From: Methylocapsa aurea | GTDB lineage: Bacteria; Pseudomonadota; Alphaproteobacteria; Rhizobiales; Beijerinckiaceae | NCBI RefSeq assembly: GCF_000746085.1 | Contig: NZ_JQKO01000004.1 | Location: forward strand, 62,001-126,000 | Length of the DNA: 64,000 nucleotides | Direction of reading: 5' to 3' | In this document: positions 1 through 64,000 of the stretch, piece by piece | Layout: every line of letters begins with the position of its first letter | Numbering within the stretch: the first letter of the stretch is position 1 | The notes under the pieces: generated by a model | The model's input: the letters and a program-made list of their open reading frames with translations, nothing else | Database searches by the model: none | What the model was told of the DNA's origin: nothing | Made by a program: the position numbers and the translations under genes

Positions 1-15
1 AGGAGCAGCTTCGCG

Positions 16-258
16 ATGCCGCGCCCTAGATCCCTCATTGTCAGCATGGAGATCACGGTTGCCGGCAGCTCTCACAACTGCCGGAACAACGATAGCCATC
101 GCATCGCGAAGGGTGTGAAGCGCCTGACCATCAAGTCCGATGGCGACAAACAGCATTATTGCCTCGGCTGTGCAAAGGGCTTTCTGGTGAAGGATGTAGA
201 GCGATTACGCGCGATCCTTGCCGAAATTGAAAGCGGTGCTCCGCCTGCCGCAGCGTAA
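16..258 (+). CDS. Small protein with PARP-like zinc-finger spacing, hypothetical
   Basis: This 80-residue protein of unknown function contains two cysteine/histidine clusters (C22 with a following His, then YCLGCA near residues 48-53) separated by a basic stretch. The pattern recalls the layout of PARP-type zinc fingers: a first Cys, a His followed by I-x-K-G, then YCxxC. An AGGAG sequence lies ten bases before the ATG. The reading frame is open to the window edge, so an earlier start cannot be excluded; an internal ATG at 46 is another option. Zinc binding is inferred only from the residues. Confidence 0.55.
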   Translation: MPRPRSLIVSMEITVAGSSHNCRNNDSHRIAKGVKRLTIKSDGDKQHYCLGCAKGFLVKDVERLRAILAEIESGAPPAAA

Positions 259-332
259 AGGCATTTTGTTGCATAAATCCGGTGTCAAAAACCGGGGGAT
301 TCACACCGACTCCGCTTTGCCAGGGTCATTAG

Positions 333-587
333 ATGACCCTGGCATGGATCGAGCGGCGCAGCCTTGCCGCCCGCGAGCGATTGGAAGCTGAAACAGACCC
401 CATAATGATGCTCGGTCGCCGTAAGCTTGTCAGGAAGGGGAACGAGGAAATTATGCGGTTTCAGGCGGAGGTGCGTATCAAATCACGCATGGCCTGCGGG
501 AATCAGGCCGGGGCGGAAGCCGCTTATCGTGAATTCGCAGAATGGATGAGGCGGCCGGATCGAAAAGACTTCGACAAGACCGGATGA
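333..587 (+). CDS. Small hypothetical protein
   Basis: This is an 84-residue, Arg/Glu-rich, probably helical protein that I do not recognise. It starts with an ATG and has only a weak upstream AGGG. It ends 3 bp before the converging PIN-domain toxin gene. No membrane segment, signal peptide or metal motif is visible. It could be a spurious frame, but the charged composition and its place among short element genes make it plausible. Confidence 0.4.
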   Translation: MTLAWIERRSLAARERLEAETDPIMMLGRRKLVRKGNEEIMRFQAEVRIKSRMACGNQAGAEAAYREFAEWMRRPDRKDFDKTG

Positions 588-590
588 CAT

Positions 591-1061
591 TCACCGGCTT
601 TCATCTCTTGTGGCATCCGGGACAAGTTCCGTCAGGAAAACCCGCGCGGTGAGAATGCGCACGGTCCGGTATTGACCGAGCGCCAGCAAGTCCTTGTCGC
701 CCGTTACAATCGTGTCGGCTTTCGCGGCGAGAGCGGCGGCAAGCACATGGTCGTCGTCGGGGTCGCGGCACACCGCGCCGATCTCCGGCAGCGGCGCACG
801 AAGCATGGAGCCGATTTCCTGAAGTTCGGCACACCATGCAATCGCGTCCTCTTCGCTGTGGCCGTAGGCATCACGCAGACCCGCACGGAGGAGGGACCGC
901 CGGGCTTCCACAAGCAGGATAGGCGACAGGTGCATGGCAAACATGCCCCGGTCCGCCAGCTTCAGAACCCGGCCCGGAACGCTCTCGGGGAACAGGAACG
1001 CGCTGACAAGGATCGAAGCATCAAGAACGGCGCTCGGCGGCATACGCTTTGCGTTCTTCAT
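591..1061 (-). CDS. PIN-domain ribonuclease toxin (COG1569-like)
   Basis: This is the toxin half of a type II toxin-antitoxin pair. The protein begins with the PIN signature LDASILVSAF, has a central acidic residue in LVEARRS, and carries the late acidic cluster CRDPDDDHVLAAA followed by IVTGDKDLL. These supply the Asp residues that bind Mg2+ in PIN nucleases. Two starts are possible: 1061 (MKNAKRMPPS) and 1043 (MPPSAV). Both overlap the 3' end of the upstream antitoxin gene, which fits translational coupling. The target is unknown; members of this family cut RNA. Confidence 0.8.
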   Translation of the reverse strand: MKNAKRMPPSAVLDASILVSAFLFPESVPGRVLKLADRGMFAMHLSPILLVEARRSLLRAGLRDAYGHSEEDAIAWCAELQEIGSMLRAPLPEIGAVCRDPDDDHVLAAALAAKADTIVTGDKDLLALGQYRTVRILTARVFLTELVPDATRDESR

Positions 1062-1257
1062 CGACGATGGCGAGGATTTCAGCTTCCTGCGCCGGGGTTG
1101 GTTCACGGCGTCCGGCGATGCTGACGGGCCGCAGCAGGATCGCGCCGCTTTCCGTGACCTCGGCTTCCAGATAGTCGCCTTCCTCCAGCCTGGCCGCTTC
1201 CCGGATGACGAGAGGCAGGGTGATTTGCGCGGCGCGGCGCACCTTCACGATGGTCAT
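1021..1257 (-). CDS. AbrB/SpoVT-type antitoxin
   Basis: This 78-residue protein has the swapped-hairpin AbrB pattern at its N terminus: VKVRRAAQITLP followed by an acidic loop (EEGDYLEAEV) and a short strand (AILLRPV). Its C-terminal helix is charged and would wrap the toxin. The ATG at 1257 has AAAGGGA eight bases upstream; a TTG two codons earlier is less likely. It overlaps the PIN toxin gene downstream. An AT-rich stretch at about 1275-1325 before the gene probably holds the self-regulated promoter. Confidence 0.8.
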   Translation of the reverse strand: MTIVKVRRAAQITLPLVIREAARLEEGDYLEAEVTESGAILLRPVSIAGRREPTPAQEAEILAIVDEERKAYAAERRS

Positions 1258-1416
1258 TGGCAATCCCTTTCAGAAAATACGAATTTATTAATCTACAAAT
1301 TTAGTATAGCACTTGATGCCAAGCTATAGCTAGAGCTTTCGTCTCCTGCCCTCCGAAGCCTCTTGTCATGCCGAAGCCTTCCTGGCGAAGGCTGATGGCG
1401 AAGGGGATAGCATGAC

Positions 1417-1994
1417 TCACCCCTTCATCAGCCGTCGCCGCAACGTCGATGGATCGACGCCGAGCGTGCGGGCGATTTCAGCTCTGCCTTCGCCTTCGCC
1501 TTCGCCTTCGACAAGCATGCGCCGCGCATAATCGAGCTGGTCGGCGCCGAGTTTCGCCGGACGGCCCACATGCCGCCCGCGCCGTTGCGCCGCCGCCATG
1601 CCCGCCTTGGTCCGCTCCGAAATCACGCTGCGCTCGAATTCGGCGATGGCCCCGACCATCGAGAACACCATGCGGCCCGCCGCCGTGTTGGTGTCGATCC
1701 CGTCCATGACCGACTGAAAGCCGATATTCCGCGACCGGAGATCGTCGAGGATTTGCAGCGGGTGGAGCGCCGACCGCCCGAGCCGACCGCCCGAGCCGGT
1801 CGATCCGCCAGACCGCCAGGGTATCGCCTTCCCGCACCGTCTCCAGCGCCGTCAGCAGGACGGGCCGCGCCGACACGGCTCCCGGACAACCCCTGATCCT
1901 GAAACACCCTCTCGCAGCCCGCCGCGTCAAGCGCGTGCGGTTGCATGCCGAGGTTCTGTTCATCCGTCGAGACGCGGGCGTAGCCAATTTTTAT
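1417..1994 (-). pseudogene. Degenerate serine resolvase/DNA invertase
   Basis: Three reading frames together spell a serine recombinase: an N-terminal part with GYARVSTDEQN, a middle with LAVWRIDRLGRS, and a C-terminal part with DTNTAAGRMVFSMVGAIAEF and a Hin-like helix-turn-helix tail. The position of the start codon is ATA, one base from ATG. There is one frameshift near 1860-1880. A second comes from an exact 13-bp tandem duplication at 1771-1796; removing one copy restores the reading frame LGRSALHPLQILDDL. The C-terminal part has a four-fold 6-bp repeat giving alternating Glu-Gly. It resembles the intact resolvase at 8948-9526 in family only. Confidence 0.85.
1771..1796. repeat. 13-bp tandem duplication that frameshifts the resolvase
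   Basis: The 13-mer CGACCGCCCGAGC occurs twice, at 1771-1783 and 1784-1796. As 13 is not a multiple of three, the duplication shifts the frame of the minus-strand resolvase gene between LGRS and LQILDDL. This looks like replication slippage. Confidence 0.9.
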
Positions 1995-2215
1995 GGCTGG
2001 GATTCCAAGTGCTCCCTTTAGAACGGTATAATCCTTTTATTTTCAATAACTTATGAGGTCAGAGCGGACCGCTTAAAAGGGTTCTGCTTTAAGCGGTACG
2101 GATTCCCATCGTTCAGTGCCGATGGTGTCGATGCACAAACGCTAAGTAAAAAATCTATTACTTAAGCATATATTATAGTATACTTATCGAAACAACATTC
2201 GGGCTGCGAGGATTT

Positions 2216-2800
2216 ATGAAAATTTCCGTATTAGAGATAGCAAAGACTAAATTAAGACAAGCCTACAGGCTTGCGTCCGCCTATGCCACTCCCCGCAACT
2301 TCGACGCAACGGAACGCGTGAACTTCTATGCAGATGCTGTTCTCAATGTCCCTCTCGGAAGCGCGCTTGCACAGCAGTCCGTGTCTGGCATTTTGAAGTA
2401 CGCGGACGATTTACCCGACGTGGAGGAACGCGTTGAAGCCTACAAGAATGCCGCCGCCTTTTCCTCTCTCGACAGCGCACCTGTGCGGCAGGCCGTGATT
2501 GGCCTCTTGAAGAATGCAGACGATCTGCCCGACGCGACGGCACGCGTGGAAGCCTACAGGTTTGCCGCCTACAGGTCCGGTCCTTCTCCCGACACTGCGC
2601 TTGCACAGCGGGCTATGGCTGGCATGTTCAAGCATTCGGACGGCCTCCCCGACGCGGCGGCACGCGTTGAAGCCTACAGCTTTGTGGCGGAGTACGCCTC
2701 TCCCGGTAGCGATCTTGAAAAGCAGGCGAAGCAAAAACTCAAAGAACTCCAATCTACAACACAGCCACAAATCTCCAAGCCGGCTGCCGCGCAGCTATGA
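2216..2800 (+). CDS. Alpha-helical repeat protein of unknown function
   Basis: This 194-residue protein contains about three to four copies of a 40-residue unit built on (D/G)LPD-x3-RVEAY-x4-A and a following (I/M)xG(L/M)(L/F)K. The repeats show at the DNA level too. The helical, amphipathic character suggests a superhelical scaffold comparable in style to TPR or HEAT proteins, but I do not recognise the family. A GAGG precedes the ATG by four bases. The 220 bp upstream is AT-rich with TATAGTATAC-like sequence and probably contains its promoter. There is no signal peptide, so it is likely cytoplasmic. Confidence 0.7.
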   Translation: MKISVLEIAKTKLRQAYRLASAYATPRNFDATERVNFYADAVLNVPLGSALAQQSVSGILKYADDLPDVEERVEAYKNAAAFSSLDSAPVRQAVIGLLKNADDLPDATARVEAYRFAAYRSGPSPDTALAQRAMAGMFKHSDGLPDAAARVEAYSFVAEYASPGSDLEKQAKQKLKELQSTTQPQISKPAAAQL

Positions 2801-2937
2801 AGCCACGCGAAAATATAAAACGCATCGCGGAAATCCGATCTTGAAAAGACGGGCGGCCGCTTTCCGGGCTGCCGGCAGCGACACGGATCAAATTTGTACC
2901 ACAGTAATGTTGTTAGCATTGTTAAAACATCATAAAC

Positions 2938-3450
2938 TCAATGAGTGTTGTAATACCAAATGCCAGCGATTATTACGCATAAAACGAACCTTGGATGCCA
3001 AGTTACAATCCACTTAACTGCCACAACGACAGCAAAAATAATACCGCAACCAATAACTATATTAATAGTCGATTGTGACGCATTGCGAAGCATATAGAAC
3101 AACCCGACTACGCCGACAAGGATCGTCAACCATCCAAAATTCCAGGACGAACCGGCGGATCGCGTGTCAATCGGTAGATAATCCTTCTGTTTATTTTGGC
3201 GTTTTTCCTGAATTTGGCGCGACAAGTTGTCGGATAATCTCTGCTGCTCTTGCTTTTGCTGCTTTAGATTTCTGGTCAGTTTTGCCTCGGTGTCACTCCA
3301 TTCCAAGTATTGTTTACGGGCTGCTTCAGTTCTTTCACGGTGGGCTCTTTGCTGTTCTCGTGCTGCTCGCTCAGCATTTTCCCTAAATGCCTGATCTCGC
3401 CTTTGCCGTTCTCGTTCTCGTTCGAAGCGCGCCCAGTTTTCATCGACCAT
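2938..3450 (-). CDS. Membrane protein with N-terminal coiled coil, hypothetical
   Basis: The first 90 of 170 residues are strongly charged, rich in Arg, Glu and Gln with heptad character, and predict a coiled coil. Residues about 105-165 hold two to three hydrophobic spans (WLTILVGVVGLFYML and INIVIGCGIIFAVVVAV, then a shorter C-terminal one). An AGGAG sits six bases before the ATG, which fixes the start well. Base composition of the membrane half is clearly more AT-rich than its neighbours. The function is unknown; the layout is a tail-anchored membrane protein. Confidence 0.65.
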   Translation of the reverse strand: MVDENWARFERERERQRRDQAFRENAERAAREQQRAHRERTEAARKQYLEWSDTEAKLTRNLKQQKQEQQRLSDNLSRQIQEKRQNKQKDYLPIDTRSAGSSWNFGWLTILVGVVGLFYMLRNASQSTINIVIGCGIIFAVVVAVKWIVTWHPRFVLCVIIAGIWYYNTH

Positions 3451-3621
3451 TTCCGGCTCCTGAGGATTTCGATCGCGAACTCGTGCTAACGTCCGACAAT
3501 ATACATAATCTTCCAGTACCGCCGGGGTTGCAAGGTCATGCCTTTATGGGATGACCCTACCCGGCGTAAGCCCCCCAGCGTGATAACCAGCATTGGGGAA
3601 ATTCTTTACAGGCAGCCGTCC

Positions 3622-3864
3622 TCACCGTCGCCTTCCGGCTTTCAAATCCGCAAGGGCGCGTTCCGCCGCCCTTGTCGCCCGGCCCCGCCCCGACGCCTCT
3701 CCTTCTCCGAAGGCCGCCACGCCGCCGCCTTTCAGGGCTTCTTTCACATCGTGAAAATCCAGCCCGATCACCTGCCTTTCGGGCGGCGCGGCCAAGGCCC
3801 GCAACGCCCGAACCACGCGCATCATCCGGTCAAGCGCCGGATCGTCTGCGGACTCTTCGCCCAT
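3622..3864 (-). CDS. 80-residue protein resembling the FtsZ T7-loop/H8 segment
   Basis: The start is fixed by a near-perfect Shine-Dalgarno (AAAGGAGGT) four bases before the ATG. After a helical N terminus, residues 34-44 read GLDFHDVKEAL and residues 52-71 read as F-GEGEASGRGRA followed by TRAAERAL. In FtsZ the matching stretch is the T7 synergy loop (N-x-D-F-A-D-V) followed by helix H8 and the G-x-G-x-ASG-x-x-RA turn. Both acidic residues (D36, D39) fall where FtsZ has its catalytic T7 aspartates, but the conserved Asn is Gly. The nucleotide-binding half of FtsZ is absent. Homology is inferred by eye; chance similarity remains possible. Confidence 0.5.
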   Translation of the reverse strand: MGEESADDPALDRMMRVVRALRALAAPPERQVIGLDFHDVKEALKGGGVAAFGEGEASGRGRATRAAERALADLKAGRRR

Positions 3865-4326
3865 TCTGACCTCCTTTTGAATGGATGCCCGCCCCGGTGA
3901 CGCGGATGCGGTTGCTGTCCGTTCAAATCGGGCGCTTTGCCCGGACTTCTGCCCGACTGATGGATTCAAATCATATCACCACCCCAATAACCAGAACCCC
4001 GCTGTAGGGGCGTGTCCTTCGGACCTGGCTCTAGGCGCAAGAGCGCCCGAAGCCGCGAAGCGGCGTCTTCGCCCATTCGGGTAACGATCCATCACGCAAA
4101 GCAAGAAGAATTCGACAGCCTCCGGCTGGCTTTGTCCCGTTTGAAAGCGGGGCTGCCGCCCCAGGCCGTCAAGGCCAGGCCCTGCGGGCGCTTCTGCCGG
4201 TCTCCCCATCTTTCACCCGCCAAGAGGCGGGCTGCCAAGACGGCCGCGCCGCCCTCCGGGTGGGTGAGACCCCTCCGGCAGAATCGGCCCTGACGGCCAT
4301 CCCCCGCTCATTGCCGCGTGGCTAGC
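3865..4326. other. Non-coding stretch before ardC
   Basis: About 460 bp with no convincing gene. It is GC-rich with several short inverted repeats (for example around 4020-4085), and the frames that cross it have low-complexity Arg/Ala/Pro composition on both strands. It may carry the leader of the downstream antirestriction operon. Confidence 0.4.
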
Positions 4327-4350
4327 AGGGTTGCATGCGCAACCCTTTTA
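4327..4350 (+). promoter_or_regulatory. Hairpin in the ardC leader
   Basis: Perfect 8-bp arms AGGGTTGC and GCAACCCT flank the loop ATGC and are followed by TTTTA, 19 bases before the ardC ATG. The form fits a terminator or attenuator that controls entry into the ardC operon. The ribosome-binding site (AAGGAAAAAGG) lies just downstream. Confidence 0.5.
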
Positions 4351-4369
4351 GCAACGAAGGAAAAAGGCA

Positions 4370-5278
4370 ATGAAAACCGATATTTATCAGCGTGTCACTA
4401 ACCAGATTGTCGCCAGTCTGGAAACCGGAATCCGGCCATGGATGAAGCCGTGGAGCGGCGAGCATGCGGCGGGCCGGATCACCCGCCCCTTGCGCGGCAA
4501 CGGCGTTCCCTATCAGGGAATCAACGTCCTGATGTTGTGGGGCGCGGCCATGGAGAAAGGCTATTCCGCCCCGATCTGGATGACGTTTAAACAGTCGCTT
4601 GGCCTTGGCGGAGCCGTCCGCAAGGGCGAGCATGGGAGCCTTGTTGTTTATGCCTCTACCTTCAGCCGCACCGAGGCCGACGAGTCGACCGGGGAGGAGT
4701 CGGAGCGGGATATTCCCTTTTTGAAGGGCTACACGGTTTTTAACGTCGAGCAGATCGACGGACTGCCCGCGCAGTACCTCGCACCGGCGGAGCCGCGCCT
4801 TGATCCGGTTCAGCGCATCGACCGCGCCGAGCGGTTTTTTGCCGCGACCGGCGCGACCGTCAGGCATGGCGGGGACCGGGCTTTTTACAGCGTCGCATCC
4901 GATCATGTGCAGATGCCGCATTTCGAGGCGTTCAGGGACGCGGAGAGCTATTACGCGACCTTGGCGCACGAGCTGACGCACTGGACGAAGCACCCGTCAC
5001 GGCTGGCGCGTGAATTCGGGCGCAAGCGGTTTGGCGATGAAGGCTACGCCATGGAGGAGCTTGTCGCCGAGCTTGGCGCGGCCTTCCTGTCCGCCGACCT
5101 TGATTTGACGCCGGAGCCACGGCCCGACCATGCCGCCTATATCGCGAGCTGGCTGAAGGCCCTGAAAAACGACAAGCGGGCGATTTTTACCGCCGCGTCA
5201 TACGCGCAACGCGCCGCCGATTTTCTGACCGGCAAGACCGAAACCGTCCCCGCCACCGTGCAGGAGGAGGCCGCGTAA
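4370..5278 (+). CDS. ardC: ArdC-family antirestriction protein (ssDNA-binding zincin)
   Basis: The 302-residue protein has the two-domain ArdC layout. Residues 1-130 match the N-terminal single-strand DNA-binding domain (start MKTDIYQRVTNQIVASLE, then the conserved W-x-KPW and G-x-NV-x-LW). A metallopeptidase domain follows with HELTHW at residues 200-205 and the third zinc ligand in AMEELVAE near residue 230. ArdC proteins protect incoming single-stranded plasmid DNA from restriction during conjugation. The start has a good ribosome site. It leads a small operon with the next two genes, in keeping with a role in establishment after transfer. Confidence 0.9.
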   Translation: MKTDIYQRVTNQIVASLETGIRPWMKPWSGEHAAGRITRPLRGNGVPYQGINVLMLWGAAMEKGYSAPIWMTFKQSLGLGGAVRKGEHGSLVVYASTFSRTEADESTGEESERDIPFLKGYTVFNVEQIDGLPAQYLAPAEPRLDPVQRIDRAERFFAATGATVRHGGDRAFYSVASDHVQMPHFEAFRDAESYYATLAHELTHWTKHPSRLAREFGRKRFGDEGYAMEELVAELGAAFLSADLDLTPEPRPDHAAYIASWLKALKNDKRAIFTAASYAQRAADFLTGKTETVPATVQEEAA

Positions 5279-5314
5279 GCGGCCCCTCCCAACAACAAGA
5301 AGGAGAAAGCGACC

Positions 5315-5722
5315 ATGACTAAATTTCGATTTGCCCCGATGACCAACTTTCTTGACATGCGCTGCCCGCAATGCGGCGACGAAACCGAGATCGACATAGC
5401 CGCGACCGTCTGGGTTCGCGTTTGCAGCGACGGCACGGATGCAGACGCTTCCGGCGACGGCACGCACACCTATGAACCGGACAGCCCCGCCCATTGCGGG
5501 CATTGCGGTTTTCACGCCACCGTCGAGAAATTCGAGCGGCCCGCCGCCGACGGCGAGGCGCGCGACATCGAGGACGAGACGCCCCCGACCGCCGAACGCG
5601 CATTGTTGCGAGAGATTCTTGAACGCCTGTCATCCGGCCCCATGCCGGACGAGGAACTTGCCGGGCGCATCCGGGCGCTTGGCATCGTGCCGGACTGGCA
5701 GGCCGCAGGGGGCGCAGCATGA
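5315..5722 (+). CDS. Zinc-ribbon hypothetical protein in ardC operon
   Basis: This 135-residue protein has an N-terminal pair of CxxC motifs, CPQCGD near residue 17 and CGHCGF near residue 62, spaced like a zinc ribbon, followed by an acidic linker and a helical C terminus (LREILERL). The ATG follows AAGGAGAAAG. It lies 36 bp after ardC and its stop overlaps the next start as ATGA, so the three genes are probably co-transcribed. The function is not known. Confidence 0.7.
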   Translation: MTKFRFAPMTNFLDMRCPQCGDETEIDIAATVWVRVCSDGTDADASGDGTHTYEPDSPAHCGHCGFHATVEKFERPAADGEARDIEDETPPTAERALLREILERLSSGPMPDEELAGRIRALGIVPDWQAAGGAA

Positions 5723-6330
5723 CCGCGCAACTCGGATTCGCCAACCTTCTGACCGACGCGGCCACCGCCAACGAGCGGCGGCAAATGGACCGGGCGACCT
5801 CGCACTTGCCCGGCACGATGGAGGAGGCGTTGCCGTGCTATCGACGCATGATCGAACGGCATCACGCCGCCATGCAGACCGCCGCGATCAACGAGGCCAT
5901 GAGCATCAGGGAGGAGGCGCACCTTCTGGCCGCCAAACTGAACGGCGGCACATGCGGCATTATCGCAGGGCCGGACGCGCCCGGCTGCATCCTTGAGCGG
6001 GAATCCGCCGCGCCGCCGGACTCCGCTCCCCTGTGGGGACAGGCGGGCGAGTTTGTCGTCACAGTTGGCGCAATGCGCGTCAGGATCGAATTACACGGCA
6101 TGTTCGGGATCGGCAGCACGTTTTGCCTGTTCCCCGGCTTTTACGCCCATGCCGTAGATCGGGACCGGCCATTTTTGAGCGAAACCGGGTTCCGCGCTTT
6201 CTTCGGCGTGTCAGGCCAACTCATCCCCGGCCTGACCACGGCGGATTTTGTCCGCGAGACGATTGCCGCGCATGTCAGGCAGGAACTGAAAGGAAGGCTA
6301 TCATCGATAAAGGCCCGCCAGAGTGCCTGA
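5719..6330 (+). CDS. Hypothetical protein of the ardC operon
   Basis: The 203-residue protein is soluble, with a helical N-terminal third (about residues 15-75) and a mixed C-terminal domain. I do not recognise it. It starts inside the stop codon of the preceding gene (ATGA) and ends 39 bp before a strong terminator at 6370-6399, which closes the ardC operon. Its conserved position suggests a role in element establishment or DNA processing, but this is inference. Confidence 0.65.
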   Translation: MTAQLGFANLLTDAATANERRQMDRATSHLPGTMEEALPCYRRMIERHHAAMQTAAINEAMSIREEAHLLAAKLNGGTCGIIAGPDAPGCILERESAAPPDSAPLWGQAGEFVVTVGAMRVRIELHGMFGIGSTFCLFPGFYAHAVDRDRPFLSETGFRAFFGVSGQLIPGLTTADFVRETIAAHVRQELKGRLSSIKARQSA

Positions 6331-6369
6331 CGGACTGAACCGGCCCACGTTACCGGTTGCGCCATTCAG

Positions 6370-6399
6370 GTGCGGCCGGTAGCGGCCGCACGTTTTTTT
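6370..6399 (+). terminator. Intrinsic terminator after the ardC operon
   Basis: Perfect 8-bp arms GTGCGGCC and GGCCGCAC with a 6-nt loop are followed by G and seven T residues. Confidence 0.9.
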
Positions 6400-6620
6400 G
6401 CGCCCCAGGGCGAGCCCTGCCGCCGCACCCCGCCCTTGGGGCTGCGGCCGATAGCGCCGCACCGCGATCTTCGTTTTGGGCTAGATCCCGGGAACGGACA
6501 AGGTCGACGATGACAGCCTCGGAGCATCGGGTAAAATCCTCACGCTGGGAAATTCGATTTCAGGAAATCATGCAGCGTCGGCGCCGCTGCGTTCAAGACT
6601 GTCCCAATCCCGCTTCCCCC

Positions 6621-7133
6621 TTAGCGAAATCCGCTTCCGTCCCACCGGATGCTACGCAGCCCGCCGCCATGGGCGTGCATGTAGATTACGGGAACGGGGC
6701 CGCCTTCAACCCGCACGCGCGCCCCCAGCGTTTCCAGCGTGAGCTTTAGCAGATCACCGCGCCGGACATAGATATTGACCGAACAGACTTGCATCCCGCA
6801 GGCCAAGCTGCGTGTCCCGTCCGCGCACCTGATGCCTTCATCGCTGATGATGAGGTCCGCCTTGCCATCGCCGGTGAGATCACGCTCGATGACCGATGCC
6901 GGGTCGATCTGCCCGTTCTTGCCGTCGCACGCGCCTGCAATTGCTTCGGCGACGAGGTAATTCGCGGCCTTTGAGCGGGCTGCCGCTGCAACCGGTAAAT
7001 AGGCGAGGATTGCAGCACAAACGACAGTTCGCGTTAAGAAGGGCCATATCATGCGACGTATTTCTTTGCTGATTTTTCCATTTATCATCCTGCCGGTTTT
7101 GCCCGCGAAGTCGAGGCCCTTAATCGGTTTCAT
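6621..7133 (-). CDS. Exported hypothetical protein
   Basis: The protein carries a hydrophobic signal segment (FLTRTVVCAAILAYL then AAA) and a secreted domain with DLTGDGKADLIISDEG, a pattern typical of short calcium-loop/FG-GAP-like motifs, plus cysteines that could pair. The ATG at 7131-7133 overlaps the stop of the upstream gene (ATGA), giving a 33-residue n-region; an internal start at 7052 would give a more usual signal peptide. With the upstream gene it forms a two-gene unit of secreted proteins. The function is unknown. Confidence 0.6.
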   Translation of the reverse strand: MKPIKGLDFAGKTGRMINGKISKEIRRMIWPFLTRTVVCAAILAYLPVAAAARSKAANYLVAEAIAGACDGKNGQIDPASVIERDLTGDGKADLIISDEGIRCADGTRSLACGMQVCSVNIYVRRGDLLKLTLETLGARVRVEGGPVPVIYMHAHGGGLRSIRWDGSGFR

Positions 7134-7483
7134 TTTGGCGCCTTCGCGCATCGCATATATTCGACGACCTTCCCCTTGGTGGTTTCTCGCAAATGCCCGT
7201 TAGGCAGGATTTTCCAGCGCAGCGTGAGATTGTAGGTGTCACCCTCCCCGGCGCAGGAAAGCTGGACAAGCCACCCGCCACCGTCCGGAGTGGCGTGTTT
7301 TGTCGTGCAATCGAATTCGTGCCCTTCTATCCCCTTGGCCGTGATCCTGAAGGGGCCGGCTCCGCTGAAATCACAATTGCCCGGCTCTCGCGCCCAGGCA
7401 CCGAGATAGGAACGATCTATTGCCAGCGCCGGGCTGGAGATCAAAAGCAACACCGGGATAAGATATTTAGTCAAGTCGCGCAC
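7130..7483 (-). CDS. Small exported hypothetical protein
   Basis: This 117-residue protein has a clear signal peptide (KYLIPVLLLISSPALA, then ID) and a small mature domain with four cysteines (CDFSG, FDCTT, LSCAG, MRCA). The listed start is GTG; a TTG at 7474 (MTKYL) has better spacing from a GGGAG and may be the real one. The gene is translationally coupled to the next exported protein. It is likely periplasmic; the function is not recognised. Confidence 0.65.
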   Translation of the reverse strand: MRDLTKYLIPVLLLISSPALAIDRSYLGAWAREPGNCDFSGAGPFRITAKGIEGHEFDCTTKHATPDGGGWLVQLSCAGEGDTYNLTLRWKILPNGHLRETTKGKVVEYMRCAKAPK

Positions 7484-7684
7484 TCCCGCTTTAAAAGGGG
7501 GCCATTCAACGAAAAACTGCTATGAGAAAAAGAGCTGGGTTCATATCGATTGGCTCAAAGACGTTGCTGGCCAATAGCCCAGCACATGCGCGGTAATCGT
7601 CTCGCGATCTTACAGGAACCGGCAACAAGCGCACTCGCGATTTGTCCTGTTGAGTTTGAAAGCTGTGGCCAACAGAGTGCGCAA

Positions 7685-8410
7685 TCAGGGACCGGGGACT
7701 CGCAACGTGTCCGGAACGCGCGTGGTCTGAGCCGTCCCCGGAACCTGGAATTCAGCGGAATTCGGAGCCGGAGCGTTGCCCGAAAGCTTCTGCCTGACCG
7801 CCTCCGGCATATTGCGCTTGAGATCGGCGTCGAGTTCGTCAAGCTGTTTTGCTGTGATACCCGGTTTGTCGACAGCGGCGCGGGCGTCGTCAACTTTCTT
7901 CTGGAACTGGAGGAGTTTCTCCCGCTCCTGCTGAAGCTTTTGCTCATTCTCCTTGGCGGCTTTGAATGTTTCCCATTGTGGCCGGGAATCCGGGATGGCA
8001 TGGGGGTCTACGGTGTCGAGAGACAGTTCCGCGCCTCTCTGATCGAAGACGCGCTTGCCGTCTTCCGTCTTGAACACCATCCGGCCGTCCGGCAGCCGGA
8101 AAGCCGACGATTCAAGCTCTTCGCGGCGCTTGCGGGCGTCATCCAGGGCATGCTCGTTATCCATAAGGGCATGCACGACGCCCGTATCGTAGTCCTCAAG
8201 CTGGTTTCGGAACGTGGCAATCTGCCGGTCCGACGCCTCCATGAGGTCGTCGAAGAACTTCTTCTCTTCTTCTTCCTGATGCTGTTTTTGCTGCCTGTGT
8301 TCCTCGAAGACGCGTTCATTCTCCTCCTCAAGAGCGCGTGCCATACGGCGTTTGTAGGCCGCGTGCTCCTCGAATATCTCCATAAGCGTGAGTTGTTCCG
8401 CCAGTTCCAT
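7685..8410 (-). CDS. Coiled-coil hypothetical protein
   Basis: This is a 241-residue, highly charged protein. Residues about 1-105 and 150-185 are continuous heptad-like helices rich in Glu, Lys, Gln and Arg. Between them is a short globular piece (LPDGRMVFKTEDGKRVFDQ) and the C terminus is Pro/Thr-rich. It starts at the stop of the upstream secreted protein gene (overlap at 8410), so the two are probably one transcript. The inner motif FRLPDGR-x-VF looks like a small adaptor segment. I do not know its function. Confidence 0.65.
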   Translation of the reverse strand: MELAEQLTLMEIFEEHAAYKRRMARALEEENERVFEEHRQQKQHQEEEEKKFFDDLMEASDRQIATFRNQLEDYDTGVVHALMDNEHALDDARKRREELESSAFRLPDGRMVFKTEDGKRVFDQRGAELSLDTVDPHAIPDSRPQWETFKAAKENEQKLQQEREKLLQFQKKVDDARAAVDKPGITAKQLDELDADLKRNMPEAVRQKLSGNAPAPNSAEFQVPGTAQTTRVPDTLRVPGP

Positions 8411-8757
8411 CAGTCCCCGCAGCTCTTGGCCACCAATGCCCCGATAATCGCGCCGGGCGTAAATTCCGAGTACCGTCCGAAGGCAGCGTAGATCAGGTTA
8501 ATCGACTCCGGCTTCTCGTAAAACCAGTCGTAAATGCATTTCATGCTCTCGGTCTTCTTGCCATCCCGCTCATATCGGGCATAGGCCAGCCCTTCGACCA
8601 CGCCAGCGATGTACGGGTAGCGTTCCTCGGCTTTCATCTTCTCCATGACAACCTTGGCCGTGAAATCGGTGGCCCAAGCGCCCGTTCCTGTCAGGGGAAG
8701 GAGAACCAGAACTGTGGAAATATAGCCCCTGCGTTTACTTGTTTGACGATCGCTCAT
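8410..8757 (-). CDS. Exported Rap1a/Tai-like small protein
   Basis: The 115-residue protein has an N-terminal signal segment (ISTVLVLLPLTGTGAWA) and a compact helical domain with YIAGVVEGLAYARY, two cysteines, and a closing FTPGAIIGALVAKSCG. This pattern (Y-x-x-G-x-x-x-G-x-x-x-A, then Cys near the end) resembles the Rap1a/Tai fold used by secreted immunity proteins. It is co-directional with the coiled-coil gene. The immunity link is an analogy only; no matching toxin is visible nearby. Confidence 0.6.
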   Translation of the reverse strand: MSDRQTSKRRGYISTVLVLLPLTGTGAWATDFTAKVVMEKMKAEERYPYIAGVVEGLAYARYERDGKKTESMKCIYDWFYEKPESINLIYAAFGRYSEFTPGAIIGALVAKSCGD

Positions 8758-8947
8758 AATCGACCGAATACGTTTCTATTTTCGTAATTCTGATCGTTGT
8801 GCTATAATTATGCTGTATACTCTTGAATCTATGCAATTTTGCCCGCATGCGGAGCTTCGGAGCGGATTCGAAAATCGAGAGCACGGATAGGGTCGATTAT
8901 GTGCCAGGGCGCGTGGCCGTTCGCTGTCGCCAATTGATTGATTTAGA

Positions 8948-9526
8948 ATGACAAAAATTGGGTATTTGAGGGTATCGACACAGGAGCAGCGTCCGGATCG
9001 GCAGATCGAGGGCCTTCGGAACCGATGCGATTATCTTTATATGGAGACGCTCTCCGCCGTCAGTCCGCGACGGCCCATCTTTGAAACCGTTATCGAACGG
9101 CTCGGACCGGGAGATACTCTGGTCGTGTGGGACCTGGATCGAGCGTTTAGGTCGGTTCTCGACGCGGTCACGCAGGCGGAGCGACTCCGGCAGAAGGGCA
9201 TCGAGTTTCAGATCGCGAATCTTGAAATCGACACCGCGACGCCCGCCGGCATGCTGGTCTACACGGTGATGAGCGCCTTCGCCGAATTCGAGCGCCGTCT
9301 TCTGGTGCAGCGGACCAAAGAGGGACTGGCGGCGGCCCGAAGGCGCGGAACCCGCTTGGGCCGCCCGCCAAAGCTGGATGACGCGCAGCTCGATCAGGCT
9401 CGCCAACGGCTGTCGTCTGAAAATGAGACCACCGCAAGTATCGCGAAAGAATTCGGCGTGGCGCCCTGGACGCTGACACGATCCCTCCGGCGGCAATGTG
9501 CGAAGCCGCTTCCCTTAGGGCCGTAA
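8948..9526 (+). CDS. Serine recombinase of the resolvase/invertase family
   Basis: An intact 192-residue site-specific recombinase. The N terminus MTKIGYLRVSTQEQ carries the catalytic serine (S10), followed by VVWDLDRAFRS and the dimerisation helix with FAEFERRLLVQRTKEGL. The C terminus holds a Hin-type helix-turn-helix (SIAKEFGVAPWTLTRSL). The usual LDRLGRS is LDRAFRS here. The upstream 190 bp is AT-rich with TATAAT-like sequence and is shared with the divergent secreted-protein unit. No crossover site was identified. It may resolve multimers of the circular element or invert a segment. Confidence 0.85.
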   Translation: MTKIGYLRVSTQEQRPDRQIEGLRNRCDYLYMETLSAVSPRRPIFETVIERLGPGDTLVVWDLDRAFRSVLDAVTQAERLRQKGIEFQIANLEIDTATPAGMLVYTVMSAFAEFERRLLVQRTKEGLAAARRRGTRLGRPPKLDDAQLDQARQRLSSENETTASIAKEFGVAPWTLTRSLRRQCAKPLPLGP

Positions 9527-9649
9527 CTGCGGGCCACCCGAGGGCTTGAAAGCACTATCTGCTGTGGCCCGGGTCTATCTCAGAATGATTGAAAAATTGC
9601 CAGGCGCGTTTGAAGCCGATCCGCGAATTCCCGTTGCGCGAACACGCGC

Positions 9650-9979
9650 TCACCGCACTTGCGGTGCCGCAACCGCGCTATGCCGGCGTGGGCTGAAAGT
9701 GACGTTCACTTCGACATCCTCGTCGAGCTTGCCGAGGATCGCGATCATCCTGTCGAGCGTGAAGCGTCGAAGCTGGGCATTGCGGATGCGGGTGAACTCA
9801 GAGTGCGAAACGCCCGTCAGCTTCTCGGCGTCGCGTGTCGAAAGCTTGCGCTCGTCGAGAATGTTGATGATCTTCGCCGCCGTAATGGCGCGCGCCTGTT
9901 CGAGCCCCGCGTTAGGGTGTCCAAAGTCGCGGAAGACGTTGCCGCTGCCGCGCACCAGTTCCATGTCGTCGTTTTTCAT
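9650..9979 (-). CDS. XRE-family antitoxin (HigA-like), copy 1
   Basis: The 109-residue DNA-binding protein has a helix-turn-helix in residues about 45-75 (STRDAEKLTGVSHSEFTRI). Its N-terminal GSGNVFRDF motif is typical of antitoxins paired with Gp49-like toxins. Its start overlaps the toxin stop (ATGA). It is a clear paralogue of the protein at 20059-20385: the motifs GSGNVFRDF, LEQ-x-RAI, RIRNA and RFT-x-DR are shared. It should repress its own promoter through the palindrome at 10328-10349. Confidence 0.85.
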   Translation of the reverse strand: MKNDDMELVRGSGNVFRDFGHPNAGLEQARAITAAKIINILDERKLSTRDAEKLTGVSHSEFTRIRNAQLRRFTLDRMIAILGKLDEDVEVNVTFSPRRHSAVAAPQVR

Positions 9980-10320
9980 TTCAATGCCTCCTTCAATCGC
10001 TTGAGCCGTTCCCGGATAAGATCGACCTCCATTTGCGGTGTCTTGATCCCTGACTTCGATTTCTTCTGAAAGGCGTGGACCACCCAGATATCCGCGCCGA
10101 TCTTGACGGCATAGAGCGCACGGAACGCATCGCCGCGATACCGGAGCGCAATCTCGAACACACCGCCGTCAACACCCTTGAATGGCTTTGCCTTGTCAGA
10201 CTTGCCGCCCTCGGCCGCGAGGGTGAGCGCGTCGAGCATGTCGCTTTGCACGTCTTCGGGAAATTCCTCGAAGTCCTTCCGCGCCGCCTTGATCCATGAA
10301 ATCAGCCTCGTGTCTCTCAT
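9976..10320 (-). CDS. RelE/ParE-superfamily toxin (Gp49-like), copy 1
   Basis: This is a toxin of the phage-derived Gp49-like (HigB) type, with the core ISWIKAARKDFEEFP, ALRYRGDAFRALYAV, and the family tail VHAFQKKSKSGIKTP. Proteins of this family cleave mRNA at the ribosome. The start is placed at 10320 because a longer frame would begin inside the operator palindrome. It is first in an operon with the antitoxin, an order typical of HigBA. It is very similar to the toxin at 20382-20729. Confidence 0.85.
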   Translation of the reverse strand: MRDTRLISWIKAARKDFEEFPEDVQSDMLDALTLAAEGGKSDKAKPFKGVDGGVFEIALRYRGDAFRALYAVKIGADIWVVHAFQKKSKSGIKTPQMEVDLIRERLKRLKEALK

Positions 10321-10327
10321 TAAGCCT

Positions 10328-10349
10328 ATGGTGACAAATTTGTCACCAT
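10328..10349. promoter_or_regulatory. Palindromic operator of HigBA-like module 1
   Basis: A perfect 22-bp palindrome with half-site ATGGTGACAAA sits 8 bp upstream of the toxin start codon. Its position and symmetry fit a binding site for the dimeric antitoxin. Confidence 0.75.
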
Positions 10350-10356
10350 TTTGCAA

Positions 10357-10990
10357 GTCCTTTGTTCATCCCCGCAAAATACACTCGGTCGGAAGAACTT
10401 TGCATCGCTCGAAAAATGAGCCTGAAGCAACGGTTTATAGCCATTTTTGCCCGAGGCTCTTCCAATCGGCCGATCGGGGCGTCAGCCCGTATGGATTCAT
10501 GCCTGTCCGCTGGCTGATATCTCTTGCAACAGGCCACGCAAGCGCCCGTCACCCGGTCCCGTCCGTGCTTTCCTGAGGCTTCCTCCTCACAGGGCAGAAC
10601 AGGCAATAACCGCCGCCCGGCCATCACAGTTGACAGGACGGGCAGACATCCCACCTTCGTTCCATATCTCGCAGGACGCCGCACCGGTTCCAGACCAATT
10701 CCCCGTTGTGAATTCAATGCCAGACGCTTCGGGGCCTTTGGTTTCACGACAGATTGCAGTGCTTCCCGTGTTGATCCCGTATGCATGCCGCCGCTCCATC
10801 ACCGGGCTTGATCCCGCACGCCAGCCTTGAGTGCCAACCTATCGGAACGCGGCCCTATGGCCGCAAGCACTTCTTCGGTTCCCCCTGAAGGTCTCCCCCA
10901 AACAAGCGCGTTGCGCCCGGTCCTATGCGCTCCGCTCACGGAAAGGCACGGCTGGCATGGGGTCAGCCCGGAACTTAAAGGAGCAAGACA
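10357..10990. other. Long stretch without a convincing gene
   Basis: About 630 bp. Open frames exist on both strands but have no recognisable domain and poor start signals. The last 20 bases provide the ribosome site of the next gene. The region may be a leader, a decayed gene or a non-coding RNA locus. A 13-bp sequence CCCGTATGCATGC occurs here (near 10774) and again near 17655. Confidence 0.4.
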
Positions 10991-11218
10991 ATGGCTTACG
11001 GCAAAAACAACACGAAGAAAGCACCACAACGCGAAACCACACCGCCGACACTGATCGCCTGGCACGTTTCGGAGCGCGGAGAAAAGAAGTTCTGGAACCG
11101 CATCGGCGCTGCCTGGGAGCACGAAGACGGCGAGGGCCTGACCCTGCAACTCGACCTGCTCCCGGCCACAGGTGGCCGCATCGTTCTCCGCAAACCGAAG
11201 GAGGACGAACAGGCCTGA
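10991..11218 (+). CDS. Small conserved-looking element protein
   Basis: The 75-residue protein has a basic N terminus and a compact domain containing AWHVSERGEKKFWNRIGAAWEHEDGEGLTLQLDLLP and RIVLRKP in two blocks. The pattern W-H-V then W-x-RIG-x-AW is typical of short single-domain proteins seen in proteobacterial plasmids and integrative elements; their function is unknown. AAAGGAG lies 7 bases before the ATG, and a strong terminator follows at once, so it is probably a single, well-expressed gene. Confidence 0.75.
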   Translation: MAYGKNNTKKAPQRETTPPTLIAWHVSERGEKKFWNRIGAAWEHEDGEGLTLQLDLLPATGGRIVLRKPKEDEQA

Positions 11219-11224
11219 ACGAAG

Positions 11225-11256
11225 AGGAGCCGGGTTCGCCCGGCTCCTTTCTCTTT
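11225..11256 (+). terminator. Intrinsic terminator
   Basis: Perfect 10-bp arms AGGAGCCGGG and CCCGGCTCCT with a TTCG tetraloop, followed by TTCTCTTT. Confidence 0.88.
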
Positions 11257-11345
11257 CACTCAACGCCCACACATGGACTCCTCAGCGCGTTCGGATTAGG
11301 CGTCTCCAGCTGCCTGAACACGGGCCGCTGAATGGGGACAATCTC

Positions 11346-11726
11346 ATGCAACGTCCTTTTCCGCTGATTATTCCGGCGCTCGTCGTGCTGACTTCGCCAG
11401 CCGCCGCCGAGATGTTCGGCGAGGATTACCCGCCGTGCGGGGACCGATCCAATACCGCCGACATCGTCGATTGCATCGAGGCAAAAACCAAAGTCTGGGA
11501 CGAGCGGCTGAACAAAGCTTACAAGGATTTACCGCAGCGGCTCGACGCCCGGCAGCTCGGCCCGTTGAAGGAGGCGCAACGCCACTGGGTCAAGTTCCGG
11601 GACGCGAATTGTACTTTTTACGACTCGCAGGAAGGGACCATCCGCCAGATTCAGGCCGCCGAATGCATGCGCTCCATGACCAAGGACCGGGCGCTCGAAC
11701 TCGAAAGCGCGATGAAATTCGATTGA
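11346..11726 (+). CDS. Exported LprI/DUF1311-type protein
   Basis: The 126-residue protein has a signal peptide (PFPLIIPALVVLTSPAAA) and a DUF1311 (lysozyme inhibitor LprI N-terminal) domain with paired cysteines: IVDCIEAKTKVWDERLNKAY, then LKEAQRHWVKFRDANC and AAECM. Proteins of this family in Mycobacterium inhibit lysozyme; most others are uncharacterised periplasmic proteins. The start at 11346 gives a normal signal peptide and follows a GGGGACA. The gene stands alone between a terminator and the converging antitoxin gene. Confidence 0.8.
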   Translation: MQRPFPLIIPALVVLTSPAAAEMFGEDYPPCGDRSNTADIVDCIEAKTKVWDERLNKAYKDLPQRLDARQLGPLKEAQRHWVKFRDANCTFYDSQEGTIRQIQAAECMRSMTKDRALELESAMKFD

Positions 11727-11767
11727 CCAATGGAGATAAATGTACTCGTTGCCCGGAGGGCGGACCT

Positions 11768-12121
11768 CTACAGGATCACTTCAAGTCCCTTGCGGCGAAT
11801 CACGTTCAGCAGAACGAGCGCAGCACCTGTCGGCCGTTTCGCGCCGCGTTCCAGTTGCGAGACATAGCCGACCGTCAGGTTGAGATGACGCGCGAACACC
11901 GCCTGGCTTAAATGCGCCTTCTCCCTCAACGCCCGAATTTCTTCGCCCGTTATCGGCTCGGCTTTCGGCACTTCATTCTCTCCGAGATGCCGCATGGTGA
12001 TTTTCGCGTAAGCCCCCTCATCGAGCAGCTCGCCGCGCCGCATGTCCCTGGCTGTTTCAAGCAGGGCTTTCGTCAGCCGGCTAGGTTTCTTTTTTTCTCT
12101 GGTCATTTTTGCTTTGGTCAT
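11768..12121 (-). CDS. XRE-family antitoxin (HigA2-like)
   Basis: This 117-residue protein has a basic N terminus that would contact the toxin, the PITGEEIRALREKAHLSQ linker, and a canonical helix-turn-helix (QAVFARHLNLTVGYVSQLERG) followed by a dimerisation helix. It overlaps the toxin gene by about 40 bp; a second ATG at 12106 is also possible. It forms a toxin-first HigBA-type operon, distinct from the two Gp49-type modules. Confidence 0.85.
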   Translation of the reverse strand: MTKAKMTREKKKPSRLTKALLETARDMRRGELLDEGAYAKITMRHLGENEVPKAEPITGEEIRALREKAHLSQAVFARHLNLTVGYVSQLERGAKRPTGAALVLLNVIRRKGLEVIL

Positions 12122-12485
12122 TGTCTACCTCCTGCACAAAACCGTCCGCTACAGCGCGAGCAAGCTTTGCGTCATTTGCCGTGAGCCACCCCGCCGCGAT
12201 GTCTTGCAGCGTCGACAATTCGTCGTCATCGATGTTCTCGCGCTCGCTTTTGGCGAAGCCGTAAAGGAATATCGCCCGACTGCCTCGCCGGTACGCGATC
12301 AGCATGCGGTAGCCGCCCGACCGGCCCTGTCCCTTTCTGGCGACCCTCTGTTTGATGATGTCACCACCCAGTTCTCCATCGACAAGGCCGCGCTCCGCGC
12401 GCTCTATCGCTTCGCGCAAGCTGTCGTCGCCGATCCGTTCCCGCCGTGCGTAGCGCACGAACCATTTCGTTTTAAAAATCCGCAA
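12081..12485 (-). CDS. RelE-like toxin (HigB2 type)
   Basis: The 134-residue protein matches the RelE-like family that pairs with HigA2: N-terminal FKTKWFVRYARRE, a central IIKQRVARKGQGRSGGYRML with the basic catalytic patch, and IFLYGFAKSERENI. It is expected to cleave mRNA. The region upstream (12490-12530) is very AT-rich and contains repeated ATAGTT/AACTAT pieces, likely the operator-promoter. Confidence 0.85.
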   Translation of the reverse strand: MRIFKTKWFVRYARRERIGDDSLREAIERAERGLVDGELGGDIIKQRVARKGQGRSGGYRMLIAYRRGSRAIFLYGFAKSERENIDDDELSTLQDIAAGWLTANDAKLARAVADGFVQEVDNDQSKNDQRKKET

Positions 12486-12587
12486 ATAGCCCTCATAACA
12501 ATATAAACTATAACACTATGAACTATACTTGGCAAGGAAGTTTTTGCCATACCATCGAATGCAGCCCCGCGCGGACTATCCGGCCAT

Positions 12588-12824
12588 TCAGCCCCTGCGC
12601 CAGATGAACGGCGGCCAGTCCAGCGCAAAGAGCTTCACCGCAGGGCATTCCCCGGCAAACGCGACTTTCCGCCAGCCCTGCACTCCGATGTAAAAGCATT
12701 GCGTGTAGCGAATGCATTTTCGCCCGTCGGTGTCGCATTGATAGGTCGTCAGCAGATGCGGCGTGCCGATCTGCGACGCCGCCATGCAAATTCCAAGCAC
12801 TACAACCGCTCCGTTGATCTTCAC
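12588..12824 (-). CDS. Small exported hypothetical protein
   Basis: The 78-residue protein has a short signal segment (GAVVVLGICMAASQIG) and a mature part with four cysteines (YQCDTDGRKC, TQCF, GEC) that could form two disulphides. It starts with GTG, eight bases after an AAAGAG. The function is unknown. It is one of several small secreted proteins in this element. Confidence 0.55.
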   Translation of the reverse strand: MKINGAVVVLGICMAASQIGTPHLLTTYQCDTDGRKCIRYTQCFYIGVQGWRKVAFAGECPAVKLFALDWPPFIWRRG

Positions 12825-12870
12825 GGCTATTCTCTTTCGCCATTATGCACATGACTCCGGGAGCGCGTTT

Positions 12871-13380
12871 TCAGCGTTCCCTTTTCCCCGGCAGCAACTT
12901 CCGGCTCTGCCCGATCGCGAGCCGTGCGGACGACCCGGACCGCGCCGCATCGAGGGCTTCGAGTGGCTCTGTCCAGAATTTCCCGCCGCAGCTGTCGCGG
13001 CAGATAAAGGAACGGCCGGTCTTGCGGGCGCCGCAGACCAACGTTTTGCATCGGGCGCAGAGCGTCCAGCCCGAGTCGGCCGCGCACCAGGCGCAAGACA
13101 CCGTCGAGACATCCACATCCTCGGTCCGGACCCGGAGCGCTTCCGCCGGGCGCAAAAGCCCCTGCAGCCGCTCTATCGTCGACTGATGCGATTCAGTCTT
13201 GTCGATGCTCTCGCACCGGAAACGCTGCGCCGCAGAATAGCGGGCGAAGGTCACGCGAAACGCGCGGTCGTGCCTCGCGCAGGCAAAATCGAGCACGAAA
13301 CGCTCCGGCGTGCCCGTCGCCTCCCGCAGCCTGGCAAGCTCCTTTTCCCGCTTGATCGCCAGTTCAGATTTATGGCTCAT
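12871..13380 (-). CDS. Multi-zinc-ribbon protein near the coupling-protein operon
   Basis: About 169 residues. The N-terminal half is charged and helical. The C-terminal half holds a dense series of metal-binding pairs: CAWCAAD, LCARCKTLVC and ICRDSC. This could bind two zinc ions and resembles C-terminal zinc domains of adaptor proteins. The ATG at 13380 overlaps the stop of the J-domain gene (ATGA) and has a GGA-rich ribosome site, so it is the third gene of the unit formed with the coupling protein. The function is not known. Confidence 0.65.
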   Translation of the reverse strand: MSHKSELAIKREKELARLREATGTPERFVLDFACARHDRAFRVTFARYSAAQRFRCESIDKTESHQSTIERLQGLLRPAEALRVRTEDVDVSTVSCAWCAADSGWTLCARCKTLVCGARKTGRSFICRDSCGGKFWTEPLEALDAARSGSSARLAIGQSRKLLPGKRER

Positions 13381-13913
13381 TTCTTCCATCCTTTTCGCTT
13401 GAGAATGAGGGCGCGCGCGGCTGTGGCCTGTTGCGCCAGAAAGTCGGAACCGCCCTTGTCGGGATGGACGCCCAGCATGATCCGCTTGAACCGCGCATCC
13501 AGGTCCTGCCGGGTAAAGGGTTCCGTCAAAGCGAGCAGGCTCAACGCATCGGCATAGTCGTCACGCGCGGCTTCGCCTTGTCCCGCCATCTGGCGGCGGA
13601 ACTCGTCCCACGGCATGCTGTCGCGGAATTCCGCGCGCCAGATCTTCCGCTGGGCGCGCAACTCCGCAGCTATGGCCACCCATTTTTCGGCGTGGTCGAG
13701 CGCATATTCGAAGGGCCATGCCGCCGCGACCGCGAGCGCTTCGCCGGCGATATCGGAAAGCTCCATTGACAGGCTGATGAGACGCGCCAGCAGCCCCCAT
13801 GCCGCACGGGCCACACTCATCGAAAGCACGAACAAAAAATACAGGACGACGGCGATGCCAAAGAGGTTGCACGGCATGCAGGTATCCGCGCCATGCGACA
13901 GTGCGGACGTCAT
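13377..13913 (-). CDS. Membrane-anchored protein with C-terminal J domain
   Basis: The 178-residue protein has an N-terminal transmembrane segment (about residues 17-35), a helical middle, and a C-terminal J-like domain with the HPD motif at residues 150-152 inside LGVHPDKGGSD. J domains stimulate Hsp70 ATPase; here the domain lies at the end of the protein on the cytoplasmic side. Its start overlaps the stop of the coupling protein gene by four bases and its own stop overlaps the zinc-ribbon gene. This suggests that it helps the coupling protein handle or unfold transfer substrates, by inference. Confidence 0.8.
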   Translation of the reverse strand: MTSALSHGADTCMPCNLFGIAVVLYFLFVLSMSVARAAWGLLARLISLSMELSDIAGEALAVAAAWPFEYALDHAEKWVAIAAELRAQRKIWRAEFRDSMPWDEFRRQMAGQGEAARDDYADALSLLALTEPFTRQDLDARFKRIMLGVHPDKGGSDFLAQQATAARALILKRKGWKK

Positions 13914-15757
13914 TGCGAATCTCCATTTTCGAAAGGGTCGGGCATGTAGCGCCCGCGTGGAAACAGCTTGTCGTAAGGCGTCCGGCGCAGCAGGAACGCT
14001 TCGCCTGTCTCTGTGAACACGGCCATGTTGCCACTGGCGCGGCTTGTCGCTTTGGCAAGCTCCTGCGCGTCGCGCAGGTTTGCGGCTCCCGCCAGTTCCC
14101 AGTCATAGCCTTCGGGGCCGCGCATCTTGCGCCATAGAACCCGCTTGCCGAGGCGCTCGGACAAATATCGCGCCGTGGTCTGATCGTTCATCGCGAAGGC
14201 CTGCCACATGCCGGCATTGCCCATGAATGTTTCCCAGTTTTGGGGATAGATCTCCTGAACCTGGCCGAGGTTCTGAATGATCGGCCACAGCTTGACGCCG
14301 TAGCCCGCCATCAGGCCCGCAGCCTTCGCCAGCTGCTGGAGACGCCCGAGGGCGTAGAATTCATCGAGCAGGAACAGCGTCGCGTATTTGCGTTTTCGCC
14401 CTTCGGCGGCCGCGTGGAGGGCAAGGTTGACGAACAGGCGCAGGAATCGGCTGTGTATTTCCAGATATTGCGGCGGCAGCACCAGATAGATCGTCGTCGC
14501 GCCGTTGTTCAGATCCTGCAAATTAAAGTCCGACGGGGCGAGGGTCCGGCGCATGCCCGTGCTGTCCAGCCATTTCGTATGAGAGATGGCCGTTGCGATG
14601 ACATCGCCTTTGGCATTCTTGCCGGCCTGCAGAACCAGCGACGCAGCCGCCTGCGCCAGCCCGCCCATTTCCTCCATGCCCCGGAAGGGAGGGTTCGCCT
14701 CCGGGTTGCTTTCGAGCGGCGGCCCGTCGGGATGGATGAGGAGATCTCGCACCGTGCCGAGATGCTTGTCCTCCTTCGGAATGTCCGGGCTCATCACAAC
14801 GTAATCGATCAGGCCGCTGATGATGACTCTCGCTGAAATGTCGAAGAAATTGTCCTTCGCTTTTGTATCGGGAACGACGAGCGCGTCCGCGATCAGCTCG
14901 ACGCGCTCCGCATAATCGTCGGCGCCGGGGTCGAGGCTGGCCAGCGGATTGAAGCGCGCCTTGCAGTCTTGCAGCAGAGGATCGCGGATTTCACCCAGGG
15001 GATCGAGAATCCGCACCGTCTGACCGAGCGGATGCGTCAGACCTTTCCCGCCCTTGCCGCGCGCCAATGCGGTGACAAGGGCATTCTGACCCTTCGGGTC
15101 GATGACGAGGGCCGAGCCGCGCCAGGTGATGAGATTGGGAATAATGACCGAGCGGCCCTTGCCCGCGCGGTTGGTCGCAATCGTGCAGACATGGCGGTCG
15201 TCGCTGAAACCGACGATCCATTTGGGATCGTACATCGATGCGCCCAGCAGCACCTGTCCCGGCCGCCACGGATTCGCCCATTCATCCAGCAGCCCGGAGA
15301 AACGCGACGTGCCGCCCAGCCCGACATGCCGCCCCGCCAGGAACCAGCGCAGCGGACGGGTCGCGCGGCCGAGCAAGATCTTGAACGGCCGCATCCCGCC
15401 CCATGCGAGCAGGGCGGCCATGCCTGCGGTTAGCACGGTCTCGCCGGTCCACGGCTGCAACGCCAGGCCGATCGACGCCGCCAGCACGATAAACGCCGCC
15501 CAATGCGCGGCCCAGCCGATGACCCGCCGTCCAGCAGCCGACTGCCACATGCCAGCGGTGCGCTGGTTCGTCATCGAGTCTTGCAGCCCGGCGGCCGCGA
15601 CCACCCCGCAGAGCATCAGCCCCCCAAGGATCGCCGGGCCGTTTGAGTAAAGCTGGCGGGCATAAGCCGCCGGTGCATGGTGCAACAGGAACTGCGAAAA
15701 CGGGTCCGCAAACTGTAACCAGACGAACCCGCACGCGATGGCGACAATCAGGCCCAT
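13910..15757 (-). CDS. VirD4/TraG-type IV coupling protein
   Basis: The 615-residue protein has N-terminal membrane segments (residues about 1-130), a Walker A variant in TNRAGKGRSVIIPNLI and the Walker B LFLLDEFYALGR, followed by the usual late motif with Q-x-L-x-Q-x-x-x-Y. Such ATPases link the relaxosome to the secretion channel in conjugation. The start at 15757 gives the membrane anchor directly; a longer frame overlaps the SprT gene. It is followed by the J-domain and zinc-ribbon genes with 4-bp overlaps. With the relaxase 3 kb away it makes the element transferable if a channel is supplied. Confidence 0.92.
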   Translation of the reverse strand: MGLIVAIACGFVWLQFADPFSQFLLHHAPAAYARQLYSNGPAILGGLMLCGVVAAAGLQDSMTNQRTAGMWQSAAGRRVIGWAAHWAAFIVLAASIGLALQPWTGETVLTAGMAALLAWGGMRPFKILLGRATRPLRWFLAGRHVGLGGTSRFSGLLDEWANPWRPGQVLLGASMYDPKWIVGFSDDRHVCTIATNRAGKGRSVIIPNLITWRGSALVIDPKGQNALVTALARGKGGKGLTHPLGQTVRILDPLGEIRDPLLQDCKARFNPLASLDPGADDYAERVELIADALVVPDTKAKDNFFDISARVIISGLIDYVVMSPDIPKEDKHLGTVRDLLIHPDGPPLESNPEANPPFRGMEEMGGLAQAAASLVLQAGKNAKGDVIATAISHTKWLDSTGMRRTLAPSDFNLQDLNNGATTIYLVLPPQYLEIHSRFLRLFVNLALHAAAEGRKRKYATLFLLDEFYALGRLQQLAKAAGLMAGYGVKLWPIIQNLGQVQEIYPQNWETFMGNAGMWQAFAMNDQTTARYLSERLGKRVLWRKMRGPEGYDWELAGAANLRDAQELAKATSRASGNMAVFTETGEAFLLRRTPYDKLFPRGRYMPDPFENGDSQ

Positions 15758-15758
15758 A

Positions 15759-16511
15759 CTATGACTCCGTCGTTTGCAGGGTGAGGGCAGCCGGACGGTC
15801 AGCCGGCATCGCCTCGCTGTCCGCATCGTCTGCATTCATGAGGATCGGCTCTGCTTCGCCGTCAGCCGCAGCGCCGTCCTGCGCCAGCGGCGGCACGCGC
15901 ATCGCGCCATGCTTCGGGCAATGCGGCGGCCCGCAATCCTTGATCCACCGCGCGGCGACGCGGACCGTGTACCCGCAGCCCGCGCCGAGGCATTCGGCCT
16001 TGAGCATGCGTGTACCCTGCTTCTTCGGCCGGTCCGCCACGGCTTCGCCGGCCAGCGTCACGCGATCGAAGTTCAGCCTTGCGTGCGGAAACGGCCCCAG
16101 GGACGAAGCGAGCTCGTTTAAACGCTCCCTGAGGACCGCGCCGGGCATGGCGTGCCGCATCTGCCCTTCAAGCCCGATCCTGAGCGCCGCTTCCCTGAAT
16201 TCCTTGCCGTGCTTGGCATCCGGCGGCAGCGCGGCATGCACCAGTTCATGCACGAGGATTCCGAGCACTTCCGCAGGGTCGACGAAATCGGCGCGGATGA
16301 TGATTTCGTGATGGCCGTCATCGGATGCGCCGGCATGCCAGCACTCTCCGGCCACCTTTCCCTTTTTGCCGTGCGATGTGAACGCGACGGCGAATCTGAT
16401 CTTGTCCGGAAGCGTCAGCCCAAGCTTGGCGAAATAGGGGCGCAATTCATTGGTGGCCGCGCGCAACCACGATTCCCGGCTTGCGTGCCGGTTCCTTTGC
16501 CTGGCTTCCAT
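15759..16511 (-). CDS. SprT-like zinc metalloprotease
   Basis: The 250-residue protein holds the zincin motif HELVHAALP near residue 89 with a third ligand in KHGKEFREAA, the arrangement of SprT-like proteases (as in SPRTN). A C-terminal zinc ribbon follows (CLGAGCGYTVR, then CGPPHCPKHG), ending in an acidic tail. SPRTN in eukaryotes removes DNA-protein crosslinks; bacterial SprT-like proteins are poorly studied. AGGAG lies nine bases before the ATG. It is directly upstream of the coupling protein. A role in clearing covalent relaxase-DNA complexes is a tempting inference. Confidence 0.85.
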   Translation of the reverse strand: MEARQRNRHASRESWLRAATNELRPYFAKLGLTLPDKIRFAVAFTSHGKKGKVAGECWHAGASDDGHHEIIIRADFVDPAEVLGILVHELVHAALPPDAKHGKEFREAALRIGLEGQMRHAMPGAVLRERLNELASSLGPFPHARLNFDRVTLAGEAVADRPKKQGTRMLKAECLGAGCGYTVRVAARWIKDCGPPHCPKHGAMRVPPLAQDGAAADGEAEPILMNADDADSEAMPADRPAALTLQTTES

Positions 16512-16598
16512 TTTACGCGACTCCTGAGTATTCTCACTCAGATTGGGGCGAGGATGCCCTTTGTCTTGGTCGCGTTCTGGTCAATGTGGAGAGGAATC

Positions 16599-17216
16599 GT
16601 GACGGACTTCGATCAAGCGAAGCGCGATAAGACACGTCGAACGCTGCTGAACTACATGGAACACCACGGTATCGGTGTGCCGCGCCTGGCCAAGCGCATT
16701 AGTGAAAGCACTGAGAGGGACTATAAAATTCCAGTAAAAACGCTTCAGCGCTTTCTGGGCGGGCATATTCGAACCAATGACCAGTACGTCGGGATATTCC
16801 ATCAGTTTGCGCAAATGAACGAGCCACCCGATCCTGTAATCAATGCTGGCGAAGCACTGGCCGCTTTTTATGGGGACAACGTCCGCCGTGATTATAGCGG
16901 CTCGTTTCACGCCACGACGCAGATGGGCGAAGCTTCAGAGGTCACGATTTCCAAAGAGGCAGGATTTTGGCGGGTCAAGGAAGTGACTGCGACCGGCGGG
17001 CGTTCTATCTTTGACGGAGTAGCGGTCTGTTCAGGTGAAGCGGCGTTTTTTGTGTTGAAAGACCGGCTTGCAGGCCTGCCGCGCACCTACACCGTATGGC
17101 CTCAAGCAGATGACAAGCTGTGTGGTTGCGGCACAACGGTCAATTTTGTGAGCTTCGATCCTGGCGCAGCCATGGTCCCGCAGACACACCCCTTCGAGAT
17201 AACACTGAGGAGATAG
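16599..17216 (+). CDS. Hypothetical protein with helical DNA-binding-like N terminus
   Basis: About 205 residues. The N-terminal 65 residues (RTLLNYMEHHGIGVPRLAKR, then IPVKTLQRFLGG) look like a helix-turn-helix of the Cro/XRE kind. The remainder is a beta-rich domain that I do not recognise. I place the start at a GTG preceded by GAGAGGA; an ATG at 16584 is an alternative. It ends 2 bp before the ankyrin gene, so the two form an operon divergent from the SprT/coupling unit. Base composition is more AT-rich than the neighbouring transfer genes. Confidence 0.6.
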   Translation: MTDFDQAKRDKTRRTLLNYMEHHGIGVPRLAKRISESTERDYKIPVKTLQRFLGGHIRTNDQYVGIFHQFAQMNEPPDPVINAGEALAAFYGDNVRRDYSGSFHATTQMGEASEVTISKEAGFWRVKEVTATGGRSIFDGVAVCSGEAAFFVLKDRLAGLPRTYTVWPQADDKLCGCGTTVNFVSFDPGAAMVPQTHPFEITLRR

Positions 17217-17218
17217 CC

Positions 17219-17617
17219 ATGCCAACCATCTCCGAGGATGAATTTCAAAAGCATCTTCGTGGCGCTTTCGTCACGAACCCGGCTGCCATGGACGCGACGG
17301 AACAAGCCAATCTCAAGCGAGTATTAGGCTATCTACTTCTCGACTCAGCCTACGACGGCATGTTTGATCGCGTTGTGGCGTTACTTGAAAGCGGGGCTTC
17401 CGTTGATGCCACGGACGAAAACACGGGAATGACAGCCCTGCACATCGCGGTCGGAAGGAATAACCTGGAAATTGCCCGGATACTTGTCGAGCGTGGCGCA
17501 TCGTTTATTGCGGACAAACAGGGGCGGATGCCTTCGACAGTCGCCGCCGAGTGCGAGGTAAGCGAAGAACTCTGCGATTTCATTGCGGAAGCCGAAGCCC
17601 GTGCCGAGGGCGTTTAA
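17219..17617 (+). CDS. Ankyrin-repeat protein
   Basis: The 132-residue protein contains two clear ankyrin units: residues about 45-75 (GMFDRVVALLESGASVDATDE) and 78-110 (TGMTALHIAVGRNN, then LEIARILVERGASF), plus a third partial one. AGGAGATAGCC precedes the ATG. It is coupled to the preceding helix-turn-helix-like gene. Short ankyrin proteins usually act as binding partners, often as inhibitors; the partner is probably the upstream protein, by inference. Confidence 0.8.
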   Translation: MPTISEDEFQKHLRGAFVTNPAAMDATEQANLKRVLGYLLLDSAYDGMFDRVVALLESGASVDATDENTGMTALHIAVGRNNLEIARILVERGASFIADKQGRMPSTVAAECEVSEELCDFIAEAEARAEGV

Positions 17618-17936
17618 ACGGTCTCTGTCCGGGGCATTACGCGACTTTGACTACCCCCGTATGCATGCGCGATTCCGCTGCACATCCTCCCAATTCACCA
17701 CACCAATTCAGCAAATATGCCCTTTTGTCCCGGCGTATTCGATACGACAAAAGACATATTCCAGCGTATACGTCTGAAAATATTAGCAAACTCGAATTCA
17801 AAATCTGGTTGATTGAAAAGTACAGAAATATTCAATATTGTACAAAGTTGCCGGATGAGTTGTTTTTAACCCATAGGCTTCCCCTATATCTGTTGAAATC
17901 GTGAGTTGTATGGCCATATACTAAGTATAGGGGATA
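17618..17936. other. AT-rich non-coding stretch beside oriT
   Basis: About 320 bp without a supported gene and much richer in A and T than its flanks. The two ends carry GTATAC and TATACTAAGTATAG type sequences. It is probably the promoter region for the mobilization genes and part of the transfer-origin locus. Confidence 0.5.
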
Positions 17937-18000
17937 GCGAGCAATGTTTTTGTCAGACAAAAACGCTCGTCAGGGGGGCATCCCCTGAAACCCCGCTGGT
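17937..18000 (+). other. oriT: Putative origin of transfer (oriT)
   Basis: Directly upstream of mobC lie two adjacent inverted repeats. The first (17938-17969) pairs CGAGC...TTTTTGTC with GACAAAAACGCTCG, with a 3-nt bulge. The second (17971-17987) pairs CAGGGG with CCCCTG around GGCAT. Two hairpins followed by a short GC-rich tract before mobC/mobA is the standard layout of relaxase recognition and nick regions. The exact nick site was not identified. Confidence 0.7.
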
Positions 18001-18015
18001 AAGCGGCCATGACAC

Positions 18016-18411
18016 ATGACTCGACAAACACCACCCTTCCGCAGAGGCGGAAGGCCTCGCAAACCCGACTCCGAAAAACGCAGGCTGCTCATCTCGGCGC
18101 GCGTGCGTCAGGACGAGATGGCGATCATCGAGGGACGCGCGGCGGAAAACAATATCCCGCTTTCGGACTTCGTCCGGGAGCAGGCGTTGTCCGGCGCCAT
18201 CCTGGTCCGCAAGTCGCGGAATTTGAGCGCGATCGATCGGCACGACCTCGCCCGGATCGGCTCGAACCTCAACCAGATCGCACGCGCCTGCAACGCGACC
18301 GGCGACACATTCCGCGCGCGCCACATCGAGTCCACCCTGGACGAGTTGCGCCGCCTGCTCAGGCGCATCGACGCGCCGGGGCAGCCCCTGGATGAACTGG
18401 GCGAAGGGTAG
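18016..18411 (+). CDS. mobC: MobC-like relaxosome accessory protein
   Basis: The 131-residue protein has a basic Pro/Arg start (GGRPRKPDSEKRR), a ribbon-helix-helix-like segment (RLLISARVRQDEMAIIEGRA), and the MobC signature with LARIGSNLNQIARACNATG. Such proteins bind oriT and open the DNA for the relaxase. The gene ends inside the start of mobA (20-bp overlap), which indicates coupled translation. The oriT-like repeats are immediately upstream. Confidence 0.9.
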   Translation: MTRQTPPFRRGGRPRKPDSEKRRLLISARVRQDEMAIIEGRAAENNIPLSDFVREQALSGAILVRKSRNLSAIDRHDLARIGSNLNQIARACNATGDTFRARHIESTLDELRRLLRRIDAPGQPLDELGEG

Positions 18412-19993
18412 AAACACCAAAGGGCGCGGGACGTCATTCAAGGGCGCTCTTGTGTACGTCCTGCACGACAAGCACGCCCAAACCTCCGAGCGCGTCGGGT
18501 TCGTGGAGCTGCACAATCTGGCCACCGACGATCCGCACCGCGCCTGGCGCGAAATGAAAGCCCTGTGCGATGCGGCCGACGAGTTGAAGAAGCGGTCCGG
18601 CGTGAAGGCGACTGGGCGCAAGCTGACCAGGCCGGTCTATGCCTTCACCCTCAACTGGCACGAGGCCGACAATCCCGATCAGGCCCACATGCGCGAGACC
18701 GCCTTCGAAGCCTTGCGTACCCTCGGCATGGAGAACCATCAGGCGGTCATCGTCGAACATACCGACCGGCCCCACAAGCATGTCCATATCATCGTCAATC
18801 TGGTCAACCCCGAGACCGGCCACGCCGTGTCCCTGTCGAACGATGCCCATAAACTCGACCGGTGGGCCGACGACTACGAGGTAAGCCAGGGCGTGATCCG
18901 GAGCCCCGACCGTCGGGCAAAGTTTCATGCGCTCGACAATGGCATCGAGCCGCCGAAGCGGCCGGCCCAGGCGAAATCGCGCGAGGAATGGGAAGCCACC
19001 CGGAAACTCAACGGCGAAAAGGCAAAACAGCGCGCCGCCGAAATCAAGGCGGCCTATGCCGCCCATGTCGCGAATCTGAAGGCGGCGCAGGCCAGCGCGT
19101 TCAAAGCGCGCAACGCCGACTCCGAGAAACTGTGGAACAGCTATAAAGCCGACCGCAAGGCCGTGACCGATCGCTACCAGCCGTTCATTGACGCCATCTG
19201 GAAAAGCAAACGGAGGAGCCCACCGCATCCCTATACCGAGCAGGCGCTTCATGACCTTCAGGAAAGCGCCGAGTGGAAGCAATTCGGGCGCACGCAGTTC
19301 GCCCAGCGCCGCCTCTTCAATGCTCGCGAACGCTCCCTCCTTGGTGCGATCGGCAACGCCGTGCGCCTTCACTATGCGGCCATGAAAGAGCGGGGCGGCC
19401 TCGCCCGTCTGTTCAAGCTGATGATCAGCCCGGCAACCCGCCGGAAGCAGTTCCAGCAGCAGCAAGAGAACGAGAAACAGGTTCTGCGCAAACGTCAGGC
19501 GCAGAGTCGCAATGAAAGAGCGGCAACCTTGAAGGCTGCGCGTCGCGTTGAACTGGCGAAGCTCTCACAGGAGTTCCAGAGGGACCGGGAAGCCATGAAA
19601 ACCCGTCACGCTTCCGAGGTCGCCGCACAGAAGGCGGTCTGGCGACAGCTCGCCGCCGAACGCGAGAAGGTCTGGTCGGACTTTCGCAAGGAGTTCACCA
19701 TTCCCGAACTCCGGCAAGAAGCCGACCAGCAGCAATCTCTTCGCGACGAGTTCGGGGAAGCCGCATCGGGAACCACCCGGGCCGAAGCCAAACAGGAACA
19801 CCAGCGGAAGGCCGATCAGAGTCAGGGAAAAGGAGCCGACCGCGCACCGCCCCCCGAAAAATCACCCCGGCGGGACTGGCGCGCCAGACGATCGGCGGCG
19901 GAGCGCAAAGCCGATGGAACTTACAAAAAGCGAGACCGAGGCAACGATGATAGCGGGCGCGGCCGGCAGCGCGATCGTTACGACCATGATTGA
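18392..19993 (+). CDS. mobA: MobA/VirD2-type relaxase (mobilization nuclease domain)
   Basis: The 533-residue protein has the relaxase domain in its first 180 residues: a probable catalytic tyrosine at Y22 (ALVYVLH) and the three-histidine motif HTDRPHKHVHIIVN at residues 123-136. The C-terminal two thirds are long charged helices, with a basic tail. This enzyme nicks oriT, remains covalently attached to the 5' end and leads the strand into the recipient. The layout fits the MOBP/MOBQ group with HxH-type motif III. It overlaps mobC. The sequence appears intact. Confidence 0.92.
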   Translation: MNWAKGRNTKGRGTSFKGALVYVLHDKHAQTSERVGFVELHNLATDDPHRAWREMKALCDAADELKKRSGVKATGRKLTRPVYAFTLNWHEADNPDQAHMRETAFEALRTLGMENHQAVIVEHTDRPHKHVHIIVNLVNPETGHAVSLSNDAHKLDRWADDYEVSQGVIRSPDRRAKFHALDNGIEPPKRPAQAKSREEWEATRKLNGEKAKQRAAEIKAAYAAHVANLKAAQASAFKARNADSEKLWNSYKADRKAVTDRYQPFIDAIWKSKRRSPPHPYTEQALHDLQESAEWKQFGRTQFAQRRLFNARERSLLGAIGNAVRLHYAAMKERGGLARLFKLMISPATRRKQFQQQQENEKQVLRKRQAQSRNERAATLKAARRVELAKLSQEFQRDREAMKTRHASEVAAQKAVWRQLAAEREKVWSDFRKEFTIPELRQEADQQQSLRDEFGEAASGTTRAEAKQEHQRKADQSQGKGADRAPPPEKSPRRDWRARRSAAERKADGTYKKRDRGNDDSGRGRQRDRYDHD

Positions 19994-20058
19994 CTTGCAC
20001 CTATGTCGGAAGACCCAAAGTGCCACTTCCGGGACGGGATACCGGCGCCGAGAATGCG

Positions 20059-20385
20059 TTATCTATGTGATGGGACGGGGATTGCCCGTTTTACATTCGG
20101 CCGCACTTTCACGTTTACATCGACGCGCTGATCCAGACGGCCCAGCACCGTCATCAGACGGTCAACCGTGAACCGCCCGATGTTCGCGTTGCGAATCCGG
20201 GAGAAATCGGCGGCAGCAATGCCCGTCAGTTCCGCAGCCTTGCGGACCGTCAGGTGTTTACGGTCTAACGCTTTAACAATCTGCGCCGCCAGGATGGCGC
20301 GTAGTTGCTCAAGATCGGAATTTGGCATGTCAAAGTCACGAAAGACATTGCCGCTCCCGTGTACCAGTTCAAAATCGTCGCTCAT
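20059..20385 (-). CDS. XRE-family antitoxin (HigA-like), copy 2
   Basis: The 108-residue paralogue of the antitoxin at 9650-9979 has the same GSGNVFRDF start and a helix-turn-helix with TVRKAAELTGIAAADFSRI, then RFTVDRL. Its start overlaps the toxin stop as ATGA. The DNA-recognition helix differs from copy 1 (IAAADFSRI against VSHSEFTRI), and the upstream palindromes differ, so the two modules probably do not cross-regulate. Confidence 0.85.
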   Translation of the reverse strand: MSDDFELVHGSGNVFRDFDMPNSDLEQLRAILAAQIVKALDRKHLTVRKAAELTGIAAADFSRIRNANIGRFTVDRLMTVLGRLDQRVDVNVKVRPNVKRAIPVPSHR

Positions 20386-20729
20386 CGCAGAGCCTCCTTT
20401 AGTCGTTTGATCCGTTCGCGGATCAGGTCAATTTCGGCTTTTGGCGTGCTGATCCCGCTTTTCGATTTCTTCTGGAACGCATGCACAATCCAGATATCGT
20501 CCGCCAGTTGCAGTGCGTAGACGACGCGGAAAGCGTCTCCTCGATGTTTCAGCGCCAGTTCCAGCACGCCGGATCCCAGACCTGTCAGCGGCTTCGCAAT
20601 GTCAGGGAATCCGCCCTCGGCAACGATGGTCAGGGCGCGGGCCATATCCTGTCGCGCCCCCAAAGGGAATTCCTCGAAATCTTTTCGGGCCGCTTTGATC
20701 CATGAGATCGGCCGGGTCTTGCGTGTCAT
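20382..20729 (-). CDS. RelE/ParE-superfamily toxin (Gp49-like), copy 2
   Basis: The 115-residue toxin shares ISWIKAARKDFEEFP, RGDAFR, VHAFQKKSKSGI and the C-terminal LIRERIKRLKEAL with copy 1. The start at 20729 lies five bases downstream of an operator-like palindrome. Two near-identical modules in one element suggest a duplication within the element or capture of related cassettes. Confidence 0.87.
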   Translation of the reverse strand: MTRKTRPISWIKAARKDFEEFPLGARQDMARALTIVAEGGFPDIAKPLTGLGSGVLELALKHRGDAFRVVYALQLADDIWIVHAFQKKSKSGISTPKAEIDLIRERIKRLKEALR

Positions 20730-20734
20730 CCATA

Positions 20735-20760
20735 TTATGTTGTCATATCTGACAACATAA
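20735..20760. promoter_or_regulatory. Palindromic operator of HigBA-like module 2
   Basis: Perfect 11-bp arms TTATGTTGTCA and TGACAACATAA flank TATC just upstream of the toxin start. The symmetry and position parallel the operator of copy 1, but the half-site differs. Confidence 0.75.
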
Positions 20761-20866
20761 AGTCAACAAGATTCGGATAATGTACGGCGACCAGAAATTG
20801 AACAATTATGGATAGTGAAGTATAATTTAGTAATATAGACATGGCGTAAGGATCGCCGAAAGCAAC

Positions 20867-21112
20867 GTGACGGAAGCAGATAAACGACCTCATTATCTCG
20901 ATTTTGAAGAGGCCCGCCAGCTTCTGGCCGAGATGAATATTCACCTGACTCCGCGCCAGATCAAACGGTCGTCAGACATGGACGCGAGAGGAAAGCGTAA
21001 GCTGCCCTGGTTCATTGATCCGATTGAGGGGCGGCTCAAAATCGAGAGGAACGCGCTGCTGAGCGCTTATTTCAATCGACAGGTCGAAGCGGAGCGCTCT
21101 TATGATAACTGA
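20867..21112 (+). CDS. Putative excisionase/recombination directionality factor
   Basis: The 81-residue protein starts with GTG and sits 47 bp upstream of the integrase start on the same strand. The sequence YLDFEEARQLLAEMNIHLTP followed by RQIKRSSD and a closing RLKIERNALLSAYF has the shape of a small winged-helix DNA-binding protein of the MerR/Xis type. Position and size support an excisionase; there is no direct motif proof. Confidence 0.55.
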   Translation: MTEADKRPHYLDFEEARQLLAEMNIHLTPRQIKRSSDMDARGKRKLPWFIDPIEGRLKIERNALLSAYFNRQVEAERSYDN

Positions 21113-21159
21113 TCTTTCTAAGATTGCAGTTTATCCAACAGATTTGCTATGAATATACT

Positions 21160-22374
21160 ATGGCAGACATAAGAAAAAGAACCGGAGCGAAGGGAACAAC
21201 GTATCAGGTCCGCTATCCCTCCAGCACCACGAAATCCGGCTACACCTATGCCACCTTCGACACGCTGAAGGAGGCGCGCGCTTTTCTGGAAAGTGGATCG
21301 TTACGGAAAAATGGGCGTGCGCGGTCAGGTGACGTCGGGACCGTCGCGGAGGCCACGGATATGTGGCTGCGTATATGCGAGAAGGAGGGGCTCAATGGCC
21401 GGGAGCCGGTCACGAATTATACCTACGGAAACTACGAGTACCGGGCCGGTTTCATCAAAGCCTATGAATGGCCGAAGCCGCTGGCCGATCTTACCGCGCC
21501 CGACATCGTGGCGTTCCGCTCTTGGCTGCTAAACGGTGAGGTGAGCCGTGTGGTCGCCAGCAAGGTTCTGTCGTCTTTTCACTCGGTCATGAAGGAGATG
21601 ACCATCCGAGGCCATCTCGCGCACAACCCGGCCGTGGGAATCTCGGTGCGAGCGGATTCGCGTTATCAGGAGCCCGTAAGCATACCGACGAAACAAGAGA
21701 TCATCGCTCTTCTGGCCGCCGCCGACCGGCTGGCCAATTCAAAGAACAAACTGACTGCAAAGACGTGGCGACGCTATCGCCCGATGCTCTACCTTGCAGT
21801 GGATTCTGGGATGCGGCCACAGGAATATCTCGCGGCCAGCCGGTCGGCTCTTCGCGGCAATGGCATCTATGTCGATCGTGCCATCGAAGGCGGCGGCAGC
21901 GAGATTTCAGTTACGAAGACACCAGCCGGGCGACGGTTCATAGACCTCAGCCCCGATACGCTCGATATGGTCGGCCATTACGCAAGCAACCATGCCGCCG
22001 ACAACAAATATGATCTGATCTTCCCGTCGGAGAACGGGCGCTGGCAGTCCCGCCGCAACTGGCAGCGGCGCGGGTTCGATATCGCCTGTGAGGAGGCCGG
22101 TCTGGTTGAGACCGTGACCGTGGACGGCGAGGATGTCGAACAGGCGAAGTACCGGCCCTACGATCTGCGGCACTTCTTTGCATCGATGCTGATCGAAAAG
22201 AAAACCAACCTGAAGAAGATACAGGCCTTGATGGGCCACACCAATATCGAGACAACCCTCAACGTCTACGGACATTTGCTCGAAGACAGCGACCGCGATA
22301 AAATAGGATCAGCAGGGTTGCTAAGCGGGATACTTGAGAAAAGTTGTGGCGAGTCTGTGGCGAGACAGGCCTAA
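21160..22374 (+). CDS. int: Tyrosine site-specific integrase
   Basis: The 404-residue protein has an N-terminal arm-binding domain, a SAM-like core-binding domain (about residues 60-160) and a catalytic domain with R219 (DSGMRPQEY), the box-II segment YDLRHFFAS with R337, H360 in LMGHTN, and the nucleophile Y370 in TTLNVYGHL. I use the ATG at 21160 (MADIRKRTG); an upstream frame adds twelve residues without a better signal. The gene ends 25 bp before a tRNA-Pro fragment, which marks its attachment site. Confidence 0.93.
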   Translation: MADIRKRTGAKGTTYQVRYPSSTTKSGYTYATFDTLKEARAFLESGSLRKNGRARSGDVGTVAEATDMWLRICEKEGLNGREPVTNYTYGNYEYRAGFIKAYEWPKPLADLTAPDIVAFRSWLLNGEVSRVVASKVLSSFHSVMKEMTIRGHLAHNPAVGISVRADSRYQEPVSIPTKQEIIALLAAADRLANSKNKLTAKTWRRYRPMLYLAVDSGMRPQEYLAASRSALRGNGIYVDRAIEGGGSEISVTKTPAGRRFIDLSPDTLDMVGHYASNHAADNKYDLIFPSENGRWQSRRNWQRRGFDIACEEAGLVETVTVDGEDVEQAKYRPYDLRHFFASMLIEKKTNLKKIQALMGHTNIETTLNVYGHLLEDSDRDKIGSAGLLSGILEKSCGESVARQA

Positions 22375-22595
22375 GGCCCGCAGAAACCAAGGACTTTTCT
22401 TGCATGGGGTGCAAGGGGTCGCAAGTTCGAATCTTGTCACTCCGACCATTATTAAATCAAAGACTTAGTTGAATATTATAGAAACAAATCGACCAACTCT
22501 ACGAAATTTGCCACAAAAATTCGGCCCGCTGAAACCCGCAGAAATCCGCGATTGTCCGTCTTGGTCCGTCTCAGCCTGTGGCGAGTTTGTGGCGA
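22345..22595. repeat. 19-bp direct repeats on both sides of the tRNA-Pro fragment
   Basis: TGTGGCGAG(T)(C/T)TGTGGCGA occurs at 22345-22363, in the 3' end of the integrase gene, and at 22577-22595, beyond the attachment fragment, with 18 of 19 bases equal. Both read CGE-x-VA in protein, so the second may be the tail of a lost integrase gene, or both may be arm-type integrase-binding sites. Confidence 0.6.
22399..22448 (+). other. attR: 3' fragment of tRNA-Pro(GGG), attachment site
   Basis: The 50 nt fold as the anticodon arm (CTTGC, loop ATGGGGT with anticodon GGG, GCAAG), the variable region, the T arm with TTCGAAT, the acceptor strand CACTCCG, A73 and CCA. The 5' half of the tRNA is absent. 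A tRNA 3' end next to an integrase is the usual product of integration into a tRNA gene. Confidence 0.9.
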
Positions 22596-22690
22596 ATTTT
22601 CACATTCCATCCCGCGAGCAAAGATCCGTCCGAGGCGGCTTGTTTCCCAAACCTTGCCCTTGATGGTTCGAACTGGCAGTCCACTCTAGT

Positions 22691-25600
22691 CTAGTTAGGA
22701 AGTTCAAACATAACCCCTACAACTTCCAGCAATCCGGTCAGGCGTGGAAAGCCAAGCTCACCCTCAAGGCTGAGAATTTCGCCCGGAGCTGTGCCATCCG
22801 GATTTATGCTCTCCAGCAGGATTATGGCCTCGTGCCGGCGTAGCCGCTTGAAGTATCGCGCGCCGTTCTCATCAACCGCAATGACGAGCCGTCCGTCCAT
22901 CTCACCGAGGATTTCAGGCCTCAGAGTGACGGGCTGAGTCATGATGAACTGACCATCAAGTGCTAGAGGCTCGGCGCTTCGCCCACTCACCTTGAACAGC
23001 TTTGCATTTTGAAGCAGCATGTTAACGACCGTTAGGTCGCTCAGCGCAACAAACTCAGCGTTTTCATCCTTCGGTGGCGTCGGAAGCCTGGACGAGGCGA
23101 ACAGAGTGCCTACGATCTTCCGAAGTGTTATCTTCTCCTGCGGTGCAATGACCGGCTGAGCGAGCGCATAGGGGTCCACGGATTGTCCAGTCAGGATGGC
23201 AATGTGCGGGTGAATTTCCGTTTCGTTGTATCGGCGCGCGAGCAACTGGTCTCCGAACGTCGTGACCACGAGGTTCCGCGCGTGCACTTTCGCATAGTTG
23301 CTGACGATGATGACGTCGCCGATGGCTGCCACCGGATCGAGCGTTCCTGCGGCGAGCTGATAGGCGTCGTGGTTGTGAAGTGTGATGTTGATTGACTGCG
23401 CCAGTTCCTCGACCGTTATTAGCCCATCTCCCGCGCGGCCATCAGACCTTGCTGCTGCCGCGATTCCTGTGTGCACGAGAGTAAGCTTCTTGAGCTCGAT
23501 GGCGTTGCCCACCGGCAGTGGAATAACATTGTCCATCCACGGAAAGAGGCGAGGTTCGCCCGAATATGCCTCGTATTCCGCATAGACTTTGAAGCATGTA
23601 TGTATCTGGGTTTGAAGGGTACTCTCCCAAAAGGACTTCACGTCGCCCGCTTGTGCCACGCCGATAGTGCCGTCAAATTTGTGGTGTGATTCATTGATAA
23701 TTTTCATCGGTTTCGCACCGCCGCCGCCCGTAATCGTATTGAGCAGCTTCTCGAACGAGGGCCGATTGAAGGGCGCAGCACTGGCCTCGCGCAGCTTCTT
23801 CATCAGAATTGCGAGCTGGTCCAGAGATAGGTCGCATACATCCGGTCCTTCGCAACGAAGCATGATTTTAAGCAAGTCTTCGCAATAGGTCCGGATCTCG
23901 AAGACATAATGATGGCCTAGCGCGTCATCCCCTTTATCCTTGGCTTCCTCGTAGCTTCGGGCAAGAGAGTTCCCGTTTATAACCGTCGCAACCTTGGATG
24001 CCGTATTCATCCTAACAACGAGACCCTGCTGACCTGTCAGTTTTTCGATATTCACGAGAAGTTGGAAGAATTGACGTTCATGGGTGACGACCAGAAGCTG
24101 CATGGCTTCCGTTGCGGTTGGGCTTGCATTGGCAAGTAGCGCGATTTCCTCGGCCCACTTTCTTTTATTGCGCGGATCGAATGTAACCTGCGGGTCGTCC
24201 AGCACAACGAGCGGAAATGGATTTGTGCCAAGCGACTCCAAGATTTGTTCCCTCAATGCGAGGATAAACGCCCATAGTATAGCGCGCAGCCAGGAACTGT
24301 TCGCAACAGTTGAAGCGTCAATTCGAATGCCATGATCGAAACTGGCAGATATCTGAACGGATTTCTTGCTCAGCGCCGCGTCTTCGAATGAGAGACGTTC
24401 TTTGAAATGGATGCGGTCAAGAACAGACTTCATCCGACCGGAAAGCGCGGAAATCGAGCCTGCAGTTTCGGTTGCAACCAGCGTGCGCAACTCTTTGAGC
24501 GGCTCCAATGCCCCTGCGATCGCGTCGCGGACAAGCTGCTGCGTGTGAATCACAAGCCATTTCTCCGCTTCTGTGGCGGCGTCCTTTAGCGCCTTGGTGA
24601 GGTCGTCGAGCGGGGCGGCTTTTTCGAGTGCCGCTTCTAGTGAAGCGAGTTTGCCTTCTAAGCTGTCTGTAGGAAACTTGCCCTCCGCATCGGCGATACC
24701 TTTGAGCGTATTCCAGCTATCCACGAAAGACTGTCGATTGCTGGCCCACCATTCTACGAGTGCCGCGATACGCTCTATGTTCTCGATGTATGAAAGGAGG
24801 TTCTTCGCGGCGGTAGGCGCGTCGGACGATGCACTGGTTTCTGTGTGCCCGAAAGTCGGCAGCTTGGCGGCGAGCGCGGTGGTGGTCGCGGTCACAAAAT
24901 TCGCCATTCCAGTCAGGACTGCGGAGAAAGGAGGCTCCTGCGCAAAGCGCTCCTTGGCGGCGGCTTCAAACGAGTCGCGAGGCTGCATGTCGGCGAGCAG
25001 CGTAAGATGCGCATTGATAGAGTCGGGAAGAAGATTTCGGATGTTCTTCTCAAGTTCCGCGCACGCATCTGTGAGCTTGCGCTCCGCCACTGCGGCAGCC
25101 TTCTTAAGTTCTTCCAACTCGGCTGCCAGGGCCCTGCGTTTGGCGCCTGAGAGCTTGCTCTCGCACAGAGGGCAGTCTGCATCTTCGTGAGCATGTTCCG
25201 CCGCAACGAAGAACTGCGATGCTAGAGCCTTCAACCGCAGCTTGGTATCTTCAGCTTGGCGCTGATCCCATGCGACAGCCTCCGCTAGTTTTGTCCTCGC
25301 TTCGGCAAGAGCCGCAGGTAGCTTTTGAAAGCCCGCGTCCATATGCGCCGTCTTCAATGCGGCCCAAGCATCGAATGTGGGGATGCCTTTGACATTCTGC
25401 TGAAGAATGCCCCGCGCCGCGCTGACTGCGTTCTTTATCTTGGCGCGGTCATCCGGCTTGCTCATATCGAGGTCGCTGGCGACGTCCGATGCGAGAATGC
25501 TCAGATGGGTGCCAGCAAGTGCGGAGGCACTCTCCGCTGTGTCTCGAAGCTCCTTGGCATAATCCGTGTCTTCACGTTTGCCGGTGATTTTGAGTTCAAA

Positions 25601-26563
25601 GGTGGCTTTAACAGCCTCCTCGGTAGCGCGCTTAAGCGCAAGTTCCATTTTCGCTTCAATCGCCTGAACACCTCTGTCCACTCCATACTTTAGAAAGCGC
25701 TTGGATTTGTGCGCGAAGTTCGCTGCGCCTTCCCCGATGTCGGCGAGTTGGTCGAGTCCGGTCAGAAGCTTGACGGCTTCGTAAATTGATTGGCTACGTT
25801 CGCCGAAACCGATGCGCGTTAATCGCGCTGGCATCAGCAGGCCGGTTTCGATGAGTTGCGGTGCTGACAGCAATACAGGAGCGATTTTCGTCTCGAACTT
25901 TGGCTCCGCAGATCGAGCAGCGACCAATCGCCTATATGCTTCCGCCGTATCGCCGTTCTCATTTTGGAACGTGAGACGAACCCACGCCTCCGCTGGGCCA
26001 CTTAGCTTCAAGGGCGTGGCAGGGTAAGAAACGGTGGGTGGCCAATCGCCGATTTGAACGCCAGAATCATTGAAGACGGGCATGCGCCGCCCGTCATCCT
26101 GGATGACGCCATCTTGGTCGCGGCACCGACACCCGGTAAGTGCCCAGACGATGGCACTGGCAATTGACGTTTTGCCTGAGCCGTTCTGGCCCTCAAGACA
26201 CCAATTCTCACCGTCGACGGCAAGCACGAAGTTGGGACCGTCGACAAGATTGAGGCCACCAAACCCGGCTGATTCCAGACGAATCAACCGCCACCTGCCA
26301 GTGTATACTGCCGTTGTTATCCCTTTGGCGGTAGCGGCAGGATCAAAGGATGTGTTCTGCCAAGCCGCAATCAAGCCATCGAACAACTCCTCTTTAGCGT
26401 CTGCGACCTTGCTCTGGTCACAAGACAGGAGGAAGTGCAAATTGCGTCGCGCGCCCGGCGTTGTAAGCTGAATATGACCCGCTTTAAGATCGCCGAATTT
26501 CGCCCAAGACAGAACATTTCCCGAAAGAAGGGTCTGAATAGCCTCGGATAATGGAACAGGCAT
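22691..26563 (-). CDS. SMC/Rad50-like ATPase with two C-terminal LexA/S24-fold domains
   Basis: A 1290-residue protein. The start at 26563 has AGGAGA eight bases upstream. Residues 100-140 hold Walker A (GQNGSGKTS, 125-133). Residues about 290-720 are long helices with a zinc-hook-like CPLC at 464-467. Residues 755-830 hold a signature-like helix, Walker B (LVVLDDPQVTFD, about 785-796) and an H-loop TH at 827-828. Then come two LexA-like domains. In the first (about 1060-1160) the Ser and Lys positions are Thr (AAGTLDP) and Ala/Arg. In the second (about 1185-1288) SGRSAEPLALDG gives S1196 and YFKRLRR gives K1239, as in S24 peptidases. It stands alone on an island. A DNA-damage or phage-responsive role is inferred; I do not know a described system with this layout. 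Confidence 0.85.
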   Translation of the reverse strand: MPVPLSEAIQTLLSGNVLSWAKFGDLKAGHIQLTTPGARRNLHFLLSCDQSKVADAKEELFDGLIAAWQNTSFDPAATAKGITTAVYTGRWRLIRLESAGFGGLNLVDGPNFVLAVDGENWCLEGQNGSGKTSIASAIVWALTGCRCRDQDGVIQDDGRRMPVFNDSGVQIGDWPPTVSYPATPLKLSGPAEAWVRLTFQNENGDTAEAYRRLVAARSAEPKFETKIAPVLLSAPQLIETGLLMPARLTRIGFGERSQSIYEAVKLLTGLDQLADIGEGAANFAHKSKRFLKYGVDRGVQAIEAKMELALKRATEEAVKATFELKITGKREDTDYAKELRDTAESASALAGTHLSILASDVASDLDMSKPDDRAKIKNAVSAARGILQQNVKGIPTFDAWAALKTAHMDAGFQKLPAALAEARTKLAEAVAWDQRQAEDTKLRLKALASQFFVAAEHAHEDADCPLCESKLSGAKRRALAAELEELKKAAAVAERKLTDACAELEKNIRNLLPDSINAHLTLLADMQPRDSFEAAAKERFAQEPPFSAVLTGMANFVTATTTALAAKLPTFGHTETSASSDAPTAAKNLLSYIENIERIAALVEWWASNRQSFVDSWNTLKGIADAEGKFPTDSLEGKLASLEAALEKAAPLDDLTKALKDAATEAEKWLVIHTQQLVRDAIAGALEPLKELRTLVATETAGSISALSGRMKSVLDRIHFKERLSFEDAALSKKSVQISASFDHGIRIDASTVANSSWLRAILWAFILALREQILESLGTNPFPLVVLDDPQVTFDPRNKRKWAEEIALLANASPTATEAMQLLVVTHERQFFQLLVNIEKLTGQQGLVVRMNTASKVATVINGNSLARSYEEAKDKGDDALGHHYVFEIRTYCEDLLKIMLRCEGPDVCDLSLDQLAILMKKLREASAAPFNRPSFEKLLNTITGGGGAKPMKIINESHHKFDGTIGVAQAGDVKSFWESTLQTQIHTCFKVYAEYEAYSGEPRLFPWMDNVIPLPVGNAIELKKLTLVHTGIAAAARSDGRAGDGLITVEELAQSINITLHNHDAYQLAAGTLDPVAAIGDVIIVSNYAKVHARNLVVTTFGDQLLARRYNETEIHPHIAILTGQSVDPYALAQPVIAPQEKITLRKIVGTLFASSRLPTPPKDENAEFVALSDLTVVNMLLQNAKLFKVSGRSAEPLALDGQFIMTQPVTLRPEILGEMDGRLVIAVDENGARYFKRLRRHEAIILLESINPDGTAPGEILSLEGELGFPRLTGLLEVVGVMFELPN

Positions 26564-26816
26564 TGTGTTCTCTCCTGCTCGCGAGAGTAGGACAGAAAGA
26601 CCCTTGCAATCCAGTAGAACTGTACGTTGCCAATTACGATTATGCAAAAGTTCTAAGTGCCGCCCTGCCATGACATGCCGATTGGCACGGGCCAGATTAA
26701 AGCGGGAGTTCACGGATATGATGTCGTGCAGAGGCCCAGCCAAATTGGCTCGCGCCAGAAAGCATCATAACAATGATACTTACTGCGCATTAATAGTGCG
26801 CGGCGCGCGGATGATG

Positions 26817-26984
26817 CTATGGCGTCGGCGGCTTCGGCCTGCGGGCATTAAGCGCCCGTCTCAGACTTTCGAGGGCCATCAGCGCTTCCTTGCGCTGCGC
26901 TTCGTAGAAGCCAATCGCGCGGACGGCTTGCTCAAAGAGTGCCTTCAGTTCGGCTTCGGTTCTGTATCTGGTCCGGTTCGTCAT
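26817..26984 (-). CDS. 55-residue helical protein
   Basis: A short gene with a good ribosome site (AAAGGA eight bases before the ATG). The product starts MTNRTRYRTEAELKALFEQ, is amphipathic and helical with many Arg and Glu, and ends in a Pro-rich tail. It lies 250 bp upstream of the ATPase on the same strand. It may be an independent small regulator or a partner of the ATPase; there is no family match that I recognise. An inverted repeat (GCGCA...TGCGC, about 26785-26801) lies between the two genes. Confidence 0.55.
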   Translation of the reverse strand: MTNRTRYRTEAELKALFEQAVRAIGFYEAQRKEALMALESLRRALNARRPKPPTP

Positions 26985-27248
26985 TGTCGTTCCTTTCGTC
27001 CATGTTGTTATTCACGGGCGTTGGAACAGCGGCGGGCCAAACCGCACCCTTCAGGGCCGCAACGTCAGAGGAGGAGCTTCACGCTTGCCACGAGGACAGC
27101 CGCTATAAATGACCGGCAAAGAACGAACACCGATGGACGGGGAACGGCAGGGGCAACTTTGACCAGTTCGCGACCAGGAATCCGGACTGCTGCGCCACTA
27201 CGTTGAGCATGACGGCACTTGACGCCGTTTTCCGACGAAGCAGTGCAT

Positions 27249-27434
27249 ATGAACCGGGCACCCGGCTCCGAGAAAAAGTCTGAAACCGCGCGCCGGCCGC
27301 TGGAAGCCAGCTCGGCTACGCCGGACCCCAGGCTCCTGGAATTCGTCAAATCGCTTGCGCGAGCGGCCGCGAGGGAGGATCATCGCCGGGCTGCCGAGGC
27401 AGCCTTGCCCCGGCCCGAACCGGACGAACAGTGA
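27249..27434 (+). CDS. Small protein preceding the serine recombinase
   Basis: The 61-residue protein has a charged N terminus and a helix with DPRLLEFVKSLARAAARED. Its stop overlaps the recombinase ATG (ATGA), which indicates translational coupling. Small helical proteins of this type sit before large serine recombinases in many alphaproteobacterial islands. A directionality or accessory role is inferred. A TTG at 27219 would add ten residues. Confidence 0.6.
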   Translation: MNRAPGSEKKSETARRPLEASSATPDPRLLEFVKSLARAAAREDHRRAAEAALPRPEPDEQ

Positions 27435-29050
27435 TGCGAACCGCCATTTACGCACGCTTCTCGACCGAGCTTCAGCAAGAGCGCTCCATCGAAGACCAGG
27501 TCGCGCTGTGCCGCGCCTATGCGGCAAAGAACGGCCTCGACGTTGTCGGCACGTTCGACGACCGGGCGCGTTCCGGCGCATCGATTTTGGGCCGCGACGG
27601 CCTGATGCGCATGATGGACGCGGCGCGGGACGGCGCTTTCGACGTCATCCTCGTCGAGGCGCTGGATCGCCTCTCGCGCGATCAGGAAGATCTCGCCGGA
27701 CTCTGGAAGCGCCTGAACTTTCTTGGCATCGAGCTCAGGGCCGTACACGACGGCAAGGCCGACCAGATCCAGATCGGCATACGCGGGCTTGTCGGGGCGC
27801 TCTATCTCCAGGACCTCGCCCACAAGGTCCGGCGCGGCATGTCCGGTGTGATCCGCGACGGGCGGCATGCCGGCGGCCGCGCTTATGGATACAGACCTAT
27901 GCCGGGGAAGCCCGGCGAATTGCAAATTGATGAGGACGAAGCCGCGATCGTCCGCGAGATATTCGAGTCCTATGTCGGCGGCAAAACGCCACGCGAGATC
28001 GCGGCCCGCCTGAACGCGCGCAAGGTTTCGCCGCCGCGCGGACGCTACTGGGCCGCTTCGACCCTGAACGGCTCGCTCACCCGTCATAACGGGATCATTC
28101 TCAATGACCTTTATGCGGGCCGTATCATCTGGAACAAGGTCCGCATGATTAAGGACCCGGACACGGGGAAGCGCGTCTCGCGCCCGAACCCGCAATCCGA
28201 GTGGCAGTCCATCGACGCGCCGCATCTGCGGATCGTCAGCCAGGACTTGTTCGAACAGGCTGGCGCGATCAAGCAGGAGCGCGGCGGGCCGGTTCCCAAC
28301 CAGACCCGCAAGCCCAAGCGCGTCCTCTCGGGTCTTTTGAAATGCGGCTGCTGCGGCGCCGGCATGTCCGTCAAGGACACAAGGAAAGGGCGGCAGCGCA
28401 TCCAGTGCACGCAAATGAAGGAGACGGGCGCCTGCGATCATCGTCGTGTTTACGATCTCGACACGATCGAGCGCACGGTCTTCGACGGCCTGAAAGCCAA
28501 TCTCACCACGCCCGATCTTATCGCGGCCTATGTCGAGACCTATAACGAAGAGCGCAAGCGGCTCGCGGCCAGCCTGATCGCCAACCGGTCGCGCATCGAA
28601 AAGCGGCTCGCGCGGGTCAAACGCGAGTTTGACCGTATCTTCCAGTCGTATGTGAAAGGATTCTCCGAAGAAGCGGAGGTTCGCGAACCGCTCGCTGAGC
28701 TGAGGGCCGAGCGGAAGCAGCTCGAAGCCGATCTTGCCAGTGCGGAGAAGCCGCCTGAGACCGTGGCGCTTCATCCGACGGCTCTTGCCCGCTATCGCCA
28801 GCAGGTCGAGGACCTTCAGAAAGCCCTGTCGTCAGAAAGTTTAGGCGACGATCGCGAGCCCATCCGGGCGTTGCGGGAGTTGGTTGCTTCCATCATCGTG
28901 CTGCCCACGCCGCCTGGCGCGCCCATAGAAATCGAAGTGCGAGGCCGGCTCGCCGCGCTCATCGGCCATGAGGTATTTCCGGCAGCCCGAATGTGGGGGG
29001 GAAAGGTGGTAGCGGAGGAGGGACTCGAACCCCCGACACAAGGATTATGA
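27431..29050 (+). CDS. Large serine recombinase (integrase)
   Basis: The 539-residue protein starts with the resolvase domain (TAIYARFSTELQQERS, S10 as nucleophile; LDRLSRDQEDLAGL), followed by the recombinase domain (GYRPMPGKPGELQIDEDEA), a zinc ribbon with KCGCCGAGM and GACDHRR, and a coiled-coil region. The last codons (EEGLEPPTQGL) are the antisense reading of the T and anticodon arms of tRNA-Met. This overlap shows that the recombination site is in the tRNA 3' end and that the reading frame is completed by the target. The gene appears intact. Confidence 0.92.
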   Translation: MMRTAIYARFSTELQQERSIEDQVALCRAYAAKNGLDVVGTFDDRARSGASILGRDGLMRMMDAARDGAFDVILVEALDRLSRDQEDLAGLWKRLNFLGIELRAVHDGKADQIQIGIRGLVGALYLQDLAHKVRRGMSGVIRDGRHAGGRAYGYRPMPGKPGELQIDEDEAAIVREIFESYVGGKTPREIAARLNARKVSPPRGRYWAASTLNGSLTRHNGIILNDLYAGRIIWNKVRMIKDPDTGKRVSRPNPQSEWQSIDAPHLRIVSQDLFEQAGAIKQERGGPVPNQTRKPKRVLSGLLKCGCCGAGMSVKDTRKGRQRIQCTQMKETGACDHRRVYDLDTIERTVFDGLKANLTTPDLIAAYVETYNEERKRLAASLIANRSRIEKRLARVKREFDRIFQSYVKGFSEEAEVREPLAELRAERKQLEADLASAEKPPETVALHPTALARYRQQVEDLQKALSSESLGDDREPIRALRELVASIIVLPTPPGAPIEIEVRGRLAALIGHEVFPAARMWGGKVVAEEGLEPPTQGL

Positions 29051-29083
29051 TTCCTCTGCTCTAGCCGGCTGAGCTACTCCGCC
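29007..29083 (-). tRNA. tRNA-Met (CAU)
   Basis: The 77-nt minus-strand gene includes an encoded CCA. The acceptor stem GGCGGAG pairs with CTCCGCT (G1-U72 wobble), the D arm is GCTC...GAGC, the anticodon stem GAGGA/TCCTT frames loop ATCATAA with anticodon CAT, and the T arm has GGGGGTTCGAGTCCC. The weak first pair and lack of an initiator-type mismatch fit an elongator Met tRNA. Its 3' end overlaps the serine recombinase. Confidence 0.93.
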
Positions 29084-29303
29084 CCAGTGCGCCTAAAAGG
29101 ACGCGCGCCGAGACGCCCGCGATATAGGCAAGGGGGAGCATTTGTGTCAAGCAAACCATCCGGCGGCATTCCAGCGCAAGAGAGCCGGGATCTCCCCATT
29201 GACGTCGCCGACCAAGCGGCATTCACGGGCGATTCGGAAGCAGAGCGCGAAAGGCGCCGCTTAAGGGATGCGCCAGCGGCGATCGAGGCGTATATTGGGC
29301 CGC

Positions 29304-30587
29304 ATGATGGATATGGTTCAACGGGAAACCCAGGCGCCGCCTTGCCCAAGGATGCGGCGGCCGGGGCGAGGGCTTTGGCTGGCCATTGTCGCCCTTCTGC
29401 TGCACCTTGGCGGCGGATCGGCGGCGTTCGCCCAGGCCGATCCCTTTGCCTGGTTCACGCATTTGTTCCAGCCCAATCCGCCGCCGGGCCATGTCATGAA
29501 ACCCATGAGGCCTAGGCCGGAAGTTCACCGCGCCGCGCCGAAACATTCCGCCGCGCGGCCAAAGCCAAGCTACCGGACAACGGAGCGGCCGGCCGAAAGA
29601 ACGAGCGAAAAATCTGGCGAAAAAGCGGCCGAGAAGCCAGCCGTCGCGCCGAGCTATTTCGTTGCGGTGCTGGGCGACAGCCTCGCGCAGCTGCTGCAAC
29701 AAGGCTTGGGCGAGGCCTTTGCCGACCGGCCTGAGGTCGCGATCCTGCGCAAGGCGAAGGAAAGCAGCGGCTTGGTGCGCGACGATTTCTACGACTGGAC
29801 AAAAGCCGCGCAGGACTTGCTGGCCAGCGGCGAAAAAATCGACTTCGCCGTCATGATGATCGGCAGCAACGACCGGCAGACCCTGCGAGACGCCAATGGG
29901 GCTCATGAACCGCGCTCGCCGCAATGGGAGGAAGCCTATGCGCATCGGATCGAGTCGATCGCTTCAATGTTTCGCGAGAAGAAAATTCCGCTTGTCTGGG
30001 TCGGCTTGCCTGTGTTGAAAAGCGAACGGCTCGCCGCCGACGCCGCCGCCTTCAACGAGATCTATCGCGAATATGCCGCCAAGGCCGGCGCCTCCTATAT
30101 CGATATCTGGGAGGCATTCGCCGACGAACTCGGTCAGTACAGCGCCCTCGGGCCTGACATTAATGGCCAGATCGTTCGCATGCGCTCCTCCGATGGGGTC
30201 CATTTCACCAAGGCCGGCGCGCGCAAACTGGCGCATTTCATCGAGCCGGAAATCCGCAGGAACCTCGATGAAACCCGGCCGCGCCTCGATCCAGAGGTCG
30301 CCAATCTCCCCTCCCCTGCAGCCGACGCCCCCGCCCCGCCTAACGGCGAACCCGAGCCAGAGCCGGTTGCTCCGCCGCCCCTGGTCAAACCGATCGCCGG
30401 CCCGATCCTGCCCTTGACCGGCCCGGTGCTCGCCCCGGGCGGCGAACTCGCCACGCGGATCGCGCCGACCGGAGCATCTGGAGACCGGCCCAAGCGCCAA
30501 GCCGGCGAGACATCGCAACAGACAAGCCCACTCGAAGCCAAACCTGGCCGGGCGGACGATTTCGCCTGGCCAAGACCGCGGCCTTAG
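29304..30587 (+). CDS. Exported SGNH-hydrolase (DUF459-type)
   Basis: The roughly 427-residue protein has a signal segment (LWLAIVALLLHLGGGSAAFA), a long Pro/Arg/Lys linker (about residues 50-110), an SGNH hydrolase domain with VLGDSLAQLL, GSNDRQ and SSDGVHFT (blocks I, III and V with Ser, Asn and Asp/His), and a Pro-rich C terminus. The DUF459 family is periplasmic and thought to act on envelope polymers as an esterase. The start at 29304 is the first of three nearby ATG codons. It is the first core gene after the tRNA-Met site. Confidence 0.85.
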   Translation: MMDMVQRETQAPPCPRMRRPGRGLWLAIVALLLHLGGGSAAFAQADPFAWFTHLFQPNPPPGHVMKPMRPRPEVHRAAPKHSAARPKPSYRTTERPAERTSEKSGEKAAEKPAVAPSYFVAVLGDSLAQLLQQGLGEAFADRPEVAILRKAKESSGLVRDDFYDWTKAAQDLLASGEKIDFAVMMIGSNDRQTLRDANGAHEPRSPQWEEAYAHRIESIASMFREKKIPLVWVGLPVLKSERLAADAAAFNEIYREYAAKAGASYIDIWEAFADELGQYSALGPDINGQIVRMRSSDGVHFTKAGARKLAHFIEPEIRRNLDETRPRLDPEVANLPSPAADAPAPPNGEPEPEPVAPPPLVKPIAGPILPLTGPVLAPGGELATRIAPTGASGDRPKRQAGETSQQTSPLEAKPGRADDFAWPRPRP

Positions 30588-30980
30588 ACCCGCTCCGAGT
30601 CAGGCGCCGATCGGCTCTCTTCAACAATGTAACTATACAAAGAGCTAGACTCTGCTCTCCGCCTGGATCGGAAAGCGCTCTCGAAGCGCCTGCAGGACGC
30701 GCTCGGCGCGGCCGGACCCAACGCTGATTTTGGGTCGGATCCTATCGACCAAATGTTTTCGTTCGATCTGGATGCGCCGCCCCCGCGCGGTTGACTTAAA
30801 TTGAATCGCTCTTGCGCTCGATGGCTTCGCCGCCGCGCCCCATCTTATCTAAAAAAATTCGGCGCCGTTTCCAAGATTGCGCCGCGCAGGTGGAAGGCCG
30901 TGTTTATGAGACATGCCAAAACGCTTTCCGATCGAATGGAATCATTCGATCGATCAGAAATCGCTCCAGCATAAAAGTGT
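30588..30980. other. Intergenic region with degenerate palindromic repeats
   Basis: About 390 bp without a supported gene. It contains AGCGCTCT-type fragments near 30670 and CGCTTTCCGATCGAATGGAA near 30923 that match the repeat family at 42311, 44728 and 50983. The frames that cross it are not convincing. Confidence 0.5.
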
Positions 30981-31026
30981 TTGAGCATAGTCTCATCGAA
31001 CAGCTGTTCGATGAGACTATGCTCAA
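30981..31026. repeat. 46-bp perfect palindrome
   Basis: Two 23-bp arms with no spacer; the centre CAGCTG lies at 31001-31006, and the arm begins TTGAGCATAGTCTCATCG. There is no T run, so it is not a simple terminator. It is attached to a member of the intergenic repeat family and lies 130 bp before the L,D-transpeptidase gene. Confidence 0.92.
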
Positions 31027-31159
31027 GGCGCGGAACGGATCTCTCGCCTCGCCGCCAAAAAATCGCAATCGTCTCTTTTTCCAATGGAACAAACCGCACA
31101 GCTTGCGCGTTCGGTGACCAATAGAAGACGCCATAATGGTTTCGAACGGGGGTTGCCAC

Positions 31160-31789
31160 GTGTTTAAAATCCGCTTCTTAAGGTCAAATGTTCTCGTCGC
31201 GGCCGCCGCGGCCTCGCTGCTCGCGACTGGAGCGAACGCCTTCGACGGCGGCGCGACCTCCGGCCTTCTCCGCGGCCAGGCCCAACAGGGAAGCCACATT
31301 CAGCAGGCGAACCTGCCGACGGCGCTCAATCGCGAAATTCCGGCGACGCGCGCAGTCGTCGACGATCCTACCGGCGAGCGCGCCGGCACGATCACGATCG
31401 ACACCAAGAACCGCTATCTCTATCTGTCGATGGAAGGCGGCCGGGCGATGCGCTATGACGTTGGCGTCGGCCGCGAAGGCTTCGCGTGGCAGGGCCGCGC
31501 CTATATCGGCCGCCGCGCCGAATGGCCGACATGGACGCCGCCGGCCGCGATGCTGAAGCGCCGCCCCGATCTGCCGCGCGTCATGACCGGCGGCATCGCC
31601 AATCCGCTCGGCGCTCGCGCCATGTATCTCTACAATGGACATGGCGACACGATGTTCCGCATCCACGGCACCAATGAGCCCGACACCATCGGCCAAGCGG
31701 TGTCGTCCGGCTGCATCCGCCTTCTCAACGAGGATGTTGTCGACCTTTATCAGCGGATTAAGATCGGCGCTCCGGTTATCGTGCTTTAA
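31160..31789 (+). CDS. L,D-transpeptidase (YkuD family), first copy
   Basis: The 209-residue exported protein has a signal peptide (MFKIRFLRSNVLVAAAAASL, cleavage near ANA) and a YkuD domain beginning TITIDTKNRYLYL. The catalytic motif is [20 protein letters not shown] with the active cysteine. Such enzymes make 3-3 crosslinks or attach proteins to peptidoglycan. A GTG is used as the start; an ATG at 31136 would add eight residues. It has a paralogue immediately downstream on the same strand. Confidence 0.9.
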   Translation: MFKIRFLRSNVLVAAAAASLLATGANAFDGGATSGLLRGQAQQGSHIQQANLPTALNREIPATRAVVDDPTGERAGTITIDTKNRYLYLSMEGGRAMRYDVGVGREGFAWQGRAYIGRRAEWPTWTPPAAMLKRRPDLPRVMTGGIANPLGARAMYLYNGHGDTMFRIHGTNEPDTIGQAVSSGCIRLLNEDVVDLYQRIKIGAPVIVL

Positions 31790-31970
31790 CCGCGAGGCAA
31801 GCGTTCGAAACCATACTGGACCGGTTCCGGCATCCGCCGAATCGGTCCGGCTTTGCTTTTAGGGCCGCTCCATAGGCCTGTGAATGCGACAGCGCTTCCC
31901 GCTTTCGCCGTTTTCACCTGTCAAGGTTCGCGCCATTGCGCCGGGGGCAGATCAAGCAAAGTCGAGTGTC

Positions 31971-32756
31971 ATGATGCGTTCTATCGTTGCAAGAGTCGCC
32001 ACGGTCTGCTTGGCCCTTCCGGCCGCTGCCTATCTGATCCTTGCGCCGGCTGGCCCGGCTTTCGCGCAATGGCGCAACTATTCCGGCTATGAGGCCTATC
32101 CAGCCTATCCGGCTTACGCTTATCCGGCCTATCCAGACTATTTCCCCGACGAATTGCCGCCGCCCTATCGTCGCGGCGAATATTATTATCCTTATGAACA
32201 GCCGGTCGAGCCGCGCTCTGGCGGTCGCGCGCGTCCGTCGGCGCAGGGCCGGGCCTATGGCGCGGGCTACGAGAGCGGCGACGTCGAACTCGGCGTCAAT
32301 CTCCGGGAACGCACCGCCGCGCGCGTGCAAAATCCGACGAACGAGCCGCCTGGCACGATCGTCATCGACACGCAGTCGCGGCATTTATATTTGGTTCAAT
32401 CCGGCGGATCCGCCATTCAATATGGGATCGGCGTCGGCCGCCAAGGATTCGAGTGGAGAGGCGTCGCGCGAGTTGGCCGCAAGGCGGAATGGCCGCGCTG
32501 GATTCCGCCGAAAGAAATGCTGAAGCGCCGCCCAGACCTGCCCGAAGAAATGGACGGCGGTCTCGAAAACCCGCTCGGCGCCCGCGCGCTCTATCTGTTC
32601 CAAGGTGAGAAGGACACGCTGTTTCGAATCCATGGCACCAATGAGCCGGATTCGATCGGCAAGGCCGTGTCCTCCGGCTGCATCCGCATGATGAATGCGG
32701 ATGTCATCGATCTTTACCAGAGGGTCGGCGTCGGCGCGCGGGTTGTGGTGCTGTAG
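31971..32756 (+). CDS. L,D-transpeptidase (YkuD family), second copy
   Basis: The 261-residue protein has a signal peptide ([20 protein letters not shown]), a Tyr-Pro-Ala rich spacer ([20 protein letters not shown]) and a YkuD domain with [20 protein letters not shown]. The catalytic domain is a close match to the upstream copy ([15 protein letters not shown]-x-YL shared), so the pair arose by tandem duplication. The Tyr-rich linker is absent in the first copy and may place the domain at the wall or outer membrane. The start at 31971 is chosen for the signal peptide. Confidence 0.9.
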
Positions 32757-32786
32757 ACCAGCATTCGGCCGCGACGCGCTGCGGCG

Positions 32787-34205
32787 CTATCTCGGCAAGA
32801 GGCTCGATCCCATCAAGAAGGCGTCGACGGCGCGCGCGGCTTGGCGCCCTTCGCGGATCGCCCAGACCACCAGGGATTGGCCGCGCCGCATGTCGCCGCA
32901 GGCGAAAACCTTCGGAACCGAGGTTGCGTAATTCACTTGATCGGCGGCGACATTGCCGCGCGCATCGAAGGCCACTCCAAGACTTTGCAAGAGCCCTTCC
33001 TGCACCGGCGAAACAAAGCCCATGGCGAGCAGGACAAGATCGGCCTTCAGCTCGAAATCGCTTCCCGGAATCTCTTTCAATTTATCGTCGAGCCTGACGC
33101 AAAGGATTTTCTTTACCGCGCCATCCTTGCCGCGAAACGCCTTGGTGAGCACCGAAAAATCCCGCTTCGCGCCTTCTTCCTGAGACGAGGACGTGCGCAG
33201 TTTCAACGGCCAGTTCGGCCAGGTCAGAAGCTTGTTTTCCTTTTCCGGCGGCTGCGGCATGATTTCGAGTTGGGTCACCGAAAGCGCGCCTTGTCGGATC
33301 GACGTGCCGATGCAATCCGAGCCGGTGTCGCCGCCGCCAATGACGACAACATGCTTGGCCCCAGCGAGGATCGGCTCGTTGCTGTGAATCGGCTCCTTGC
33401 CGACCCGCCGGTTCTGTTGTGGCAAAAACTCCATCGCGAAATGCACGCCCGCGAGGGTGCGGCCCTCGATCGGCAGATCGCGCGGCCTTTCCGCCCCGCC
33501 GCAGAGAACCACCGCGTCGAAATCATCGAGCAAAGTCTTGGCGTCGAGATCGACGCCAACATTCACGCTCCCATAAAAGCTCACGCCTTCGGCGCGCATC
33601 TGGTCGATCCGCCGGTCGATCAGATGCTTCTCCATCTTGAAATCGGGGATGCCATAGCGCAGCAAGCCGCCAGGCTTGGCGTTCTTCTCGAAAACATGCG
33701 CCTCATGGCCAGCGCGCGCGAGCTGCTGCGCGGCGGCAAGGCCCGCCGGCCCCGAACCGACCACCGCGACTTTCTTGCCCGTCTTCACGCTGGCGATCTC
33801 GGGCGCCACCCAGCCATTGGCGAAGGCCCGATCGACAATCGCGCATTCGATCGTCTTGATCGTCACCGGGTTGTCGTTGAGGTTCAGCGTGCAAGAAGCT
33901 TCGCATGGTGCCGGACAGACGCGGCCGGTGAATTCAGGAAAATTATTGGTCGAATGGAGATTGCGCGAGGCCTCCTCCCAATCGGAGCGATAGACGAGAT
34001 CGTTCCAATCGGGGATCTGATTGTTGACCGGGCAGCCGGTGTGGCAATAGGGAATGCCGCAATTCATGCAGCGCGCCGCCTGATCCTTCGTCGCCTCCTC
34101 CGAGAGCGGGATGACGAATTCCCGGTAATGGCGAATCCGGTCGGAGGCCGGCGCATAGCGCCGATCGCGCCGATCGATTTCAAGAAACCCCGTCACCTTG
34201 CCCAT
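32787..34205 (-). CDS. gltD: Glutamate synthase (NADPH) small subunit
   Basis: The 472-residue protein has the N-terminal double [4Fe-4S] cysteine set ([14 protein letters not shown] and later [11 protein letters not shown]), an FAD-binding [10 protein letters not shown] and an NADPH-binding [11 protein letters not shown]. It passes electrons from NADPH to the large subunit, which turns 2-oxoglutarate and glutamine into two glutamates. It lies 80 bp downstream of gltB on the same strand, so the two are probably one operon. It converges on the L,D-transpeptidase genes. Confidence 0.95.
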
Positions 34206-34286
34206 GGAATATCCTCTGGCGGACGCAATCGCCCGCGACGCCCGAATGCTTCAGTTGTTCTGTGGCGCTTTCTCAGTGGGGAAGCC

Positions 34287-37200
34287 CTAAATCCCCACCG
34301 TCGCAAGCAGCCTTTGCTCCTGCTCCACCCGCATTTCCTCAATGGCGCGGCGATATTCGACCGGCATAACCTTGCGGAACTTATGCTTATAGTCGCCCCA
34401 TTGGTCGAGGATCCGCCGCGCCCGCGCCGAGCCTGTGAAGTCTGCGTGGTTTGAAATCAGCTGATGCAGCCGCTCCGCGTCGAAACGGGTCATGTCGCCC
34501 ATGACGTCGACGCGGCCGTGGAAGTCGAGGTCGCCGCCCTGGTGATAGCTCTTCTGCATCAGGTCTTCTTCTTCCGCGAGCGGCTCGAGCTCCACCATGG
34601 CGAGATTGCAGCGCTCGGCGAACCGGCCGTCCTCATCAAGGACATAAGCAATGCCGCCCGACATGCCGGCGGCGAAATTGCGGCCCGTCTCGCCGATCAC
34701 CACGACGATTCCACCCGTCATATATTCGCAGCCGTGGTCGCCGACGCCCTCGACGACGGCCAGCGCGCCGGAGTTGCGGACCGCGAAGCGCTCGCCCGCG
34801 ACGCCGCGGAAATAACATTCGCCGGCGATCGCGCCATAGAGCGCGGTATTGCCGATAATGATCGATTGTTCGGGCTCGATCCGCGACGCCGCCGGCGGAA
34901 AGATGATGATCTTGCCTCCCGAAAGTCCCTTGCCAACGTAATCATTCGCCTGCCCCTCCAGCGTGAGGGTGACCCCCGCGGCGAGCCAGGCGCCGAAACT
35001 TTGGCCGGCGGTTCCCTTGGCGTCGATGCGCACCGTCCCGTCCGGGAGGCCGGCATGGCCATGTTGGCGCGCGATCTCGCCCGACAACATGGCGCCTATG
35101 GCGCGATTGGTGTTGTTGATCGCGGTTTCGATCCGCGCCGGCGCGCCGCCATCGATGGCCGCCCTGGCCGCGCCGATGAGCGCGCGATCAAGCACATTGT
35201 CCAGCCCGTGATCCTGCGCCTCGGAGTGGAAAATAGATTGGCCTTGCGCGGCCTGCGGCTTGTGGAACAGCTTTGAGAAATCCAGCCCGCGCGCCTTCCA
35301 ATGCTCGACGACCTTCTGCTTGTCGAGCATCTGCATCTGCCCGATCATCTCGTCGACGGTGCGATAGCCCATGAAAGCCATCAATTGCCGCACTTCCTCG
35401 GCGATGAAGAAGAAGAAATTGATCACATGTTCGGGCTGTCCTGTGAACCGCTTGCGCAGCACCGGGTCCTGCGTCGCGATCCCAACCGGACAGGTATTGA
35501 GATGGCATTTGCGCATCATGATGCAGCCGGCGGCGATCAAGGGCGCAGTGGCGAAGCCGAATTCATCGGCGCCGAGAAGCGCGCCGATGATGACGTCGCG
35601 CCCGGTGCGCAGGCCGCCATCGACCTGCACCGCGATGCGCGAGCGCAGCTTGTTCAGCACGAGCGTCTGATGCGTCTCGGCGAGCCCGATCTCCCATGGA
35701 CTGCCGGCGTGTTTGATCGAGGTGAGCGGCGAGGCCCCGGTGCCGCCTTCAAAGCCTGAAATCGTCACATGATCGGCCCGGCCCTTCGAGACGCCGGCGG
35801 CGACCGTTCCAACGCCGACCTCGGAGACGAGCTTGACGGAAACCAAGGCCTCCGGATTGACGTTCTTCAGGTCGAAGATCAGCTGGGCAAGATCCTCGAT
35901 CGAATAGATGTCATGATGCGGCGGCGGCGAGATGAGGCCGACCCCTTGCGTCGAATGGCGCACCTTGGCGATGACGGCGTCGACCTTATGGCCCGGCAAT
36001 TGGCCGCCTTCGCCCGGCTTCGCCCCTTGCGCCATCTTGATCTGCATCATGTCGGCGTTGACGAGATATTCGGTGGTGACGCCGAACCGGCCGGAGGCCA
36101 CCTGCTTGATCGCCGAGCGCATCGAATCGCCGTTGGGAAGCGGCTTGTAGCGATCCGATTCCTCGCCGCCCTCCCCGGTATTCGACTTGCCTCCGATCCG
36201 GTTCATCGCGATCGCCAGCGTCGTATGGGCCTCGCGCGAGATCGAGCCATAGGACATCGCGCCGGTCGAAAAGCGCCGCACGATCGAGGCGGCGGACTCG
36301 ACTTCGTCGATCGGCGCCGGCGCGCGGCCGTCTTCCTCCGCGCTCTTGATGCGGAAGAGGCCGCGAATGGTCAAAGGCTGCTCTCTCTGATCGTTCAACA
36401 GCGCGGCATAGGCGCCATAGGTCTCCGCATTATTGCCGCGCACGGCATGTTGCAGGAGCGAGACCGACTGCGGCGACCAGGAATGCGCTTCGCCGCGAAT
36501 GCGGAAGGCGTAATCGCCGCCTATGTCGAGGGCGTTGCGATAGACCGGCGCATCGCCGAAAGCGTCCTTGTGCCGGCGCACGCTTTCCTGCGCGATCTCA
36601 GGCAGGCCGACGCCGCCGATCCTCGTCGCGGTTCCAGTGAAATAGCGCGCGACGAACTCTTCTGCCAAGCCGACCGCGTCGAAAATCTGCGCACCGCAAT
36701 AGGATTGATAGGTCGAGATGCCCATTTTCGACATCACCTTCAACAATCCCTTGTCGATCGACTTGATGTAGCGCTTGCACGCCTCGTATCCGTCGACTTC
36801 GTCGGGAAACTCATCGGCCATTGCGGCGAGAGTCTCGAAGGCGAGATAGGGATTGATCGCTTCCGCGCCATAGCCGGCGAGAAGCGCGAAATGATGCACC
36901 TCCCGCGCTTCGCCGGTTTCGACGACAAGTCCGACCGAGGTGCGCAGGCCCTTGCGGATCAGATGATGATGCACCGCCGCGGTGGCGAGCAGCGCGGGAA
37001 TTGGAACGCGGTCGGGCCCGACGAGGCGGTCGGACAGGATGATGATGTTGAAGCCGCCATTCACGGCGCCTTCGGCGCGATTGCACAGCCGATCCAGCGC
37101 CTCGCGCATGCCTTCCGCCCCGGTTTCCGACGGATAGGTGATGTCCAGCGTCTTGGTGTCGAAAGCTTCCTCGAAATGGCCGATCGAGCGGATTTTCTCA

Positions 37201-38975
37201 AGGTCGCCATTGGTGAGAATCGGCTGGCGGACTTCGAGGCGCTTGCGCTTCGAATTGCCTTCCTGATCGAGGATGTTCGGGCGCGGCCCAATGAAGGACA
37301 CGAGGCTCATGACCAGTTCCTCGCGGATCGGGTCGATCGGCGGATTGGTCACCTGGGCGAAATTTTGCTTGAAATAGGTGAAGAGCGGCTTCGAATTCGA
37401 GGACAGCGCCGAAATCGGCGTGTCCGTCCCCATCGAGCCAACCGCCTCCTGGCCGGTGACCGCCATCGGCGACATCAACAGCGACAAATCCTCTTGCGTG
37501 TAGCCGAAGGCTTGCTGGCGATCGAGCAGCGAGACGTCGGTGCGGGTCGAGCGCGGCTCGACGAGATTGAGATCCTCGAGGACGATCTGGGTGTGGGCCA
37601 GCCATTCGGCGTAAGGGTGCGAGGTCGCCAGCGCATTTTTCGTCTCGTCGTCGGAGATGATGCGGCCCTGCTCCAGATCGACCAGCAGCATCTTGCCCGG
37701 CTGCAGCCGCCATTTGGCGATGATCCGCTCTTCCGGGATCGGCAGGACTCCGACCTCGGAGGCCAGCACGACAAGGCCGTCGTCAGTGACGATATAGCGC
37801 GCCGGGCGCAAGCCATTGCGATCGAGCGTCGCGCCGATCTGGCGGCCATCGGTGAAGGCGACCGCCGCCGGCCCGTCCCAGGGCTCCATCAAGGCGGCGT
37901 GATATTCGTAGAAGGCGCGCCGCGCCTCGTCCATAAGCGGATTGCCCGACCAGGCCTCCGGGATCAGCATCATCATCGCATGGGCGAGGGAATAGCCGCC
38001 CTGCACGAGAAATTCGAGCGCATTGTCGAAACAGGCCGTGTCCGATTGCCCTTCATAGGAAATCGGCCAGAGCTTGCTGATGTCATTGCCGAATAGCCCC
38101 GAGGCGACGGACGCCTGCCGCGCCGCCATCCAATTGACGTTGCCGCGCAGCGTATTGATCTCGCCATTATGGGCGACGAGGCGATAGGGATGGGCCAATG
38201 ACCAGGTCGGAAACGTATTGGTCGAGAAGCGCTGATGCACGAGCGAGAGCGCCGATTCGAAGCTTGGATCGGCGAGATCCTGGAAATAATGGCCGAGCTG
38301 GGTCGCCAGCAGGAGGCCTTTGTAGACGATCGTGCGGGACGAAAGCGAAACCGGATAAAAGCCCGCCGTGCGGGAATCGCGCAAATTATAGACGGCGTTT
38401 GAAATGACCTTGCGGAGGATGAACAGCCGGCGCTCGAAAACCGTCTGATCCTCGACATGGGGACCGCGCTTGATGAAGATCTGGCGGCTGACCGGGGCGC
38501 TCGGCTTGACGCTCTCGCCAAGACGGGAGGGATCGACCGGCGTATCGCGCCAGCCCAAAAATATCTGCCCTTCCTCGGCGACGGTGTTTTCGACAATCGC
38601 TTCAACAATCGCGCGCCCCTCGGGATCGCGCGGCAGGAACAAGGCGCCAACGGCATATTCGCCTGGCTCGGGCAGGTCGAATCCGAGGTCGCGCGCCTTA
38701 TCCACAAAGAATCGATGCGGGATCTGGACCAGCATGCCGCAGCCGTCGCCGGCCTTGGGATCGGCGCCGACCGCGCCGCGATGATCGAGATTGAGGAGAA
38801 TCTCGAGGCCCATCTTGATGATGTCATGCGACTTGCGATTATGCATGTCGGCGACGAAGCCGACGCCGCAAGCGTCATGCTCGCGGGTCGGGCAATAGAG
38901 GCCTTGCTCGGCGGGGAGGCCCGGATCGAGGACGAGAGGGCCGGCAGTGGGGTCGCGGAAAATGGGGTCGGTCAT
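34287..38975 (-). CDS. gltB: Glutamate synthase (NADPH) large subunit
   Basis: The 1562-residue protein has a class II amidotransferase domain; after removal of a 35-residue propeptide the nucleophile is C36 ([17 protein letters not shown]). The central and FMN domains follow, with the 3Fe-4S cluster motif [17 protein letters not shown], and a C-terminal beta-helix of GXXGG repeats. It is full length. In ammonium assimilation it works with GltD and glutamine synthetase. Confidence 0.96.
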
Positions 38976-39403
38976 CTCTAACCCTCTATCAAAAAAACGC
39001 CGATTGTCGATGCGAGGATTTTTCGCGGCTGTCCCGGCCTGTAATGGTCAGCAACACTGTCCTATTTCAAGGGGGTGAACATTGCAGATTTTATCTTGAT
39101 TAACAAGAGATGAAAATCGACGGAAGCAATGTTGGCTTGCATTAAAAATTTGTCGGGCAAGTTCGCCCATTTGTCCCAACAGGTAGGCTCGCCTGGGGGC
39201 GCTTCCCGCGGCGTTGCGCCCCACCAGAGATTGCCTGTGGAGGCGCGGCCGTTCTTCATGGTATCCACCCAGGGCGCGAGCATGAATCGGCTCGACAAGG
39301 GCGGAGCAAATTCATGGCGTTTCCCGTATGCGCAGCTGGCCTCGCAGGTCAGGCCGGACCCTGGAGGGTCGAGGCCGCTTCCCTAACCCGGGCCTGAAAC
39401 GCC
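38976..39403. other. Divergent intergenic region between gltB and ltaE
   Basis: About 430 bp. The part near 39070-39155 is AT-rich and likely carries the gltB promoter. The rest has several short hairpins (for example near 39195 and 39215) but no gene with a recognisable product; a 78-codon minus-strand frame is probably spurious. Confidence 0.4.
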
Positions 39404-40468
39404 ATGGATTTTACCAGCGACAACACCACCGGGGCGAGCCAGCCCATCCTCGACGCCATCCTTGCGGCCAATAAGGGCCCCTCCCCTGCCTATGGCGCGG
39501 ACCCCTTCAGCGCCAGGGCCGCAGAGCTCTTGGGCGAGGTTTTCGAGAAAGAGATCGCCTGTTTTCTCGTCGCCACCGGCACCGCCTCGAACGCATTGGC
39601 GCTTGGCGCGCTTTGCCCCCCTTGGGGCGCGGTCTTCTGCCATCAAGACGCGCATGTTCTCGATGACGAGTGCGGCGCGCCGGAAATGTTTACCGCCGGA
39701 GCCAAACTGGTCGGCATTCCTGGCCACGCCGGCAAGATCGCGCCGCGCGACTTCGCGGCGGCCCTTGCAAATTTTCCGCGCGGCGTGGTGAAAACCGTCC
39801 AGCCCGCCGCCTTGTCGCTGTCGCAGGCGACCGAATGCGGCGCCCTCTATACTTGCGCGGAGCTCTCCGAACTGGCCGCGATCGCCCATGACGCCAAACT
39901 TCAGGTGCACATGGACGGGGCGCGTTTCGCCAATGCGCTCGTCGCCCTGGGGACGACCCCCGCCGAAATGAGCTGGAAAGCGGGGATCGACGTCTTGTCC
40001 TTCGGCGCGACCAAGAATGGCGCGCTCGCTTGCGAAGCCTTGATCTTTTTCGATCCCCGCAGAGCATTGAACCTTCCCTATCAACGCAAGCGCGGCGGGC
40101 ATACTTTGTCGAAAGGGCGCTTTCTCGGCGCGCAGATGGTCGCCTATCTCGAAAAGGGCCATGGGCTCGAGCTCGCGAAAACCGCCAATGCCCGTGCGGT
40201 CAGGCTGGCCGAAGGTCTCGCTAAAGCGCCCGGCGTGCGGCTGCCCTGGACGCGAGAGGCGAATGAAGTTTTTGCGATTTTGCCGCGCAAGACGGACGCG
40301 GCGCTAAAAGCCGCCGGCGCGCTTTATTACGAATGGAGTTTTCGCAGCTTCGACCCCAAAATTGTTCTTCCAAGCGAGGACGAAGTCTTTGTCCGGCTGG
40401 TGACGTCCTTCGCGACGCAGGCGTCAGACATCGAGCGTTTTCTCGCCGTCGCGCAGGAAGCAGCTTGA
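39404..40468 (+). CDS. ltaE: Low-specificity L-threonine aldolase
   Basis: The 354-residue PLP enzyme starts MDFTSDNTTGASQPILDAI and has the aldolase features HQDAHVLDDECGAPE, HMDGARFANAL and the Schiff-base lysine K204 in LSFGATKNGALACEA. It cleaves threonine or allo-threonine to glycine and acetaldehyde, and the reverse reaction supplies beta-hydroxy amino acids. It is a single gene facing hsp20, with a hairpin terminator between them. Confidence 0.9.
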   Translation: MDFTSDNTTGASQPILDAILAANKGPSPAYGADPFSARAAELLGEVFEKEIACFLVATGTASNALALGALCPPWGAVFCHQDAHVLDDECGAPEMFTAGAKLVGIPGHAGKIAPRDFAAALANFPRGVVKTVQPAALSLSQATECGALYTCAELSELAAIAHDAKLQVHMDGARFANALVALGTTPAEMSWKAGIDVLSFGATKNGALACEALIFFDPRRALNLPYQRKRGGHTLSKGRFLGAQMVAYLEKGHGLELAKTANARAVRLAEGLAKAPGVRLPWTREANEVFAILPRKTDAALKAAGALYYEWSFRSFDPKIVLPSEDEVFVRLVTSFATQASDIERFLAVAQEAA

Positions 40469-40504
40469 GGCCGCCTGACGCCGTTGGCGCGGGCGCAAAT
40501 GGAA

Positions 40505-40532
40505 AAGGGCGCCTCCAGGAGACGCCCTTCCA
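40505..40532 (-). terminator. Terminator between ltaE and hsp20
   Basis: Arms AAGGGCGCCTC and GAGACGCCCTT (one C-A mismatch) flank CAG. Read on the minus strand it is followed by TTCC after the CTT, so it mainly ends hsp20; it may also slow ltaE transcription. Confidence 0.65.
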
Positions 40533-40574
40533 CCACCAAGCCAGGTTAGGGAGGGGGGAACCCGCCCGGTGGGA

Positions 40575-41057
40575 TTAAGCCGCTTGTTGCGCCGTCGAGA
40601 CAACTTGCGGGCCGACCTCCGCACCGGCCTTGCCGATGGGGATCTGACGCGGTTTCCGCGCTTCGGGAATTTCGCGAAGCAGGTCGATGTGGAGCAAGCC
40701 GTTTTCCAGCCGCGCGCCCGTTACCTGAACATGATCGGCGAGCTGGAATCTCCGCTCGAAGGCGCGCGCTGCGATGCCGCGGTAGAGCATCTCCGGCTTC
40801 GCGGCTCCGTTCTCGCGCGGGCTTTCCCTTGAACCGCGCACGGTCAGGGTATTTTCCTTGGTTTCGATCGAAAGGTCCTTGTCGGAAAAGCCGGCGACGG
40901 CGATCGAAATCCGGTAGGAATCATCGCCCGTGCGTTCGATGTCATAGGGCGGGTAGCTCGGCGCCGCCTCAAGACCGGCGGCCTGATCGATCATGCTGAA
41001 CAAGCGGTCGAATCCAATGGTCGAGCGGTAAAGCGGGGAAAGATCGAATTGACGCAT
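40575..41057 (-). CDS. Small heat-shock protein, Hsp20 family
   Basis: The 160-residue protein has the N-terminal sequence DLSPLYRSTIGFDRLFSMID typical of IbpA-like sHsps, an alpha-crystallin domain (YPPYDIERTGDDSYRI to the LENGLLHIDL strand), and a C-terminal tail (KPRQIPI) with the I-x-I-like anchoring motif. It holds unfolding proteins. The ATG at 41057 follows GGAGGATATGCAG. An upstream extension of the frame is not coding. Translation is probably controlled by the ROSE-like leader. Confidence 0.93.
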   Translation of the reverse strand: MRQFDLSPLYRSTIGFDRLFSMIDQAAGLEAAPSYPPYDIERTGDDSYRISIAVAGFSDKDLSIETKENTLTVRGSRESPRENGAAKPEMLYRGIAARAFERRFQLADHVQVTGARLENGLLHIDLLREIPEARKPRQIPIGKAGAEVGPQVVSTAQQAA

Positions 41058-41100
41058 CTGCATATCCTCCATGATGAAGCGACACGAAGCTGAGCCGACA
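41058..41100 (-). promoter_or_regulatory. ROSE-like RNA thermometer in the hsp20 leader
   Basis: In the RNA sense UCGCUUC-AUCAU-GGAGGAU (41064-41082) the U(U/C)GCU box faces the Shine-Dalgarno GGAGGAU, with C-G, U-A, U-G and C-G pairs next to a G-G opposition, as known in the last hairpin of ROSE elements of rhizobial small heat-shock genes. Melting at high temperature would free the ribosome site. Upstream hairpins of the element were not traced in full. Confidence 0.6.
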
Positions 41101-41331
41101 AAGCGCCCATGGCTCGCCTCTGTTCTCGCGCGTCCGAGAGCGGCCCGCGCAGGGCTTGATGTAGGGATGGAGTTTTCCGTTGCAAGAGGCGCCCGGCGAC
41201 CAAACCAGGCGGCCAAAACCGGGGCCCTAGGCAAGACTTCTTGCTGGCGTCGCGCTAAACTCAACCGACCCGGCAGGGCGCCAAACTCCCGCCTTCCGCC
41301 ATTCGCCTTGGGGCGCATTGAGGTTTTCGCA

Positions 41332-42312
41332 TTGGAACTTTGCACGATCGCAGAAAATCCCGCCCCGCCAGGGGTCATCGTCGCAAGCATTGCGACCCAC
41401 GACAAAGTGAACCTGCGGGTGGCGCGCTGGCGCTGCGAGGGACCTTGCTTCGGCACGGTCGCGATTTTGCCCGGACGGGCTGAATTCATCGAAAAATATT
41501 TCGAAGTCATCGCCGAACTGCTGGAGCGGCGCCTCGATGTGGTGGTCCTGGACTGGCGCGGCCAAGGCCTCTCCGACCGCCTCCTGTCCAACCGCCGCAA
41601 GGGCCATGTCGGCCATTTCCGGGCCTATGCGCGCGATCTCGACGCCTTGCGAACCAAAGTGCTCGAACCCTATTGCCGTCCGCCCTGGTTCGCGCTCGGC
41701 CACTCCATGGGCGGGGCCATTCTTCTCGCCGACGCCCGCACCGGGCGCTCGGCTTTCGAACGCATCGTCGTCACCGCGCCGATGATCGGGATCCGCGATC
41801 TCCGCTTCCCACGCGCCGGGCGCGCCCTCGTCAGCGCCCTTACGATGCTGGGATTTGGCGCCTCCTTCGCGCCTGGGGGCGGCGGCAATCCCTATATGTC
41901 GCGGGGCTTCGCCGACAATGTCCTGACCTCCGATCCCAACCGTTTTCAGCGCATCGCCGCAACCATCGCGGCCGCGCCCGACCTCGCAGTGGGCGATCCG
42001 ACGATCGGCTGGGTCAACGCCGCTCTCAGCCTGATGCGTCGTTTCGAAGATGTCGAGTTTCCGCGCCGGACCTTGACCCCGATCTTGATCGCCGCCGCCG
42101 GGGCTGACCGCCTCTGCGACACGGCGGCGATCGAGTCCTTCGGAAGCCGCCTCAAAGCAGGGCGGGTCATTACGATTCCCTATTCGCGTCATGAGATTCT
42201 GATCGAGCGAGACGCCATTCGCGAGCAGTTCTGGGCCGCATTCGATGCTTTCATTCCAGGTCTTGCGCCCTTGAACGCCGATCCCGACGCCGTCCGCGCC
42301 TTCGACTCCTAG
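41332..42312 (+). CDS. Alpha/beta hydrolase, lysophospholipase-like (serine aminopeptidase S33)
   Basis: About 326 residues. The order VAILPGRAEFIEKYFEVIAE, VVLDWRGQGLSDR and ALGHSMGGAILLAD (nucleophile Ser in GHSMGG), then a late Asp in ADRLCDTAA and His in YSRHEIL gives a full catalytic triad. This matches PldB-type lysophospholipases/monoacylglycerol lipases. The start is uncertain: the conserved part begins near LELCTIAENPAPPG, so I use a TTG at 41332; TTG 41308 or other upstream codons are possible. It diverges from hsp20. Confidence 0.8.
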   Translation: MELCTIAENPAPPGVIVASIATHDKVNLRVARWRCEGPCFGTVAILPGRAEFIEKYFEVIAELLERRLDVVVLDWRGQGLSDRLLSNRRKGHVGHFRAYARDLDALRTKVLEPYCRPPWFALGHSMGGAILLADARTGRSAFERIVVTAPMIGIRDLRFPRAGRALVSALTMLGFGASFAPGGGGNPYMSRGFADNVLTSDPNRFQRIAATIAAAPDLAVGDPTIGWVNAALSLMRRFEDVEFPRRTLTPILIAAAGADRLCDTAAIESFGSRLKAGRVITIPYSRHEILIERDAIREQFWAAFDAFIPGLAPLNADPDAVRAFDS

Positions 42313-42569
42313 AGCATATTCCGCTCAGGTTGATCTGAGCGATAAGAATATGCTCAAGCTTTTGAATTTAGAGCGATTTCTTTCCGGCCGAATGGTTCCA
42401 TTCGGCCGGAAAGCGCTCTAGAGCATTTTCGAGCGAAGTGGATGCTGGCCGCCGGCATCCTCCGGTTAGAGCATTTGCGAGGAAAGCAACCGCCGTCTTC
42501 CGTCAAGAAATTGTAATAATACAAAGAGATAGAGGCGCTTTCCGATTCCGATGAACCTGAAAGCGCCCA
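42311..42569. repeat. Cluster of palindromic intergenic repeats
   Basis: Contains AGAGCATATTCCGCTCAG..., a long hairpin with arms TTTCCGGCCGAATGG and CCATTCGGCCGGAAA (42379-42412), then AGAGCATTTTCGAGCGAAG and AGGCGCTTTCCGATTCC. These pieces recur at 30923, 44728, 45364 and 50983. The 410-bp space up to the formaldehyde genes has no other gene. Confidence 0.85.
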
Positions 42570-42724
42570 CGGATGCGCAGCCATTGCCGCAAGCGCAAAA
42601 CCGCGCTAATCCATCGCCGCAACCCCGCGAGCGCGCTTTGCGCAAGGTTCGTCGCTCGATCCGGCGAGCGCGCGCGTAAGGGGACAGGAAACGGCGAGGC
42701 GCTTCTCGCAAACGGGCAAAACTC

Positions 42725-43834
42725 ATGAAAACACGCGCAGCGGTTGCTTTCGAGGCTCAAAAGCCTCTCGAAATCGTCGAACTCGACCTCGAGGGGCCGC
42801 GCGAGGGCGAGGTGCTGGTCGAAATCAAGGCGACCGGCATCTGCCACACCGACGCCTATACTTTGTCCGGCCAGGACTCGGAGGGGATCTTCCCGAGCGT
42901 GCTCGGCCATGAGGGCGCCGGCGTCGTCGTCGATGTCGGGCCCGGCGTCTCCTCCTTGAAAAAAGGCGACCATGTCATTCCGCTTTACACGCCGGAATGC
43001 CGGGAATGCGACTATTGCCTGTCGCGCAAGACCAACCTCTGCCAAAAAATCCGCGCGACCCAAGGCAAGGGCCTGATGCCCAATGGCACGACGAGGTTCA
43101 GCTATAAAGGCCAGCCGATTTACCATTACATGGGAACCTCGACCTTCTCGAACTACATCGTAGTCCCCGAGATCGCGCTCGCGAAAATCCGGCAGGACGC
43201 GCCTTTCGACAAGGTCTGCTATATCGGCTGCGGCGTCACCACTGGCGTTGGCGCGGTCATCTGGACCGCGAAGGCGGAAGTCGGCTGCCGCGCGGTGGTT
43301 TTCGGTCTTGGCGGCATTGGCCTCAACGTCATCCAGGGGCTCAAGCTGATCGGCGCGGACCAGATCGTCGGCGTCGACATCAATAACTCCAAGAAGGCCA
43401 TCGCCGAACAATTCGGCATGACGGATTTCGTCAATCCGAAGGAGATCGGGACGGATCTTGTCCCATATCTCGTCGATCTGACCAAAGGCGGCGCGGACTA
43501 CACGTTCGAATGCACCGGCAATGTCACTTTGATGCGCCAGGCGCTGGAATGCTGCCACAAGGGCTGGGGCGAGAGCATCGTCATTGGCGTCGCCCCCGCC
43601 GGCGCGGAAATATCGACGCGCCCCTTCCAGCTCGTCACCGGGCGGGTGTGGAAAGGCTCGGCTTTCGGCGGCGCGCGCGGGCGCACCGACGTGCCGCGCA
43701 TCGTCGACTGGTACATGGACGGCAAGATCAATATCGACGATCTCATCACCCATAAGCTGCCGCTCGAAAAGATCAACGAAGGCTTCGACCTTATGCATGA
43801 AGGCAAGTCGATCCGCGCCGTGGTGGAGTTCTGA
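42725..43834 (+). CDS. S-(hydroxymethyl)glutathione dehydrogenase / class III alcohol dehydrogenase
   Basis: The 369-residue zinc enzyme starts [18 protein letters not shown], with the catalytic zinc ligands in [12 protein letters not shown] and HEGAGVV, the four structural zinc cysteines in [15 protein letters not shown], and the NAD-binding [12 protein letters not shown]. It oxidises the spontaneous adduct of formaldehyde and glutathione to S-formylglutathione. It overlaps the next gene (TGATG), so both steps are in one operon. This is the glutathione-dependent formaldehyde route used in detoxification and by methylotrophs. Confidence 0.95.
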
Positions 43835-44676
43835 TGAGCGCCTTGACGGAAATCAGCCGGCATCGCTGCTTTGGCGGCGAAGTCGGCTTCTATCGCCACG
43901 CCTCCACGGAGATCGGCGGCGACATGCGTTTCTCGGTGTTCGTCCCCGAAGGGGCCACCGGCAAGAAAGTTCCGGCGCTGCTTTATCTCGCCGGACTCAC
44001 CTGCACCGAGGAAACCTTTATCGTGAAGGCGGGCGCGCAGCAGCACGCCGCGAAGGCCGGCTATATCCTTGTAGCCTCAGACACCTCGCCGCGCGACCGC
44101 CGTTATCCAGGCGACGACTCGAGCTGGGATTTCGGCCTTGGCGCCGGATTCTATCTCGACGCGACCGCGGAGCCCTGGCGCGAGGGCTATCGCATGGGCT
44201 CCTATGTGGCGCGGGAGCTGCCAGCCTTGATCGAGGCGCATTTTCCGGTCGATCCGGCGCGCTGGGGCATTTTCGGCCATTCGATGGGCGGCCATGGCGC
44301 GCTCGTCGCCGCCTTGCGCAATCCGGACAAGTTCCATTCCGTCTCGGCTTTCGCGCCGATCGTCGCGCCCTCGTCATGTCCCTGGGGCGAAAAGGCCTTT
44401 TCGAACTATCTCGGTCCCGACCACAAGGCCTGGGCGCAATGGGACGCGACCGCCTTGATCGGCGAGGGCCGCCGCCTGCCGCCGATCCTGATCGATCAGG
44501 GCTTGAAGGACCAGTTCCTCGAGCGCGAATTGCACCCGCATCTTTTCGAAGCCGCCTGCGCCAAAGCCGGTCAGGAGCTGACGCTGCGCCGCCACGAAGG
44601 CTATGACCACGGCTATTATTTTATCCAGACCTTCGTCGGCGACCATATCGCCCATCACAAGGCGATCCTGGGCTGA
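43834..44676 (+). CDS. fghA: S-formylglutathione hydrolase
   Basis: The 280-residue esterase D-family protein has LYLAGLTCTEETFI, the nucleophile elbow GHSMGGHGAL, the Asp in LIDQGLKDQFLE and the His in GYDHGYYFIQTF. It hydrolyses S-formylglutathione to formate and glutathione. The start overlaps the stop of the dehydrogenase. Substrate supply and coupled translation leave little doubt about its role. Confidence 0.95.
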   Translation: MSALTEISRHRCFGGEVGFYRHASTEIGGDMRFSVFVPEGATGKKVPALLYLAGLTCTEETFIVKAGAQQHAAKAGYILVASDTSPRDRRYPGDDSSWDFGLGAGFYLDATAEPWREGYRMGSYVARELPALIEAHFPVDPARWGIFGHSMGGHGALVAALRNPDKFHSVSAFAPIVAPSSCPWGEKAFSNYLGPDHKAWAQWDATALIGEGRRLPPILIDQGLKDQFLERELHPHLFEAACAKAGQELTLRRHEGYDHGYYFIQTFVGDHIAHHKAILG

Positions 44677-44727
44677 AGCAAAGCGCGCCGATTGGCCTCA
44701 TGAACATGGTCAATCGGCGCTGGCCAA

Positions 44728-44873
44728 AGCGCTCTCCGATCGAATGGAAATCGCTCCCGTGCTAAAAAGTCTGAGTATTTTCGAGCGAAGCGGAGACGGG
44801 CTCGCGTAAAGAAAATGCGATAAAATAAAAAATTAGAGCGGCTTTCTGAGTCCGCTGAATCTAAAAGCGCTCC
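44728..44873. repeat. Intergenic repeat of the palindromic family
   Basis: Reads AAGCGCTCTCCGATCGAATG..., TTTTCGAGCGAAGCGGAGAC, GCGTAAAGAAAATGCGATAA, then AGAGCGGCTTTCTGAGTCCG and AAAGCGCTC. It aligns along its length with 50983-51085. It fills the gap after fghA. Confidence 0.87.
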
Positions 44874-44893
44874 AGGAGGGGAAACGAGACCCG

Positions 44894-45274
44894 TCAGGCG
44901 GCGTCAGAATTCTTGTCGCCGCTGGTAAGTTTCTCGATCGCGTTCAATATTTCACTGACGCGATAAGGTTTCGGCAGGAAGATGCTATCTTCGACCTCCC
45001 TCCCGTGCTGAGGCGTATATCCGCTCGTATAGAGCACGGGCAGGTTTGGCCGCCGGCATCTCGCCATGTCGGCCAGAGCCCATCCATTGACCCGGCCGGG
45101 CATTCTGATGTCGGTGATTAAAAGATCGATCCGCCGCATTTTCGGCAGAATATACGACGCCTCATCTCCACTATTGGCCGCGACGACCTCGAACCCAGCC
45201 TCTTCGAGCTCGAGGACAATAGAGTCCTTCACCAAGGGCTCATCCTCGACGACCAAAATGACTTGCTTCACCAT
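44894..45274 (-). CDS. Single-domain response regulator (CheY-like)
   Basis: The 126-residue receiver protein has the acidic pocket VVEDEP, the phosphoacceptor D55 in LLITDIRMPG, the Thr/Ser in YTSG and the Lys in IFLPKPYR. It is nearly the same sequence as the receiver of the adjacent REC-PAS protein, so it arose by local duplication. It is the last gene of a minus-strand cluster with the ethylene-receptor-like kinase. With no output domain it is likely a phosphate sink or diffusible signal. Confidence 0.9.
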   Translation of the reverse strand: MVKQVILVVEDEPLVKDSIVLELEEAGFEVVAANSGDEASYILPKMRRIDLLITDIRMPGRVNGWALADMARCRRPNLPVLYTSGYTPQHGREVEDSIFLPKPYRVSEILNAIEKLTSGDKNSDAA

Positions 45275-45363
45275 GCTCACGCTTTCGCAATGCAGGAAAT
45301 TCGACAGATATTCTGATTTCGCGCTCGAGAAGACTGTCAAGCTGGACTATTCTCTCGGACTTC

Positions 45364-45440
45364 TAGAGCGTGTTCTAACTCATTGAATCTAAGCGATTCC
45401 TTTTCGATCCGATGAACCCATCTGATCGGGAAGCGCTCTG
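45364..45440. repeat. Palindromic repeat overlapping the 3' end of the REC-PAS gene
   Basis: Reads AGAGCGTGTTCTAACTCATT..., ATCCGATGAACCCATCTGAT and AAGCGCTCT, a member of the same family. The last residues of the REC-PAS protein (from about PDQMGSSDRKGIA) are encoded inside it. Confidence 0.7.
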
Positions 45441-46759
45441 GAAAGCCCGCTGGCTCTTTCGGAGGATGCGGGAACGTCGGCGGGCTTTTCCGCCCTATCG
45501 CGCTCCGACATGTCGATGAATGCGGCGATTGCGCCAAGCGGCGCGCCAAGCTCATCAAATAGCGGCTCCGCCGCCATCATCACGTCCACCGAACGGCCGT
45601 CACGACGCACCAATCGGCCCTCCATGGCCGGCACGGCCCGACCGGTAAGAGCGGCCCGTTGGAGCGGCTGCTCCCAAAACGCCAATTCGCGATCATGGTC
45701 GAATAGCCGGTAGGGCACCGGCACGTCTCGCGGTCCCTTTTGATCGCCTTTTTCACCTAAGAGCCGAATGCCATAACGATTGACTTGCACATGCTGCATC
45801 GGGTCATTGCCCGCGATGAAAACTCCGGCGGGGAGGAGATCGAGAATCCGCTCCATTGTCTCGACGCGGTTGCGCAGATCGCGGACCAGACTGAAGATCT
45901 CGGCTTCGGCGGCAGTGACCGGGGTCACGTCAACGAAAGTGATGACAACGCCCGCGACCACATTCCCGAGCGTGCGATAGGGCAAAATCCGCATCAAATA
46001 TCGCTTGGCGCCATCGTCGCTTTCAATTTGCGCCTCGACGGCGCCTAGCGTGCGCAATACGCGTTTCGCGTCTTTTTGAACCGAATCGAGGCGGAGCCGC
46101 GAGCGTATTTGTGAAATCGGACGACCGACGTCGCTTTCGGCCAGATAGAATAGATCCCGTGCGGCCGGGGTAAAGTGCTTGATCGTGAGTTTCTGGTCAA
46201 GACAGACCGTCGCGAACTGCGTGCTCTTCAAAAGACTAATGATATCGCTGTTGGTGCGGCTCAGCTCAGCCACACGCTCCTTCAGACCGGCATTCACTGT
46301 CAGCAGCTCTTCATTGAGCGACTGGAGTTTCTCCTTGGAGACTTCCAGCTCCTCATTCGCGGAACTCAACTCCTCATTGATGGAGGACATTTTCTCATTG
46401 CCCGACATGAGCTCCTCGATCGCGTTGAGTATTTCACCGATGCGATAAGGTTTCGGGAGGAAGATGCTGCCTTCGACGTCCCTTCCTTGTTGAGGCGAAA
46501 ACCCGCTCGTATAAATTACTGGCAGATTCGGGCGGCGGGATCTCGCCATATCGGCCAGAGCCCAACCGTTGATCTTGCCCGGCATTCTAATGTCCGTGAG
46601 CAAAAGGTCTATTCGCCGCATTCTTGGCAGAATATATGACGCCTCATCTCCGCTTTCGGCCGCGATGACCTCGAAGCCTGCATCTTCGAGTCCGAGAGCG
46701 AGCGAGTCTTTCACCAGGGGTTCATCCTCGACGACAAGAAGGACGGGTCTGTGCGCCAT
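45389..46759 (-). CDS. Receiver-coiled coil-PAS-PAS signalling protein
   Basis: The 456-residue protein has an N-terminal receiver (D56 in LLLTDIRMPG, K103 in FLPKPYR), a coiled coil with SSINEELSSANEELEVSKEK and LQSLNEELLTVNAGLKE, and a PAS domain of the CheB/CheR-associated type (STQFATVCLDQKLTIKHFTP). A second PAS domain (ILDLLPAGVFIAGND) ends in a PAC-like SVDVMMAAEPLFDE. There is no kinase, methyltransferase or DNA-binding domain. It starts 2 bp after the kinase stop. It is probably a scaffold or phospho-sensor. Confidence 0.87.
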   Translation of the reverse strand: MAHRPVLLVVEDEPLVKDSLALGLEDAGFEVIAAESGDEASYILPRMRRIDLLLTDIRMPGKINGWALADMARSRRPNLPVIYTSGFSPQQGRDVEGSIFLPKPYRIGEILNAIEELMSGNEKMSSINEELSSANEELEVSKEKLQSLNEELLTVNAGLKERVAELSRTNSDIISLLKSTQFATVCLDQKLTIKHFTPAARDLFYLAESDVGRPISQIRSRLRLDSVQKDAKRVLRTLGAVEAQIESDDGAKRYLMRILPYRTLGNVVAGVVITFVDVTPVTAAEAEIFSLVRDLRNRVETMERILDLLPAGVFIAGNDPMQHVQVNRYGIRLLGEKGDQKGPRDVPVPYRLFDHDRELAFWEQPLQRAALTGRAVPAMEGRLVRRDGRSVDVMMAAEPLFDELGAPLGAIAAFIDMSERDRAEKPADVPASSERASGLSRALPDQMGSSDRKGIA

Positions 46760-46761
46760 AT

Positions 46762-47991
46762 TCAAGCTTTCGCAATGACAGGAAGGTGAATTAATACTCT
46801 GGTTCCATGATCGAGCGCGCTGTCGAGCCGGATGGTTCCCTCGGACTGCTGGACAAAACCATAGACTTGACTAAGGCCGAGGCCAGTGCCCTTGCCCATT
46901 GGCTTCGTTGTATAGAATGGGTCGAAAGCGCGGGCTTGCTCCTCTTTGCTCATGCCGCAGCCCGAATCCTTGACCTCGATCTCAGCGCCGGGGACTTTTT
47001 CCCCTCCGCTGCCCATGTCGATTGTCCGCGTCGCAATCGTCATCTTGCCTCGATTTTGCATTGCATCACGCGCGTTGACGGTAAGATTGAGGAGCGCCTG
47101 CTCCAGTTGATTGCGATCAACCCAGACGTTTCCCACCTGCGGATCGAGGTCGAGGGCCAGCGTCCCATGCTCGCCTAAGGCATTCTTAAGGAGAGGCGAG
47201 AGATTGGACACAAGTTCGTTGACTCCGACGCTCATGGCCTTGAGCGGTTGTTTGCGCGCGAAGGCGAGCATCCGGTTTGTGAGAGCCGCGGCTCTTTCGG
47301 CTGCGGCCGTTGCGGTTTGAAGCGCTTTCTTGAGTTTTGGATCCGGCGTTTCGCCCCGCGGCGCTTCGCTCTGTAGGACGGCGCGATCCAGACTCACTAA
47401 AACTGCGGTCAGCAGATTATTGAAATCATGCGCCACGCCGCCGGTCAATTGCCCAACCGCCTCCATTTTTTGCGCCTGCCTGAGCATGTCCTGCGCCAAT
47501 TGCCGCTCCTCGACCTCCTTCTGAAGCGCCTCCAAGGCGGCGTCTCGCTCCTTTACATGCAACGCTAGAGCTTCATTGGCGAGGCGCAATTGCTCGGGCG
47601 AAGCCAGTTGGAGCACGCGCGGCAGCAAGGGCCAAAGCAGGATTGCGGTGGCGACGGACGCGACCGCGGTAATGACTTTGACGACCGCCTCCAATCCATA
47701 ATCGGGAACCCATAATGTCCAAATCGACATGAAATGAGTTGTCCCGCAAGCGAGGATGAAGGCGACGAAGCTCCATATGACCCATCCAAAACCGAAATCC
47801 GGGCGCTTATAGGCCAAATAGGCGAGCACGAAAGGGATCGAGTAATAGGCGAGGCCGATGACGGCGTCCGCTGCGACATGGGTCCAGATCAGTTCTGGAC
47901 GCCAAGTCAGGCATATCCCATGCGGCGATAAACTATCGGAGCTTAAGAACGCCGACGCGAATTCGAACACAATGCGCCCTCCTGAGCCCAC
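46762..47991 (-). CDS. Ethylene-receptor-like membrane sensor histidine kinase
   Basis: The 409-residue protein has three membrane spans in residues 35-128. Their sequence follows the plant ETR1/Synechocystis ethylene-binding domain: D42, then Y49 in LAYYSIP, I79, C82 and H86 in LACGTTHF, and K105 in KVITAVASVATA. The spacing D-Y (7), D-C (40) and C-H (4) equals that of ETR1. A coiled coil leads to a HisKA domain with H188 (GGVAHDFNNLL) and an HATPase with NLTVNARDAM and GTGLGLS. It lacks a receiver; two receivers are encoded just downstream. Ethylene binding through Cu(I) is inferred from these residues. Confidence 0.88.
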   Translation of the reverse strand: MGSGGRIVFEFASAFLSSDSLSPHGICLTWRPELIWTHVAADAVIGLAYYSIPFVLAYLAYKRPDFGFGWVIWSFVAFILACGTTHFMSIWTLWVPDYGLEAVVKVITAVASVATAILLWPLLPRVLQLASPEQLRLANEALALHVKERDAALEALQKEVEERQLAQDMLRQAQKMEAVGQLTGGVAHDFNNLLTAVLVSLDRAVLQSEAPRGETPDPKLKKALQTATAAAERAAALTNRMLAFARKQPLKAMSVGVNELVSNLSPLLKNALGEHGTLALDLDPQVGNVWVDRNQLEQALLNLTVNARDAMQNRGKMTIATRTIDMGSGGEKVPGAEIEVKDSGCGMSKEEQARAFDPFYTTKPMGKGTGLGLSQVYGFVQQSEGTIRLDSALDHGTRVLIHLPVIAKA

Positions 47992-48144
47992 CCGGCGAAG
48001 ATCCGCCGTACTGCTCAGTAAGATTATGATAAATTAGCGAAAAATACACGCGGCTGAAACCTGAGGACACCTAAGAATTCGGCCAAGCCACGCCTTGGCT
48101 TTGCTTTCATTCAATGTTGCAGGCCCAAATCTCAAATCAAGATC

Positions 48145-49464
48145 TCAGATCAATGACACGAGATCGCCGCCGTGGCGTTCGAGCCGCCCGGCAAGTTCAA
48201 GATCGAACAAAATCGTCCGCACGTCCCGCGCCGGCGCCTCCGAGGCGCGCACGATCTCGTCGACGGAGACCGGCGTTGGCCCGAGGAGTTCGATGACGCG
48301 CTGAACGATCTCCGTCCGCGAACGTTGCGCCGGCGGCGCCGCGACCCTATCGCCGTCGGCCTCGCCGCCATCGGCCTCGCTGTTTGAGATAAATTCCTCC
48401 CAAGCTTCCTCGCGCTCGATCAAGGAGCCAATGTCATTGGTTGGCGGCAAAGGGGCCGGCGCTGCAGCCGCCCGCGCCAGCTCGGGAAGATCGAGTTCAT
48501 CCCATAAGGGCTCGCTGAACTCAGCCGAAAAGTCGGGCTCGAAGAAGCCGAAACCTGGTCGCTCCTGTGACAAATTTTGCTTGGCTAGAGCCTCGATCAC
48601 ATCCTGCGCATTGGTGCAAAATGTCGCGCCCTCGCGCAGGAGGTCATTGGCGCCTTCAGCGCGCGGATCGAGCGGCGAGCCCGGCGCCGCGAAGATTTCG
48701 CGACCTTGTTCGGCGGCGAATTTCGCGGTGATGAGAGAGCCCGAGCGGCGCGCCGCCTCGACCACCACGATCCCGCGCGAGAGCCCGGCGACGATCCTAT
48801 TGCGGCGCGGAAAATCGCGCCCACGCGCCTCCCAGCCAAACGGCATTTCGCTGATCGCCGCGCCGCGTTCGAGGAGCCGTTCGAGCAAAAGCTCATGATT
48901 GGCCGGATAGATATTCCCCAAGCCTCCGGCGAGCACCGCGATCGTCCCGGTCTCGATCGAAGCCTGATGCGCCCGCGCGTCGATCCCGCGCGCCAGCCCC
49001 GAGACAATGACGTGACCCGCCCGGGCGATGCCGCGCGCCAGTTGCTCGGTGAGAGCGAGCCCCGCCGCCGAGGCGTTGCGCGAGCCGACGATCGCCACCT
49101 TGGAGCGGCGCAAGCTCGCAAGATCGCCCCGCGCGGCGATCAAGGGCGGCGCCGTGTCGATGCGGCGCAAAAGCGGCGGATAGTCCGGCTCACATAGGCC
49201 GATGAAGACCGCGCCGGCGCGCCGCATCAACTCGAGTTCCTGCTCGGTTTCCTCGACGGTCGCGATTTTAATCGGCCGGCCGGGCTTGCCCTGTCTGATA
49301 AGCTCCGGCAAAGCCTCCAGCGCCGCGCGGGCGCCGCCGTAGCGGCTGAGCAGGACGTCAAACGTACGCGGTCCGATGTTCTCGCAGCGCGCGAGGCGCA
49401 GCCAATCGAAACGTTGCGCCTCGGTCAGTTCGACGACGGCCGAGGGCGCAAAAGGGGGCGCCAT
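48145..49464 (-). CDS. dprA: DNA-processing protein DprA (Smf)
   Basis: The 439-residue protein has the N-terminal SAM-like part, the Rossmann DprA core with KVAIVGSRNASAAG, VIVSGLARGIDARAHQ, and AVLAGGLGNIYP, then FPRRNRIVAGLS and a C-terminal winged-helix (DLELAGRLERHGGDLVSL). It loads RecA on incoming single-stranded DNA. It starts directly after the plsY stop. A charged low-complexity insert lies at about residues 315-390. Confidence 0.95.
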   Translation of the reverse strand: MAPPFAPSAVVELTEAQRFDWLRLARCENIGPRTFDVLLSRYGGARAALEALPELIRQGKPGRPIKIATVEETEQELELMRRAGAVFIGLCEPDYPPLLRRIDTAPPLIAARGDLASLRRSKVAIVGSRNASAAGLALTEQLARGIARAGHVIVSGLARGIDARAHQASIETGTIAVLAGGLGNIYPANHELLLERLLERGAAISEMPFGWEARGRDFPRRNRIVAGLSRGIVVVEAARRSGSLITAKFAAEQGREIFAAPGSPLDPRAEGANDLLREGATFCTNAQDVIEALAKQNLSQERPGFGFFEPDFSAEFSEPLWDELDLPELARAAAAPAPLPPTNDIGSLIEREEAWEEFISNSEADGGEADGDRVAAPPAQRSRTEIVQRVIELLGPTPVSVDEIVRASEAPARDVRTILFDLELAGRLERHGGDLVSLI

Positions 49465-50079
49465 TTATTTCCGCCCGATTTTTGTTTCCGTCCCCGCCGC
49501 GATGCGGGCGATATTGGCGCGATGCTTAATCCATAGAATGATCGCCATCCCGGCGAACAGAACCGCTGTGCTGGTTTGGCCCAAATACAGCAGAAATATC
49601 GGCGTCAGGGCGCTGGCCGCGAGCGCCGCGGCCGAGGAGAAACGGGTGAACCAGGCGACGTTCAGCCATATGAGGATGAAGCCGAGCCCCGCCGGCCAGG
49701 CCAGGGCGAGAAGGCACCCCAGAAAAGTCGCCACGCCCTTGCCGCCTTTGAACCCCAGCCAAATGGGAAACAAATGTCCTAGAAAGGCTCCGAACGCCGC
49801 GACGAGCGCTTGAACAGGCGGCCAGGCGCTGTTCGGGGGAAGCGCCCGCTGCGTGACATATCCAACGATCAAGACCGCCGCCACGCCCTTGAAAAGGTCG
49901 AGGAGAAGGGTCAGCGCGGCGAGATCCTTGCGGCCAGTGCGCAGAACATTGGTCGCGCCAATATTGCCGGACCCGATGGATCGCAGATCCGAGGTCCCGG
50001 CCAGAGCGGTCAAAATAAGCCCGAAAGGAATCGAGCCGCAAAAATAACCGAAGAGGAGGGCGATAGCTGATAGGGCCAC
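49465..50079 (-). CDS. plsY: Acyl-phosphate:glycerol-3-phosphate acyltransferase PlsY
   Basis: The 204-residue membrane enzyme has the three conserved loops: [21 protein letters not shown], and [12 protein letters not shown]. It adds the first acyl group to glycerol 3-phosphate in phospholipid synthesis. It starts with GTG. It is upstream of and adjacent to dprA, a common order in alphaproteobacteria. Confidence 0.95.
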
Positions 50080-50420
50080 GTCGAGAACCGGCTTTTTTCA
50101 CCGAGATAAGGAGAAAGCAGCCTAGCTTTCCCAGCGCGGCGCGGCAACCGGCCGACGGCGCCAATTCTAGCTCGATGGGCGAATCTGCCGCCTTTTGAGA
50201 CGCCCGTTGACGCTGCTGACGGATAACGTTAGCGTTCAGATGCGGCTAGAGTGCATTCAGATCAAAGGGACAGGGAAAGCTGGCCCAACTCGTTAGCCTT
50301 GTCGCATTTTCTTAATGCGAACCAATAGCTGCTTCGCTTAGAAAATGCGTGGGCGCCGCAACGGGCCGCCATGCCTGGAATCTTCCCGAGACCGGGGCGA
50401 CCCATCATCAGGAGGCGGCC
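50080..50420. other. Intergenic region before the cupin gene
   Basis: About 340 bp. It contains a hairpin AAAATGCGA-type repeat tail near 50295-50350 (GCATTTTCTTAATGCGAACC... GAAAATGC), related to the intergenic family. A GTG at 50349 could start the cupin gene earlier but has no ribosome site. Confidence 0.4.
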
Positions 50421-50852
50421 TTGGACTCAGTGTTTATCGTTGCGACCGGCGATCTTCCCCGCTCGAAGGTTGGGGGAATGGACGACCCGACAGTCCATTG
50501 GGCCGGCGCTTTCGCCGCCTATGGCGGACATGGCGCGACCCAGTCCTCGACCATCGTCTACGAGATCGAGCCCGGCCAGCGGCTTGGCTGGCACACCGAC
50601 GCCACCGAGGAAACGCAATATATCCTTGCCGGGACCGGCGAATTGCGCATGGAGGACGGCAGCGTTCACGCGGTCAAGCCGGGAACCGTATTCGTCCTCC
50701 AGACGCCGGTGCGGCACGACCTCGTCAATACCGGCGACGAGACGTTGCGGGCGGTCGCTTTCTTCGCGGCGGCGATGTTCACCCAGCAATTCGACAATGT
50801 GATGCTGGCGCCGAACGTCCATGTTCTCGGCACTCCCAACCGCGACGGCTGA
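50421..50852 (+). CDS. Single-domain cupin protein
   Basis: About 143 residues. The beta-barrel contains the first cupin motif W-H-T-D-A-T-E-E-x-QYILAGTGEL and the second PGTVFVLQTPVRHDLVN, with metal-ligand His and Glu in place. AGGAGG lies five bases before a TTG start that gives MDSVFIVATGDLP. Such proteins bind small molecules or act as isomerases or oxygenases; the substrate is not evident. It is a single gene followed by repeats. Confidence 0.75.
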   Translation: MDSVFIVATGDLPRSKVGGMDDPTVHWAGAFAAYGGHGATQSSTIVYEIEPGQRLGWHTDATEETQYILAGTGELRMEDGSVHAVKPGTVFVLQTPVRHDLVNTGDETLRAVAFFAAAMFTQQFDNVMLAPNVHVLGTPNRDG

Positions 50853-50856
50853 TCCT

Positions 50857-50907
50857 AGAGCATGATGCCGAAAAGTGGAAACCGGTTTTCGGACGACATC
50901 ATGCTCT
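50857..50907. repeat. Rhizobiales-type 51-bp palindromic repeat
   Basis: Outer arms AGAGCATGATG and CATCATGCTCT, inner arms CCGAAAA and TTTTCGG around TGGAAACC. This element is typical of intergenic spaces in Rhizobiales genomes. Confidence 0.88.
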
Positions 50908-50982
50908 AACTCCTAGATTAAGAGGCGGATTCAGACTTTGTACGAGATCGCGTTGCGATTCTGTCCAAAGTCATCCGGCTCT

Positions 50983-51085
50983 AGAGCATTTTCGAGCGAA
51001 GCGGAAACCGATTCGCGTAAAGAAAATGCGATAAAACAAAGGGCTAGAGCTGCTTTCTGATTCCATCTGATCTGAAAGCAGCTCT
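50983..51085. repeat. Intergenic repeat of the palindromic family
   Basis: Reads AGAGCATTTTCGAGCGAAGC..., GCGTAAAGAAAATGCGATAA and the hairpin AGAGCTGCTTTCTGAT...CTGAAAGCAGCTCT. It aligns closely with 44728-44873. Confidence 0.88.
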
Positions 51086-51102
51086 GGACTCCATGGACAG
51101 GA

Positions 51103-52422
51103 TCACTCCATCTCGAACACGATCTCTCCCGCGACCAGGGTGAGTTTCACCCTGCCCTCCATGCGCGCGTCATCGAAGGGCGTATTCTTGCAGCGCGAAC
51201 GGAGCTTCAAAGGATCGACGACATAGGGCTCCGAAGGATCGAAGCGAATCAAATCAGCGGGGGCGCCGATCGCAAGCCGGCCTTGCGGCAGGCCCAAAAT
51301 CTCGGCGGGCCGCAGGGTCATGGCGGCGATCAGGCGCCGCAGCGAGATTTCGCCCGAATTGACGAGCCGCAAGGCCGCCGAAAGCATGGTCTCCAGGCCG
51401 ATCGCGCCATACTCAGCTTCGGCGAAGGGCAGACGCTTGGTTTCGACATCCTGCGGATCATGATCCGACACGATGACGTCGATCAGCCCGGACGCCAGGC
51501 CGGCGACCAAGGCGCGGCGCTCATCTTCATGGCGGAGCGGCGGCGCGAGCTTCAAGAAGGTGCGATAATCGCCAATATCGCTCTCATTGAGGGTGAGATG
51601 ATTGATCGAGACGGCGCAAGTCACCGGCAGTCCGGCATCCTTGGCTTTGGAGATAATGTCCAGGGATAAGGCGGATGTGACGAGCGCGGCGTGGTATCGA
51701 GCGCCGGTGAGGTTCACGAGGCGAATGTCGCGGTCGAGGATGATCGCCTCGGCCTCGCGCGGGATTCCCGCAAGGCCGAGGCGCGAGGCGAACTCACCCT
51801 CGTTCATCACCCCTTCGGCCGCGAGATCGCGATCCTCGGCATAGTGAATAATGAGCGCGTCAAAGTCCCGCGCGTAAACCATCGCGCGGCGCATGACCTG
51901 CGCATTGCGGATCGAATGCGCGCCATCGGTGAAGGCCACGGCGCCGGCCTGTTGCAGCAGGCCGATTTCGGCGATTTCCACGCCGCGCAGCCCTTGCGTC
52001 AAGGCCGCCGAGGGGATCACCCGCACGCGGCCGGTGTCCCTGGCCCGGCGCAGCAGGAAATCGACCACCGCCGCGTCGTCGACCGGGGGATTGGTGTCGG
52101 GACGGCAAAGAATCGTCGTGACGCCGCCCGCCGCCGCCGCCGCCGTCGCGGTGGCGATCGTCTCGCGATGTTCGGCCCCAGGTTCGCCAACGAAGGCGCG
52201 CATGTCGATGAGGCCAGGCGCCACGCAATCGCCGGCGCAATCGATGATCCGCGCATGGGCGGGCAAATTCGGCGCGGCGACCGAAGGACCGATGCCGCGG
52301 ATCAGGCCGTCGACGATGAGAACCCCGCCGTCGATCCGTTCAGAGGCGGCCGGATCGATCAGATTCGCATGGACAAGGGCCAGCGGCTGATGCGCGATGG
52401 AGGGCGACGATTGAACCTTCAC
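51103..52422 (-). CDS. pyrC: Class I dihydroorotase-like protein without the HxH motif
   Basis: The 439-residue amidohydrolase-fold protein follows the class I dihydroorotase layout: APGLIDMRAFVGEPG, GGVTTILCRPDTNPP, AINHLTLNE and SDHDPQDVETKRLPF. In catalytic enzymes the first segment is GLIDMHVHLREPG, with two metal-binding His; here they are Arg and Phe. It therefore resembles the non-catalytic DHOase partners (PyrC'/PyrX) that support the aspartate transcarbamoylase, with the active DHOase encoded elsewhere. It lies 18 bp after pyrB, on the same strand. Confidence 0.87.
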   Translation of the reverse strand: MKVQSSPSIAHQPLALVHANLIDPAASERIDGGVLIVDGLIRGIGPSVAAPNLPAHARIIDCAGDCVAPGLIDMRAFVGEPGAEHRETIATATAAAAAGGVTTILCRPDTNPPVDDAAVVDFLLRRARDTGRVRVIPSAALTQGLRGVEIAEIGLLQQAGAVAFTDGAHSIRNAQVMRRAMVYARDFDALIIHYAEDRDLAAEGVMNEGEFASRLGLAGIPREAEAIILDRDIRLVNLTGARYHAALVTSALSLDIISKAKDAGLPVTCAVSINHLTLNESDIGDYRTFLKLAPPLRHEDERRALVAGLASGLIDVIVSDHDPQDVETKRLPFAEAEYGAIGLETMLSAALRLVNSGEISLRRLIAAMTLRPAEILGLPQGRLAIGAPADLIRFDPSEPYVVDPLKLRSRCKNTPFDDARMEGRVKLTLVAGEIVFEME

Positions 52423-52440
52423 CTCAAAGCCGCTCCGCGT

Positions 52441-53391
52441 TCAACCATTGGGCAAATGCTGCGCGAGGGCCTCGAGCACGGCCATGCGCACCGCGACTCC
52501 CATCTCAACCTGTTCGCGAATGCGGCTTTGAGAGCCGTCGGCGACGCTGGAATCGATCTCGACGCCGCGGTTCATCGGCCCGGGATGCATGACCAGAGCG
52601 TCAGGCTTGGCTAGTTTGAGCTTGGCCTCATCAAGGCCGAAAAACCGAAAATACTCCCTGGGCGAGGGAATGAATCCGCCTTGCATGCGCTCGCGCTGCA
52701 AGCGCAGCATCATGACGATGTCGGCGCCCTCCAGCCCCGCCTGCATGTCGCGGAACACCTCGACCCCCATCCGCTCGATCCCGGCGGGCAGCAGCGTCGA
52801 GGGGCCGACCGCCCGGACCCGCGCTCCAAGCGCCGACAAAAGCAAGATATTGGAGCGGGCGACCCGCGAATGCAGGATATCGCCGCAGATCGCGACGACG
52901 AGCCCGGAGATCGCGCCTTTGTTGCGCCGGATGGTCAGCGCGTCGAGCAGCGCTTGGGTTGGATGTTCATGCGCGCCGTCGCCGGCGTTGACGACCGAGC
53001 AATCGACCTTCTTGGCCAGCAGATGCACGGCGCCGGCCTGGGCGTGGCGCACGACGATGATGTCCGGACGCATGGCGTTCAGGGTCATCGCCGTATCGAT
53101 CAGCGTCTCGCCCTTTTTGACGCTCGACGTGGCGACCGACATGTTCATGACATCGGCGCCAAGGCGCTTGCCAGCGAGCTCAAAGGAGGATTGCGTCCGG
53201 GTCGAGGCCTCGAAAAAGAGATTGATCAGGGTTCTGCCGCGCAGGGTCGAGCGCTTTTTTTCGACCTGGCGCGATACCTCGATCGCCGCTTCCGAAAGAT
53301 CGAGCAGAATGGCGATGTCCACGGGCGAAAGCCCCTCGATCCCGAGCAAGTGCCGGTGCGGAAATTTGAGCTCTCGAGCCGGGCTGCACAT
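52441..53391 (-). CDS. pyrB: Aspartate carbamoyltransferase catalytic subunit
   Basis: The 316-residue enzyme has [13 protein letters not shown], the carbamoyl-phosphate loop [20 protein letters not shown], the [12 protein letters not shown] loop and [13 protein letters not shown]. It makes N-carbamoyl-aspartate in pyrimidine synthesis. The ATG at 53391 gives a normal length; a GTG at 53427 would add twelve residues. Together with the pyrC-like gene it likely forms a dodecameric complex. Confidence 0.94.
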
Positions 53392-53613
53392 GGGCTGTGT
53401 TCTATACGACCAAAAAAGCTCCGTCACAGGAGTTTGTCGCGCTTACCCCCGTTCGCGCACAAGATTTTCACATTCATCCGGCCGCTTTGGCCCCGGTTTG
53501 AGGATATCGGCGAAAGGACGCGCTCCTTTCGCGGCGATACCCAAGCGATTCTTGGCGTGCTATGACCGGCGCGTGAAATTTAAGAAAACTCTTCTAGTCG
53601 GATGTGGGAAGCC

Positions 53614-54210
53614 ATGAAGAAAATTTTTTTGGGCGCCGCGCTCTTGCTGAATGCGGGCTCCGCATTCGCCGAGGACAAGCCGCTGATCTGCTGGTACAAT
53701 GATCACGCCGCCCTGACAGGAGCCGACAGCGCTCCCGCCAACGCCGTCATAGGCAGCGTCGAAAGCACCCATCGCGAGGGCGATCACGCCTTTTCCTATG
53801 TGATTTCGGCAAAAGACAGCACGGTCTGCCCGAACGAATTGCCGCTTGGAACAAAAAAAGCGCTCACCGTTCCGCTGGTTCGTCAAGACAACGCCAATTG
53901 CACCAATGATGACGTCGCCATCACCGATGCATCGGTCACCGGCGGCTCGGCGACCGTCTTCCGGCGCTCGAATGGCGCCACCGAAATTGTCGTCCGACTC
54001 GTGGGGGGAACCACTCCCAACACGACCTATGACTTTGCTCTGAAGTGCCACCATAAGCTCGGCAGCATTAAAACCGACGCGAGCGGCAACGGCCACGGTT
54101 CATTCGATTTTATCGCCGAGGATCTTGGGCCAAATGTTGCGTTCGATCTGCGCGCCGAAGGCGCCGCTGCCGGAAATACATTCCAGAGCCTTCGCGTCCC
54201 GCGCAAATAG
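53614..54210 (+). CDS. Exported hypothetical protein
   Basis: The 198-residue protein has a clear signal peptide (MKKIFLGAALLLNAGSAFAE) and a mature beta-rich domain with NDHAALTGADSAPANAVIGS and a late DASGNGHGSFDF. The pattern of short strands separated by Gly/Asp/Asn turns suggests an immunoglobulin-like fold, and four Cys could form disulphides. I do not recognise the family. It is a single gene that converges on dps. Confidence 0.75.
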   Translation: MKKIFLGAALLLNAGSAFAEDKPLICWYNDHAALTGADSAPANAVIGSVESTHREGDHAFSYVISAKDSTVCPNELPLGTKKALTVPLVRQDNANCTNDDVAITDASVTGGSATVFRRSNGATEIVVRLVGGTTPNTTYDFALKCHHKLGSIKTDASGNGHGSFDFIAEDLGPNVAFDLRAEGAAAGNTFQSLRVPRK

Positions 54211-54230
54211 CGGGTCCAATTCCCAATATC

Positions 54231-54256
54231 TCCGAAACCCGCTGACGGGTTTCGGA
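54231..54256. terminator. Hairpin between the exported protein gene and dps
   Basis: Perfect 11-bp arms TCCGAAACCCG and CGGGTTTCGGA around CTGA between convergent genes. A T run is absent on the plus strand. Confidence 0.6.
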
Positions 54257-54297
54257 CCAAAGTGACAAGCCGGAATGCTAAAGGCTTGGCGAATCGT

Positions 54298-54786
54298 TCA
54301 GGCCGGCTCCTGGATATGAGCTTCCAGGAACCAAAGCGACTTATCGAGCGCCCGGGAAAATCCGGTCAATATATCCGCCGTGTCCGCGTCGCCTGCTTCC
54401 GAACTCGCGTCGATTCCGGCGCGAACCGCATTCGCGGTTTTGCCATAGCGCGCGATCAGCGCATGGATATGGTCCGTGATCTTATAGATATCCGTCGGAT
54501 ATGGCTCGAGCGATGTCTTGCCGGCGACCGTCTGCGTCGTTCCGAGAGCGGTTCCCCCAAGTTGCACGATCCGTTCGGCCATGGTGTCGACATGCGCATC
54601 CAATTCCTTGCGGAACAGATCGAGCATTTCATGGACGGCGATGAATTGGATGCCCTTCAAATTCCAATGCGCCTGCTTCGTCAGCAGCGCCAAGTCGATG
54701 GCGTCGGCCACGCGCGCGTTCAAGAGATCGATCGAGGCAGACTTGGCGTTCGATCGCAAATCATTCTGGGTCTTGTGCAATTGCAT
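54298..54786 (-). CDS. dps: Dps-family DNA-protecting ferritin
   Basis: The 162-residue four-helix protein has the ferroxidase-site residues spread over two subunits: ALLTKQAHWNLKG (His) and FIAVHEMLDLFRKELDAHVDTMAER (His, Asp and Glu). It stores iron, uses up peroxide and coats DNA under starvation or oxidative stress. The length and residues are normal. The upstream region is AT-rich. Confidence 0.93.
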   Translation of the reverse strand: MQLHKTQNDLRSNAKSASIDLLNARVADAIDLALLTKQAHWNLKGIQFIAVHEMLDLFRKELDAHVDTMAERIVQLGGTALGTTQTVAGKTSLEPYPTDIYKITDHIHALIARYGKTANAVRAGIDASSEAGDADTADILTGFSRALDKSLWFLEAHIQEPA

Positions 54787-55167
54787 GATGTGCCACTCTC
54801 CGCTTGCCGGTTATGCCAATAGACGCATTTTATAACAGAATAGCGAGCCTCGAACTGTAAACAATTGATTATTATTATTGATTGGAGATAGGCTCACGAC
54901 TCCGCTTTGGCATATAAGTCCGTCACCGCTGCTTGATAATCCCCGGTTTGATGAAAAACCCGCCGCGCTGAGCCATTGCTCCCGCGGCGGCGCAGGCCCC
55001 GCCCGATTTGACTAAGGCCCCGCCCTCCCCCATCTTCCCGCCCGGAAACCGCAATGGCGGTCCGCCCGGCTCACCTCCGGCCAGCCAAGCCGCGGCTGTT
55101 CTGGACAGTCGAGTTGAAGGCCTCGGACCCTTTCGTCCGGCCAAGCGCATAATGAGGACCGCTGTCA
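54787..55167. other. Intergenic region between dps and topA
   Basis: About 380 bp between divergent genes. An AT-rich 60-bp part (54820-54885, with TTATTATTATT) probably holds the dps promoter. The rest is GC-rich with Pro/Gly-like frames and no recognisable gene. Confidence 0.45.
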
Positions 55168-58101
55168 ATGAATGTCGTCATCGTCGAGTCGCCGGCGAAG
55201 GCCAAGACCATCAATAAATATCTTGGCAAGGGCTATGAAGTTTATGCTTCCTACGGCCACGTCCGCGATTTGCCGGCCAAGGACGGCTCGGTCGATCCCG
55301 ACGCCGACTTCGCCATGCTCTGGGATGTCGACTCCAAATCCGCCAAGCGCCTGTCCGACATCGCAAAGGCCGTCAAGGACGCCGACAGCGTCATTCTGGC
55401 GACCGACCCCGACCGCGAAGGCGAGGCGATTTCCTGGCACGTTCTCGAAGTCCTGAAGGCCAAGCGCGTCCTCAAGGACAAGCTTGTGCAGCGCGTCGTC
55501 TTCAACGCCATCACCAAATCCGCGATCCTCGAAGCGATGAAAAATCCGCGCGAGATCGACGCCGCTTTGGTCGACGCCTATCTCGCCCGCCGGGCGCTGG
55601 ACTATCTTGTCGGCTTCAATCTGTCGCCGGTGCTGTGGCGCAAATTGCCCGGCGCGCGCTCGGCCGGCCGCGTGCAATCGGTCGCCTTGCGCCTTGTCTG
55701 CGATCGGGAGCTCGAGATCGAGCAATTCGTCACCCGCGAATATTGGTCGATCGCGGCGCATCTGAAGACGAGCGCCGGGGCGCCCTTCATCGCCCGGCTG
55801 GTCGGCGCCGACGGCGCCAAGATCGCCCGCCTCGACATTGGAACCGGCGCGGAGGCCGAATCCTTCAAGGCGGCTCTCGATGCGGCCAAATTCTCGGTGG
55901 CGAGCATCGAGGCGAAGCCGGCCAAACGCCATCCCTGGGCGCCGTTCACGACCTCAACCTTGCAGCAGGAGGCCTCGCGCAAGCTCGGCTTCGCGCCGGC
56001 GCGGACGATGCAGCTCGCCCAGCGCCTCTATGAGGGCGCCGAGATCGACGGCGAGACAGTCGGCCTCATCACCTATATGCGGACCGATGGCGTCGATCTC
56101 GCGCCGGAGGCCATCGCCAGCGCGCGCAGCGTCATCGGCCAGGAATTCGGTGCCGCCTATGTCCCCAAGGCGCCGCGCAAATATACGGTGAAAGCAAAGA
56201 ACGCGCAGGAAGCGCATGAAGCAATCCGCCCGACCGACCTGACCCGCCTGCCAAAGCATGTCTTACGCGCGTTAGAGCCGGATCAGGCGCGGCTTTACGA
56301 GCTCATCTGGAAACGCACCATCGCAAGCCAGATGGAATCGGCCGAGCTGGAGCGCACCACGGTCGACATTCTGGCGCAGGCAGGCGACCGCAAGCTCGAT
56401 CTTCGCGCCACTGGTCAAGTCATTCGCTTCGACGGCTTCTTGAAACTCTATCAGGAAGGCCGCGACGACGAGGAGGACGAGGAGGGCGGACGCCTGCCGG
56501 AAATGGCCAAGGACGAGATCCTCGAAAAGGAGCGGATCGACGCGGCGCAGCATTTCACCGAGCCGCCGCCGCGCTTCACCGAGGCGACGCTGGTCAAGCG
56601 GATGGAGGAGCTCGGCATCGGCCGGCCTTCGACCTACGCCTCGACGCTCGCGGTGCTGCGGGAGCGCGACTATGTCCGCCTCGACAAGAAGCGGCTTTTT
56701 CCAGAGGACAAGGGCCGCCTCGTCACCGCCTTTCTGGAGAGCTTTTTCACCCGCTACGTCGGCTATGATTTCACCGCCGATCTTGAACAAAAGCTCGACC
56801 GCGTCTCGAACCACGAGATCGACTGGAAAGAGGTTTTGCGCGAGTTCTGGACCGATTTTTCCGGCGCGCTCGCCGGAACCAAGGATTTGCGCACGACGGA
56901 GGTGCTGGACAGTCTGAACGAACTCCTGGGCCCGCATATTTTCCCGGCGAAGGAGGATGGCTCCAACCCGCGCGCCTGTCCGTCCTGCGGCGGCGGCCAG
57001 CTCTCGCTGAAACTCGGAAAATTCGGCGCCTTCATCGGCTGCTCCAATTATCCCGAATGCAAATTCACCCGCACTCTGGCCAATACCGAGGCTACCGATG
57101 TTTCGGAGGGCGATCGTCCGGGGGTCAAGGTTTTGGGCGAGGACCCGCAAACGGGAGAGGAAATTTCCCTGCGCGATGGCCGTTTCGGCGCCTATGTGCA
57201 GCAAGGCGAGGGCGACAAGCCCAAGCGCTGTTCCTTGCCGAAGACCTTGAGCCCGGCTGAGTTGACCCTCGACCAGGCGCTCGGCCTATTGTCGCTGCCG
57301 CGCGAGGTCGCCAAGCATCCCGAGACGAAGGAGCCGATCCTGGCCGGAATCGGCCGCTACGGTCCCTATGTCCAGCACGGCAAGACCTATGCGAATATTG
57401 GCAAGGACGAGGATATTCTTGGGATCGGCGCCAATCGCGCGATCGATCTCATCGTCGCCAAGGAGAGCGGCCTGACGGGACGGCGGTTCGGCGCCGCCGA
57501 AAGCGCCGCCGCGCGGGTTCTCGGGGACCATCCATCGGGCGGCCCCGTCACGATCAAGGCCGGACGGTTCGGCCCCTATGTCAATCACGGCAAGATCAAC
57601 GCGACCTTGCCGCGCGAGGCCGATCCCACCACATTAACGCTCGAGGAAGGCTTGGCGCTGCTCGCCGCGAAGGCCTCTGGCGGCGGCGGTTCGATCCAAG
57701 GCCGCCTCCTTGGCGAACATCCGTCCGGCGGCCCGATCACGGTGCGCGCGGGACGGTTTGGCGCCTATGTCAATTATGGGAAAATCAACGCGACCTTGAA
57801 AAACGGCAGTTCGCCCGAAACCATCAGCCTTGAAGAGGCGATCCGCCTGATCGAGGATAAGGAGGCCGCCGGCGGCGGCGCCAAGAAGAAAGCTGCGCCC
57901 AAGAAAGCCCCGGCGACCAAAGCCAAGGCAGCTGTCAAGACCAAGGCGAAGCCGGAGCCCATCGACGACGATGAAGCGCCGCCGTTCGAGCCCACGTCAA
58001 CGATCAAGACAATGCCGGCTGGCGGCAAATCCGCTGTGAAGAAAGCCGCCGCGGGGAAAAAGCCGGCGACGGCTAAACCGAAAAAGGCCAAACAAGCGTG
58101 A
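55168..58101 (+). CDS. topA: DNA topoisomerase I
   Basis: The 977-residue type IA enzyme has the Toprim motifs VVIVESPAKAKTI and TDPDREGEAISWH, the catalytic tyrosine Y303 in LITYMRTDGVD, one zinc finger (CPSCGGGQLSLKLGKFG, then CSNYPEC), several C-terminal repeat domains that carry FGAYV or YGPYVQHG-type motifs, and a Lys/Ala-rich tail. It relaxes negative supercoils. The stop overlaps the GTG of rnr. Confidence 0.97.
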   Translation: MNVVIVESPAKAKTINKYLGKGYEVYASYGHVRDLPAKDGSVDPDADFAMLWDVDSKSAKRLSDIAKAVKDADSVILATDPDREGEAISWHVLEVLKAKRVLKDKLVQRVVFNAITKSAILEAMKNPREIDAALVDAYLARRALDYLVGFNLSPVLWRKLPGARSAGRVQSVALRLVCDRELEIEQFVTREYWSIAAHLKTSAGAPFIARLVGADGAKIARLDIGTGAEAESFKAALDAAKFSVASIEAKPAKRHPWAPFTTSTLQQEASRKLGFAPARTMQLAQRLYEGAEIDGETVGLITYMRTDGVDLAPEAIASARSVIGQEFGAAYVPKAPRKYTVKAKNAQEAHEAIRPTDLTRLPKHVLRALEPDQARLYELIWKRTIASQMESAELERTTVDILAQAGDRKLDLRATGQVIRFDGFLKLYQEGRDDEEDEEGGRLPEMAKDEILEKERIDAAQHFTEPPPRFTEATLVKRMEELGIGRPSTYASTLAVLRERDYVRLDKKRLFPEDKGRLVTAFLESFFTRYVGYDFTADLEQKLDRVSNHEIDWKEVLREFWTDFSGALAGTKDLRTTEVLDSLNELLGPHIFPAKEDGSNPRACPSCGGGQLSLKLGKFGAFIGCSNYPECKFTRTLANTEATDVSEGDRPGVKVLGEDPQTGEEISLRDGRFGAYVQQGEGDKPKRCSLPKTLSPAELTLDQALGLLSLPREVAKHPETKEPILAGIGRYGPYVQHGKTYANIGKDEDILGIGANRAIDLIVAKESGLTGRRFGAAESAAARVLGDHPSGGPVTIKAGRFGPYVNHGKINATLPREADPTTLTLEEGLALLAAKASGGGGSIQGRLLGEHPSGGPITVRAGRFGAYVNYGKINATLKNGSSPETISLEEAIRLIEDKEAAGGGAKKKAAPKKAPATKAKAAVKTKAKPEPIDDDEAPPFEPTSTIKTMPAGGKSAVKKAAAGKKPATAKPKKAKQA

Positions 58102-60482
58102 GGAAACCTTCCGGCGCCAGCAAGCCGGGCCAAGACAGCAGCGCGCAAGAGGGCGCCGCGAGCACGGCGGATCGACCGCTTCCTTCGCGCGACGAAATTA
58201 TCGCCTTCATCGCCCGCGAGCGCGAAGCCGCCGGAGACAAAACGCCCGCCAAGATCGGCAAGCGCGAAATCGCCCGCGCCTTCGCCATCAAAGGGTCCGA
58301 TCGGATTCCGCTCAAACGCATGTTGAAAGAGCTCGAGGCGGAAGGCGCGATCGAGCGGCGGCGCAAGAGCCTGCACAGGCCCGGCGCGCTGCCGGCGGTG
58401 GTTCTGGCCGATATTTTCAGCCGCGACCGCGATGGCGATCTCCTCGCCGCGCCGGTCGAATGGGATGCGGTGGAGCAAGGACCGGCGCCCAAAATCGCGG
58501 TCTCGGTCCCGCGCCGGCAAAGGCCCGGCGCGCCAACGCCCGGCGTCGGCGATCGCGCTTTGGTGCGCGTGGAACTCCTGGCCGAGGCGAAACCGGGCGA
58601 ACCGGCCTATAGCGGGCGCGTCGTCAAGCTTTTGCCGCGGGCGCGATCGCAGGTCCTGGGAATTTTCCGCAGCGCGCCGGAGGGCGGTGGCCGCATCCAG
58701 CCAATCGATAAGAAAAACGTCAATCGCGGCGAACTGGAGGTCGGCCCCGGCAATGAGGGCGACGCGCGCGAGGGCGATCTCGTCGCGGTCGAGATTTTGC
58801 GCTCCGGCCGCTTCGGCCTTCCCGCCGCCCGCGTGCGCGAAAGGCTCGGCGCCTTCGACAGTGAAAAAGCGGTGAGCCTCATCGCCATCCACACCCATCA
58901 GATCCCGAACGTATTTTCGCCCGAGACGATAGCCGAGGCCAATCGCGCCGGGGCTTTGAGCATGGATCGCCGCGAGGATTGGCGCGACATCGCGCTTCTC
59001 ACCATCGACCCGGCCGACGCCAAGGACCATGACGACGCGGTCCATGCCGAACGCGACGCCGATCCTGAAAATCCCGGGGGTTTCATCCTTCGCGTCGCCA
59101 TCGCCGATGTCGCGGCCTATGTCCGGCCCGGCGCGTCGCTCGATCGCGAGGCGCTCGAGCGCGGCAATTCGGTCTATTTCCCCGACCGGGTCGTGCCGAT
59201 GCTGCCGGAGAAAATCTCCAACGATCTTTGCTCCCTGCGTCCGAACGAAGACCGCCCCGCCCTAGCCGCGCGCATCGTCATCGCCGCCGACGGGCGCAAG
59301 CTCGGCCATGAGTTCCATCGCATCGTGATGCGCTCGGCGGCCAAGCTCTCCTATCCGCAGGCGCAGGCGGCAATCGACGCCATGCCCGACGCGACGACCG
59401 GGCCGCTGCTGGAGAGCGTCCTTATTCCCTTGTACGAGGCCTATGCCGCGCTGAAAATCGCGCGCGAAAAACGCGGCCCGCTCGATCTCGATCTTCCCGA
59501 GCGCAAGATCATCCTCAACGCGGAGGGCGCAGTCGACCGCGTCATCATCCCCGCCCGGCTCGATGCGCATCGGCTGATCGAGGAATTCATGATCCTCGCC
59601 AATGTCGCGGCCGCCGAAACGCTCGAGGCGCACCGCCAGCATTTCATCTATCGCGCCCATGACGAGCCTTCGATCGAAAAGCTCAATAATCTGGCCGAGT
59701 TTCTCGCCTCGATCGGAATCAAGCTCGCCAACGGCCAGGTCTTGCGGCCCGAGCAATTCAACGGGATTCTCGCCCGCGTCAAGGACACAGACAATGAACA
59801 TCTCGTCAATGAAGTCGTGCTGCGCACACAGGCCCAGGCCGAATATGTGGTCCAGAACTACGGCCATTTCGGCCTCAATCTGCGCCGCTACGCCCATTTC
59901 ACCTCGCCAATTCGCCGCTACGCCGACCTCATCGTTCATCGCGCCCTGATTTCGGCCCTGCATCTTGGCCAGGATGGGCTGGAGGCCCAAGATCAAGGCG
60001 GCGCGATTGAGGAGCTCGCCGAGATCGCGGCGCGAATCTCGGCCGCCGAGCGTCGCGCCATGGCGGCCGAACGCGAGACCGTCGAACGTCTGATCGCGGC
60101 CCATCTCGCCGACAAGATCGGCGCCAGTTTCGAGGGCAGGATTTCCGGGGCGACCCGGGCCGGGCTGTTCGTCCGGCTGAACGACACCGGCGCCGATGGC
60201 TTCATCCCCGCCTCCATGCTCGGCGACGACTATTTCCGCCATGACCCCGCGCTGCATGCGCTGATCGGGTCGAGGACGGGGCAGATCCATCGCCTCGGCG
60301 ACATTGTAACAGTCAAGCTCGTGGAGGCCGCGCCGCTGGCTGGAGCGCTCCGCTTCGAGCTTGTGAGCGAGGCGCCGCCGCGAAAAGGCAAAAGCGCCGC
60401 CCGCTCGCCGCGCCGCGACATAGGGTCCAATGTCGGATCGCGCCGTTCGGGCTTATCTGGTGGCCGACCTTCAAAAAAATAG
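58098..60482 (+). CDS. rnr: Ribonuclease R
   Basis: The 794-residue exoribonuclease has a winged-helix N terminus, cold-shock domains, the RNB domain with the catalytic aspartates in LTIDPADAKDHDDAVHAER, the ARRYAHFTSPIRRYADL-type motif (here RRYAHFTSPIRRYADLIVHR) and a C-terminal S1 domain. It starts with GTG inside the topA stop. It degrades structured RNA from the 3' end. Confidence 0.95.
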   Translation: MRKPSGASKPGQDSSAQEGAASTADRPLPSRDEIIAFIAREREAAGDKTPAKIGKREIARAFAIKGSDRIPLKRMLKELEAEGAIERRRKSLHRPGALPAVVLADIFSRDRDGDLLAAPVEWDAVEQGPAPKIAVSVPRRQRPGAPTPGVGDRALVRVELLAEAKPGEPAYSGRVVKLLPRARSQVLGIFRSAPEGGGRIQPIDKKNVNRGELEVGPGNEGDAREGDLVAVEILRSGRFGLPAARVRERLGAFDSEKAVSLIAIHTHQIPNVFSPETIAEANRAGALSMDRREDWRDIALLTIDPADAKDHDDAVHAERDADPENPGGFILRVAIADVAAYVRPGASLDREALERGNSVYFPDRVVPMLPEKISNDLCSLRPNEDRPALAARIVIAADGRKLGHEFHRIVMRSAAKLSYPQAQAAIDAMPDATTGPLLESVLIPLYEAYAALKIAREKRGPLDLDLPERKIILNAEGAVDRVIIPARLDAHRLIEEFMILANVAAAETLEAHRQHFIYRAHDEPSIEKLNNLAEFLASIGIKLANGQVLRPEQFNGILARVKDTDNEHLVNEVVLRTQAQAEYVVQNYGHFGLNLRRYAHFTSPIRRYADLIVHRALISALHLGQDGLEAQDQGGAIEELAEIAARISAAERRAMAAERETVERLIAAHLADKIGASFEGRISGATRAGLFVRLNDTGADGFIPASMLGDDYFRHDPALHALIGSRTGQIHRLGDIVTVKLVEAAPLAGALRFELVSEAPPRKGKSAARSPRRDIGSNVGSRRSGLSGGRPSKK

Positions 60483-60580
60483 ATCGAGACGCACGTTCCT
60501 TTGACGCGAACCGCTGTCCACGACGCTCGAAAATGCCTTAAATGCGCCACCGGCCGACTGCGCCGACGAAGGATGCCCTC

Positions 60581-61033
60581 ATGCCCGCGCCTGCTAATGT
60601 GACAGTATTCGAACCCAAAGGCCGGATTGACGACCTGCCCAAGCGCGATATAGGGCGCTCCATCGCGCGCGGCCTGCGCCGCCATTGTCCCGCCTGCGGC
60701 GAGGGACGAATGTTTCGCGGCTATCTCAAGGTCAATGACGCCTGCCCACAATGCGGCGAGGAATTGCACCATCACCGCGCCGATGACGCCCCCCCTTATC
60801 TAACGATCTTCGTCGTCGGCCATATCGTCGGCTCGCTCATGCTGCTGACCGAGACCTATTGGCCGGACGCCCCGATCTGGGCCCACGCTCTGGTTTGGCC
60901 GACGCTCACGCTCATGCTGTCGCTCTGGCTGCTGCCGATTCTGAAAGGCGGCCTGATCGCCCATCAATGGGCATTGCGCATGCATGGCTTCGAGGGCAGT
61001 CCGACGGCGATCGGCGACAGCCGGGGCGCGTGA
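60581..61033 (+). CDS. DUF983 membrane protein
   Basis: The 150-residue protein has a zinc ribbon (CPACGEGRMFRGYLKVNDACPQCGEE in two CxxC pairs) followed by two membrane spans (LTIFVVGHIVGSLMLLTETY and the ALVWPTLTLMLSLWLLPIL segment). This is the standard layout of DUF983; its role is unknown. It follows rnr at 98 bp and overlaps the next gene (GTGA). Confidence 0.9.
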   Translation: MPAPANVTVFEPKGRIDDLPKRDIGRSIARGLRRHCPACGEGRMFRGYLKVNDACPQCGEELHHHRADDAPPYLTIFVVGHIVGSLMLLTETYWPDAPIWAHALVWPTLTLMLSLWLLPILKGGLIAHQWALRMHGFEGSPTAIGDSRGA

Positions 61034-62253
61034 TCGGATTGGTTTTCGAAAAGGAGCCAACTCTGGCGCGGCGAGACTTGATCGATGTCGGCCGCGGGAA
61101 GAAAGGAACGGCCCCCGGCCTCGTTCCTGCGCTGGCTTGCGCCATCACGACCGTTTCGATTGTCGGCGTCGGGCTGTCCCTGACGATGGCGCTGATTGCG
61201 GTGCGCCTCGGGGAACAAGGTTACAGCGCGCGGGCGATCGGGCTGAACCCGGCCGCGGCGGGCCTCGCGACCCTGGTCGGGGCCGCCTTCGTTCCGGCCT
61301 GGGCCCGGCTGGTTGGGGTCAAGCGGCTGCTTTTCCTGGCGCTCCTGGTCTGCGGCCTCAGTCTCGCCGCCATGGCCCTGACCGACGACTACTGGGCCTG
61401 GCTCGCAATTCGCGCCGTCTTCGGCGCCGCGCTGACCGCGCTTTTCGTCGTCAGCGAATATTGGATCAATGCGATAGCGCCGCCCAACCGGCGCGGCTTC
61501 GTCATCGGGATTTATGCGGCGAGCGTCGCCTTGGGCTTTGGCGTCGGGCCCTTGATCCTGACCCTCGTCGGGACCGCGAGCGCCGCGCCGTTCATCGCCG
61601 CCATCGCGCTTTTCGCCGCAGCGGCCCTGCCGATTATTCTGGGCAGCGGCGCCGAGCCTGAAATCAAGCGCGCGCCCTCGGTTCCGGTGCTCGGCTTTCT
61701 CCTTGGCGCGCCCGTCGCCACCCTCGCCGGCTTGGCGCATGGCGCGATCGAGACGGCCAGCATGGGCCTGCTTCCCGTCTATGCGCTGCGCGCCGGCCGG
61801 ACCGCAGAGATCGGGGCCATGCTCGTCGCTCTGTTCGCCCTGGGCAATGTTCTCTTTCAGCTCCCGGTCGGCTTTATTTCGGACCTGATGGACCGGCGCA
61901 AATTATTGATATCCATCGCGCTGCTTGGCATTTTTGGCGCGCTCGCCCTGGCTTTTGTCCAAACCGACGGGTTTCTCTTATTCTGCGGCCTGCTCATCGT
62001 CTGGGGCGGGATCGTCGGCAGCCTCTACGCGGTCGCCCTCGCCCATCTCGGATCGCGCTATCACGGCGCCGACCTCGCCAGCGCCAATGCCGCCTTCATC
62101 ATGCTCTACTCGCTCGGCATGCTCGCCGGCCCGCCGGCCATGGGCTTGGGGATGGATATTTTCGGGCCGAACGGCTTTTTCTACGGCATCGCCGCGCTGC
62201 TAACGCTCTATCTCGGCGTAGTCTTGTGGCGAAGTCCGCGCGCGATTTCTTGA
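61030..62253 (+). CDS. Major facilitator superfamily transporter
   Basis: The 407-residue protein has twelve hydrophobic segments starting at LVPALACAITTVSIVGVGLS, and the loop-2/3-like LVGVKRLLFLALLVCG. A second-half motif FISDLMDRRKLLISIA matches the MFS loop signature. The pattern fits YcaD-type MFS permeases; the substrate is unknown. A GTG start overlaps the DUF983 stop, and a longer frame within that gene is not needed. Confidence 0.85.
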   Translation: MIGLVFEKEPTLARRDLIDVGRGKKGTAPGLVPALACAITTVSIVGVGLSLTMALIAVRLGEQGYSARAIGLNPAAAGLATLVGAAFVPAWARLVGVKRLLFLALLVCGLSLAAMALTDDYWAWLAIRAVFGAALTALFVVSEYWINAIAPPNRRGFVIGIYAASVALGFGVGPLILTLVGTASAAPFIAAIALFAAAALPIILGSGAEPEIKRAPSVPVLGFLLGAPVATLAGLAHGAIETASMGLLPVYALRAGRTAEIGAMLVALFALGNVLFQLPVGFISDLMDRRKLLISIALLGIFGALALAFVQTDGFLLFCGLLIVWGGIVGSLYAVALAHLGSRYHGADLASANAAFIMLYSLGMLAGPPAMGLGMDIFGPNGFFYGIAALLTLYLGVVLWRSPRAIS

Positions 62254-62351
62254 CAAGCGAGGCGCGATCACTATGGTCGCGGCTTTCCCGATTATCCTCG
62301 AGCCATGGGCTCGGGCTGCGAGCCTTGCGCCGCATCTGAAGGACGAATGAG

Positions 62352-62519
62352 ATGGCCAAGGCCGCAATGATCAAGATCAAGCTCCTGTCCACGGCGGACA
62401 CGGGCTATTTCTATGTGACCAAGAAGAACGCCCGGACCAAGACGGAAAAGCTGGCGTTCAAGAAATATGATCCGGTCGTGCGCAAGCACGTCGAGTTCAA
62501 AGAGACCAAGATCAAGTAG
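62352..62519 (+). CDS. rpmG: 50S ribosomal protein L33
   Basis: The 55-residue protein begins [20 protein letters not shown] and contains [14 protein letters not shown] and [13 protein letters not shown], the bacterial L33 pattern without the zinc-binding cysteines. The length is typical for alphaproteobacteria. GAATGAG precedes the ATG. A hairpin CGAGCC/GGCTCG lies upstream at 62299-62313. Confidence 0.95.
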
Positions 62520-62533
62520 GCTCAGGCGCTTTG

Positions 62534-62555
62534 GAGCATGTCTTTCGACATGCTC
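62534..62555 (+). terminator. Hairpin downstream of rpmG
   Basis: Arms GAGCATGTC and GACATGCTC flank TTTC, 15 bp after the rpmG stop. There is no strong T run; it resembles the short intergenic palindromes seen elsewhere in the core part. Confidence 0.6.
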
Positions 62556-62599
62556 TCTATCGCGTTGTATTAACGCATGACATCAAAAGCTTTTTGGGG

Positions 62600-63340
62600 T
62601 CAGGCTCCCCAGAAACAGCGCTTGGCGAGTTCCGCCAGATAAGCGCCTCGCGCCTGCGGCAAGCCTTGCCCGCGCGGGCCGAACAGATCGCGCATCAGGA
62701 AAAACTCCGTTAGCCGGAACCCGTCCCGGATGTCGTCCGGCGGCGGGCTTTGCATTGGGATTTCATCGCGCAGAAAGGCCGGAAGCGGCAGAAGCCGGCT
62801 CCGATAGGGCTCGCCCGCCGACAATGAGACCGCGCGCCCGGATTTCGGCGACACATAGGCGAGATCGGTTGCGGCTCCCGTCGCCGCGCAGCGCGCGAGA
62901 TCGAGGCCAAACCCGGTTTCCGCCAAAACTTCGACTTCGAACCGCACGAGAAGCGGCGGCAGCTCGTTGGCATCGTCGATATGATCGGCGATTCGCACCG
63001 CCGTCTCGAACAGCGCGGGGTGCGGATCGCGCTCCGCGACAAGGCGCAGCAAGGCGGCGACGAGACCCAGCCCATGAAGGGCCTCCGCGCTCGCCATCAG
63101 CCGGGCGGCGCGCAATTTGGTCGGCTCGACCGCAAAGGTTCCAAGCTGCTCGTCGAGCCGCGCGCGCCAGACCAGCTCGGCATTATTCCCTGCTTGCAGA
63201 AAAGGCTGCATCCGGCGCGACCGGCCGCCCCTGACAAGACCAAGATGGCGCCCGTGGGCGCGGGTCATCGCCTCGACGATGACACTCGTCTCGCCATATT
63301 TCTTCACGCCGATGATGAGGCCTTCGTCCCGCCATTCCAT
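62600..63340 (-). CDS. recO: DNA repair protein RecO
   Basis: The 246-residue protein has the N-terminal OB-fold (WRDEGLIIGVKKYGETSVIVEAMT, then GLVRGG) and a helical C-terminal domain with LPPLLVRFEVEVLAETGFGL. It loads RecA with RecR on SSB-coated DNA. It is full length and convergent with rpmG. Confidence 0.95.
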   Translation of the reverse strand: MEWRDEGLIIGVKKYGETSVIVEAMTRAHGRHLGLVRGGRSRRMQPFLQAGNNAELVWRARLDEQLGTFAVEPTKLRAARLMASAEALHGLGLVAALLRLVAERDPHPALFETAVRIADHIDDANELPPLLVRFEVEVLAETGFGLDLARCAATGAATDLAYVSPKSGRAVSLSAGEPYRSRLLPLPAFLRDEIPMQSPPPDDIRDGFRLTEFFLMRDLFGPRGQGLPQARGAYLAELAKRCFWGA

Positions 63341-63421
63341 AAGGCGGAGTCTACCCTGATTTCTCCGCCGCAGGGAGGAGTGGGCGCTTCTTCGGGTCGC
63401 GCGTGAGTCCCCAGAACAGAA

Positions 63422-64000
63422 TCAGGGAATTAGCACTGTCGCGCCAGTCGTCTCCCGGCCCTCCAGGGCGCGATGGACATTCACGACCTCATCCAGCGGA
63501 AACGCGGCGCGCAACGGAATTTCGACGGCGCCGCTCGAGACCGCGCGAAACAGGTCTCGCGCCATTTTTTTGAGATCCTCGCGTTTCTCGGCATAAGTGT
63601 GGAGCGAAGGCCGCGTGGCGAAAAGCGAGCCCTTGGACGACAGCAGGCCCAGGTTAAAAGCCTCGATCTGACCGGAGGCCGAGCCAAAGCTGACAAACAT
63701 CCCAAGCGGCCGGATGCAATCGAGCGAGGCTGGAAAGGTCGCCTTGCCGACCCCGTCATAGACGACGTCGCAGAGCTGGCCCTTGGTGATCTCCTTGACG
63801 CGCGCGGCGAAATCCTCCTCGCGATAGAGTATTGTGTGCTTGGCGCCGGCCTTTTTGGCGAGCTTGGCTTTTTCCGGCGAGCCGACCGTGCCGATCACTG
63901 TTGCTCCGAGCGCCCTCGCCCATTGGCAGAGGATGAGGCCGACGCCGCCGGCCGCCGCGTGCACGAGAATCGTATCGCCCGGCTTCACCTTGAAGGTCCG
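63422..64000 (-). CDS. Quinone oxidoreductase / zinc-type alcohol dehydrogenase (partial)
   Basis: The frame continues past the right edge, so the N terminus is missing. The visible 192 residues carry the NADPH-binding VHAAAGGVGLILCQWARALGA, YDGVGKATFPASLDCIRPLG and the C-terminal GRETTGATVLIP, which match QOR-type medium-chain reductases. This class reduces quinones or enones and has no zinc. Confidence 0.9.
   Translation of the reverse strand, partial: RTFKVKPGDTILVHAAAGGVGLILCQWARALGATVIGTVGSPEKAKLAKKAGAKHTILYREEDFAARVKEITKGQLCDVVYDGVGKATFPASLDCIRPLGMFVSFGSASGQIEAFNLGLLSSKGSLFATRPSLHTYAEKREDLKKMARDLFRAVSSGAVEIPLRAAFPLDEVVNVHRALEGRETTGATVLIP

What the first reader, a model, noticed from the sequence alone, without database searches (positions are those of the whole stretch)
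22691..26563. SMC/Rad50-like ATPase fused to two LexA-fold domains on a recombinase island
One gene encodes an ABC-type head (Walker A at 125-133, Walker B near 785), a helical arm with a CPLC zinc-hook, and two C-terminal domains that follow the LexA/UmuD (S24) pattern. The first has lost both catalytic positions. The second keeps Ser1196 (GRSAEP) and Lys1239 (FKRL), 43 residues apart; LexA and UmuD have a spacing near 37. Tandem inactive and active LexA domains on a DNA-sensing ATPase suggest that DNA binding is coupled to self-cleavage or cleavage of a partner. The gene stands alone between two integration sites, a typical place for anti-phage systems. I do not recognise a described system with this layout.
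Basis: partly seen in the sequence, partly recalled or inferred. Interest (0 to 1): 0.85.

Follow-up and report, generated by a model that had tools for sequence, protein, structure and literature searches.

The report
RloC-like defence ATPase with LexA-type tail
A single mobile bacterial gene appears to join a DNA-sensing Rad50-like motor, a likely RNA-cutting domain and two LexA-like domains, one with an intact protease site, suggesting an anti-virus defence protein of a kind not found in the databases and papers searched.

Summary
The gene (22691-26563, minus strand, 1290 aa) has a Rad50-like ATPase head, a CxxC zinc hook and two tandem LexA-fold domains. Fold comparison, profile searches and comparison with the host's own S24 proteins support the LexA assignment. 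Ser1196 and Lys1239 are kept in 23 of 23 in-frame relatives down to about 20% identity. The first domain has Thr/Ser and Arg at those places. The Ser-Lys spacing is not odd for S24 domains.

Its most conserved residues are Arg-x3-Glu ... His-His, the catalytic pattern of the anticodon nuclease RloC. A profile alignment to 12 RloC-like proteins runs from the hook to that His-His (E 1e-12). Most of that score comes from the ATPase part; the helical domain adds to it only in true column order. So this is best read as an RloC-like ATPase-nuclease with an added LexA-type protease module.

Context supports defence: the gene fills a cargo slot of a mobile element, where genus relatives carry an Argonaute or an IetS-like protease. 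Other family members lie beside Shedu, DRT, IetAS or AbiE.

Nuclease activity, proteolysis and immunity are inferred, not shown. I rate it a new variant of a known kind.

The parts
22691..26563 (-). family gene, 1290 aa, ATG start with upstream AGGAGA
26294..26563 (-). N-terminal segment 1-90, function unknown
   Evidence: two invariant residues (L12, G15)
26165..26191 (-). Walker A, residues 125-133 (GQNGSGKTS)
   Evidence: G125, G130, K131 25/25
25163..25174 (-). zinc hook CPLC, residues 464-467
   Evidence: C464 and C467 25/25; Pfam Rad50_zn_hook 0.0026
24284..24301 (-). signature-like motif N755-x-S757-x-L-R760
   Evidence: N755 and S757 25/25; L759 and R760 invariant in 23 rows
24176..24211 (-). 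Walker B LDDPQ (789-792) and D-loop; Asp in place of the usual catalytic Glu (recalled consensus)
   Evidence: 25/25
23564..23950 (-). helical domain 872-1000, RloC/PrrC-like nuclease (HEPN-type) candidate
   Evidence: profile alignment to RloC-like proteins; motif
23879..23893 (-). Arg891-x3-Glu895 of the putative nuclease triad
   Evidence: invariant in 23 of 23 rows, and in 12 of 12 rows of A5
23681..23686 (-). His960-His961 of the putative nuclease triad
   Evidence: 25/25
23384..23563 (-). linker 1001-1060, low model confidence; holds the stretch that aligns with the LexA cleavage region
   Evidence: pLDDT about 28-36 over residues 1000-1049; alignment to host LexA
23099..23383 (-). LexA-fold domain 1 (1061-1155), degenerate: T1074 and R1110
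   Evidence: PDB profile hit to LexA E 0.0014
22694..23098 (-). LexA-fold domain 2 (1156-1290) with Ser-Lys dyad
   Evidence: Pfam S24; hhalign to two host S24 regulators P 1.1e-6 and 3.5e-6
22976..22978 (-). Ser1196
   Evidence: 23/23
22847..22849 (-). Lys1239
   Evidence: 23/23
22600..26817 (.). cargo slot of the mobile element; edges conserved in G1137 (and, on separate contigs, in G1140), contents different
21124..22374 (+). tyrosine recombinase bordering the slot
   Evidence: Pfam Phage_integrase 2.6e-16
27431..29050 (+). large serine recombinase bordering the slot; its end overlaps a tRNA-Met gene (29007-29083, minus)

Best explanation
A one-gene defence protein: an RloC-like ATPase-nuclease carrying an added, built-in LexA-type protease module. 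The Rad50-like heads and zinc-hooked arms would sense invading DNA (ends or unusual structures) and change state on ATP binding. That would release the adjacent RNase-type domain (Arg-x3-Glu...His-His), which would disable translation and stop the infection. The tandem LexA domains would act as a second lock or timer: the active domain (S1196/K1239), paired with its inactive twin, would cut the disordered linker between nuclease and LexA domains, or another protein, once the heads engage DNA or a RecA filament forms. Shown here: architecture, conservation of all active-site candidates, mobility, defence neighbourhood. Inferred: DNA sensing, RNA cutting, proteolysis, immunity and their order.
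For: Family-to-RloC-like profile alignment: prob 97.8, E 9.7e-13, 493 columns collinear from hook to His-His, pairing hook, Walker B, Arg, Glu and His-His. The helical domain adds to this only in true order: score 120.6, against 107.1 with the alignment stopping before it in 20 of 20 shuffles of the RloC-like C-terminal columns. A two-row SbcC-like profile reaches 1.1e-6 and a three-row YhaN-like one 0.0016, both confined to the first ATPase lobe. The RloC triad Arg-x3-Glu-x36-52-His was shown by mutation in RloC (PMC2610378, abstract and passages). In 12 diverse rows the invariant columns of the helical domain are only R, E, H, H. Ser-Lys dyad 23/23. LexA fold. Domains 1 and 2 are related: hhalign P 1.9e-7. 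Purifying selection: dN/dS 0.03-0.20 in both LexA domains in the in-frame pairs where it could be computed. The slot holds pAgo in G1137, and an IetS-like protease lies at the slot edge in G1140. Strong hits (E below 1e-20) to PADLOC models in 7 of the 11 loci whose neighbours I picked for scanning.
Against: Most of the RloC-like match rests on the hook and ATPase: without the helical domain it is still 1.9e-11. The helical domain alone is weak (score 18.3; 1 of 100 column shuffles scored higher), has no Pfam hit in the window protein and only chance-level ones in other rows, and no relevant PDB hit. As single sequences an SbcC-like protein scored higher (51.2) than three RloC-like ones (46.1, 38.1, 37.8). 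The comparison proteins are called RloC-like on their motifs; no call names them RloC. The Glu-to-His distance is 63-71 against 50-58 in them and 37-53 by the published motif. No scissile site is conserved, so self-cleavage is a guess. The model of residues 91-1290 was poor (pLDDT 50.6). No activity was measured.
Confidence: 0.5

Rival explanations
1. The LexA-type domain itself is the effector: a Lamassu-like sensor-protease in which DNA binding turns on Ser-Lys proteolysis of cell proteins, and the helical domain is only structural.
For: Ser-Lys dyad 23/23. ATPase-plus-protease defence is precedented: IetAS lies beside L015. PADLOC's best hit is an LmuB model, 4.2e-15. The reviewed Lamassu effectors include proteases (PMC10586767, passages). 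The helical domain alone shows no significant match to a nuclease family.
Against: The nuclease-like triad residues are as invariant as the dyad. LmuB models also match neighbouring YhaN-like and SbcC-like proteins (9.2e-11, 5.3e-26), so those hits are not specific. S24 domains known to me cut themselves or close partners, not many targets (recalled).
Confidence: 0.2
2. A DNA-repair or plasmid-maintenance protein working with Mre11/SbcD-type nucleases, regulated by RecA through its LexA domains.
For: SbcD/YhaO-like genes in the flanks of 8 of 31 family loci, against about 0.09 expected from their density in 20 relatives. The SbcD-SbcC-like pair follows the family gene by 86 bases in L010, and a YhaO-YhaN-like pair precedes it by about 100 bases in L020.
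Against: No such gene was clustered in the flanks of the other 23 of 31 loci, the window's included; two SbcD types and varied orientations; flanks are mobile and defence-rich. SOS-box-like motifs were found upstream of 2 of 35 family ORFs or ORF pieces.
Confidence: 0.12
3. The second LexA domain is catalytically silent and serves as a docking or dimer module only.
For: No conserved cleavage site; the first LexA domain is already degenerate.
Against: Ser and Lys unchanged in 23 of 23 rows at about 20% identity, while only 65 of 1164 columns are invariant.
Confidence: 0.1

Closest known systems
RloC / PrrC anticodon nucleases (ABC-HEPN)
   Same: Rad50-like ATPase interrupted by coiled coil and CxxC hook, then a helical domain with Arg-x3-Glu...His; mobile distribution
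   Different: about 1290 aa against roughly 750-794 aa in the 12 RloC-like proteins used; extra N-terminal 90 aa; tandem LexA domains; longer Glu-His distance; RNase activity untested
Lamassu LmuB (with LmuA/LmuC)
   Same: Rad50-like ATPase with hook, changed catalytic residue in Walker B, defence islands
   Different: no LmuA or LmuC match among 10 window neighbours; one large gene; the change is to Asp, not Gln; LmuB models match other Rad50-like proteins too
LexA / CI / UmuD family (peptidase S24)
   Same: fold and Ser-Lys dyad of domain 2; stretch like the LexA cleavage region before domain 1
   Different: no HTH hit in the Pfam scan; tandem with a degenerate copy; fused to an ATPase; no conserved A-G or C-G cut site
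Rad50 / SbcC
   Same: ATPase halves and zinc hook
   Different: Asp at the usual catalytic Glu, His or Asn in the switch position (12 H, 12 N, 1 Y of 25); C-terminal nuclease-like and LexA domains

Membership tests
RloC/PrrC | ABC ATPase motifs with coiled-coil/CxxC hook insert | tested here: met
RloC/PrrC | C-terminal Arg-x3-Glu-xn-His triad | tested here: met
   R and E 23/23, H-H 25/25; but Glu-His distance 63-71, longer than the published x36-52
RloC/PrrC | HEPN-type fold of that domain | tested here: inconclusive
   alignment extends through the domain only in true column order (0 of 20 shuffles), but the domain alone is near shuffle level, without relevant Pfam or PDB hits; no structure comparison of this domain by itself was made
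RloC/PrrC | tRNA cleavage | not testable with these tools
   needs bench work
Lamassu | LmuB partnered by LmuA and often LmuC | tested here: not met
   10 window neighbours scanned against PADLOC, none matches LmuA or LmuC at 0.001; one relative's neighbour (L016) matches an LmuA model weakly, 1.3e-6
Lamassu | specific match to LmuB models | tested here: inconclusive
   4.2e-15, but the same models match YhaN-like and SbcC-like proteins
Peptidase S24 | LexA-like fold | tested here: met
Peptidase S24 | Ser-Lys dyad | tested here: met
   domain 2, 23/23; domain 1 fails
Peptidase S24 | dyad close in space | not tested
   model coordinates not available to me
Peptidase S24 | autocleavage site (Ala-Gly or Cys-Gly, recalled; not required of every S24 protein) | tested here: inconclusive
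   no dipeptide conserved across the family; some rows have AGAPL before domain 1

The most novel reading that the evidence does not exclude
A single protein holds its own co-protease: the Rad50-like heads do for the attached LexA domain what the RecA filament does for LexA, so that DNA sensing triggers an internal cut that frees a tRNA nuclease. This would be an SOS-like switch turned into a defence trigger independent of RecA.
Probability: 0.25. Interest if true: 0.88.

Novelty: new variant of a known kind. Interest (0 to 1): 0.68.

Why it matters
It would add a proteolytic LexA-type switch to the DNA-damage-responsive RloC class, join two phage-defence ideas (Rad50-like sensing, translation shut-off) to SOS-style autoproteolysis in one chain, and give a testable link between them. 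The family is sparse but mobile, seen mainly in Alphaproteobacteria, with members in Gammaproteobacteria and one Nitrospirota assembly, so a confirmed function would name genes now annotated only as AAA or ATP-binding proteins or as hypothetical.

Tried and rejected
The phage records gave no relatives, nor did one viral-contig scan with the family; a second viral scan with an RloC-like query was also empty. The model of residues 91-1290 was poor and unused. Lamassu was considered first because of the PADLOC hits, and set aside as non-specific. A repeat of the tRNA-Met end was sought in the window and not found. SOS-box-like motifs: upstream of 2 of 35 family ORFs or pieces, W (measured from its longer TTG frame) and L040. 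Comparison of the helical domain to one RloC-like protein was negative and to four not significant; with 12 proteins the domain alone stayed weak, while the whole-protein profile was strong. For that profile I used 4 proteins from genome searches and 8 picked out of 42 plasmid records, 20 of them listed, most found with one query, so their shared motif is partly by descent; two entered shortened at an internal Met (586 and 673 aa). I left out two other AAA_13 matches: L076, without hook or His-His, and L074, a fragment with Arg-x3-Glu and Ser-His. My first comparison with host S24 proteins used wrong reading frames and was redone. My first alignment script used a wrong protein file and was redone. 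In the PDB profile search only domain 1, not domain 2, matched LexA. Paper searches on SMC or ABC ATPase with LexA/S24 and defence show no paper with this architecture among the rows listed; and 77 more papers held the terms than were listed (178, 17, 92 and 514 against 20, 15, 10 and 20). Six papers were read by abstract or passages only; the 2020 ABC ATPase classification paper is not held, so it is unchecked.
Full report
What is there. The gene at 22691-26563 on the minus strand encodes 1290 residues from an ATG shared with its closest relatives. Pfam finds an ABC-type ATPase N-terminal part, a sub-threshold Rad50 hook and, at 1184-1256, Peptidase_S24 just below its curated cut-off. NCBIfam gives only weak Rad50/RecF-like matches far below their cut-offs. 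Of ten diverse members, seven match S24 at E 0.1 or better, ten match AAA_23 and two the hook model.

The family. Whole-genome searches, whose samples overlap and include the window's own genome, gave 4 of 289 in the class (one protein, E 1e-10), and with a profile at E 1e-20 11 of 397 in the order, 4 of 398 in the phylum, 2 of 149 in the family and 3 of 15 in the genus. None was found in the phage records. A tree on the head region places the window protein with a Sphingomonas plasmid protein and puts a Nitrospirota assembly protein inside the same group; the tool warns of long branches. Two nearly identical copies (L044, L048) lie in genomes of different families. This is a horizontally moving, rare gene.

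Active sites. I aligned 25 family ORFs of at least 1180 aa. Walker A, the hook cysteines and the DDPQ Walker B are kept in 25 of 25. Asp stands where ABC ATPases usually have Glu (recalled); Lamassu LmuB is reported to carry Gln there (PMC10586767, passages). The switch position is His in 12, Asn in 12 and Tyr in 1. Slow or absent ATP hydrolysis is therefore plausible (inference). Ser1196, Lys1239 and Arg1240 are kept in 23 of 23 rows with the region in frame; I left out L015 and L025 because their S24 part lies in a second ORF, which also has Ser and Lys. 65 of 1164 ungapped columns are invariant in the 23 rows. Ser-Lys spacing is 42-47. In domain 1 the Ser place is Thr 19, Ser 3, Asn 1 of 23 and the Lys place is Arg in all 23. 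dN/dS by simple counting is 0.03-0.20 in both LexA domains for the in-frame pairs where it could be computed; L010/L015 gave 0.66 in domain 1, where L015 changes frame.

LexA fold. A profile of residues 880-1290 finds LexA among solved structures through domain 1 (E 0.0014); domain 2 did not match LexA in that search. The AlphaFold2 model of that region (9 rows, mean pLDDT 72, pTM 0.56) matches LexA chains at Foldseek probability 1.00; E-values run from 0.006 to about 0.06, none at 0.001 or better, and the top row by E-value is an unrelated OspA variant at probability 0.20. Against viral models, LexA-like proteins, CI repressors and HTH regulators make up most named rows of high probability; of three rows at 0.001 or better one is a low-probability trypsin-like protein. 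Domain 2 aligns with two of the host's S24 regulators (P 1.1e-6 and 3.5e-6) and, with Ser and Lys paired, with host LexA (P 3.4e-4); scores were 44, 41 and 30 against a maximum of 22 in 60 shuffles of LexA. Domain 1 against LexA scores 26 against a shuffle maximum of 19, pairing its N-terminal side with the LexA cleavage region; against the other two host proteins it scores 22 and 23. Domains 1 and 2 resemble each other (P 1.9e-7). I could not measure the Ser-Lys distance.

The missed domain. Between ATPase and LexA domains lies a helical domain (872-1000). In 12 diverse rows its only invariant residues are Arg891, Glu895, His960 and His961; in the 23-row alignment L867 and V975, in or near it, are invariant too. 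RloC, an anticodon nuclease with a Rad50-like ATPase and zinc hook, has the motif Arg-x3-Glu-x36-52-His, and mutating any of the three abolished its activity (PMC2610378, abstract and passages). The HEPN survey describes RloC and PrrC as SbcC/Rad50-like ATPases with a C-terminal HEPN RNase, with RloC apparently activated on DNA damage (PMC3710099, passages). I collected 12 proteins that I call RloC-like on their motifs; all 12 have Arg, Glu and His-His. Profile against profile, the family aligns to them over 493 columns (prob 97.8, E 9.7e-13, score 120.6) in one collinear stretch in which hook, Walker B, Arg, Glu and His-His all pair.

Controls on that alignment. Cut off before the helical domain, the family still matches at 1.9e-11, so most of the signal is hook and ATPase. 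With the RloC-like C-terminal columns shuffled, 20 of 20 alignments stop before the triad at score 107, so the domain adds about 13.5 only in true order. A two-row SbcC-like profile gives 1.1e-6 over 41 columns at Walker A and a three-row YhaN-like one 0.0016 over 119 columns of the first lobe; these profiles are shallower than the 12-row one (all). As single sequences, the SbcC-like protein scores 51.2 at Walker A, above three RloC-like ones (46.1, 38.1, 37.8), of which all lie in the second ATPase lobe or beyond and one reaches His-His. The helical domain alone is weak: score 18.3, with 1 of 100 column shuffles higher; with one and four RloC-like proteins it was negative or not significant. 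Pfam and PDB profile searches of the domain gave nothing relevant. I therefore hold kinship to RloC-like ATPases as well supported and the nuclease reading of the domain as likely but open.

Context. The window gene lies alone between a tyrosine recombinase and a large serine recombinase, in an element with relaxase and MobC genes and a gene that looks like TraG/VirD4 by eye. In genus relative G1137 the slot edges (window 22507-22599 and 26818-27291) are 88% and 92% identical, and between them lie a SIR2-type Argonaute (PADLOC E 0) and a HipA gene with an HTH gene. In G1140 the right edge (26818-28887, 89%) is preceded by an IetS-like subtilase (1.4e-34); its left edge is on another contig. 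Around relatives I chose 20 neighbouring proteins from 11 loci for PADLOC; 7 of the 11 loci gave E below 1e-20: DRT with SLATT (L012), PDC-S37 (L022), IetAS (L015), AbiE (L021, L010), Shedu (L014), Vsr with NERD-helicase (L048). L020, L016 and L007 gave weaker hits and L043 none. These neighbours were chosen by eye and are not a full survey. Of 10 window neighbours one gave a weak hit. SbcD/Mre11-like genes occur in the flanks of 8 of 31 loci; from 17 matches in 20 relatives (about 76 Mb) and 395 kb of flank about 0.09 would be expected, though loci are not independent and thresholds differ.

Mechanism. The best-supported reading is an RloC-like sensor-nuclease with a LexA-type module added at its end. 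ATP binding and DNA contact at the heads would free the RNase domain; the LexA module, separated by a low-confidence linker (pLDDT about 30), would control or time this by one cut. A cut site is not conserved, so the place and even the existence of self-cleavage are open. The main rival makes the protease the effector.

Novelty. No match in the three libraries scanned covers the whole protein, and the paper searches named in Tried and rejected show no such architecture among the rows listed. Subscription papers were not searchable and the 2020 ABC ATPase classification is not held, so an existing description cannot be excluded. I class it as a new variant of the ABC-nuclease defence kind.

Noticed in passing
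window 22600-26817 against L057, L059 and L060: The slot is exchangeable cargo: a SIR2-type Argonaute plus HipA and HTH genes in G1137, an IetS-like subtilase at the slot edge in G1140.
   Followed up: yes
L008, L010, L013, L015, L020, L021, L022, L047: SbcD/YhaO-like nuclease genes, in several cases with an SbcC/YhaN-like ATPase, recur in the flanks of the family gene; directly beside it on the same strand in L010 and, as a pair, in L020.
   Followed up: partly
window 20059-20729: A toxin-antitoxin-like pair (Gp49-type protein 1.5e-19 and HTH_37 protein 2.7e-20) near the same element's integrase.
   Followed up: no
window 30922-31003: A repeat of about 80 bases present many times in this genome and in genus relatives; a stretch overlapping it (30981-31026) also matches its own reverse complement, so it may form a hairpin.
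   Followed up: no
window 17120-17617: Ankyrin-like small protein (by eye) with a weak match to candidate defence model PDC-M72A (1.6e-7).
   Followed up: no
L044 and L048: Nearly identical family genes with the same flanking integrase in genomes of two different families, a recent transfer.
   Followed up: partly
L043 1652-6134: Three co-directed unknown genes upstream of a family member, the first looking like a GHKL-type ATPase by eye; no PADLOC match.
   Followed up: no
L066 (G1140:C193) and G1140:C287: In genus relative G1140 pieces of a family gene lie at contig ends near SbcD/YhaO-like matches.
   Followed up: no
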